Made by a program: the position numbers and the translations under genes
Notes under the pieces: model-generated
Told to the model about the DNA's origin: nothing
Seen by the model: the letters and a program-made list of their open reading frames with translations, nothing else
Database searches by the model: none
From: a virus
IMG/VR virus record: IMGVR_UViG_3300021438_000054
Span: 1 to 30,851 of that record
DNA: 30,851 bases
Reading direction: 5' to 3' (one strand)
In this document: piece by piece, positions 1 through 30,851 of the stretch
How the letters are laid out: every line of letters begins with the position of its first letter
How positions within the stretch are numbered: the first letter of the stretch is position 1

Positions 1-70
1 GTCTGGGAAGAGTAGAATTGTTGACTCCCACCCCCACCCCTTGACGTGGAATGAGGTTGGAATACCCCTC
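1..70. other. left genome end, candidate packaging (cos) region
   Basis: No gene is visible here. It is the stretch downstream of the HNH gene, which stops at 71, and becomes contiguous with the TerS leader when the window ends are joined. It holds a C-rich tract at about 27-41 and two GGAAT words (48-52 and 58-62), with another GGAAT at 30820-30824. In HK97-like phages the cos site lies between the HNH and TerS genes, so this is an inference from position. The overhang itself cannot be read from one strand. Confidence 0.4.
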
Positions 71-457
71 TTATGAGAGAGCATGTGTTGTTGCTGCGGT
101 CTTTGCACTGTGGTGTTGATGACAGAGTGCTTGCAGGTTGGTGACGTCGTAGCCTCGTGGTCCGTGTGGGCCTTGGTTGTCTATGTGGTCTACGTCTGTG
201 GCGTCACGTGTGCAACCTACGACGATGCAGGTTGGGTGTGACTGTAGGAATGTTGCGCGAAACTTTTGCCAACGTGTGTCGTACCCGCGTTGTGCGGAGC
301 TGGGACGTTTGCCTTTGAGTTCGCGTGGTTTGTGTTCGGCGCACCATGATTCTTTGGTGAGCTCTGGGCATCCGGCTTTCGCGCAGACGCGGAATGTTTT
401 AGCCAGTGAATGCGCCGGTGCTGTAGTTGTATCCGTTGTCGGACACTTGCTCTGCAA
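71..457 (-). CDS. HNH endonuclease, terminase-associated
   Basis: Small HNH nuclease of up to 128 aa. A zinc-knuckle-like N-terminus (CAKAGC, then WCAEH) is followed by the HNH core: CIVVGC, then DVDHIDNQGP, then NLQALCHQHHSAK. In HK97-type phages an HNH protein encoded beside the terminase is needed for cos cleavage (gp74-like). Here it is the last gene of the leftward early operon, and on the circular map it directly precedes TerS. The start is uncertain: the longest frame begins at a TTG at 457 inside the preceding 40-aa gene, while the conserved part begins near AKTFRVC (about 403), where only a CTG is available. No good ribosome site is seen for either. Confidence 0.85.
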   Translation of the reverse strand: MQSKCPTTDTTTAPAHSLAKTFRVCAKAGCPELTKESWCAEHKPRELKGKRPSSAQRGYDTRWQKFRATFLQSHPTCIVVGCTRDATDVDHIDNQGPHGPRGYDVTNLQALCHQHHSAKTAATTHALS

Positions 458-521
458 CCTGCTCGGTCTTGCCCTTGGGTGCAGGTGTCTCGACTGTGGG
501 AGTGTCGGTGTTGTCAGCCAT
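399..521 (-). CDS. small acidic protein of unknown function (40 aa)
   Basis: ATG at 521 preceded by a strong AGGAAGG ribosome site at good spacing. It encodes 40 residues beginning MADNTDTPTVETPAPKGK and ending YNYSTGAFTG. The sequence is rich in Thr, Pro, Asp and Glu and is probably disordered. It overlaps the upstream part of the HNH frame, so the two may be translationally coupled. No family is recognised. The clear ribosome site and its position right after the RNA-like element are the reasons to call it. The function is unknown. Confidence 0.55.
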   Translation of the reverse strand: MADNTDTPTVETPAPKGKTEQVAEQVSDNGYNYSTGAFTG

Positions 522-904
522 GATTGGCCTTCCTGTTAAGTGGTTGGGGGAAGCTGTGGGGCAGGTGAGGCGACGTCCTGCCCTACGTCGAACCGTTGGC
601 CGCGGTTCCCCTGTCGAGTCCTCTCGGCAGGTGGCCTATTGGCGAGTGTCCTCCTGATCGGCGTCCCGAGAGTAACTCGCAGTGGATGACGAGGGAATCG
701 AACCCTCGTCCCACCAATTCCGACGTGCGGCTTTGATTGATGGTCGACTACCGTGAATCACCCAGAGTGTCCCTGGCAGGGGTGTGACGATGGCGAGAAG
801 CAGGTCGGAGAGGAATCCGCCGCTGACACGACAGTTGTCTTAGAAAATATGTGCGCCTGTTTCGTTGGCCACACATGCCAGGGAATGAGAGAAGCCTCGA
901 CGCC
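522..904. other. gene-poor interval around the TLS-like RNA
   Basis: This 383-base stretch holds the structured RNA at 683-763 and otherwise no convincing gene. A 68-residue frame at 748-954 (minus) runs through the RNA and the end of the next gene and looks like a shadow. At 634-655 an AGGAGG motif precedes an open minus frame without an acceptable start codon. GC-rich short inverted repeats occur at about 609-630 (CCTG...CAGG). No clear promoter was recognised. Confidence 0.4.
683..763 (-). ncRNA. tmRNA-like tRNA-like structure (mini TLS)
   Basis: Read on the minus strand from 763 to 683. A 7-bp acceptor stem pairs GGGTGAT (763-757) with GTCATCC (690-684), including a G3-U70 wobble and discriminator A73 (683), which are the alanine identity elements. 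A perfect T-arm GAGGG-TTCGATT-CCCTC lies at 707-691. There is no canonical D-stem; in its place ACGGTAGTCGAC closely resembles the actinobacterial tmRNA D-loop ACGGTTTCGAC. In the anticodon-arm position an 8-bp helix CCATCAAT/ATTGGTGG (743-736 with 718-711) encloses a 17-nt loop, like P2 of tmRNA. CCA is not encoded. No mRNA-like part or tag is present within the 81 nt. Structure is read by eye; expression and charging are inference. Confidence 0.55.
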
Positions 905-1138
905 TTATAGACGTGAGGCTCCATCTTCACTCTCAACGTTCCCGCTTTTCCCACATTTAGTCAAGCAACAAACACAACCTGTGTCGGCGTGTTGTTGTGC
1001 GGCCGTCCACCCGTGAAAGAACCCTGTTGCCCCGTCGGTTGTGAAATCTAACCCTGCCAACCGACGGAACGCCAAATACTTCCGGTATGCCTCCTGGTAT
1101 GACTTAGGAGACATATTGGCGTCAGTGCTGTTCGGCAC
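905..1138 (-). CDS. small hypothetical phage protein (up to 77 aa)
   Basis: Frame with GTG at 1138 or ATG at 1114. It contains SYQEAYRKYLAFRRLAG and FFHGWTAAQQHADTGC, a pattern of aromatic and helical residues often seen in small actinophage proteins. The C-terminal part contains a Cys pair (CVCC) and CGK. It overlaps the preceding 36-aa frame by 17 bp if the GTG is used. Neither start has a strong ribosome site; coupling to the upstream gene is likely. No function can be assigned. It is the last protein gene before the TLS-like RNA. Confidence 0.6.
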   Translation of the reverse strand: MPNSTDANMSPKSYQEAYRKYLAFRRLAGLDFTTDGATGFFHGWTAAQQHADTGCVCCLTKCGKSGNVESEDGASRL

Positions 1139-1232
1139 TCGTCATCATTGACTGAGCTTGTTCCATAATTTCTGACGATGTGCGGATCCACGGTTTCGGT
1201 GCCGGGAGTGGTGCTTTGTTGTCCTTGCTCAT
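1122..1232 (-). CDS. tiny hypothetical protein (36 aa)
   Basis: The start overlaps the stop of the upstream gene (ATGA at 1232-1229), and an AAGGA motif lies just before it. It encodes MSKDNKAPLPAPKPWIRT and a helical, Met- and Gln-rich tail ending SAEQH. The Pro-rich N-terminus followed by WIRTSSEIMEQAQ looks like a real short protein, but its size limits certainty. No homologous family is recognised. Confidence 0.5.
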   Translation of the reverse strand: MSKDNKAPLPAPKPWIRTSSEIMEQAQSMMTSAEQH

Positions 1233-1384
1233 TCCTTGCTCCATCCTTCGTTTGTTATCTCTGTTGCGAAACGAATCCAATTGTCACGAAGAGCTGCGCT
1301 CGCCGATTCCCACCGCTGATTGATTGACGGCCAGACTCGGTTTGCTACTGCGTAAAGTTCTTTGGCGGTGTCCTCGATGCTCAT
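1229..1384 (-). CDS. small hypothetical protein (51 aa)
   Basis: Starts at an ATGA overlap with the upstream gene (1384-1381) and ends in another ATGA overlap with the 36-aa gene. The sequence starts MSIEDTAKELYAVANRVW and contains NWIRFATEITNEGW. The spacing of Leu-Tyr, Trp and Phe-Ala recalls short helical proteins common in actinophage early regions. It is probably two helices. Function unknown; the chain of stop-start overlaps on both sides is the main evidence that it is translated. Confidence 0.6.
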   Translation of the reverse strand: MSIEDTAKELYAVANRVWPSINQRWESASAALRDNWIRFATEITNEGWSKE

Positions 1385-1593
1385 TCGCTGCTCTTTCTGT
1401 TTGAGGCGTTAGCTTCCATGCGTGCGAGATACGCTTCGTTCCCGATGAAGCGGATGATTGCGCATTCGATTGCGTATCCAATGCCATCGTGAAAGTCTGT
1501 CGAGCCCAAGTTTTGAGCCCCCAATTCACGCCATAACGCGAACAGTTCGTCGACTATGTTGTCTAGGTCGCTTGTGTTGGTTTGCTTGCTCAT
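1381..1593 (-). CDS. small hypothetical protein (70 aa)
   Basis: The open frame extends to 1638, but the ATG at 1593 overlaps the stop of the upstream gene (ATGA at 1593-1590) and is the likely start. The protein begins MSKQTNTSDLDNIVDEL and contains FHDGIGYAIECAIIRF. It is probably all helical. No domain is recognised. It belongs to the chain of short coupled genes at the end of the leftward operon. Confidence 0.65.
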   Translation of the reverse strand: MSKQTNTSDLDNIVDELFALWRELGAQNLGSTDFHDGIGYAIECAIIRFIGNEAYLARMEANASNRKSSE

Positions 1594-1778
1594 GCGCTGA
1601 CCTCCACGATTTCTTGCCAGATGCGACAGGCTCGGCAAACTCCCGACGGCGACTCAATGTGCTCCGGCTTGTGTTGCTTATGCAAAATATGAATGATGCG
1701 ACGCTGTTCGCGTTCTGCACCCAGTGCAACACCTTGGACAAACGCTTCGGTCTTAGACCCTTCCCACACACTGCTCAT
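1590..1778 (-). CDS. small hypothetical protein with CRAC motif (62 aa)
   Basis: ATG at 1778 is preceded by AGGAAGGA at good spacing in the 12-base gap after the upstream gene. Residues include GVALGAEREQRRIIHILHK followed by GVCRACRIW, a single CxxC pair that could bind metal as a dimer. Its N-terminal helix and Arg-rich stretch are compatible with nucleic acid binding, but that is inference. The downstream gene starts inside its stop codon. Confidence 0.65.
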   Translation of the reverse strand: MSSVWEGSKTEAFVQGVALGAEREQRRIIHILHKQHKPEHIESPSGVCRACRIWQEIVEVSA

Positions 1779-1790
1779 GCTGTTTCCTTC

Positions 1791-2117
1791 CTAATCGCCA
1801 GCAACGACGTATTTACGTTCTGCGCACGTCCGTAACGCAACCGCACGGATGTAACCCCAATCCGTGCCAAATTCAGGCCAGTATCGTTTTGATTTGAATG
1901 CTTGGATGCCGAGCAAAAAATCGCGCTCTTTGACCCCGCCATTGAGCAAAATAATCAATTCTTGCTCGTCAACTTCATCAAATTTGATGGGTTGCCCGTC
2001 GACGCGTAAAGCTCGTATTTCACGCATGACGAAATAGATGTCTTGTGTAAGTTCCAATGCGGTGTCAAGGCATTCGGCAATCGTGTCAATTCGCAAAGAC
2101 TTAAAGTTTGGGCTCAT
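1791..2117 (-). CDS. hypothetical protein (108 aa)
   Basis: Starts at an ATGA overlap (2117-2114) with the upstream gene. The N-terminus MSPNFKSLRIDTIAECLDT leads into helical sequence with TQDIYFVMREIRALRVDG, then an acidic EVDEQELIILLNGGVKE and a basic C-terminal region with RYWPEFGTDWGYIRA. No signal peptide or membrane segment. No family recognised. The start is supported by overlap. Confidence 0.65.
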   Translation of the reverse strand: MSPNFKSLRIDTIAECLDTALELTQDIYFVMREIRALRVDGQPIKFDEVDEQELIILLNGGVKERDFLLGIQAFKSKRYWPEFGTDWGYIRAVALRTCAERKYVVAGD

Positions 2118-2317
2118 GCTGTTTCCTCCATCTGTTTGATTCGTTCTCCCCCATACACGTACGCCCGCACCACATTGTTGACAGTGCCCCGCAGCTCCAA
2201 GTGGTACTCGTAATGGATGCCTTTGAGCAGGTAGATCACTAACGGGTTGAGTTGCTCCATGTTCTTCACCGTGCCGTCAAGTGGTCCGCCAAAGAATGAA
2301 ACCTTGTCGCCGGTCAT
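2114..2317 (-). CDS. hypothetical protein with GGPLDGT motif (67 aa)
   Basis: The open frame runs up to 2407, but ATG at 2317 overlaps the stop of the metallophosphoesterase (ATGA at 2317-2314). The protein starts MTGDKVSFFGGPLDGTVKN and ends YVYGGERIKQMEETA. The FFGGPLDGT start followed by beta-rich sequence (YHLELRGT, VVRAYVYGG) is a recurring small-protein pattern in actinophages, whose function is not known to me. Coupled to both neighbours. Confidence 0.7.
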   Translation of the reverse strand: MTGDKVSFFGGPLDGTVKNMEQLNPLVIYLLKGIHYEYHLELRGTVNNVVRAYVYGGERIKQMEETA

Positions 2318-3510
2318 GCGATGCGCAAATCTGTGAACTCGCCGCCGGCCGTAACGAGGGTGAGCCCGCCACGTTTCCCCACGTCGCCTGTCTTGTGTTT
2401 CCACCACGTCGATTCTGATTCGAACGTCGGACAGCAGATGCGCACACGGTCACGGCTGGAGTTGATTGAGAACTCATGCTCGTGCCCGTGGAACAAGAAC
2501 TGTGACGCCCCGGCGGACTGCCAGTTGAAAGACTGACCGGACCACCACTTCATTCCCTGATTGCGTGACCACTGATGCCCGTGCGTCATTGTGACGATAG
2601 AGCTGCCAATTTCGCGGGTGATGTACGCCTCGTCTTTGTTCGGTACGAAGATTTCACAATGTCCGTACTTCTCGGCATTCAGTGTGATGGCGTCACGAAC
2701 AGTGAGTGCTGCTTCCGTTGCATGGCCGTCATCCGCCCGTGTTTCTTGGAACCGTTGCACCTGGTCATGATTACCGTTCACCACATCCACCTGGACTGAC
2801 TCCACCAGTGGTGCGAACTGGTCTAACACTTCGAGCATGATGCGACGAAACAGCCGGAATTGTTCGGTCACGGTCAGTGTGGTGCGCCACATGTTGCGGC
2901 CGTTCTGTGACTGGTTTCCCTCAAGGCAGTCGCCCAGCCACGCAATATGCACGGTGCCAATGGATCGTGTCTTGCGCAGTCGTTTGAACTCGGCCACCGC
3001 AATGTCTGTTGACTGCATGATGTGGTTGACGATGCCCTCGGTACCGTCGCCGTCGACCTTGCCCAACTGTGTGTCCCCGGCCAGAAAATGAAACACGGAG
3101 TCACCCGCAGCCTTTTCTGTTGTCTTGGTGCGCCGGTTGATAACCTGCAACAGCTCCTCGACGAACGACTCACGCAGGTTGATGGGTTCAATGGCAAACC
3201 GGTACCACCACGTGCCACGAGTGACCGCGTCCGCGCCCTCTTCCGCCCTGGTCCATCCGGCAGTGTTGTGACGCATTTCGACCAAGCGAACTTTGTAACC
3301 CGGTGCGACCACTCCCCCGTTGGCGATGACAAAGTCTGTCCAGTCCGATTCGCCGTCAAGTTTTGTGGCCGACGTGGCGGTCACATCCGCTGAAAGGTGA
3401 TCGTGTGGTGCGGGGGTTATTGTGAAACCCCATTCACGGTTTTTTGACATTGTCGGCTGCGGGGTGACCGGCTGCGACATTAACTCTTCAAACTTTTCGC
3501 TAAATGTCAT
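2314..3510 (-). CDS. metallophosphoesterase, nuclease-like
   Basis: 398-aa calcineurin-like phosphoesterase. Motifs: GDTQLGK at 145-151 (D146-x-Q148 where the family usually has D-x-H), GDC at 193-195, GNHD at 246-249, HGH at 310-312 and HGHEH at 341-345. These are the metal ligands of an Mre11/SbcD-like two-metal site. About 130 N-terminal residues precede the fold, partly disordered (residues 1-50). In phages such genes sit with recombination and replication functions and are predicted to process DNA ends, but the substrate is not shown here. The start at 3510 overlaps the upstream gene by 11 bp. Confidence 0.85.
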   Translation of the reverse strand: MTFSEKFEELMSQPVTPQPTMSKNREWGFTITPAPHDHLSADVTATSATKLDGESDWTDFVIANGGVVAPGYKVRLVEMRHNTAGWTRAEEGADAVTRGTWWYRFAIEPINLRESFVEELLQVINRRTKTTEKAAGDSVFHFLAGDTQLGKVDGDGTEGIVNHIMQSTDIAVAEFKRLRKTRSIGTVHIAWLGDCLEGNQSQNGRNMWRTTLTVTEQFRLFRRIMLEVLDQFAPLVESVQVDVVNGNHDQVQRFQETRADDGHATEAALTVRDAITLNAEKYGHCEIFVPNKDEAYITREIGSSIVTMTHGHQWSRNQGMKWWSGQSFNWQSAGASQFLFHGHEHEFSINSSRDRVRICCPTFESESTWWKHKTGDVGKRGGLTLVTAGGEFTDLRIA

Positions 3511-3730
3511 AGTGGTTTCGCCATTCGCTAATCCAGTCGCGCGTCACTGGGTATCCAAGTTTTCGAAACAAAGTCTCGAGTGTGCGTTCACCGCACTTGG
3601 GGTCATTGCGCAGCAATCTCACCGCGTACTCTTTTTCGTCAACAACCAACTCGTCCAAAATCGCGTCCAACTTTTGCCAACGGTAAGTACGGCCAGACAA
3701 CGATTTGTGATACGCGTCTTTGAAACTCAT
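3500..3730 (-). CDS. hypothetical small basic protein (76 aa)
   Basis: ATGA overlap with the upstream gene at 3730-3727. The sequence reads MSFKDAYHKSLSGRTYRW, then LDAILDELVVDEKEYAVRLL, then a segment with TLETLFRKLGYPVTRDWISEWR. The last segment resembles a DNA-binding helix-turn-helix (LFRKLGYPVTRDWISEWR), so a regulatory role is possible. This is a weak inference from pattern alone. The C-terminal codons overlap the metallophosphoesterase start. Confidence 0.65.
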   Translation of the reverse strand: MSFKDAYHKSLSGRTYRWQKLDAILDELVVDEKEYAVRLLRNDPKCGERTLETLFRKLGYPVTRDWISEWRNHYDI

Positions 3731-3963
3731 TGCGTTCCTTTCCGGTTGAACGAGGGCACCCCGGCGGGACGTCCTTTTTTCGTGGATGCTTCGACCTGCA
3801 AAAGATCTCCAACTTTGATGTATTGACGTCCGGCCGCGTCAGAAATTGTGCGCAACCGACCTAATTCAATCCATCGGTAAATTGTGGATTTGCTTCGGCT
3901 GGACAGGATGATGGCTTGTTCTATGTCGATAAATGCGTCCAAGTTCAATTCGTCAGTGTTCAT
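3727..3963 (-). CDS. MerR/excisionase-type helix-turn-helix protein (78 aa)
   Basis: ATG at 3963 has a GGAGG ribosome site; the longer frame to 4011 lacks one. The core IDIEQAIILSSRSKSTIYRW followed by IELGRLRTISDAAGRQYIKVGDL has the layout of the HTH_17 / excisionase fold: a helix-turn-helix then a wing with a Gly-Arg turn and the KVGDL strand end. A basic tail (STKKGRPAGV) follows. It may be a DNA-architectural or regulatory protein. A second protein of this type lies beside the Cro-like gene (10245-10463), and that one is the better Xis candidate. Confidence 0.75.
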   Translation of the reverse strand: MNTDELNLDAFIDIEQAIILSSRSKSTIYRWIELGRLRTISDAAGRQYIKVGDLLQVEASTKKGRPAGVPSFNRKGTQ

Positions 3964-4561
3964 GGGATGCCTCCGCAGCTTTAGCGACCATTTCAAACGC
4001 CGACTGTCCAACTTCGTGATGGCATTCAGGGTTTGAACAAATGAGGCGCACGTTGTCGCCAGCGAATTGTGGCGGGTTCCATGTCAATCGCATCCACCCG
4101 CACTCCGAGCACCTGAAACCGGCAACCTTATGAGGTTTTTCCGCAATGGGGTGCTGCAAGAACGCGCGATTAGCAACCTTGATGAACTTGAGTGCCGACA
4201 CTGCTCCGGATTCGGTGGAAACCCACTGCTCAAGGTTTCCGCGATACTCACCCAGGTATGACCGGCACTCGTCCAATGACAGCCACGTGGCCGGAAGAGG
4301 AATGGTCGCACCGAGTTTTGCCGTGTTGCCATCTTTGTCCGGCGTGACCGCACGGTCCACACCAACGAGCTCGTTTTGAAACAACTCCCATTCGACCATG
4401 ACACTGGTGATAGTGCGCTGACATGATCCGCACAACATCCCAAACACGGCTTCACGTGGCATGCAGCCAAAACAGTCATTTCCGGCACAATTGGCACCGT
4501 GAGCGTCACGGGTCACACACGGCCGTAAAACGTTGTTTGGGTCATTTGTGATGCATTTCAT
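3953..4561 (-). CDS. Cys-rich zinc-binding protein of unknown function (202 aa)
   Basis: ATG at 4561 follows a strong GAGGAGG ribosome site; the frame extends to 4636 but without such a site. The N-terminal third carries many cysteines: MKCITND, RPCVTR, NCAGNDCFGC and MLCGSCQRT. The C-terminus carries FRCSECGW and LICSNPECHHEVG. This suggests two zinc modules separated by a helical middle containing WLSLDECRSYL. The arrangement suits nucleic-acid or protein binding, but no named family is assigned. It overlaps both neighbours by 11-20 bp. Confidence 0.75.
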   Translation of the reverse strand: MKCITNDPNNVLRPCVTRDAHGANCAGNDCFGCMPREAVFGMLCGSCQRTITSVMVEWELFQNELVGVDRAVTPDKDGNTAKLGATIPLPATWLSLDECRSYLGEYRGNLEQWVSTESGAVSALKFIKVANRAFLQHPIAEKPHKVAGFRCSECGWMRLTWNPPQFAGDNVRLICSNPECHHEVGQSAFEMVAKAAEASHEH

Positions 4562-4730
4562 GCGGCCACACCTCCTCTTCGAACAAGTCAGGGTCGCCGA
4601 TGGCATCCCACTGGAGACGCTCCGGAACGCATGCAAATTTCACAACAGGCCACACGGCGAGCGCGACCTTTTCCCCGCATGATGGGCAAGGGAGGTGCAG
4701 TCTCGGTTGAGTTATTTTTGATGACAACAT
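4542..4730 (-). CDS. small zinc-ribbon-like protein (62 aa)
   Basis: ATG at 4730 is preceded by AAGGAG with 7-8 nt spacing, which decides the start although the frame is open to 5033. It has LPCPSCGEKVALAVWP and then FACVPERLQWDAIGDPDL. One CxxC pair plus a later Cys suggests half a zinc ribbon. The gene ends about 20 bp inside the next gene. Function unknown. Confidence 0.65.
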   Translation of the reverse strand: MLSSKITQPRLHLPCPSCGEKVALAVWPVVKFACVPERLQWDAIGDPDLFEEEVWPHEMHHK

Positions 4731-4750
4731 TTGCCAACTCCTTGTGCGTG

Positions 4751-4801
4751 TCAGTAGGGTGTTTTGCATTTCGCGCAGCATGCGCCCGGAAGTTGTGTCA
4801 T
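4751..4801 (-). CDS. possible 16-aa Cys-rich micro-ORF
   Basis: Begins at a TAATG overlap with the SSB stop codon and encodes [16 protein letters not shown]. The CCAKC cluster is striking in so short a peptide. Just after its stop comes the ribosome site of the next gene, which carries a CPSC pair. It may be a real metal-binding micropeptide, a leader, or simply a coupling ORF that brings ribosomes to the next gene. Evidence is only the overlap and composition. Confidence 0.3.
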   Translation of the reverse strand: MTQLPGACCAKCKTPY

Positions 4802-5226
4802 TAGAACGGGGTGTCATCTCCGGGGAGTGCTGCGCTCGCGGGGGTGAACGTGTTTTGGTTGGCACGTACGACCTGGGCGGTGGCGTAGCGCAGTGATGGG
4901 CCGACCTCTTCGACGTCGAGCTCCACGCTGGTGCGCTTTTCGCCCTCTTTGGTTTCGTAGGCGCGTTGAATGAGCTTGCCGGTGACAATGACGCGGGTTC
5001 CCTTTTGAATGGATCCGGCGATGTGTTCGGCAAGTTCGCGCCATGCGGTGCAACGCATGAACAGTGCGTCTCCGTCGACCCACGCGTTGGTGGTTTTGTC
5101 GAAGTTGCGGGGGGTTGCTGCGACGGTGAAGTTCACGACGGCGTGGTTGCCCGATGTGATTCGCAGTTCAGGGTCGGCGGTGAGGTTGCCGACGATGGTG
5201 ACGTTTGTTTCTCCAGCCATGTTCAT
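4801..5226 (-). CDS. ssb: single-stranded DNA-binding protein
   Basis: OB-fold SSB of about 140 aa. It shows the family opening [17 protein letters not shown], then [35 protein letters not shown] and [21 protein letters not shown] short disordered linker ends in the acidic tip DDTPF, the type of C-terminal tail that recruits replication and recombination partners. It coats single-stranded DNA during replication and Rad52/YqaJ recombination. The ATG at 5226 overlaps the previous stop (ATGA); a second ATG at 5220 (MAGETN) has slightly better spacing to AAAGGA, so either may be used. Confidence 0.93.
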
Positions 5227-5498
5227 TTTCCTTTGTTGGGTGATAGTCCGAGGCGACGGCGTATGTCCGCCACCCGTGATTTAGGGATACCGAGCGTGAC
5301 CGACATTTCACCGTCGGTTAGGCCGTCTTCCCAAAGGTTTTCGACGTTGGAGTCGAGTTCTTTGCCGCCAACTTGTGTGCGGATGGCTTGAATGAGCATG
5401 AGTCCGACAAGTTCGTCGGTTTTGAGGCCGTCGCGTTCTGCTTTACCGGCGAGGGTCCACCAGTCGCGGTCATCGATGGTGATGGTGAGGGTTTTCAT
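5223..5498 (-). CDS. helix-turn-helix protein (91 aa)
   Basis: ATG at 5498 overlaps the replication gene stop (ATGA), so this is preferred over the longer frame to 5540. The N-terminal [19 protein letters not shown] resembles a ribbon-helix strand and helix. The C-terminal part [20 protein letters not shown] followed by IRRRLG has a clear helix-turn-helix pattern ([20 protein letters not shown]). Likely a DNA-binding accessory or regulator in the replication module. No named family. Confidence 0.75.
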
Positions 5499-6226
5499 GC
5501 GACCACCGTTTCGTCGAACTCTTTTTGCAGCTCTGCCCATGAATTACGGATGCTGGCCAGCAAATACGCTTGCGGTTTGTCTGGATTCTGTTTGGCGTTG
5601 GACAGGATGCTGATTATGCGTTGGAACGCCCACTCTTCGCTGATGTCACGCCCGGTTTGTTTTACCATCTCGGTGTGCAGTTGCATGAAGTTGGTGACAC
5701 CGAAACCTTGCAGAATGCTCCTTCGCACGGATGAAACATTGTCAAAATCGTTTTCCGGCGTATTAAGAACGTGACTGACATTGTTAAGTCTTGTAGTTGG
5801 TTCGGGTTCGGGTTCGGGGGTTCGTTTTGCTTCGTTTTGCTTCGCGTTTGCTTCGCGTTTGCTTCGACGTGCCTCCCCGGAGGCTTTACCGCCACGACGG
5901 CCAACCTCACTGCGCACTTCCGCGACTGATTCTCGACGCTCGTCCAGCTCTTTCTTGAGTGGCTGATATTTCGCCCAGTTGTGCATGTAAACGGCGTTGT
6001 TTTCTGCCTGAATCCATAACCCGGCTTCAAGTAGCGCGTCACGAACTTCGTCACGGCAGCCAAAATCCTCGAGGACGTGTGCCGGGACAAGGCCGTCTTT
6101 CATTTCGTGCGCAGCCCACACCCCGGCCATGGTCCATATGCCCAATGCTTCCGGGCGAATAGATCGGGGGATGGAGAGCACTTTGGATGACATGAGGAAT
6201 GCGTCATCGACTTTGAACCATGCCAT
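5495..6226 (-). CDS. phage replication initiator-like protein (243 aa)
   Basis: The N-terminal domain (1-100) starts MAWFKVDDAFLMSSKVLSI and contains EALGIWTMAGVWAAHEMKDG and LLEAGLWIQAENNAVYMHNW. This is the winged-helix fold seen in phage replisome organisers. A charged, repetitive linker follows (GRRGGKASGEARRSKREA, then a PEPEPEP run, about 108-143). The C-terminal helical domain includes EEWAFQRIISILSNAKQNPD and YLLASIRNSWAELQKEF, typical of helicase-loader or DnaD-like tails. It is placed next to SSB and recombination genes. The linker DNA carries direct repeats (5801-5866) that may be the origin, as in lambda O. Confidence 0.8.
   Translation of the reverse strand: MAWFKVDDAFLMSSKVLSIPRSIRPEALGIWTMAGVWAAHEMKDGLVPAHVLEDFGCRDEVRDALLEAGLWIQAENNAVYMHNWAKYQPLKKELDERRESVAEVRSEVGRRGGKASGEARRSKREANAKQNEAKRTPEPEPEPTTRLNNVSHVLNTPENDFDNVSSVRRSILQGFGVTNFMQLHTEMVKQTGRDISEEWAFQRIISILSNAKQNPDKPQAYLLASIRNSWAELQKEFDETVVA
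5801..5866. repeat. TTCG-based iteron cluster, candidate replication origin
   Basis: Within the linker of the replication gene the plus strand shows three TTCGGG units (5801-5818), two TTCGTTTTGC units (5821-5840), two TTCGCGTTTGC units (5841-5862) and a final TTCG (5863-5866). The 10- and 11-mers are tandem and near DNA-helix period. A moderately AT-rich stretch lies beside it at about 5690-5795. Iterons inside an initiator gene are known in lambdoid phages. The repeats also encode simple protein sequence, so low complexity is an alternative. Confidence 0.45.
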
Positions 6227-6576
6227 TAGAAATTCTCCGTCCCGATGACGTGTCGGTCACCGTTGTTGTCGATAAACCACCACTCGCCGAAGCCGTGGTG
6301 CATTACTGGGGTGTCAATGTCGGACTGACCGCTGGTGAGTTTCCATCCCTTACGGATGCCGCTGCGGGCGAATACGGCATCGGATTCAAGGCGCGTGTTC
6401 GATTCGTTGCACAGGGTGATTAGGTTGGCCAAGTTGTTGCGTAATCCGGCCTTATCGCCACCCATGCCACGGTTGCGGCGGTGCTGAATCGTCAAGGTGG
6501 TTGTTGTCCCACAGTGCATGCACATTTCACCGTCACGCTCAAACACAATTCGCCTGGTCTTTACGGAGACGTTCAC
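6226..6576 (-). CDS. HNH endonuclease (early region)
   Basis: 116-aa HNH protein: CMHCGTTTTLTIQHRRNRGM, then NNLANLITLCNESN. The two Cys of CMHC and the later Cys form the zinc site, and QHRRNRGMGG carries the HNH His. The C-terminal half (GIRKGWKLTSGQSD, WWFIDNNGDRHVIG) is an extra domain common in actinophage HNH proteins. It starts at an ATGA overlap and ends with a TAATG overlap into the replication gene, so it is an integral operon member rather than an inserted homing gene. Its role could be DNA nicking in replication or recombination. Confidence 0.85.
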   Translation of the reverse strand: MNVSVKTRRIVFERDGEMCMHCGTTTTLTIQHRRNRGMGGDKAGLRNNLANLITLCNESNTRLESDAVFARSGIRKGWKLTSGQSDIDTPVMHHGFGEWWFIDNNGDRHVIGTENF

Positions 6577-6788
6577 TTCATCCCTCGCTCATGCCGGATG
6601 AGTTTCTGTAACGCCCCAAATGGCTGGCTCACGCGCTCATTGCCAGCTCGCCATGCTGCTTTAGCGATGGCCGACACGGACCGTTGTACGGCGTCCGGAA
6701 TGTCGCGCAAAGGCATTCCGTTATCCATAAGCCATTCGACTTCCTCAAGTACCTCGGCGGATGTCATGCGACGCTGTTTGACACTCAT
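6573..6788 (-). CDS. small helix-turn-helix protein (71 aa)
   Basis: MSVKQRRMTSAEVLEEVEWL is followed by GMPLRDIPDAVQRSVSAIAK, which reads as a resolvase- or sigma-like helix-turn-helix (LRDIPDAVQRSVSAIAKAAW). A basic tail ends RHERGMK. ATGA overlaps join it to both neighbours. Probably DNA-binding, but no target can be named. Confidence 0.7.
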   Translation of the reverse strand: MSVKQRRMTSAEVLEEVEWLMDNGMPLRDIPDAVQRSVSAIAKAAWRAGNERVSQPFGALQKLIRHERGMK

Positions 6789-7132
6789 GCGCCCTCCTTG
6801 TCGAGAGATCGCAACTGCGACTGCAAACCGTTTAGCTCGGACTCTAAGAGGCGTGTTTTTGTCTTGGCTCGGTTGTACGCACTGCGCTTGATAAACGCTT
6901 CACGACGCGTTTCAGACGTTGCCAGCGTGGCGTGAGACTTTTTCTCCTCCACCGTCATTTTTTTTTCCGGGTGGTCGAGGGTGAGCAACACTTTCGCGTA
7001 CTCCAATTCGTGCGCGAGCTCCGCTTCCTCGGCGGCCGTTTCGAGATCCATGACAAACGTTGGTGCGCGTCGCATGTCCGCCATGACGGCCGTCATCTGG
7101 TTGCGCACAACTTCAGTAGTCAGTTCGTCCAT
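6785..7132 (-). CDS. coiled-coil hypothetical protein (115 aa)
   Basis: Almost entirely helical and highly charged: TAAEEAELAHELEYAKVLLT, then KMTVEEKKSHATLATSETRR, then YNRAKTKTRLLESELNGLQS with a heptad-like Leu pattern. It directly follows the Rad52-type gene with an ATGA overlap, a position where small recombination accessory proteins of this type often occur. A partner of the annealing protein or SSB is plausible but not shown. Confidence 0.7.
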   Translation of the reverse strand: MDELTTEVVRNQMTAVMADMRRAPTFVMDLETAAEEAELAHELEYAKVLLTLDHPEKKMTVEEKKSHATLATSETRREAFIKRSAYNRAKTKTRLLESELNGLQSQLRSLDKEGA

Positions 7133-7704
7133 CAGCCACGCTCAATTTCGTCGTTACCCAACGACACCTGCTGGGGGATGTCTTTTTGCACGTCCTCTGG
7201 GGTTTCAGACGTTCCAATCAGGGTGAGCTTGACCAGCGGTTGCAGTTGCCCCTTGTTGTAGAGAGACAACCCGAACTGGTCGCCCAGGGCGATGGCTGCA
7301 CGTTTGATGGACAGGCTGATGGCCGACTTGTATGCAAGGTCGTGACCGTCGCCACGGTTCTGATTCTGCGCAGTGCCCACAGACCCGTTTTCGTACACTC
7401 CGACGGTGTGGCCGTGCTCGTTGCGGACGGTCAACCGGACAAGCCCACGGTAGGCGACGTCGTAACGTCCCGTGTGAGTGCCTTTTGCGTCAACCTTTTC
7501 CGACTCAAATACGAGCTCCGCTTTCAACACTTCAATGTCGAAGTTGCCGAAACCAAACATGCGAATCAGGTGCGCGGTGATGTCCTGCTGGGACACGTGA
7601 GCGTGCCCTTGTGCCTGGAGCACGCGTGACGGGTTGATTGGTTTGAGCAGTTGCCCAACCTGTGCTGTGGAGAACGTTCCCCGGCTGTCAAAGTCAAAGG
7701 ACAT
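7132..7704 (-). CDS. Rad52-type single-strand annealing protein (190 aa)
   Basis: The ATG at 7704 with AAGGTGG upstream is preferred; the longer frame to 7767 only reads through the YqaJ gene end. Features of Rad52/Rad22-like phage recombinases: LLKPINPSRVLQAQGHAHVS, QQDITAHLIRMFGFGNFDIE, a YRGLVRLTVRNEHGHTV strand pair, then GHDLAYKSAISLSIKRAAIA with ALGDQFGLSLYNKGQ. The last block is the family signature. It would anneal strands after resection by the YqaJ exonuclease encoded just upstream, with SSB. The C-terminal 35 residues are acidic and probably disordered. Confidence 0.85.
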   Translation of the reverse strand: MSFDFDSRGTFSTAQVGQLLKPINPSRVLQAQGHAHVSQQDITAHLIRMFGFGNFDIEVLKAELVFESEKVDAKGTHTGRYDVAYRGLVRLTVRNEHGHTVGVYENGSVGTAQNQNRGDGHDLAYKSAISLSIKRAAIALGDQFGLSLYNKGQLQPLVKLTLIGTSETPEDVQKDIPQQVSLGNDEIERG

Positions 7705-8614
7705 CGTCGACCACCTTTGCGGGGGTGATGCGCAACGTCGGCCGTGCCGGTTCGCTCGTAGTAACAAACTCGGCGTACACGCTCGGCATGGCTTCCTTGA
7801 ACTTCTTTGAGTCGAAACGCTCCGTCGGCTTAGGCGTCGACAATGTCACCCGGCCGTACTTCGTGTCGGCTGTGAAATCGCTCACGTCACCGATTTGAGC
7901 TCGCAGCGCATCCTTGAGAATGTCAACAACCTTGGCTGCTTCGTCCACGCCCTTTTGAGCTTCGACGATGGCAAACACAAGGTCATCAAGGTTGTCGGTG
8001 TCCTTTTGGCTGTAGTTGTCCAATTCGTAGAGGAACTGGTCGGCCATCAAGACAAGCTCGGCGATACGAGCGTGGTCTCGTTGGATCCACACAACTTCAA
8101 CTGGCTGCGGTGTGGGCTCGGGGTCCCAGTCATCGTGGTGCTGTTCCCACGCGAACGCGCACGACTGCGCTCCAACGACATACATTGCCCATTGCACCTG
8201 ATCGGCGTAACCGGACTTTTTGAACGCCTCACCGTCAGGGTGCAGGTTGTACTTTGATGTCTTGATTTCCGACGTGTAGACCACTTCACCGTCAACAACA
8301 CCAACACCGTCAGGGGTGGCAAGGTGGCGGGCATTTGCTTCGGAGCGGAACAGCACCACGTTGTGGCTCACACCGTGCGTGCGCTCCAACTGCTCGGCGA
8401 TAACGGCCTCACGGTCACGACCCCACTTCATGTACTTGTTGTCGTACGTCGACTCGGTGGTAGCAAGTTTCTCGCGCATCACTTCGTTGCGTTTTCCCGC
8501 AGCGATTTTTGCAATCTCGGTGGCGGTCACACCGGTACGACGTGCAGCCAACCATGCGGTGCGGTCATTTGAGTCGGCCATGCCACGCTCAAACAGTTCA
8601 GTTAAAGTGCTCAT
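7694..8614 (-). CDS. YqaJ-type viral recombinase exonuclease (306 aa)
   Basis: Lambda-exonuclease / YqaJ fold: AWLAARRTGVTATEIAKIAA near the N-terminus, then MKWGRDREAVIAEQLERTHG (the G-R-x-x-E helix), then LATPDGVGVVDGEVVYTSEI with EIKTSK. D-x(n)-E-x-K is the PD-(D/E)XK catalytic set. A DQVQWAMYVVG segment follows, typical of the family. The C-terminal third has a helical region and the KYGRVTLSTPKPTERFDSKK element seen in YqaJ proteins. It would make 3' single strands for the annealing protein. ATGA overlap with the upstream gene. Confidence 0.9.
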   Translation of the reverse strand: MSTLTELFERGMADSNDRTAWLAARRTGVTATEIAKIAAGKRNEVMREKLATTESTYDNKYMKWGRDREAVIAEQLERTHGVSHNVVLFRSEANARHLATPDGVGVVDGEVVYTSEIKTSKYNLHPDGEAFKKSGYADQVQWAMYVVGAQSCAFAWEQHHDDWDPEPTPQPVEVVWIQRDHARIAELVLMADQFLYELDNYSQKDTDNLDDLVFAIVEAQKGVDEAAKVVDILKDALRAQIGDVSDFTADTKYGRVTLSTPKPTERFDSKKFKEAMPSVYAEFVTTSEPARPTLRITPAKVVDDVL

Positions 8615-8895
8615 TCATCCCCTCCAGGGGTATTCAGTAACTCGGGGTATTTGGTGAAGAAGTGCATGGCGTACAAGTCGGCCGCGTACTGCTCCAGTTG
8701 TTTCGGCAGGTTCGCAACGCTAAACGTGCCTTCGGTAATGCCCTTGCCATCGACGTCATCCCAATGAACTTGGACGCTCGCAACTACGACTCCGTAGTGC
8801 TCCGGGTGCTCATGCGGGGAGACAAGGTTCAGATCTAAACCGCCTGGCACAAAGTCGATGTCGAACATGTAGCCGTCTTGAGTGGGGACGCTCAC
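8611..8895 (-). CDS. hypothetical protein (94 aa)
   Basis: The GTG at 8895 overlaps the RusA stop (GTGA) and has GAGGTGC just upstream, so it is preferred over the frame start at 8922. The sequence runs VSVPTQDGYMFDIDFVPGG, then VVVASVQVHWDDVDGKG, then LPKQLEQYAADLYAMHFFTK. It is beta-rich at first, then helical. No family recognised. Lies immediately before the exonuclease, so a recombination accessory role is possible. Confidence 0.7.
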   Translation of the reverse strand: MSVPTQDGYMFDIDFVPGGLDLNLVSPHEHPEHYGVVVASVQVHWDDVDGKGITEGTFSVANLPKQLEQYAADLYAMHFFTKYPELLNTPGGDE

Positions 8896-9341
8896 GCTGC
8901 ACCTCGACTCTTCAAATGCCACTGGTCAACAGCGTCGGGTGCGGTTGGTGTGACGTAAACGATGACGCCGGGGTTGTCCCCGTGCGTTGCGTAGGCTTTT
9001 GCCGTCCACAGCTCCACGACACGGGCATCGTCAGCCCACACGTCAGCGTCGGTGATGCCATCCATGACGGCACGCACTAACTTGTCGAGATCCGGTTTCA
9101 CGGACGGGAAAGGGCGAATGACGGATGTTGGACGTGGCAGGAGAAACAACATGTCCACACTTAAATGACCGTCCAGCCGGTCACCATCATGCGCGGCACG
9201 TGCAGCGTTTGCCACAATCTTCCGCCACGGCTTCAACTTCGGCCCGTTAGCGTCACGAACCCACGCCTTGCCACCGTGCTGTGCAACAGTCTTGGAGCCT
9301 TGCGGGATAGGTGTACCCGATGCACGGAAATGGAGAATCAA
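8892..9341 (-). CDS. rusA: RusA-family Holliday junction resolvase (149 aa)
   Basis: The core begins LILHFRASGTPIPQGSKTV, and the TTG at 9341 overlaps the stop of the small membrane protein gene (TTGA), so this start is chosen rather than the longer frame to 9458, whose first 39 residues are antisense-like noise. RusA motifs: PIPQGSKTV, VDMLFLLPRPTS, PSVKPDLDKLVRAVMDGITD with the catalytic Asp cluster (D of KPDLDKL, D of MDGITD, DADVWADDARVVEL). It resolves branched DNA made in replication or recombination. The C-terminus is a short beta extension. Confidence 0.88.
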   Translation of the reverse strand: MILHFRASGTPIPQGSKTVAQHGGKAWVRDANGPKLKPWRKIVANAARAAHDGDRLDGHLSVDMLFLLPRPTSVIRPFPSVKPDLDKLVRAVMDGITDADVWADDARVVELWTAKAYATHGDNPGVIVYVTPTAPDAVDQWHLKSRGAA

Positions 9342-9481
9342 CTCTTTGACCGCCTTGCCATGATGACAAACGCGCTCACGGCCATGACAATCAGTCCAAG
9401 CAACGACATGCCGTCGAAACGTTGAAACCAAATCGTCGGGGCGACAGCCAGCGTGCAACCGGCGAGAAACAGAATGTTCAC
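9338..9481 (-). CDS. small membrane protein (47 aa), two predicted segments
   Basis: The GTG at 9481 overlaps the stop of the previous ORF (GTGA). It encodes MNILFLAGCTLAVAPTIWF, then a short turn with RFDG, then MSLLGLIVMAVSAFVIMARR. Two hydrophobic stretches are separated by a polar turn, and the C-terminus is basic (ARRSKS), which would be cytoplasmic. Its partner at 9478-9609 is also a membrane protein. Their role in an early operon is unknown; host-takeover or superinfection functions are possible. Confidence 0.55.
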   Translation of the reverse strand: MNILFLAGCTLAVAPTIWFQRFDGMSLLGLIVMAVSAFVIMARRSKS

Positions 9482-9609
9482 AGGATCACCAGCACAATTC
9501 CCACCACGAGCATGGTGAAAGTGATGACCAACAGGATTGTTGCTGCGGTCATAAGACCGAGGAAGTTCCGGCGAGCGCGTGCGTCCTTATCGTCTTGGAG
9601 GAATGTCAT
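9478..9609 (-). CDS. small single-pass membrane protein (43 aa)
   Basis: ATG at 9609 overlaps the previous stop (ATGA). The N-terminal MTFLQDDKDARARRNFLG is charged and cytoplasmic by the positive-inside rule. It is followed by one long hydrophobic stretch, ATILLVITFTMLVVGIVLVI, reaching the C-terminus. It is encoded head-to-tail with another membrane mini-protein by stop-start overlap, which suggests that they act together. No family known. Confidence 0.55.
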   Translation of the reverse strand: MTFLQDDKDARARRNFLGLMTAATILLVITFTMLVVGIVLVIL

Positions 9610-9830
9610 GCGCCAATCACCAGCTCACGAACGTCGACGCCCTGGACTGGCCAGCGGTCAACACGGTGTTTGGGGCACAGGACGTGTGCGCCGTTGACTT
9701 GCCATCCGGCTTCAATAACGTTTTGCCGTGCCGTTACCTGGTCCGGAACGGTGTATTGGCGCGGGGCGCAGCCAGTGCCATTGAATTTGTCGCAGCGAAA
9801 TTCGTATGTGTTGAGTCGTTGGATGCCCAT
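9606..9830 (-). CDS. small zinc-finger-like protein (74 aa)
   Basis: TAATG overlap with the upstream gene. Contains FRCDKFNGTGCAPRQYTV and then HVLCPKHRVDRWP: Cys-x(7)-Cys and Cys-x2-His, a plausible zinc-binding set. The C-terminus VDVRELVIGA is beta-like. It may be a DNA- or protein-binding accessory. No named family. Confidence 0.65.
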   Translation of the reverse strand: MGIQRLNTYEFRCDKFNGTGCAPRQYTVPDQVTARQNVIEAGWQVNGAHVLCPKHRVDRWPVQGVDVRELVIGA

Positions 9831-10150
9831 TACTTCACCGTCTTCCAGACGATGGCGTGACGGCCGGACGCGAGCTTGCCGCGCTTACCAGTGTCAACGA
9901 CGCGACCTTCACGAACAAGATCAGCGCAACGCGAACGAATAGCTTCAGGCGAGGACTTGCAAAAACCGGGTCGCGGATTTCCCGCCGGTGTCAACCAAAG
10001 ATTTACAAGTTCGTTGTGCGTCATAGGAACAACCAACGTCTTGAGAATCAACGCTTTTACTTCAGTGGTGTTCTTGACCGAGTCCGCGGCGTCGTGTGAC
10101 GTTTGAGGGTCGGTTCTGCGTGCTTTCGCTAATGTTGTTGCGAGAGACAT
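9830..10150 (-). CDS. winged-helix protein of the early operon (106 aa)
   Basis: The open frame starts at 10165 but the second ATG (10150) has AAAGG at proper spacing. The N-terminus ARRTDPQTSHDAADSVKN is a conserved motif in phage early proteins. The rest reads as a winged helix: EVKALILKTLVVPMTHNELV for helices 1-2, SSPEAIRSRCADLVREGRVV for the recognition helix, and DTGKRGKLASGRHAIVWK for the wing. It probably acts as an early regulator or replication accessory. It follows the Xis-like gene after an 80-base gap. Confidence 0.72.
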   Translation of the reverse strand: MSLATTLAKARRTDPQTSHDAADSVKNTTEVKALILKTLVVPMTHNELVNLWLTPAGNPRPGFCKSSPEAIRSRCADLVREGRVVDTGKRGKLASGRHAIVWKTVK

Positions 10151-10228
10151 GTCAGTGCCTTTCATCTAGGGCCGTCATCCGCGCCAACGGGTGGCGGCCA
10201 TTTTCTGTTTTATTCAGTTGGTTTGAGG

Positions 10229-10260
10229 GGGGACGGTCAGCGGATCAGGCCGCCGTCCCC
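10229..10260 (-). other. hairpin spanning the end of the Xis-like gene
   Basis: GGGGACGG (10229-10236) pairs with CCGTCCCC (10253-10260), leaving a 16-nt loop that contains the stop codon of the Xis-like gene. There is no T-tract after it on the minus strand, so it is not a classic intrinsic terminator. It could protect or separate the regulatory genes from the early operon. The rest of the 10151-10244 gap shows nothing definite. Confidence 0.35.
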
Positions 10261-10463
10261 GTTCCGGTATTGCGCACGCCGGAAGTGATGGGGACAAGGC
10301 GTGACGTGAGCCACGCGTCCAGGTCGACGGGGTAGAACACGTTGAGTCGGCCGTGCTTGTATCCGTGGGGTCCTTCGCCCAGGCACAGCAAGTGGCGGAA
10401 ACGGTCATATGAAATTCCGCAGTATTTGGCGGCGTCACGGGCACGTAACACGGGGCCGGTCAT
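10245..10463 (-). CDS. excisionase-like helix-turn-helix protein (72 aa)
   Basis: Starts by ATGA overlap with the Cro-like gene. MTGPVLRARDAAKYCGISYD followed by RFRHLLCLGEGPHGYKHGRL and NVFYPVDLDAWL is the AlpA/HTH_17 fold: helix-turn-helix, then a wing with the GRLNVFYPVDLDAWL ending. This small protein beside Cro and near the integrase is the natural candidate for the recombination directionality factor, though MerR-like regulators look the same. The tail (TSGVRNTGTGTAA) is disordered. Confidence 0.75.
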   Translation of the reverse strand: MTGPVLRARDAAKYCGISYDRFRHLLCLGEGPHGYKHGRLNVFYPVDLDAWLTSRLVPITSGVRNTGTGTAA

Positions 10464-10684
10464 CGTGACACCTTGAAGTCATCGGGAAGTAGATCCGTGA
10501 CGGGTATATCTAGTGCACGAGCGACGCGAGCCAGCTCGTTCAGAGTGAAGTCAGAGCCACCGTTGAGCTTGCGGTTGAATGTCGCGTATGCGAGGCCGGC
10601 TTTTTCGCTGGTCCATTTTTTGGAACGCTCGGCTCTTTTTATGGCATCCTGAACAAGGTCCGCTGCTTCGTGTTTGGTGTTCAT
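10460..10684 (-). CDS. Cro-like XRE-family regulator (74 aa)
   Basis: Start taken at ATG 10684 because a -10-like TATCGT lies 6 bases before it; the frame opens at 10705. XRE fold: AADLVQDAIKRAERSKKWTS, then EKAGLAYATFNRKLNGGSDF as the helix-turn-helix, then TLNELARVARALDIPVTDLL. It is transcribed divergently from the repressor and leads the early operon, so it probably acts as Cro, repressing the lysogeny promoter and autoregulating. No ribosome site is seen, consistent with a leaderless transcript. Confidence 0.82.
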   Translation of the reverse strand: MNTKHEAADLVQDAIKRAERSKKWTSEKAGLAYATFNRKLNGGSDFTLNELARVARALDIPVTDLLPDDFKVSR

Positions 10685-10690
10685 ATGGAA

Positions 10691-10718
10691 ACGATAGCAG
10701 TTCATACGGACACTGCAA
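10691..10718 (-). promoter_or_regulatory. early leftward promoter, leaderless
   Basis: On the minus strand TTGCAG (10718-10713) and TATCGT (10696-10691) are separated by 16 bases. The -10 is followed by six bases and then the ATG of the Cro-like gene, so transcription would begin at or next to the start codon. Motif match by eye only. Confidence 0.5.
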
Positions 10719-10729
10719 GCATAGAATTA

Positions 10730-10755
10730 GGTGTTTCTTGTACATTCTGAACACC
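10730..10755. promoter_or_regulatory. candidate operator dyad
   Basis: GGTGTT (10730-10735) and AACACC (10750-10755) form a perfect 6-bp inverted repeat with 14 bases between, in the middle of the divergent promoter region. A site for the XRE repressor or the Cro-like protein is the simplest reading. No second copy of the full dyad was found in the same gap. Confidence 0.4.
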
Positions 10756-10771
10756 GCTGGTCGCTGGTGCG

Positions 10772-10780
10772 TGATATCTT
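10772..10780 (+). promoter_or_regulatory. repressor promoter, extended -10, leaderless
   Basis: TGATATCTT (10772-10780) contains TATCTT with an upstream TGN, an extended -10. Six bases then lead to the ATG at 10787, mirroring the geometry at the Cro-like gene. No good -35 at standard distance and no ribosome site are seen, which fits a leaderless actinobacterial transcript. Confidence 0.45.
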
Positions 10781-10786
10781 ATATAT

Positions 10787-11026
10787 ATGGGTGAATATGG
10801 AGATGCTTTCAACCAGGCAGTCGCTGCCGAGTTGCGAGCTCAACGCGCCAGGGTACAGATCACAGTCGACGAAGTTGTCCGTCGCAGTGGAATTTCGAAA
10901 TCAGCGGTATTGAACTACCTCAACGGACAGCGAGACATTCCGATGCCAGCTTTTGCCGAACTATGCCGTGCCCTTGAAGTCAGCCGTCGCCTCATCTTCG
11001 AGGCGGCCGAGAAGTCGATCCAGTAA
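10787..11026 (+). CDS. immunity repressor candidate, XRE family (79 aa)
   Basis: Compact XRE protein consisting of little more than the DNA-binding domain: FNQAVAAELRAQRARVQITV, then DEVVRRSGISKSAVLNYLNG as helix-turn-helix, then QRDIPMPAFAELCRALEVSR and a short helical tail. It is encoded upstream of the integrase on the same strand and divergent from the early operon, the normal place for a lysogeny repressor. There is no visible dimerisation or protease domain, so classical RecA-dependent self-cleavage is unlikely. Starts are ambiguous only between this ATG and an ATG at 10796 (MEMLS is another frame), so 10787 is kept. Confidence 0.8.
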   Translation: MGEYGDAFNQAVAAELRAQRARVQITVDEVVRRSGISKSAVLNYLNGQRDIPMPAFAELCRALEVSRRLIFEAAEKSIQ

Positions 11027-11092
11027 TTCCGTGGGACGTAGCCCTGCAATTCTTGCTATTTCAGCTACTTGTCCCACGGTTATTTCTTCCAC
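10961..11092 (-). pseudogene. antisense XRE-like fragment (43 aa frame)
   Basis: On the minus strand a frame from a GTG at 11092 reads VEEITVGQVAEIARIAGLRP and then TELLDRLLGRLEDE. This matches the C-terminal half of an XRE domain (compare TLNELARVARALDI in the Cro-like protein). It overlaps the end of the repressor in antisense. A different frame just upstream starts at ATG 11148 (MSVATVRHSFEEIFELGETW) and stops at 11083-11081; a -1 shift would join the two. It may be a decayed regulator gene or coincidence. Confidence 0.3.
11029..11079. repeat. long inverted repeat after the repressor gene
   Basis: CCGTGGGAC (11029-11037) and GTCCCACGG (11071-11079) are perfect 9-bp complements, extended by GTAGC (11038-11042) with GCTAC (11064-11068) across a TT bulge, leaving about 21 bases of loop. 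It follows the repressor stop by 2 bases and is followed by TTATTTCTT. It could be a weak terminator separating repressor and integrase expression, or an mRNA 3' stabiliser. Confidence 0.45.
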
Positions 11093-11103
11093 GTCTCTCC
11101 CAG

Positions 11104-11121
11104 TTCGAATATTTCTTCGAA
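11104..11121. promoter_or_regulatory. paired TTCGAA palindromes upstream of integrase
   Basis: Two self-palindromic TTCGAA sites (11104-11109 and 11116-11121) are spaced 12 bp centre to centre, about 40-57 bases before the integrase start. The spacing suggests a protein-binding site that could control integrase. Low confidence: short sites occur by chance. Confidence 0.25.
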
Positions 11122-11160
11122 TGAATGTCTAACCGTAGCCACAGACATTAGGAACACGCA

Positions 11161-12312
11161 ATGACCAGACCGCAACTGCCCTTGGAGACATGGGGCAAGA
11201 TAACGCGACTCACGCTGGACGGTAAACCCGCAGCGCGTGCGTCATACCGTGACAGCGACGGAGTGACCCGGCGAATCCAACGTGTCGGGCGCACTCATGC
11301 CGATGCCGAGCGCAATCTTTTGGAAGCTCTCCGCGCTCGTCTGGCACCGACGTTTGAAGACCTCACGAGCCAATCGACAGTGCTCGAAGCCATCACCAGC
11401 TACCTCGGTTCGGTAACTCACTTGAGCGACTCAACGTTGAACGTGTACCGAAACGCCACGAAGAGCATTGTCGCCGGAGGGTTTGGATCCGTATTGCTGC
11501 GAGAAGTGACCGTCCCCCGATGTGAACGCTTCTTGAAGGCCGTCGGTGAGAACAACGGCAAGTCTCAAGCCAAGACCGTCCGCACCATCCTCAACAACGC
11601 GCTCACCGAAGCTGTGCGCCTCGGAGCGATACCGTTCAACCCGGTCAGTGCCACCACAGTCCCCCAGCCGGAAAAGAAACCCATTAAGGCACCGTCGCTC
11701 ATGGCCGTGCGCGAAATCCGGGCACTGATTCGCCGTCACGATGAAGGAACCGACAAGCGCGGTCAAGCACGAGTCAGCGACATCGCCGACCTTGTGGATC
11801 TATACGCTGCAACCGGTGCCCGAACGTCCGAGCTACTCGCCCTGGTCTGGGAAGACATCGACCTCAACAGTTCCCCAGCACGGTTGACCATCAACAAGAC
11901 TTTGGTCATTGGAACCGACGGGAAACTCAAGGTGCAAGACCACCCGAAGACAAGCCGTGGCATCCGTGCGCTCAAACTGCCCCAGTCGGCCGCCGACATG
12001 CTCACATCCCGACGCATCAAGTCACACAGTGAAATCGTGTTCCCATCGAGCACCAACACATATCGCTGGCCACACAACCTGCGACGCATCTGGAGGGAAG
12101 CTCTCGAAGGTACGCCGTACGACTCATGGACGCCGCGCGACTTCCGCAAGGCAGTAGCGACCCTCGTAAAAGAGGAAATGGGCATCGAAGCTGCACGCGA
12201 TCAGCTTGGCCACACGAGCGAGAAAATGACCATCGGGCATTACATTCAGCCCACTCACGAGGGTCCCGACGCGACGGTCACGCTGGAGCAAATGTTTGAA
12301 AAAGGTGAGTAA
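11161..12312 (+). CDS. int: tyrosine integrase
   Basis: 383-aa phage integrase. An N-terminal arm-binding region (1-65) is followed by the SAM-like core-binding domain (about 72-160) and catalytic domain (about 175-375). Catalytic residues by motif: R221 in ATGARTSELL, K263 in HPKTSRGIRALKLP, R329 in WTPRDFRKAVATL, H351 in QLGHTSEKM and Y361 in GHYIQP. The residue equivalent to the first His of HxxR is R326 (R-D-F-R). AGGAA lies before the ATG at good spacing. The stop codon lies inside the first arm repeat of attP, directly beside the tRNA-like core, so the gene and its site form one cassette. Confidence 0.95.
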   Translation: MTRPQLPLETWGKITRLTLDGKPAARASYRDSDGVTRRIQRVGRTHADAERNLLEALRARLAPTFEDLTSQSTVLEAITSYLGSVTHLSDSTLNVYRNATKSIVAGGFGSVLLREVTVPRCERFLKAVGENNGKSQAKTVRTILNNALTEAVRLGAIPFNPVSATTVPQPEKKPIKAPSLMAVREIRALIRRHDEGTDKRGQARVSDIADLVDLYAATGARTSELLALVWEDIDLNSSPARLTINKTLVIGTDGKLKVQDHPKTSRGIRALKLPQSAADMLTSRRIKSHSEIVFPSSTNTYRWPHNLRRIWREALEGTPYDSWTPRDFRKAVATLVKEEMGIEAARDQLGHTSEKMTIGHYIQPTHEGPDATVTLEQMFEKGE

Positions 12313-12320
12313 AAGGTGAG
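12299..12320. repeat. attP arm-type repeat, left
   Basis: Two tandem AAAAGGTGAG units separated by a T form a 22-bp block overlapping the last codons and stop of the integrase gene. An identical 22-bp block recurs at 12507-12528 on the other side of the tRNA-like core. Flanking direct repeats of this kind are the arm-type sites of tyrosine integrases. Confidence 0.7.
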
Positions 12321-12380
12321 TTTTGCCAATGGAGTCAAAAACACTTACTGCAAAAATACGCGCTGACCTGCGCTTTTTCG

Positions 12381-12420
12381 TACCCCCAGTGGGACTCGAA
12401 CCCACACTGGAGCGTTAGCT
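12381..12420 (-). other. attP core matching the 3' end of a tRNA gene
   Basis: On the minus strand the sequence contains GTGGG-TTCGAGT-CCCAC (12405-12389), a perfect T-arm, then TGGGGGT (12388-12382) and A (12381), which is the 3' half of an acceptor stem and its discriminator. Upstream bases (AGCTAACGCTCCAGT) fit a variable region. No 5' half is present, so it is not a tRNA gene. Phage integration into a tRNA restores its 3' end with such a segment. The amino acid cannot be assigned. The right edge of the identity is unknown. Confidence 0.75.
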
Positions 12421-12506
12421 AGTGGTCTGTTTTTGGGTGTGTTTGGCTGTGCTGTTCCGCGTGTTTTTAGGCTTCGACACCACGCGACACAACCAGACAC
12501 AGACTC

Positions 12507-12528
12507 AAAAAGGTGAGTAAAAGGTGAG
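12507..12528. repeat. attP arm-type repeat, right
   Basis: Exact copy of the 22-bp block at 12299-12320, 208 bases away, in the same orientation. Just beyond it, at 12532-12539, ACACCTTT is a partial inverted unit (AAAGGTGT on the other strand). Together these define a two-armed attP of about 240 bp around the tRNA-like core. The arm assignment is inferred from symmetry about the core. Confidence 0.7.
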
Positions 12529-12632
12529 ACGTGACACCTTTATTTTGCGATGAAGGGTCACGTCAATGTAGGAAACAGCACTCGCAATTCGGCGAGCGCA
12601 GCCCTAGTCTTTTATGACCGAGAGGGGAAGAA

Positions 12633-13301
12633 ATGGCACACCTTGTTTGGAAAGATTCCAACAACAACACACTGATTCAAGGAGTTGGCGAATCTCACCG
12701 GTTGGTCGAATGGAAGCGCATCCTGCCGAAATCGTTAGACGGCAAAGAGTACAGAGAAAGACTTGACGTTCAACTGGTAGCAGAGCCCACTAATGCTGTC
12801 GACAAAACGGCCGTCATGATGTTTGCAAAAGGGCAACATGTTGGTTACCTTCCCCGCAACGTTGCTGCCGTGCTTTTTGACCATGTTATGAGTGCGACAA
12901 AAAACGAAGACACGGTGGCGGTGCCTGGGTCAATTTGGGCCGTGAAGAGATCTGATGGGCTTAAAGCAAACGTGTCAGTATTCATGCCTGATGATTTGCT
13001 TGAGGGCATTGATTTCGACTATTCAAGTGAACCTGTGTACACAACGGCCGCACCGTCAACACCCAAAAAGAGCCCGGCGTCCGTATTGGCAATTTGGGGT
13101 CTTATTTTGGCGGGCATCACATTGCTGGGGTCGGGAGCGGGTTTTGGAACAATTCTTGTCGGCATTGCGTCATTGGTCGTGAATTATGTTTGGTATTCGA
13201 AAAGTGCAACGTCAAAAATTGTTCCGCTTGTAGCACTTGGCGCAACGGGGCTCGGACTTTTGCTGGGCATCATTTTTGGCATTATCAAAGCAGCGTCTTA
13301 A
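12633..13301 (+). CDS. HIRAN-domain membrane protein (222 aa)
   Basis: The N-terminal domain (about 10-115) has the HIRAN pattern: VAEPTNAVDKTAVMMFAKGQ followed by HVGYLPRNVAAVLFDHV. A Pro/Thr-rich linker (about 133-150) is followed by three hydrophobic segments: VLAIWGLILAGITLLGSGAG, TILVGIASLVVNYVWY and VPLVALGATGLGLLLGIIFG. HIRAN domains bind single-stranded DNA ends in eukaryotic HLTF, but the role of membrane-tethered forms is unknown. GAGGGGAAG precedes the ATG. It is the only plus gene right of attP and would lie at the prophage end, a usual site for cargo expressed in lysogens. A host-defence or exclusion role is inference. Confidence 0.75.
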   Translation: MAHLVWKDSNNNTLIQGVGESHRLVEWKRILPKSLDGKEYRERLDVQLVAEPTNAVDKTAVMMFAKGQHVGYLPRNVAAVLFDHVMSATKNEDTVAVPGSIWAVKRSDGLKANVSVFMPDDLLEGIDFDYSSEPVYTTAAPSTPKKSPASVLAIWGLILAGITLLGSGAGFGTILVGIASLVVNYVWYSKSATSKIVPLVALGATGLGLLLGIIFGIIKAAS

Positions 13302-13302
13302 G

Positions 13303-13355
13303 CAAAAGAAACGCCCCCCAGCCGGTATTTCGGCCGAGGGGCGTTTAGCTTTTGT
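13303..13355. terminator. bidirectional intrinsic terminator
   Basis: AAACGCCCC (13309-13317) pairs with GGGGCGTTT (13338-13346), with an inner GCCG/CGGC stem. It is flanked by A-rich sequence on the left and T-rich sequence on the right (AGCTTTTGTTT), so it can stop both the HIRAN transcript and the leftward late operon, which converge here. Confidence 0.85.
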
Positions 13356-13359
13356 TTAG

Positions 13360-13443
13360 TTACTGACAGGACTCACACTGGAGAAAATCCATCGGATCCA
13401 CGGGAACCGAGTACCCGCCAACATTGTCTTTTTCTGTACTCAC
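13360..13443 (-). CDS. tiny protein, last ORF of the late operon (27 aa)
   Basis: The GTG at 13443 overlaps the stop of the XhlA-like gene (GTGA). It encodes MSTEKDNVGGYSVPVDPMD followed by FLQCESCQ. The PVDPMDxLQCESCQ ending looks conserved-type rather than random, and a CxxC pair sits at the very end. It may be a lysis accessory. It is the last gene before the terminator. Confidence 0.5.
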   Translation of the reverse strand: MSTEKDNVGGYSVPVDPMDFLQCESCQ

Positions 13444-13748
13444 GGGGTTACTCCCTGGTTCACGTAGAAACGGTCTAGAACAAGAATGACCAACGTGGCA
13501 ATGGCAATCAACGACGAAGCGATGGTCCACCATGCCACACGACGTGGTGCTTGCTCCTGCAACAACTTGATGGCCGTGTCATGCTCACCAAGTTTCTTCC
13601 AATGCACGTCGACCTGACCGTCCAAGCGTCGAAATTTATCGTCTGTTTGCGACTCAAGTTTGTCAAGCTTGTCGTTCATTGCAGTCATCATCGCCTCGAT
13701 TCTTCCAATCGCAACAAGGACGTCCGTCATTGACGGTTCGCCAGGCAT
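13440..13748 (-). CDS. XhlA-like membrane protein, second lysis protein (102 aa)
   Basis: The ATG at 13748 follows a weak AAGAAG site; an ATG at 13730 is the alternative, and the frame to 13880 overlaps the endolysin. Residues about 10-70 form a coiled coil (IGRIEAMMTAMNDKLDKLES, then HWKKLGEHDTAIKLLQEQ). One membrane segment follows (AWWTIASSLIAIATLVILVL), then a short tail. This is the layout of haemolysin XhlA-type proteins, which act with endolysin and holin. It directly follows the endolysin-holin gene. Confidence 0.75.
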   Translation of the reverse strand: MPGEPSMTDVLVAIGRIEAMMTAMNDKLDKLESQTDDKFRRLDGQVDVHWKKLGEHDTAIKLLQEQAPRRVAWWTIASSLIAIATLVILVLDRFYVNQGVTP

Positions 13749-13752
13749 CGGA

Positions 13753-14016
13753 TTACTTCTTCGAACCGGCGTTGGCAATCGCAAGCGTGCTGAAAGGTGC
13801 GGCAAGGTTGCCGACCACTGCAAGCGCGATAACGAGCCATACGGGTGCTTGCATTCCGCTGGCAAGAACTGCCACGGCAACGTTGCTCACAATCAGTGAT
13901 GCCAGGCCGTACAGCGCGTAAGCAAGCTTGCGTCCTTTGGGGTCGGGAATGAGAATGCCAAGGGAATCTGTGGCTGCAATGTTTGCGGCGTCAGGAAGAG
14001 GTTTGATGGTTGCCAT
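13753..14016 (-). CDS. holin, nested in-frame start in the endolysin gene (87 aa)
   Basis: An internal ATG at 14016 is preceded by AAAGGAG with 6-nt spacing to the ATG, a textbook ribosome site inside the coding sequence. It would make a separate protein starting MATIKPLPDAANIAATDSLG, with a polar N-terminus and two hydrophobic segments (ALYGLASLIVSNVAVAVLA and VWLVIALAVVGNLAAPF). This is the common actinophage two-segment holin architecture. It is in the same frame as the endolysin, so the full-length product carries it too. Holin identity is inferred from topology and position. Confidence 0.65.
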   Translation of the reverse strand: MATIKPLPDAANIAATDSLGILIPDPKGRKLAYALYGLASLIVSNVAVAVLASGMQAPVWLVIALAVVGNLAAPFSTLAIANAGSKK

Positions 14017-14769
14017 AGCGGGCTCCTTTGCGAGTTGTGTGGGTTTTGAAGTGGCGGGTTTTGAGGGTGTGGGTTTTGTGTTTTGCACTGGTTTTGTTGT
14101 TGAGGGTTTGGGATCAGCGGGTTTTTCGGGTTTTGAAGTTTCCGGCGCGGTTGTTGCGGGCACGGGTTTGGGTGCAGCAACTGGAATGGGTTTGCGTAAT
14201 TCCGCCGTGGTGGCCGGTCCCACAATGCCGTCAACTGTTAACCCATGATTGGCTTGAAAATTTTTGACGGCCGCTTTGGTTTTCGGACCGTTGATACCGT
14301 CAACGTCAAGCCCGTAACCATAGTTGTTTAACAACGTTTGATATTCGCGCACGCTCGCTACTGCTGGTGGTGCCGAAACAAACCACGGCATGACGTCTTC
14401 ACGTCCACCATTGGGGTTGATGATGTGAAGGTGAACGTGAGGTCCCGTAGAGGAACCAGCTCCGGGTGCTCCGGCTGCCCCTCCGGTGTAACCAAGCAAA
14501 TCACCCGGTTTGACATCCCGATTGGTTCCCTCAAAAGCAGAACAATGCAAGAACTGCATGACGTAACCAGGGGAATCCGCCAAAGCCAAACTGATGATGT
14601 ACCCGCCGGAACCATTGCCATATTCGTAAGACACAAATCCGGCATTTGGGGCAACAATCGGTGTTCCCACCGGTGTTCCAAAATCCGTTCCACCGAGAGA
14701 TCCTCGAGCGCGATGCGCAGCCCAATCGTCCGTTATTGGAAAACCTTCAAAAGGGTTTGGCATACCCAT
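13753..14769 (-). CDS. endolysin (M23 peptidase, PG-binding) fused in frame to a holin
   Basis: 338 aa. Residues 10-130 form an M23-type metallopeptidase: HRARGSLGGTDF (H19, D29), FLHCS (H75) and GPHVHLHI (H111, H113, H115); the HxxxD spacing is looser than canonical. Residues 139-191 are a PG_binding_1 domain (REYQTLLNNYGYGLDVDGIN, GPATTAELRK). A Lys/Pro/Thr linker (about 193-250) leads straight into an 87-aa holin module (252-338) with two hydrophobic segments. No stop codon separates them. It would cut peptide bridges in the host wall. The ATG at 14769 with AGGTG is the start. Confidence 0.88.
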   Translation of the reverse strand: MGMPNPFEGFPITDDWAAHRARGSLGGTDFGTPVGTPIVAPNAGFVSYEYGNGSGGYIISLALADSPGYVMQFLHCSAFEGTNRDVKPGDLLGYTGGAAGAPGAGSSTGPHVHLHIINPNGGREDVMPWFVSAPPAVASVREYQTLLNNYGYGLDVDGINGPKTKAAVKNFQANHGLTVDGIVGPATTAELRKPIPVAAPKPVPATTAPETSKPEKPADPKPSTTKPVQNTKPTPSKPATSKPTQLAKEPAMATIKPLPDAANIAATDSLGILIPDPKGRKLAYALYGLASLIVSNVAVAVLASGMQAPVWLVIALAVVGNLAAPFSTLAIANAGSKK

Positions 14770-14788
14770 TAATGCACCTGTCTTTCGT

Positions 14789-15310
14789 TTAGGAGAGATT
14801 GACCCACGCTGAACCCGTCCAACGTTTAGCCGTTACAAGTGGCGTCCAAACGGAACCGTCCCAACGTTGCGCTGTCGTGTTATACGCAAAAGTCGAAGCA
14901 CCGCGTCGTTGACCCCACAAATAAAACCGAGTCAACGTCAACGAATTAGTGCCCACGCTTGCCGACCCCAAAGGCGACGCAGCGGACGTCGACCCCGAAT
15001 ACGACACCGTCTTAGATCCATCGGTGTTATGAGCAACCGTCACACTCGTGCTAAACAAACTGATTGTGTAACCTGCGGACTGACTTCGAAAATCGTAGTT
15101 ATACGAACCGCTGTACGACGTGCCATTCAACGAAACACTCCACGTCGACGTGCCATTCAAGTCATAAGGTCGATAAGCCGTGGAGTCCAACACCAAATAC
15201 ACGGACATGTTCACGACAGACGTGTTATTTGCCTGAGAAGGCGAGCTCTCAGACACGTCAACATGAAACGAAATGCCCGAATAACTTCCACCAAACGCTG
15301 CGGACGGCAC
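14789..15310 (-). CDS. DUF859-like minor tail or baseplate protein (173 aa)
   Basis: GTG start at 15310 with GGTGAT nearby. Pattern of siphovirus DUF859 proteins: SVVNMSVYLVLDSTAYRPYD, then WSVSLNGTSYSGSYNYDFRS, then VTVAHNTDGSKTVSYSGST. Beta-rich, Ser/Thr/Gly-rich, typical of exposed virion proteins. The tail ends in two short repeats, TTAQRWDGSVWTPLVTAKRW and TGSAWVNLS, the RWxGSxW motif found in tail-fibre tips. It lies between the fibre gene and the lysis genes. Probably involved in host binding. Confidence 0.7.
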   Translation of the reverse strand: MPSAAFGGSYSGISFHVDVSESSPSQANNTSVVNMSVYLVLDSTAYRPYDLNGTSTWSVSLNGTSYSGSYNYDFRSQSAGYTISLFSTSVTVAHNTDGSKTVSYSGSTSAASPLGSASVGTNSLTLTRFYLWGQRRGASTFAYNTTAQRWDGSVWTPLVTAKRWTGSAWVNLS

Positions 15311-15315
15311 TCAAA

Positions 15316-16200
15316 TCACCAAAACCACAAATCGCCAACAGCATTAGGCGTCGGTGTTGCCGATTGAACAAAAATTGTTGTCGCAACCCCACCCGAAGAA
15401 CCACCAGCACGAATTTTTCCAGCCGTAATGTTCGTCGGATCCGAAATCTCCGACGCAGCCACCGTTCCCGCACCCGTCAACGTCAAACCATCAGAACGAA
15501 CCAAACCCGAAGTAATAGCACTCGCATTAGTACCACCACGTGCAATCACCAACTTGCCCGACGTAATAACCGACGCATCCAACGCGTTCGGCGTCACACT
15601 AATCCAGGCCGAACCATTCCAAACTTCAAGAACGGACAACGCCGAGTTGTAACCAATCTGACCCAGCACCAAAGGAAACTGCGTCGTACCAGTAGGCCGC
15701 GTCGTAGTGGTCCACGAACCAACTTTTGTGCCAATAAACGGCCGCGTATCCGTCACATTCGACGGAGAAACCGTCGTTGCGCTCGCCGAGACTTTGACCT
15801 GTGCAAGTTCAAGGTAATAAACACCCGTGTCGGTTTGGTTGGACGTCAACGACGGACCCACACCAGAGCCGGCTGTTCCGTCAACCTTGATGGCCGTAAT
15901 GGTGTTAGCCGTCGGGTCAAGTTTCAACACAATTGAGTCAATGCGATCCGAAACGGCCGCCGACGTCAAGTTGATTTGCAACGACGCCGAGTTGTAGTAC
16001 ATGTGCCCACGCACCAACGCGTAACCCGCAGCAAGTTTGACGTTCACTGGAGACGAAGAGTCAGCCGTGACCTGCAAAGCCGTACTGCCCGCAGTTCCCA
16101 CAACCCCACCACCAGGCATCGCGGTCAAGTGACGCATCAAATACGTCCAGTCGTTCTCCGTCGATGTCTGTGAATCGAACGGCCACGAGGTTTCAGCCAT
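15316..16200 (-). CDS. tail fibre-like protein (294 aa)
   Basis: ATG at 16200 with AAGGAG at 6-nt spacing. The N-terminal domain begins MAETSWPFDSQTSTENDWTY and includes LAAGYALVRGHMYYNSASLQ, the baseplate-attached region of many fibre proteins. The rest is low-complexity, Ser/Thr/Gly-rich with DALDASVITSGKLVIARGGT-like repeats ending in NAVGDLWFW. Such GG-T-containing repeats form fibrous beta helices. Likely host-receptor contact. Preceded by a terminator hairpin. Confidence 0.72.
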   Translation of the reverse strand: MAETSWPFDSQTSTENDWTYLMRHLTAMPGGGVVGTAGSTALQVTADSSSPVNVKLAAGYALVRGHMYYNSASLQINLTSAAVSDRIDSIVLKLDPTANTITAIKVDGTAGSGVGPSLTSNQTDTGVYYLELAQVKVSASATTVSPSNVTDTRPFIGTKVGSWTTTTRPTGTTQFPLVLGQIGYNSALSVLEVWNGSAWISVTPNALDASVITSGKLVIARGGTNASAITSGLVRSDGLTLTGAGTVAASEISDPTNITAGKIRAGGSSGGVATTIFVQSATPTPNAVGDLWFW

Positions 16201-16215
16201 GAGTGCTCCTTAACT

Positions 16216-16238
16216 AGAAAACGCCCCACATCGGGGCG
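16216..16238 (-). terminator. intrinsic terminator before the fibre gene
   Basis: Reading leftward, CGCCCC (16238-16233) pairs with GGGGCG (16227-16222) around a 5-nt loop, followed by TTTT (16221-16218). It lies between the XkdW-like stop and the fibre start, only about 15 bases from the fibre gene, so most transcripts of the fibre gene would need readthrough or a promoter in the hairpin region. Confidence 0.65.
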
Positions 16239-16256
16239 CAGGGCGAGAAAAAAGTG

Positions 16257-16517
16257 TTACGGCAAAATTGCCTGAATTTCAGTAGCGGTCAAACCAAGTT
16301 TCGCCAACTTTGTTTCGGCCGAAGCACGTGCAGAGACAAGTGCCGACTGCTGTGCAGCCATTTCGGTTTGCACGTCTGCCCACAGGGAGTCGAGTTTTGC
16401 CCTGGTCGGTTTAGGTGAGTCATCAAGCCACTCAAGAGTGGAGTAGTCAAAATCACTCATACGCCATGTTTTGCCGGGGTATTTGTATGTCAGCACCAGC
16501 GAGTAGTCAGTATCCAT
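16257..16517 (-). CDS. XkdW-like tail protein (86 aa)
   Basis: TAATG overlap with the upstream tail gene. MDTDYSLVLTYKYPGKTWRM, YSTLEWLDDSPKPTRAKLDS and a helical tail ending LGLTATEIQAILP. The central WLDDSPKPT motif and C-terminal helices match the XkdW family of PBSX-type prophages, found next to tail fibre genes. Role perhaps in fibre assembly or attachment. Confidence 0.75.
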   Translation of the reverse strand: MDTDYSLVLTYKYPGKTWRMSDFDYSTLEWLDDSPKPTRAKLDSLWADVQTEMAAQQSALVSARASAETKLAKLGLTATEIQAILP

Positions 16518-18280
16518 TAGCCTGCGATCTCTAGAACTGTGAGCGAAGACAAGCCCTTGAATGCGATATCAGCACCGCGCCGGTTCAAGTAAGCAGTGTT
16601 GGCGTATGTCGACCAGTAGAGGTTGTACGTTACGGCAGATGCAGTGGCTGGAGAATCGAGATAATGCATGTTGACAGTTTCCATGCGCGAATTATCGCCA
16701 ATTAACGTCATCCCGCCGACGTTTTGCACTGTTGCACTGACACCGTTTCCAATAAGCAGCGTTCCTCGCGCAAAATTGAAGTAATTCCACGCCGCACCCG
16801 TGTTACCTGTGTTTGCCATTGCCAACAATAAAAATTTAGACGAACTGTTCCGAGGAGTCACCGTCACAGATAATCCTGTCGCACCAAATAAAGCTGATGT
16901 CGTTGATGGCGTAGTGATCAATGTTGAAGTCACCGTCTGCAACACAGACCCAGCCGGAATATTGGCCGCAGCCAAAACCCCAGACACCGCGCTCGCCGGA
17001 ATGGTTGTTGCAGCGGTCATTGTCGAAGTGCCGTTGCCGTAGACGTAACCCGTCAATGTGGTGGCACCCGTACCGCCCGCACCGACAGGAATCGTCCCCG
17101 ACAATGCTTCGGACTTTTCAAGCGCGGCCACACGCGCAGTTGTGTCCGCTTGGCGTTTCATCATCACTGCGTCAAAGTCAAAACCCGTGGCGTTGCCAAC
17201 AGTCAAACCGACCCACAAGCCGTCGACCTTGACTTCAAATTGTGCCGTGGTGACAATGCCCGTGATTTCTTGCGAACCAACAATGACCGTAACTTTGTCG
17301 CCCAGGTTGAAATCGACACCATACGTCATGGTGGAATCAGATGTCGGGACAATGTCGAGAGAGGAAATGTTCCCGCCCTCTTGAGCCAACAAATCGTTTC
17401 CAGCTTGCGTGAGTTTCGTGGTGTCAGTTTCGTTGCGTTGATCCACAAAACGCTCCACGCGACGTGACCAGTTTGACTCGGCAGACGTGCTTGACGTTTC
17501 AACAAACGAACGCGCAGTGCCTTGACCTTGCCCGGCCACAATCACCCGTGTCGGTCCATACCCGTAACCGTAGGCAGCCTTTTGCAACGTGTTGTTTGCA
17601 ACGTCAAGACGAATTGTCCCTGTGCGATCTGTGGGTTGATAAACGGAGAACTGGATGCCCGTGCCGGATTGTTTGATGTCAAAACCGAGCTGGGTGGTCG
17701 ATGTGGCTGCAATGGACTGCATGAGCGTGCCCAAGTTATCGAAACGCGCTTTACCAACAATGGACGAACCGATGGCCGTATCCGTTGCGCACGTCAAGCC
17801 TGTGACGGCACGAACTGCGGGTGCCGAGCCGCCATTGGCTGCTGAAACCATGTTGCGCTTCACGTAGTAGTACATGAGCGTGGACGCGACAGACGTGCTC
17901 GCGTCGTAAGCCGACGTCTGCAACGTGACGTCCGCTGTGGACGGTGTCGGATAAGCCAAGTGCTCGCCCAAAACGATGCTGTCGGTGGCTCCGCGAATTG
18001 CCCAAACGCCAATCGGCGACCCGGACGTTTTCTGATTAGTGGCCGCCGTTGTCGGGCCCGAAAACAACACACCGTTAGGTCCCGTGACAATGATGCCGTA
18101 ACCGGGCGTACGCAACAGGTCAGCGCGTGCCGACGTTTCAGGGATGGTAATTTCCCACGTGCCCACGTTGTTAAACCGCAATGTCGCTTTGAACGTAGTC
18201 AGTCCGTCGCCGGGTTGCAAAATTGCAACACGTTGCAGGGATGCGTTTCGCACTTCAAAGGTGAGATCCGAAACGAGCAT
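16517..18280 (-). CDS. Gp37-like tail protein with fibre-like C-terminus (587 aa)
   Basis: The N-terminal region (1-370) resembles siphovirus ReqiPepy6 Gp37-like proteins: VSDLTFEVRNASLQRVAILQ, FKATLRFNNVGTWEITIPET, then SPIGVWAIRGATDSIVLGEH and, later, SWSRRVERF-type sequence and YGVDFNLGDKVTVIVG. This is a baseplate hub. A linker with KSEALSGTIPVGAGGTGATT leads to a C-terminal beta-rich domain (about 430-587) ending in ADIAFKGLSSLTVLEIAG. The GAGGTGATT hinge is common in phage fibres. It likely joins tail tip and receptor binding. It overlaps the Dit stop. Confidence 0.82.
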   Translation of the reverse strand: MLVSDLTFEVRNASLQRVAILQPGDGLTTFKATLRFNNVGTWEITIPETSARADLLRTPGYGIIVTGPNGVLFSGPTTAATNQKTSGSPIGVWAIRGATDSIVLGEHLAYPTPSTADVTLQTSAYDASTSVASTLMYYYVKRNMVSAANGGSAPAVRAVTGLTCATDTAIGSSIVGKARFDNLGTLMQSIAATSTTQLGFDIKQSGTGIQFSVYQPTDRTGTIRLDVANNTLQKAAYGYGYGPTRVIVAGQGQGTARSFVETSSTSAESNWSRRVERFVDQRNETDTTKLTQAGNDLLAQEGGNISSLDIVPTSDSTMTYGVDFNLGDKVTVIVGSQEITGIVTTAQFEVKVDGLWVGLTVGNATGFDFDAVMMKRQADTTARVAALEKSEALSGTIPVGAGGTGATTLTGYVYGNGTSTMTAATTIPASAVSGVLAAANIPAGSVLQTVTSTLITTPSTTSALFGATGLSVTVTPRNSSSKFLLLAMANTGNTGAAWNYFNFARGTLLIGNGVSATVQNVGGMTLIGDNSRMETVNMHYLDSPATASAVTYNLYWSTYANTAYLNRRGADIAFKGLSSLTVLEIAG

Positions 18281-19164
18281 TAGAACACAACTTCCTTACG
18301 CGGTTGGAACGTGAGCTGCGCACGCGTGACCGTTGTGGGCGTGTTTGTCGAACCCGTCAGGTTCACCGTTGCAAGTGACAAATTTGCGGGAATTGAGAAA
18401 AACTTTGGGGCAGCAGCAAGTGACGCATACTTGTTCGCCCCCGCCTGGTCGACTACCGTACCCGCGTTGGCATCAATTGTGATGAAATTGCCGGACGTTG
18501 TTGGAGCATTCAAAGTGAAACCAACGCCGGACGCATTGGTGATTGTGGCCACGTCAAACGGTCCAGTCAGAACCCATGTCGGGGGTGATGGAACATCGCC
18601 GTCCGGGTTTTCGATACGCAATTGACCAAGCACCTGACCGGACGTGATTTTCATGGCCGAAATTGTGTTACCGGATCCAAACAAACCACGTCCCGATGTG
18701 GATGGCACGCCAATGGAGAACGTCACTGCGGACGTCAGCGACCAGAACGGTTGCGGGCATTGGAATACCAAGACCAGGCGTGCAAATGTTTGCAACGCAT
18801 TGTCTCCGTAAACGTGTGAGCCACCGGCAGTGTTGTATCCGCTAATCGTCCACGTTTGACCGCTGTCATACGCTGCGGAAATGGTTGTTGGGCTACCGCT
18901 TGATGAATCCAACAACTCCGAAAGGCGACGCAGTTTTCGTTCAACATCATCGCGTGACGTGCCCAAAACATAAATGGGCATGTCGATTTCACGCGTAGCT
19001 CGGCGACTGTAACGGAACGTGCCACCATCGGTAGCGTTTTCGTCGATACGAATTTTCACCGGTGGGCGACCAAAACCGGACACTCCGTTCTCCAAGATGT
19101 AGTTCACGTTGTCAAACGTGATGGTGTCGCCGTTTGCGCCGGTCAAACTGATTGTGATGTCCAT
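18280..19164 (-). CDS. distal tail protein (Dit)-like (294 aa)
   Basis: MDITISLTGANGDTITFDNV begins a beta-rich N-terminal domain; RYSRRATREIDMPIYVLGTS and DVERKLRRLSELLDSS are typical of the belt region of Dit proteins, followed by FARLVLVFQCPQPFWSLTSA. The C-terminal galectin-like half has VLGQLRIENPDGDVPSPPTW and YASLAAAPKFFSIPANLSLA. It follows the tape measure by 8 bases and precedes the hub, as in siphophages. It forms the disc between tail tube and baseplate. Confidence 0.85.
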   Translation of the reverse strand: MDITISLTGANGDTITFDNVNYILENGVSGFGRPPVKIRIDENATDGGTFRYSRRATREIDMPIYVLGTSRDDVERKLRRLSELLDSSSGSPTTISAAYDSGQTWTISGYNTAGGSHVYGDNALQTFARLVLVFQCPQPFWSLTSAVTFSIGVPSTSGRGLFGSGNTISAMKITSGQVLGQLRIENPDGDVPSPPTWVLTGPFDVATITNASGVGFTLNAPTTSGNFITIDANAGTVVDQAGANKYASLAAAPKFFSIPANLSLATVNLTGSTNTPTTVTRAQLTFQPRKEVVF

Positions 19165-19172
19165 TAGTTCCC

Positions 19173-21287
19173 CTACCAGCCAGCAAGCAGTCGTGAACGA
19201 CGCATCGCGTCAAACAGTGCCTGTTGAGAGTCGATGGACTGGTTCGGTGCTGCGTAATAGTTGACGGTCTGACCGCCACCACCACCGGTCATGTCCTTGA
19301 GTTTGTCCAACGGAATGATTGCTTCGGCTTGACCCGCTTCGGCAACACGAACAAGACGGCCGACACCGGGCTCACCTGCTGGGACGATGCCACCCTCGGC
19401 CATCGCCGGGATGTGTGACAAGTGCGTGACGGTGATTCCCATGCTTTGCAGCACGTCGCCAGCAGGGCCATCAATGACACCATTCACAGCGTCAATGACG
19501 CCGTTGACCATGCCAATGATCCAGTTGAAAATGCCCTTGATGAAGTCGGCAATACCTTGCCAGACGGCGGCCACAATGTTGCCCAAACCTTGCATGGCGG
19601 TAACCATGATGGGCAACACGTTTTGCACCAGGAATGTAATGACGCCAATGACGATGTTCAACACGGGCACGAGAACGTTTTGAATGACACCAATTGCCAA
19701 CGCCATGATTGGCGGGACGATGGCCATGAACAACGAAATCAGCGGGGGAAGCAACTGGGCGACCAGTTGAATGATGGGCGTCAACAACGGAATGAGCGAA
19801 GCCACTAAGCCCATGACTGTGGGAATGAGCGGGGCAACTGCTTGCATGAGTTGCAGGACAAGTCCGGCGAGCATTGGAAACACCGGCATGAGCGCGGAAA
19901 TGATTGTGCCGAGTGCCGGACCAAGCGCTTCGACAAGTTGCAAAATTACGGGCACAAGGATCTGAATGGCTTGCGCGAAAACGTTGCCGATGATGTCGAC
20001 CATCTGGACGATGACGGGCATGAGTTGCTGCATAACACCGCCGAGCGAGGTGACAAGCATTGTGACCAGGTCGGAAACGACAGGCAGGAGCACGGTCAAC
20101 GCTTGACCCAGTGCGCCACCCAAAGTGGCTGCAAGCTGTCCGACAGTTTCAATGATTTGGGGAAGCACTGGAGCGAGAGCTTCAAAAATAAGGTGCAACG
20201 GCGAGAACGACGTCATAAGCGTCATAATTTGCGGAAGTAGTCCAGCAAATATGGGTCCCAGTTGTTGGAACATTCCGCCGACGGCTTGGAAAGCGGGCAT
20301 GAGTGTTTGAAAGAATCCGCCCATTGCCCCGCCCGCACCGGAGAACAACGTCATCAACCCGTTCCCGATAGTTGCCCAGATGGGTCCGGCAATCGCTCCG
20401 ACCTTGACCGCAAACTGTTCAATGACTTCGGCGACGTGCATAAACTCGTCGCGGTGCTCGCGCAAGAACTTCGTCACACCTTCAATAGCTGGCGTGAGAG
20501 CTGCGCGGAAAACGTTTTGCACTGAATCAATAACCGGGAGCAAGTCCCCACCGAGCGTTACTTTCAACCCTTGGATGTCGGCCGCGAACATACGCGCAGC
20601 CACTTTGGATTTGGTGAACGAGTTCATGGCCGTGTCATCAAGAACAAGCCCCATGTCTGTGGCTTTTTGCGTCAGTTCCGCCATGCCATCTGAACCCTTG
20701 TTCAGGAACGGAATGAGTTGCGCACCAGAACGGCCAAAGAGATCTACGGCGAGCGCGGTCTTTTCCGCGCCGTTGGGCATGTCTTTGAATTTGTCGGCCA
20801 GTCCAGGGAGAATTTGCGACATCGGCAGGATTGCCCCGGATGCGTCGGTGAATGACGTGCCCAGTTTGGCGGCCATGTCAGCCGTTGCGGAAGCGTCCCC
20901 AGCCGTGCGTCCCAACTGTGCTTGAAAACGCGTCAGTGCGCCTGTGGCGTCGTCTGATGACACCCCTGCGAGTTGCATTGCCCCGCGCAGACCGGAAACT
21001 TCCACTACGGATCCACCGGCGATGCGTTGCAACGATTTGACCGACCCGGCCAGGTCCTCAAACGCTTTGGTGGAATCGTCAATGATGTGTTTGATGCCGA
21101 TGCCCGCAGCAAGTGCGGCGATGGGTCCGGCCATCATTTTGAGGCCGTCCATGACTACGCCACCGAGTTCACCACCAATGGCGGAACCTTTTGACTTGAC
21201 TTCGTCGGTCAGTGACTTTCCGAAACCTGTCGCGTCTGCTTTGACTCCAAGAGAGACTGTTCCGGCTGACATCGTTGTATCGGCCAT
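19173..21287 (-). CDS. tape measure protein (704 aa)
   Basis: The longest gene in the window. The N-terminal part (1-270) has MAGPIAALAAGIGIKHIIDD and AVDLFGRSGAQLIPFLNKG, which is typical of the TIGR01760-type tape measure core. The middle (about 300-590) has hydrophobic helices in series (IMTLMTSFSPLHLIFEALAP, IQLVAQLLPPLISLFMAIVP). The C-terminus includes AEGGIVPAGEPGVGRLVRVA and ends RRSRLLAGW. By the usual length rule of about 0.15 nm per residue this gives a tail near 100 nm, an inference. Start overlaps the chaperone stop (TAATG). Confidence 0.9.
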   Translation of the reverse strand: MADTTMSAGTVSLGVKADATGFGKSLTDEVKSKGSAIGGELGGVVMDGLKMMAGPIAALAAGIGIKHIIDDSTKAFEDLAGSVKSLQRIAGGSVVEVSGLRGAMQLAGVSSDDATGALTRFQAQLGRTAGDASATADMAAKLGTSFTDASGAILPMSQILPGLADKFKDMPNGAEKTALAVDLFGRSGAQLIPFLNKGSDGMAELTQKATDMGLVLDDTAMNSFTKSKVAARMFAADIQGLKVTLGGDLLPVIDSVQNVFRAALTPAIEGVTKFLREHRDEFMHVAEVIEQFAVKVGAIAGPIWATIGNGLMTLFSGAGGAMGGFFQTLMPAFQAVGGMFQQLGPIFAGLLPQIMTLMTSFSPLHLIFEALAPVLPQIIETVGQLAATLGGALGQALTVLLPVVSDLVTMLVTSLGGVMQQLMPVIVQMVDIIGNVFAQAIQILVPVILQLVEALGPALGTIISALMPVFPMLAGLVLQLMQAVAPLIPTVMGLVASLIPLLTPIIQLVAQLLPPLISLFMAIVPPIMALAIGVIQNVLVPVLNIVIGVITFLVQNVLPIMVTAMQGLGNIVAAVWQGIADFIKGIFNWIIGMVNGVIDAVNGVIDGPAGDVLQSMGITVTHLSHIPAMAEGGIVPAGEPGVGRLVRVAEAGQAEAIIPLDKLKDMTGGGGGQTVNYYAAPNQSIDSQQALFDAMRRSRLLAGW

Positions 21288-21984
21288 TAGTCCTCCAAAA
21301 GATTCTTCAATTCAGACAGCGTGACGGTGGGCACCACTGGTTCCGGCTCGAATGGCCGTCTCACGCGATTCACGTCCGATGTGTCGGGGGATTTTGCGTG
21401 CGCGTTGTAATACAGGCGGCCGAGTCCGCGCAACGTGTCTATGACCGCAGCAGTCATTTCGGTTGTGTTATCCCAACCGAGTGGCGCGTTCAGTTGTGTG
21501 CGAACGTATGCGGAGTCGGCGGGCAAAGCGTCAATGTGTGCGCGAAGCCTTCGACAGCCCCACGACTCGTTTTCGGAGTAGCAGAGCTGCCGAAGGTCGG
21601 CACCATAGAAACGGGTGAAGTCGGCCTCGAGTGCGTCCCAATAAGTGAAGACCTGTTGGGCGAGGCTAACTATTCCCCCAGGGTGAGTCCAGCGACGAAC
21701 TTTGTGATGGCACCAATGTCTTGACCGGATAGACCGGCTTCGAGCAGGGCGTCAACGTCTGTTGAGTCGGCAAGAATCACTTCAAGTCCGGCGCGAATCT
21801 CCAAAGCTTGGAACAGTTCAGCGACGGTGATTGGGAACTCGGCTTTCAGTTCGACGTACCCGGCGTCGAGCTTCAGGAATGGGTTGCCCTTGCCGTCACG
21901 GGCACGCTGCTCTGCACGAGCAACACGTTCCGCGTTGAGATCAAGAACCACAACCCCTTCGGGTGCCTTATTGAGCAATGCCAT
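21287..21984 (-). CDS. tail assembly chaperone, long form by -1 frameshift (about 232 aa)
   Basis: The short chaperone stops at 21670, but the -1 frame continues to a stop at 21287 with plausible coding: GIVSLAQQVFTYWDALEADF, LRQLCYSENESWGCRRLRAH, then LPADSAYVRTQLNAPLGW and FEPEPVVPTVTLSELKN. A slip at GGGGGAA (21679-21673) would produce the G-T type fusion typical for the gene pair between major tail protein and tape measure. The extension ends TAATG before the tape measure start. The extension has no start of its own near its beginning, so frameshifting is the natural explanation. Confidence 0.8.
21670..21984 (-). CDS. tail assembly chaperone, short form (104 aa)
   Basis: MALLNKAPEGVVVLDLNAER, then LKLDAGYVELKAEFPITVAE, then LEAGLSGQDIGAITKFVAGL and a final TLGE. 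Lies directly after the major tail protein gene (TAATG overlap) and before the tape measure, the position of lambda gpG. Acts as chaperone for the tape measure during tail assembly, together with the frameshift product. Confidence 0.8.
   Translation of the reverse strand: MALLNKAPEGVVVLDLNAERVARAEQRARDGKGNPFLKLDAGYVELKAEFPITVAELFQALEIRAGLEVILADSTDVDALLEAGLSGQDIGAITKFVAGLTLGE
21673..21679 (-). other. -1 ribosomal frameshift site
   Basis: Heptamer G-GGG-GAA in the frame of the short chaperone, with the stop codon TAG immediately after it. The GGG codon re-pairs perfectly after a -1 step; the second codon re-pairs with one mismatch. A stop directly after the slippery site is common in phage chaperone genes. 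No clear downstream stem was identified. Confidence 0.65.
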
Positions 21985-22541
21985 TAGGAAGCCACGCCCG
22001 TGTCAACGCCGTATACGACGATGGCTTTGGTGCCATCCGTGGGTGCGACAGCCTGAATTTCAAACGAGTACGTGATGGCGTCTTCACGCGTGAACTTCAC
22101 CTTGGGCAGTGACTTGAGTACGCCACGCTTGATGATGATGCGCTGGCTGGTGGAGCCGTCTGACCAGTCGATTCCGTAGATGGCTTCCTGAACGGTTGAG
22201 GCGTCTGGGATGGCCATGGTGTACGCGCCACCGCTTCCCGCAGTGATGGTCGCTCCACCCCATGCGAGAGCGACGGTTGCGTTGTTTGACTCAATGGCGT
22301 CAAACGATACTGAACGCGTCAGCGAGGTGTTGACCAGGCGAACAATTTCCAGCGTCTGCCACGCGGTGATTTCCTTCTGCTTCAAGTCCTGGGCGAGCTC
22401 GAAACCCATCGATAGGTATCCGAGGTTGATGAACGCGCCAGCATAAGAAGAGCTTGCGTCAGTAGGAATGGTCGTGCCGAGGGGAGCACGCCACAGCGAC
22501 CCAGTGGCCGCGATTTTGACCTTCGATGCGTCGAGAGGCAT
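21984..22541 (-). CDS. major tail protein (185 aa)
   Basis: MPLDASKVKIAATGSLWRAP, TTIPTDASSSYAGAFINLGY, then KQKEITAWQTLEIVRLVNTS and SVSFDAIESNNATVALAWGG. This is the pattern of actinophage major tail tube proteins: an N-terminal arm, two beta-sheet halves and an AFINLGY/KEITAWQ hinge. It is followed by the chaperone pair and tape measure, which fixes the role. The ribosome site is weak: AGAGAAAAGAG lies within the 30 bases before the start. An attenuator-like hairpin pair lies upstream. Confidence 0.85.
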   Translation of the reverse strand: MPLDASKVKIAATGSLWRAPLGTTIPTDASSSYAGAFINLGYLSMGFELAQDLKQKEITAWQTLEIVRLVNTSLTRSVSFDAIESNNATVALAWGGATITAGSGGAYTMAIPDASTVQEAIYGIDWSDGSTSQRIIIKRGVLKSLPKVKFTREDAITYSFEIQAVAPTDGTKAIVVYGVDTGVAS

Positions 22542-22557
22542 GATGTTTCTCTTTTCT

Positions 22558-22592
22558 CTTTGGGGATAAAAAAACCCCCAAAGATTTGAGGG
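22558..22592 (-). terminator. terminator with overlapping alternative hairpin
   Basis: Reading leftward, CCCTCAAA (22592-22585) can pair with TTTGGGGG (22582-22575), followed by seven T (22574-22568): a typical intrinsic terminator. The same CTTTGGGG arm (22583-22576) can instead pair with CCCCAAAG (22565-22558), which would break the terminator. The two stems are mutually exclusive. It lies between the tail terminator gene and the major tail gene. Confidence 0.65.
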
Positions 22593-22612
22593 CTTTTGTT
22601 AGGGGTTTGTTT

Positions 22613-23026
22613 CTATGGGTGAACAATGACGCTGTACCGCGCCGTGTACCGGCTCAAAGGTGGAGTCGGAATCATGTCCGGCATCCATTGAGGACCAACC
22701 TCTTCGGATGCGGAAACTAGAACGCCAGCAGACACTGTGTCGTTGGCGATAGCCCAAATGGCTGCGCGAATTGACCGTGCGAGTGTGTAATTGTCAGCTT
22801 TCGTGCCACCGACAACGTCGACCTGAAACGACGCACGATCCATTGCTGGCCACATGCCATCGGAAGACATCAACTGAACCAACACGTACGGATACGACGT
22901 GCCCGAAGCTGGGATGGTGGTCACAATCTTGTCCGCAGAAATCAGCGACGTCACCACAGTTTTGGAACGCAAATACTGCAACACGCACAGCACGGCATCG
23001 GGTAGAACACGAATGGGATACGACAT
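22613..23026 (-). CDS. tail terminator protein (137 aa)
   Basis: MSYPIRVLPDAVLCVLQYLR, then SLISADKIVTTIPASGTSYP, YVLVQLMSSDG, DRASFQVDVVGGTKADNYTL and ARSIRAAIWAIAND, closing with LSRYTARYSVIVHP. Length and pattern (helix, beta sheet with Q-V-D-V-x-G, C-terminal strand) are those of phage tail terminator proteins. It sits between the tail completion protein and the major tail protein, as expected. It caps the tail tube at the head-proximal end. Confidence 0.8.
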   Translation of the reverse strand: MSYPIRVLPDAVLCVLQYLRSKTVVTSLISADKIVTTIPASGTSYPYVLVQLMSSDGMWPAMDRASFQVDVVGGTKADNYTLARSIRAAIWAIANDTVSAGVLVSASEEVGPQWMPDMIPTPPLSRYTARYSVIVHP

Positions 23027-23029
23027 GCG

Positions 23030-23359
23030 TTAGCGACCCTTCTTGCGGAACGTCAAACCAAGTTGTGCGGCCGCGCGACGCAAAACAAATTGTGCGGGAA
23101 TACCCCGCGATGGGATACCAAATTCAATCCAGGCGGATTTCTGGTCGGTGGCCACAACGCGTGCACCGTATTTGGTTTTTTGCACTTTCAAACTGTTGCG
23201 ATATTGGCCGCTATCCACGGGAGCGTTGCTTATGGCAACTTTCAACACTTTTTCGGCAACCTGCATCGCCCCATCGCCCTTGCCGACGAACTCTTCGACA
23301 TCTTTCTCGACGTTGGGATTCAACTCGATGCGGATCTCACCAAACCCGGTGTCAGCCAC
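23030..23359 (-). CDS. HK97 gp10-like tail completion protein (109 aa)
   Basis: The GTG at 23359 (VADTGFGEIRIEL) overlaps the head-closure stop by 8 bases and has GGTGGT upstream; the frame also has a TTG at 23383. The motif VAISNAPVDSGQYRNSLKVQ is the gp10-family hallmark (A-P-V-D-x-G-x-L/Y-R-x-S), followed by KSAWIEFGIPSRGIPAQFVL and RRAAAQ. It joins head and tail late in assembly. Coupled to neighbours by overlap. Confidence 0.85.
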   Translation of the reverse strand: MADTGFGEIRIELNPNVEKDVEEFVGKGDGAMQVAEKVLKVAISNAPVDSGQYRNSLKVQKTKYGARVVATDQKSAWIEFGIPSRGIPAQFVLRRAAAQLGLTFRKKGR

Positions 23360-23690
23360 TGACAACCACCAAACGGCACTCAATGTGCGTCACCGTTTTC
23401 TTGCGCGGGTTGTAAACCGGCCACGGTTCACCGTTGACCTGAAAACGCTGCGAGTTGTACGTGATGTAGTCCAAATGACCGATGTCCGTCCCTGCGGGCA
23501 GAAACGCAAACCAATCACTGACGGCCGTGTCCCGGTTCTCCAGAAACTCTTGCGAAGCTTCCTGACTAAGGAACCCCGTAACGGTCACAGGTGACCCTGT
23601 AGCGGACGTAACTTGGTCACCGTAAACATCCGTCGACCCGCCGATTTTCTGAACCGTCAGAGACTGATTCATCAACCTTGCCAACGTCAT
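23352..23690 (-). CDS. head closure protein (112 aa)
   Basis: MTLARLMNQSLTVQKIGGST, GDQVTSATGSPVTVTGFLSQ, FLENRDTAVSDWFAFLPAGT, then LDYITYNSQRFQVNGEPWPV. Matches the beta-barrel head-closure (SPP1 gp16 / stopper) pattern, with D-x-L-x-Y-x-G-Q-x-F-x-V-x-G-x-P. It overlaps the adaptor gene by ATGA. It seals the connector after packaging. Confidence 0.8.
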   Translation of the reverse strand: MTLARLMNQSLTVQKIGGSTDVYGDQVTSATGSPVTVTGFLSQEASQEFLENRDTAVSDWFAFLPAGTDIGHLDYITYNSQRFQVNGEPWPVYNPRKKTVTHIECRLVVVSG

Positions 23691-24352
23691 CGTGGCACCA
23701 CAATCGAGGACGAAACAGCGCGGCGACGGTAGAAATTCAAGACCCGCTTAGTTTCATCACCAAGCGTCATCCCACCCGACTGGGCGCGGTCATACTGCAC
23801 TTTATAGTGCCCAATTTGTTCGGAGCTGATGCCCACTTCGGTGGAGAGCTGCATGGCAACCATGCCCGCAACTTCGTTCACAATGTCGTTGGGGACGTCA
23901 TCGTAACCATGCGTGTACGTCACGGTCACGCGAGACTGCGGTCCCTGCCATGTTGCGCCGGCAACTTGCGGGCCCGAGTTAGATCCGGCGGGACCCCACA
24001 ATGCGGGTCCACCCCAAATGGAGCCACCCCAGTCAGGCATGTACGACCCGGTGCCAAGAAACAAGTCGCCCTGCTGCAACTTCCATTGCGTGTTGGGCAT
24101 CGTCCCACTGTTGAACACAACGGAAGACACCGAAGACACCGGATGTTCGGGCAACGTCAACACGTGCCCCCAGTTACCTTCAAGGGTCACCACATCATCC
24201 GTGACTTTCGTCAACGTTTGACGCGTATACCGGCGCACCATGCCGGACGCCATCGCCAACAGGCGTGCGCAGTTCGTCGCATCCGTACCGGTGAGCGAAC
24301 GGTTCAAAATCGCTTCCACGTCGGCCTGGACGGCAAGGTTTGGCAACGTCAT
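23687..24352 (-). CDS. head-tail adaptor protein (221 aa)
   Basis: MTLPNLAVQADVEAILNRSL, TNCARLLAMASGMVRRYTRQ and YTHGYDDVPNDIVNEVAGMV, AMQLSTEVGISSEQIGHYKV and LGDETKRVLNFYRRR. This is the gp6/gp15-like connector family; the YTHGYDDVPxDI motif is typical. A Gly/Trp/Pro-rich insertion (SYMPDWGGSIWGGPALWGPA) is unusual and may be surface-exposed. It binds the portal and receives the head-closure protein. ATGA overlap at both ends. Confidence 0.85.
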   Translation of the reverse strand: MTLPNLAVQADVEAILNRSLTGTDATNCARLLAMASGMVRRYTRQTLTKVTDDVVTLEGNWGHVLTLPEHPVSSVSSVVFNSGTMPNTQWKLQQGDLFLGTGSYMPDWGGSIWGGPALWGPAGSNSGPQVAGATWQGPQSRVTVTYTHGYDDVPNDIVNEVAGMVAMQLSTEVGISSEQIGHYKVQYDRAQSGGMTLGDETKRVLNFYRRRAVSSSIVVPR

Positions 24353-24996
24353 GGTCGCTCCTTCGGTTCGGGGAGAATCGAGATGACGTGCCAGCCGTCC
24401 TCGTTCTGCTTCTCTTTCGCAAAACGTTCAACCACACGCTGCGAACATTTAGTTTTCGTGACGGCAATCGGAGTCCCAGCGTTATACAAGGACAAACTCA
24501 TGTTCACGTCGTGCAAGCCATACGCTTCACGCGCCAACGACTCGCTGACCGGCTGTGACACCCACACCGGTTCATCAACCAACAGGTCACGCGTCCACAT
24601 CACATCGGTGCGGAACGGAAACACCGTCTCTAACGTCGCGCGATCCATGAGCAAACACCCAGTGCCGCACAACATGACTTCACCTTGACGGTTTGCCATG
24701 ATGCACCACGCGTCGGCCGTCAACGGGTAATCCGACGTAATGGCCGGAACATCCGCGTCGATAAGTTCTTGCAAAATCCCGACAGGTAACACCATGTCAT
24801 CTTCAACAAACCAAAAGTGCGTGAAGTCTTCGGCGAGCGCACGGCTCACCGGGGTGTTGAAACAGTCTGGGATGGGAAGCGAGTGGGCGAAGAATATGCG
24901 TGACTTCACCGTGACGGAGGACAGTTCTCGCAGCAGTTCTTCGACTGTTTCGGAGTAGGCGAGCCCGCGTGATGGAAAAATCACGGCAAGTTTCAC
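24349..24996 (-). CDS. glycosyltransferase-like protein in the head module (215 aa)
   Basis: MKLAVIFPSRGLAYSETVEE with a GT-A-type start, then the acidic motif THFWFVEDDMVLPVGILQEL (EDD at 65-67, the metal and nucleotide-sugar binding position), then ITSDYPL and LCGTGCLLMDR with H162/D163 in AYGLHDVNMS. This resembles family-2-like glycosyltransferases of phages, but the donor and acceptor are unknown. GTG start with AGGAG. Lies between capsid and adaptor genes, so it may glycosylate virion proteins; this is inference. Confidence 0.75.
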   Translation of the reverse strand: MKLAVIFPSRGLAYSETVEELLRELSSVTVKSRIFFAHSLPIPDCFNTPVSRALAEDFTHFWFVEDDMVLPVGILQELIDADVPAITSDYPLTADAWCIMANRQGEVMLCGTGCLLMDRATLETVFPFRTDVMWTRDLLVDEPVWVSQPVSESLAREAYGLHDVNMSLSLYNAGTPIAVTKTKCSQRVVERFAKEKQNEDGWHVISILPEPKERP

Positions 24997-25017
24997 GTCG
25001 ACTCCTATTTATATGTA

Positions 25018-25047
25018 GGGGAACCGAGCCCGAAGACCCGGTTCCCC
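25018..25047 (-). other. strong hairpin between capsid and glycosyltransferase genes
   Basis: GGGGAACCG (25018-25026) and CGGTTCCCC (25039-25047) form a 9-bp perfect stem with a loop that holds TTCG on the minus strand. It lies 15 bases after the capsid stop. No T-tract follows, so it may be a 3' stabiliser of the capsid mRNA or a processing point. On the minus strand the following ACATATAAATAGGAG is AT-rich and could hold a -10 for the glycosyltransferase gene. Confidence 0.5.
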
Positions 25048-25061
25048 CGCTGGTCTGTCGG

Positions 25062-25964
25062 TTAGGACTTGACCAGGACACCCTTCTCGTCGCGGAGCTT
25101 GGCGACACCGTAAAGGACGTCGACAGTGATCTGCGTGGCGAGGTTGGCTGCGTTGAATGCGCGAGTAACGCGGACGGCGAGGCCCGACACGGGGTCGTTG
25201 GCAACAGCCGAGAGCGCGCCGGTGCCAGCCGGAACATCCGGGAGGCTACGCATTGCGAGGAGGATTGCACCAGGAGCGAAAGCAACGTTCTTGGTCGAAA
25301 CGGGAGTACCGGCAACCGTGGGAACAAGCTGTGACGAGTAAACGTCGAAGCCACCGAGGTGACCGATTGCACCGTTGGCAACAGTCTCCGGGTTAGCAAA
25401 CGCGAAGTAGCTCTGGAGGTTCGAGTCGCTACGGATAGCGAGTTCGTCCTTGGTCGAGAGCACGAGAGCGCGGCCGTCCGTCGGAGCCTTGTTGTCCGTG
25501 AGCTTCTTGCCAGCCTGAAGCAGCGAAGCGTAGGTCAAGTCGGTTCCGTAAGTTCCCGTGGTAGCGGTGAACGTCACAGCAGTTGCGAAAATGTCCTTTT
25601 CAATCTGCTCTGCAATCGCAATGGTGGCCGCGTCAAGGTAACGTGCGATGACGTCCTGGTTGGCGGTTGCTGCGAAGCGGTCCTCGAGGATGAACGAAGC
25701 TTCCTTGTGCTTGTCGAGCGTCAGGGTCGTGGTGGTCGACGTCGGAGCCTGAAGCGTGACAGCCGTGTTTGCCGACTTGTCGTTGGCAACCATCGCGCCC
25801 GGGTAGGGCACGTTGAGGGTGTCACCAACCTGGAAGGCGGCGATGTCGCTGTCACGGGTGACGAGCTTGGCCAGCACAACTTTGTTGCGCAGGATTTCGA
25901 GTGCCGTGTTCGCCCAAATTTGGGGAATGAACGAAGCACCGGTGGTGGTAGTGATGTCAGCCAT
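25062..25964 (-). CDS. major capsid protein (300 aa)
   Basis: MADITTTTGASFIPQIWANT, ALEILRNKVVLAKLVTRDSD, then GDTLNVPYPG, LDKHKEASFILEDRFAATAN, QDVIARYLDAATIAIAEQIE and GRALVLSTKDELAIRSDSNL. This is the P22/HK97-fold capsid family of actinophages with an N-terminal arm (PQIWANTALE) and a P-domain helix. It is encoded just after the scaffold and before the connector genes. There is no obvious delta-domain protease site. The SD lies in a small inverted repeat. Confidence 0.92.
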   Translation of the reverse strand: MADITTTTGASFIPQIWANTALEILRNKVVLAKLVTRDSDIAAFQVGDTLNVPYPGAMVANDKSANTAVTLQAPTSTTTTLTLDKHKEASFILEDRFAATANQDVIARYLDAATIAIAEQIEKDIFATAVTFTATTGTYGTDLTYASLLQAGKKLTDNKAPTDGRALVLSTKDELAIRSDSNLQSYFAFANPETVANGAIGHLGGFDVYSSQLVPTVAGTPVSTKNVAFAPGAILLAMRSLPDVPAGTGALSAVANDPVSGLAVRVTRAFNAANLATQITVDVLYGVAKLRDEKGVLVKS

Positions 25965-25965
25965 G

Positions 25966-25979
25966 AGGAGACATCTCCT
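25966..25979 (-). promoter_or_regulatory. capsid ribosome site inside a perfect inverted repeat
   Basis: On the minus strand AGGAGATGTCTCCT forms a 5-bp stem with a 4-nt loop. Its left arm, AGGAG, is the capsid gene's ribosome site and the right arm lies next to the ATG at 25964. Folding would hide the site. A regulatory role is only inferred from the symmetry. Confidence 0.4.
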
Positions 25980-25993
25980 TTCGTTTTAGATGG

Positions 25994-26527
25994 TTAGGAG
26001 TCGATGACACGGCCCTCGCGCTGGGCGAGTTCAATGTCTTGTCGGTTTGCGGTCCAGAACTGAAAGTCCTTGATCTCGGCAGTGGTATAGATGCGCTTGC
26101 CGGAGCCATCGCCGCGTACGCCCTGACCGACGTCACCAAAGATTCGTGGCGCAGCCTTTACGGGGAACACAGCGAGCACATCGTCGGCGTCGGATTCCAA
26201 CTCCTCACGAGTCATGCCGACGAGCCGTTTCGCCTGGGCGGGCGTTAGCCCTTTTTCGTCCGCGACCTCACGTCGCAGCGTTTCAAGCAGAAGAGCATCA
26301 CGTTCAGCCTTGAGGGCGTCACGGTCTTCCTGTAGTCGTTGAGCGTCGGTCTTGTCCCGATCCTCAAACTCCTTGAGCTTTAGGCGAAGCTGTTCAGCTT
26401 CTTTGTTGGCTTTCTGGAGTGCCTTCTTTACCTCGGCGGGAACTTCCTGCTTTGGCTCTTCGGGCATAACTTCCGGCGTTGCCACCTCTGCGGGTGCTTC
26501 GACGGTTGCCGTTTCTTGTTCGTCCAT
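25994..26527 (-). CDS. capsid scaffolding protein (177 aa)
   Basis: ATG at 26527 with AAAGGAG at 6-nt spacing; the extra GTG at 26530 is not needed. The protein is acidic and Pro-rich at first (AEVATPEVMPEEPKQEVP), then a long coiled coil (KALQKANKEAEQLRLKLKEF, QRLQEDRDALKAERDALL), then DEKGLTPAQAKRLVGMTREE. A C-terminal stretch contains AEIKDFQFWTANRQDIELAQ. Typical of head scaffolds just upstream of the major capsid gene. It guides procapsid assembly and is then released. Confidence 0.88.
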   Translation of the reverse strand: MDEQETATVEAPAEVATPEVMPEEPKQEVPAEVKKALQKANKEAEQLRLKLKEFEDRDKTDAQRLQEDRDALKAERDALLLETLRREVADEKGLTPAQAKRLVGMTREELESDADDVLAVFPVKAAPRIFGDVGQGVRGDGSGKRIYTTAEIKDFQFWTANRQDIELAQREGRVIDS

Positions 26528-26575
26528 CACGGACTCCTTTCAATCCCGGCCACCTCGCGCGGTCGGAAATTGCGC

Positions 26576-26605
26576 AACAAAAAACCGCCACGAGGGCGGC
26601 TTGTT
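26576..26605 (-). terminator. intrinsic terminator before the scaffold gene
   Basis: Reading leftward, CCGCC (26599-26595) pairs with GGCGG (26589-26585) around a 5-nt loop, followed by TTTTTT (26584-26579). It lies between the MuF stop (26615) and the scaffold start (26527). A flanking AACAA/TTGTT pair lengthens the stem, and A-rich sequence on the other side could make it work in both directions. Confidence 0.7.
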
Positions 26606-26614
26606 GAAATCTTG

Positions 26615-27343
26615 TTAGTTCAGGTCGTTGGGACCGGTGAAATGCTGTCCGGCGACGGTAATCACGGGACCGTACTCGCCGTGTTCCTCGATGGCAGCGT
26701 CTTTAACGGTGTCGCCCGGTTCAGCGGACGGACTGTCACGTTCTGCGGCCGTCTCTCGAAGCAATGGATCCGCAGTGCATCCGCAGTTGTTGTGAATAGG
26801 CATTGGTTCATCGGGGCCGGTCACAACGCCGTCGAGCATGGCGCAGTATTCGCAACATGCCGGGTCGGACACTCGCTGGTAACCGACAACACGTTCACCG
26901 GCACCACGGACGGCCGAAAACACCATCATGGCTGCGGTGAAAGACAACAGAATGTCCATGGTCGATAAAGACCAGGCACGTTTGCCACCGGACTGCACAG
27001 CGTCGCTCCAGCTTTGGTTGTCATGCAGGTCGCCCCACACTTCAACAAACGGCCGGCGATACACTTCCGCAAACGGTGCCCCATTACGCACACGGGCGAC
27101 AACATCATCCAATGGGACGGCCACAGCGGGCACGTTCAATTTGCGTGACAAATACGCGGACGTTGTTGCCGAGGCACGTTGTTGGCCAGCACGCACAATC
27201 GGTTCAACTTTTGCTATGAACCGTGGCACGTCCTCTTCGTTGTAACTGCCTAGCCGGTTCCAAGTTTCCTGAACGCGACTGCCCGTCATAAGTCGAGTGC
27301 GTTTGAGCTCCGTTTGATACGCGAGCGTCAATTTGTTCGACAT
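26615..27343 (-). CDS. MuF-like minor head protein (242 aa)
   Basis: The N-terminal helical part (MSNKLTLAYQTELKRTRLMT) leads to NVPAVAVPLDDVVARVRNGA and VYRRPFVEVWGDLHDNQSWS. The C-terminal motif VSDPACCEYCAMLDGVVTGP and PMPIHNNCGCTADPLLRE is the MuF signature, with two Cys pairs that may bind metal. It is encoded directly after the portal (TAATG overlap), as expected. It is injected with or fixed inside the head. Confidence 0.85.
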   Translation of the reverse strand: MSNKLTLAYQTELKRTRLMTGSRVQETWNRLGSYNEEDVPRFIAKVEPIVRAGQQRASATTSAYLSRKLNVPAVAVPLDDVVARVRNGAPFAEVYRRPFVEVWGDLHDNQSWSDAVQSGGKRAWSLSTMDILLSFTAAMMVFSAVRGAGERVVGYQRVSDPACCEYCAMLDGVVTGPDEPMPIHNNCGCTADPLLRETAAERDSPSAEPGDTVKDAAIEEHGEYGPVITVAGQHFTGPNDLN

Positions 27344-28698
27344 TAGACAACCGGGTTAGTGGGAGCCTGAATTGGTGCCGGGTTGAGCAACGCGTTGAGG
27401 GCATCGTCTGCCTCCATCGTGCGGAAGCGAGAGATCTGCGTTTGCGTGTAGCCCGCGTCCTCCCACAACTGCTGACGGGGCACGCCAATAGAGCTGCGCT
27501 TGATAAGAGCGTCGGCGAGCTCGGATTCTGACCGGTATTCGGGGTCAGCCCAAATGGTTTCACCGTTGGTAATGTCACCGCGCGGGTCATCGAGCACCTT
27601 GAAACAAAGGCGCATGACTTCTTCCCAGCCCTCACCAAAGAAACGCATCTTCCGGCGAGCTTTAGCCACCAGACCCGTTTCAGCGGACTTGATAGCGTCA
27701 CCGCTGGGGAAGTTTCCGCCAAGGTAGAAATAGTGCGGAGGTGTGCGCGTCTGTGAGGCGATGTGCTGAACAAGCGTCTCAATGCCGGTCACGTAGTTCT
27801 GCAAATCACCGGCGGACAACGTGCCAAAACGTGCCTGTGGGTCCTCGGCAATGAGCAGTTTGTCCAACGCAATTTGGAACGGAGCTTTTTCGCGGCCGTT
27901 TTCGTCGACAGGGATTTCAAGACCGGTCACGTAACGCTGCGGGAACGCAATGTACTCCGAAGCGACCAACATGTCGGCCAGCAACTTGTTCACTGCATCC
28001 TGCTGCGGGATGACGTTCAAAAACTCCGAAACACCGTAGGACGAAGTCAGCGATGCGCGGTTGACCAGGGGAACAACGGGCACGATGCCCATGACGTTGA
28101 CCAACGGCCACGGTTCAGTGGTGGTGCGACATGCATGCCACTCGTCATCGCCGTTGTCCTTGTCAAACTTGTACACGAAGTTTTTCGTGAACAAGACTGC
28201 ACGCCAGCCGTCATCGTCTTTCCAACGCTTCAACGCAGCAATGCGCTCTTTACGGTTGCCCGGTGCGTAACGCACAATGACATCACGTGGTGACTCGATA
28301 GAAACCTTTGGCTGACCTTCATCATCAGCCCACACCATCGCGTACGAGTCGCCCTTGATAAGAGCTTCGGAGTGCGCGAGCTGTGAGTCGGCGTCAAGGT
28401 TGTTGCGCTGCCAAATAGCCCACGCATCACGATCCGCATTCGGGTCATCGCCGTGACGGAAACCCTCGACGTTGAGACGCTCTTCAACAGCGTCCACCAC
28501 GAGCTGGCACCAGTTGTCGGCAAACGCAGCGAACATGCCACCAAACGATTGACGGAACTTCTCTGACGTGAACGCCAGACGGTGCTTCCCGTCGTGGTAG
28601 TCCTGCAAACGTGTCAGCGTGACCTGTCGGTCACCAAGTTCCACCTCAAGCTGCTTGAGAAGCTGGAGAGGGGAAGTCGGCTCTTCGTAATCGGCCAT
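27343..28698 (-). CDS. portal protein, SPP1 Gp6-like (451 aa)
   Basis: MADYEEPTSPLQLLKQLEVE, then LQDYHDGKHRLAFTSEKFRQ, FADNWCQLVVDAVEERLNVE and GDSYAMVWADDEGQPKVSIE. Gp6-type motifs continue in QDAVNKLLADMLVASEYIAF, FPQRYVTGLEIPVDENGREK, YYFYLGGNFPSGDAIKSAE-type wording near TGLVAKARRK and ending in a helical region with GYTQTQISRFRTMEADDAL. Forms the dodecameric ring through which DNA is packaged. Starts 9 bases after TerL; ends overlapping the MuF gene. Confidence 0.92.
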   Translation of the reverse strand: MADYEEPTSPLQLLKQLEVELGDRQVTLTRLQDYHDGKHRLAFTSEKFRQSFGGMFAAFADNWCQLVVDAVEERLNVEGFRHGDDPNADRDAWAIWQRNNLDADSQLAHSEALIKGDSYAMVWADDEGQPKVSIESPRDVIVRYAPGNRKERIAALKRWKDDDGWRAVLFTKNFVYKFDKDNGDDEWHACRTTTEPWPLVNVMGIVPVVPLVNRASLTSSYGVSEFLNVIPQQDAVNKLLADMLVASEYIAFPQRYVTGLEIPVDENGREKAPFQIALDKLLIAEDPQARFGTLSAGDLQNYVTGIETLVQHIASQTRTPPHYFYLGGNFPSGDAIKSAETGLVAKARRKMRFFGEGWEEVMRLCFKVLDDPRGDITNGETIWADPEYRSESELADALIKRSSIGVPRQQLWEDAGYTQTQISRFRTMEADDALNALLNPAPIQAPTNPVV

Positions 28699-28707
28699 TC
28701 GACCCTC

Positions 28708-30327
28708 CTAGAATCCTGCGACTTTGAATTTCTTCTTTTGAACATGACCCGACGCGATTACGTCACCCCGCGCTTCATACGCGAGCACCGCAGTCATGGC
28801 GATGTCAATCTTGCGCGGAGACTTGTCGCGCTCTTTACGGATCACAACACCAGACCGGGTTTGTTTCCGTTTGGCGTTAGCAATATGCCGAGACATTGTC
28901 TCGTTGCCGTCATGCCACAACTGACCAGTGATGACGGCCGTGTGAAAACGTTCAAGCGCGGCCACAATGGCACGCTCACGGTTTGTCCACCACTCCACGA
29001 CAATTTTCTCGCCGTGTTCATTCGCCCAACGGCCGACAATGTCTTGCCAGTACGCCGGGTCGCAATACATGCGGGCGACATCAAAATCTTTGAATGCTTG
29101 AGCGAGCACCGCATCAACTTCACCGACAGGGACTTCCCACTCGGCGGCGGCATCCGCATCGGCAGGTGATTCCCACACTCCCAAAAGGAAAAGGGCACCA
29201 TCATCAATCCGGCACGCAACCAAGGCCGTGGAGTCATCGCGGAGCGAACCGTCGAAACCGATTGTGATGCGGTCACCCGGTTCAAGCTTTAGATCCGGGT
29301 TGGCGCGTTCATCCCACGACTTTGGGTCAATCCACGAGTCCGACGCTGCAACAACGCGATTGCCGAAAAACCGTTCCGCCTGGGCGACATCACGCTCAAT
29401 CAGGTCATGCGCTTCAGCTTCAATCGCATCCAAGTCAACATGGCCACCGTTTTGTTTCAACGCTTCGCCATACACAATTTGGTGAATCTTGCGACGCTCA
29501 ACTTTGTTTCGGTACGACAAGTTCGACGGCGGCTGTTTGAAATGCCGGTACACGTCCACCGAGTTTGATTCGAACTGCTGCTGGGCGACGGAGTTCTCCG
29601 ACGGGTCCCAGGCGTTCGACGTCAACGAGGCACGCCCACCCATACCGGCCAGTCCGCGAAACTGCGTATCCGCAACTTTCGACATTTGATTCTGGCGAGT
29701 CCACAACCCGACCTCGTCCTGTGGCACGAACGTCACACGCTGACCCAGACGGGACTGCGCAGACGAAGTCACAGTGTCAATGCGCCCACCGCCAGGCAGA
29801 CGAATGAACTCTTCACCGGTCTTCGTAATCAAGTCAGCCAACGGGCCGAACTCAATCATCGGACGAAGCACACCGTAGATGTTGTCGGTCTGCTCTTCGG
29901 ACAATGCGGTGATCTGAATGAGTGGTGTCGGCCACGGCATCCCCATCGGTTCGCCGGGCTCATAGTCGTACACCCACCCGCATCGGCATCCATGTTGACG
30001 GCAGTCATACACGTCACCGGCGGAAGCCCACCCAGCAAACAACGCCGGACCCACAGCTTCCAAACAAACATGCGCGGCCGTCATTGGACCCTTGCCCAAT
30101 TTCTGCGGACCAATCAACATGCCACGGCGATAAACAAACGCCGGACCCAACACTGGGTCGGCAGCGTCAAACTCTACGTCCCCGCGAACAAGGTAAAAGT
30201 TTGAAAAGTATTCGAGCTGGTAATCGTACAAACGAAACTCACGCCCACGATTGAAACCATCCGGAACAACACAATGACGCTCAATCCACTCCAACGCAAC
30301 GGCCAGAGTTTGATTCTCACGCCCCAT
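28708..30327 (-). CDS. terL: terminase large subunit (539 aa)
   Basis: ATPase domain: Walker A GPQKLGKGPMTA (about 73-84) and Walker B VTFVPQDEVGLW with D/E at about 204-205. The nuclease domain begins GDRITIGFDGSLRDDSTALV (about 338), with further acids in YCDPAYWQDI and IDIAMTAVLAYEAR. An inserted Cys-rich loop (YDCRQHGCRCGW) lies between. It drives DNA packaging and makes the cos cut with TerS and the HNH protein. ATG at 30327 overlaps TerS by 11 bases; a TTG at 30333 is the longer option. Confidence 0.95.
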   Translation of the reverse strand: MGRENQTLAVALEWIERHCVVPDGFNRGREFRLYDYQLEYFSNFYLVRGDVEFDAADPVLGPAFVYRRGMLIGPQKLGKGPMTAAHVCLEAVGPALFAGWASAGDVYDCRQHGCRCGWVYDYEPGEPMGMPWPTPLIQITALSEEQTDNIYGVLRPMIEFGPLADLITKTGEEFIRLPGGGRIDTVTSSAQSRLGQRVTFVPQDEVGLWTRQNQMSKVADTQFRGLAGMGGRASLTSNAWDPSENSVAQQQFESNSVDVYRHFKQPPSNLSYRNKVERRKIHQIVYGEALKQNGGHVDLDAIEAEAHDLIERDVAQAERFFGNRVVAASDSWIDPKSWDERANPDLKLEPGDRITIGFDGSLRDDSTALVACRIDDGALFLLGVWESPADADAAAEWEVPVGEVDAVLAQAFKDFDVARMYCDPAYWQDIVGRWANEHGEKIVVEWWTNRERAIVAALERFHTAVITGQLWHDGNETMSRHIANAKRKQTRSGVVIRKERDKSPRKIDIAMTAVLAYEARGDVIASGHVQKKKFKVAGF

Positions 30328-30748
30328 GAGCAAGCTTCAAACGGTCACGAACGCTAGACGCCACAACCGGTGCAGACTCCCGACGCGCAGCAACTTCGTC
30401 GTCCGCCACTTTCACACGAGCACGAAACATCGACGGCAAAGTCAACAACAGCTGATCCATCTGCTTCGCAACAAGAACGCCCAACGTCACAGGCGCATCC
30501 GGCAACTCCACCTCGGCAAGACGTCGAACAAACAACGCCACTTCCAGCTCCTGTGAGTTCTTCTCCCACAAAATTGCTTGCGGCTTCGCCCACAATGACT
30601 CCCAAAGTTCAGACTCGCGGTCAGAAAAACCCGTCAACGGCCAGCCCGGTGCAACACCAGTGCGACCACCAGACGGCAGCGAAACCCAACCGGCATCGTC
30701 CTTACGGTCACGACGCAAAGCATTCGGATCAGGTGCAGGACCAGGCAT
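30317..30748 (-). CDS. terS: terminase small subunit (143 aa)
   Basis: The ATG at 30748 (MPGPAPDPNALRRDRKDDAG) has AAGGAG at 7 nt, while the ATG at 30754 lies only one base from it, so 30748 is chosen. The N-terminus is disordered and basic; the helical core is WESLWAKPQAILWEKNSQEL, EVALFVRRLAEVELPDA and KQMDQLLLTLPSMFRARV. This is the pattern of actinophage TerS proteins. It recognises the packaging site. The first gene of the late operon. Confidence 0.85.
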   Translation of the reverse strand: MPGPAPDPNALRRDRKDDAGWVSLPSGGRTGVAPGWPLTGFSDRESELWESLWAKPQAILWEKNSQELEVALFVRRLAEVELPDAPVTLGVLVAKQMDQLLLTLPSMFRARVKVADDEVAARRESAPVVASSVRDRLKLAHGA

Positions 30749-30762
30749 GTTCATACTCCTTC

Positions 30763-30777
30763 ACCCCCTCACGGGGT
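30763..30777. repeat. hairpin in the TerS leader
   Basis: ACCCC (30763-30767) and GGGGT (30773-30777) surround CTCAC, just upstream of the TerS ribosome site. It may affect TerS translation or form part of the packaging signal. The rest of 30778-30851 has no gene. On the minus strand it includes the AT-rich stretch TTCCAAATATCTG, a possible weak promoter region. Confidence 0.4.
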
Positions 30778-30851
30778 TACGTGGAACCGCATACCTAAGC
30801 CTCACGCCCAGATATTTGGAATGTTCTAACTTGACAGACCATCGAAGCCCA

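Follow-up and report, generated by a model that had tools for sequence, protein, structure and literature searches.

Background

Transfer-messenger RNA (tmRNA) reduced to little more than its tRNA-like domain (TLD) has been described in a single phage, mycobacteriophage DS6A, whose "TLD only" tmRNA (Mao et al. 2009; tmRNA Website 11587) was tested and, according to two later papers, inhibits tmRNA in E. coli (PMC4131195, PMC11915505). tmRNAs without a coding region are also found in jakobid mitochondria and in the plastids of Mallomonadaceae (PMC11915505). Reviews state that alanyl-tRNA synthetase (AlaRS) recognises the G3-U70 pair and the discriminator A of the TLD, that contacts between D-loop and T-loop are needed for SmpB binding, and that SmpB takes the position of the anticodon arm, with P2 (H2) pointing out like a long variable arm; AlaRS, EF-Tu and SmpB all bind the TLD (PMC3968760). 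The TLD crystallised with SmpB was a laboratory construct in which the 5' 25 nt and 3' 34 nt of tmRNA were joined by a UUCG loop (PMC3929946).

Here we examine an 81-nt element of this kind in a phage, found in IMG/VR record IMGVR_UViG_3300021438_000054, the whole of which (30,851 bases, hereafter the window) was analysed. The initial annotation had described it as an isolated tmRNA-like tRNA domain with alanine identity elements and no mRNA-like domain (MLD), of a kind that could not be named, and had proposed that it could be charged with alanine, act as a decoy or be a remnant. Its description is confirmed and its interpretation supported, with two corrections: such an RNA can be named, as shown by DS6A, and it is not isolated but belongs to a large viral family.

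Results and discussion

Structure of the element

The element lies on the minus strand and reads, 5' to 3' from 763 to 683, GGGTGAT TCACGGTAGTCGAC CATCAAT CAAAGCCGCACGTCGGA ATTGGTG GGAC GAGGG TTCGATT CCCTC GTCATCC A, followed by CTG. Its parts and the surrounding genes are as follows.

683 to 763, minus strand: MLD-less tmRNA (tRNA-like domain only), 81 nt from G1 to A73
757 to 763, minus strand: 5' acceptor strand GGGTGAT (G1-U7), including G3 of the G3-U70 pair
743 to 756, minus strand: D-segment TCACGGTAGTCGAC, without D-stem, matching tmRNA GGNTTCGAC
711 to 743, minus strand: P2 helix of 8 bp (C21-G53 plus 7), capped by a 17-nt loop (735 to 719)
720 to 730, minus strand: cap hairpin CCG-CACGT-CGG inside the loop, preceded by CAAAG
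691 to 707, minus strand: T-arm GAGGG TTCGATT CCCTC
683 to 690, minus strand: 3' acceptor strand GTCATCC (U70) and discriminator A73
402 to 521, minus strand: small ORF (40 aa, MADNTDTP...) just downstream of the element, with AGGAAGG before it
71 to 457, minus strand: HNH endonuclease gene (PHROG HNH, 84.5 bits)
30317 to 30754, minus strand: likely small terminase gene (TerS), assigned by position and not by a family search
28708 to 30333, minus strand: large terminase gene (TerL; PHROG terminase, 463.8 bits)

By direct reading, all 7 acceptor pairs form, including G3-U70 (pair 7-66 is U-G), as do all 5 pairs of the T-stem, which carries a TTCGATT loop in agreement with the TTCRANN of tmRNA. 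The D-segment (ACGGTAGTCGAC, against the stemless GGNNTCGAC of tmRNA) has no D-stem, and the P2 helix stands in place of an anticodon arm. Every feature listed in the initial annotation is present, but it did not note that the 17-nt loop holds a CCG/CGG hairpin (AAAGCCG...CGGA), which is conserved and shared by most of the family. CCA is not encoded. There is no MLD with tag reading frame and pseudoknots: only 17 nt separate the P2 strands, and no stop codon was seen, by reading, in any frame of the P2-loop-P2 segment. A 15-nt inverted repeat (770-784 and 870-884; TCCCTGGCAGGGGTG / CACACATGCCAGGGA) lies just upstream of the element on the minus strand. No promoter-like site was found near the element.

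ARAGORN finds no tRNA and misses the element, as does Rfam at gathering threshold. However, the Rfam tmRNA model (RF00023) run over the whole record gives a single match, exactly here and end to end of the model, at 32.9 bits (E 1.9e-13), below the 47-bit gathering score; other family members tested reach 51.6-73.9 bits. A strict structure descriptor matched once in the real window and not in any of 150 dinucleotide shuffles. MFE folding of the 82-mer alone was uninformative, as it does not give the cloverleaf as its best structure; it is the comparative evidence that does.

A large family of MLD-less tmRNAs in viruses

To search for relatives by structure, we used a pattern specifying only TCGAC, GGAC and a tmRNA-type T-arm, set 15-45 nt apart (too close for a normal tmRNA), and a second, tighter pattern. 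Of 173 such loci, 148 carry a complete element with a 7/7 acceptor, representing 97 distinct sequences. Although neither pattern nor descriptor asked for them, G3-U70 and A73 occur in 148/148 viral contigs and C74 in 140/148, whereas CCA is encoded in 21/148. The GG...TCGAC of the D-segment is shared across the family. In 56 non-redundant members, the first six P2 pairs, which were not imposed by pattern or descriptor, form in 86-100% of cases against 40-49% when partners are shuffled, with four to six pair types each. No GCN...stop frame is shared that could represent a hidden tag: 16 of 74 members have one, and 17 of 74 have no stop codon in any frame of the segment. Longer variants of 95 nt (contig L043, 11908-12002, and contig L056, 11235-11329), with a 47-nt middle and an extended D-segment, possibly form a second subtype.

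A covariance model (R1) built from 12 gap-free members without the window scores the window's element at 48.9 bits (E 1.3e-10), against 28.5 bits at most for tRNAs in the same search; covariance models assign it to tmRNA and to no other class. A second model (R2) gives it 63 bits, the window being among its 86 training sequences. In the 86-sequence alignment (85 distinct), 19 of 22 pairs change on both sides, 96.7% of cells pair, and the covariation score is 0.72 against 0.14 (shuffled) and 0.06-0.10 (slid). This alignment was fitted to the model and leans towards it, which is not the case for the P2 test above. G3-U70 is present in 85/85 aligned sequences, the three pairs of the cap hairpin all show changes on both sides (93% paired), and an eighth, basal P2 pair outside the model is C-G in 81 and U-A in 5.

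Named isolates carrying the element include Streptomyces phages of the StarPlatinum/Karimac group (more than 30 records with full-length matches), GiJojo, LuckySocke, Alone3, BRock, pSt2308, Pontimonas phage phiPsal1 and Stenotrophomonas virus Jojan60. A divergent candidate (41.2 bits with R2) in Stenotrophomonas phage vB_Sm_QDWS359 (961-1042 of contig L128) overlaps an annotated hypothetical protein on the other strand. The family is mostly missed by ARAGORN, and in the isolate records opened the element is unannotated or lies under a hypothetical protein; the announcement of BE2 phages CeilingFan and Mugiwara reports 44 tRNAs and one tmRNA, though CeilingFan also gives a full-length match to the short form. 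The tight pattern gave only four stretches in 84,980 bacterial and archaeal genomes: two are permuted tmRNAs (the Microvirga hits), one lies in a contig with phage head genes and one in a Mycobacterium MAG of unknown context. R1 hits 3 of 247 genomes of the class, one of them the seed. The element is thus essentially viral. Most member contigs (120 of 148) show no other tRNA on the stretch examined, so it is not merely part of tRNA arrays, and SmpB was found in 0 of 40 phage records.

Two records carry a separate full tmRNA as well as the short form. Streptomyces phage StarPlatinum (MH576965) has the unannotated MLD-less tmRNA at 87769-87849 and a full tmRNA with tag ANSNVASAYALAA at 99548-99829. 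Viral record G005 (L159, L160) has a full-length tmRNA-like hit of 392 nt, for which ARAGORN proposes an odd tag, SPEYRIRLLTNTKW.

Conservation in relatives of the window's phage

The window encodes a large terminase (best isolate match 49%, to a Streptomyces phage), a minor tail protein, an endolysin, an integrase (11161-12312), a RecE-like nuclease and an HNH endonuclease, with a HIRAN-domain protein (12633-13301, plus strand) next to the integrase. The likely small terminase sits at the right end and HNH at the left; as these two are neighbours in relatives, where the TerS homologues next to TerL are 51-68% identical, the record is probably a near-complete genome cut near the packaging site.

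Three contigs with 77-78% identical TerL carry the element in the same place: upstream of HNH-TerS-TerL in L171 (1480-1558) and L166 (343-421), and upstream of TerS-TerL in L168 (53-131). In the window, the distance from element to TerL across the ends is about 1.2 kb, as in L171. Relative to the window, acceptor pairs 6-67 and 7-66, P2 and the T-arm differ by compensatory changes. Presence is nevertheless patchy, as other TerL relatives have no detectable copy even with R2. The more distant, exonuclease-based relatives L133 and L142 carry a divergent copy in a different place, between TerL and portal, so that position is conserved only among the closest relatives. Close relatives carry UCGCU or UUAGAU instead of UCGAC in the D-segment; those with UUAGAT or UCGCT were missed by the first descriptor and found by the covariance model. 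The window (13360-13443, minus strand) and L133 (3776-3856) also share a tiny conserved ORF of 26-27 aa ending in DPMD-LQC-SCQ (VSTEKDNVGGYSVPVDPMDFLQCESCQ; MNNESVNGYPIPPVDPMDLLQCDSCQ), with 80% DNA identity over 60 nt. In L133 the last G of its stop codon is the first base of the tmRNA-like element, while in the window it is followed by a strong terminator-like hairpin (13303-13345, minus strand; AACGCCCCTCGGCCG...CGGCTGGGGGGCGTTTCTTTT) ahead of the convergent integrase region.

Possible function

The best explanation, to which we give a probability of roughly 0.55 in the absence of expression, charging or binding data, is that the element is a functional phage-encoded TLD that acts as an alanylated, SmpB-binding competitor of host tmRNA. 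Its transcript would be processed like a tRNA, receive CCA, be charged with alanine by host AlaRS through G3-U70 and A73, and bind host SmpB and EF-Tu through the elbow. It would then occupy SmpB and stalled ribosomes in place of host tmRNA, the nascent chain being able to receive alanine but no degradation tag and no stop codon, so that the net effect would be to damp or alter host trans-translation during infection or lysogeny. This reading is supported by the covariation, the invariant alanine identity elements, the conservation in place in close relatives, the match in layout with the TLD fragment crystallised with SmpB, and the inhibition reported second-hand for DS6A. The coexistence with a full tmRNA in StarPlatinum and G005 is awkward for a plain inhibitor, however, and the altered D-segments of close relatives mean that SmpB binding may differ among them.

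The chief rival, possible but less likely, is rescue without tagging, in which the charged RNA and SmpB enter stalled ribosomes, add one or several alanines to the nascent chain and help free the ribosome or mark the chain, sparing phage proteins the degradation tag. TLD fragment plus SmpB makes polyalanine in vitro without mRNA (Shimizu and Ueda 2006, cited in PMC3929946), mitochondrial tmRNAs lacking a tag frame are conserved with SmpB and thought to help with incomplete mRNAs (PMC11915505), and coexistence with a full tmRNA in two phages fits a distinct role; on the other hand, there is no obvious release step without a stop codon, and the only tested phage example inhibits. In its boldest form, which we regard as doubtful although not excluded, phages would have a widespread dedicated small RNA that, with host SmpB, makes ribosome rescue end in alanine addition instead of tagging, distinct from and sometimes coexisting with the phage's own full tmRNA.

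It seems unlikely that the element is a decoy working independently of SmpB, on AlaRS, EF-Tu or a host tRNA-cutting or tRNA-modifying defence enzyme. The invariant G3-U70 and A73 would recruit AlaRS, the D-segment is altered in some relatives, and an RNA without anticodon would presumably resist anticodon nucleases, but the D-segment GG...UCGAC and P2, features shared with tmRNA rather than tRNA-Ala, are kept in most members. Decay from a phage or host tmRNA in this particular phage is less likely still: the element is in the lowest-scoring tier of the family, with a D-segment off consensus, a U7-G66 wobble and a patchy occurrence in relatives, yet acceptor, P2, cap and T-arm are all intact, and the compensatory changes in syntenic relatives disfavour a remnant. 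Half copies occur beside integrase genes (Gordonia phage Ruthy, prophiGD05-1), but an attachment-site copy of the 3' end of host tmRNA was rejected because the element has both the 5' and 3' halves and the integrase of this phage is about 10 kb away.

Comparison with known tmRNAs

TLD-only tmRNA was already known, from one phage and from organelles. What appears undescribed, in the papers searched, is that it forms a broad, structurally conserved viral family with its own cap hairpin. Like the DS6A RNA, the element is a phage-borne tmRNA reduced to little more than the TLD. The jakobid mitochondrial and Mallomonadaceae plastid tmRNAs are organellar, whereas the family described here is viral and has its own conserved cap hairpin. 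With the full-length tmRNAs of phages such as Streptomyces phages Jada and StarPlatinum, the element shares the acceptor with G3-U70, the D-segment, the base of P2 and the T-arm. It is not a tRNA-Ala, having neither D-stem nor anticodon arm. With the acceptor piece of permuted two-piece tmRNAs (RF01849-51, RF04321) it shares the T-arm and 3' acceptor sequence, but its order is not permuted, as the 5' acceptor precedes and pairs 7/7 with the 3' acceptor; a weak permuted-model hit (13.5 bits) stretching to window position 587 fails on acceptor order. These phage RNAs are natural versions of the truncated TLD used in structural work.
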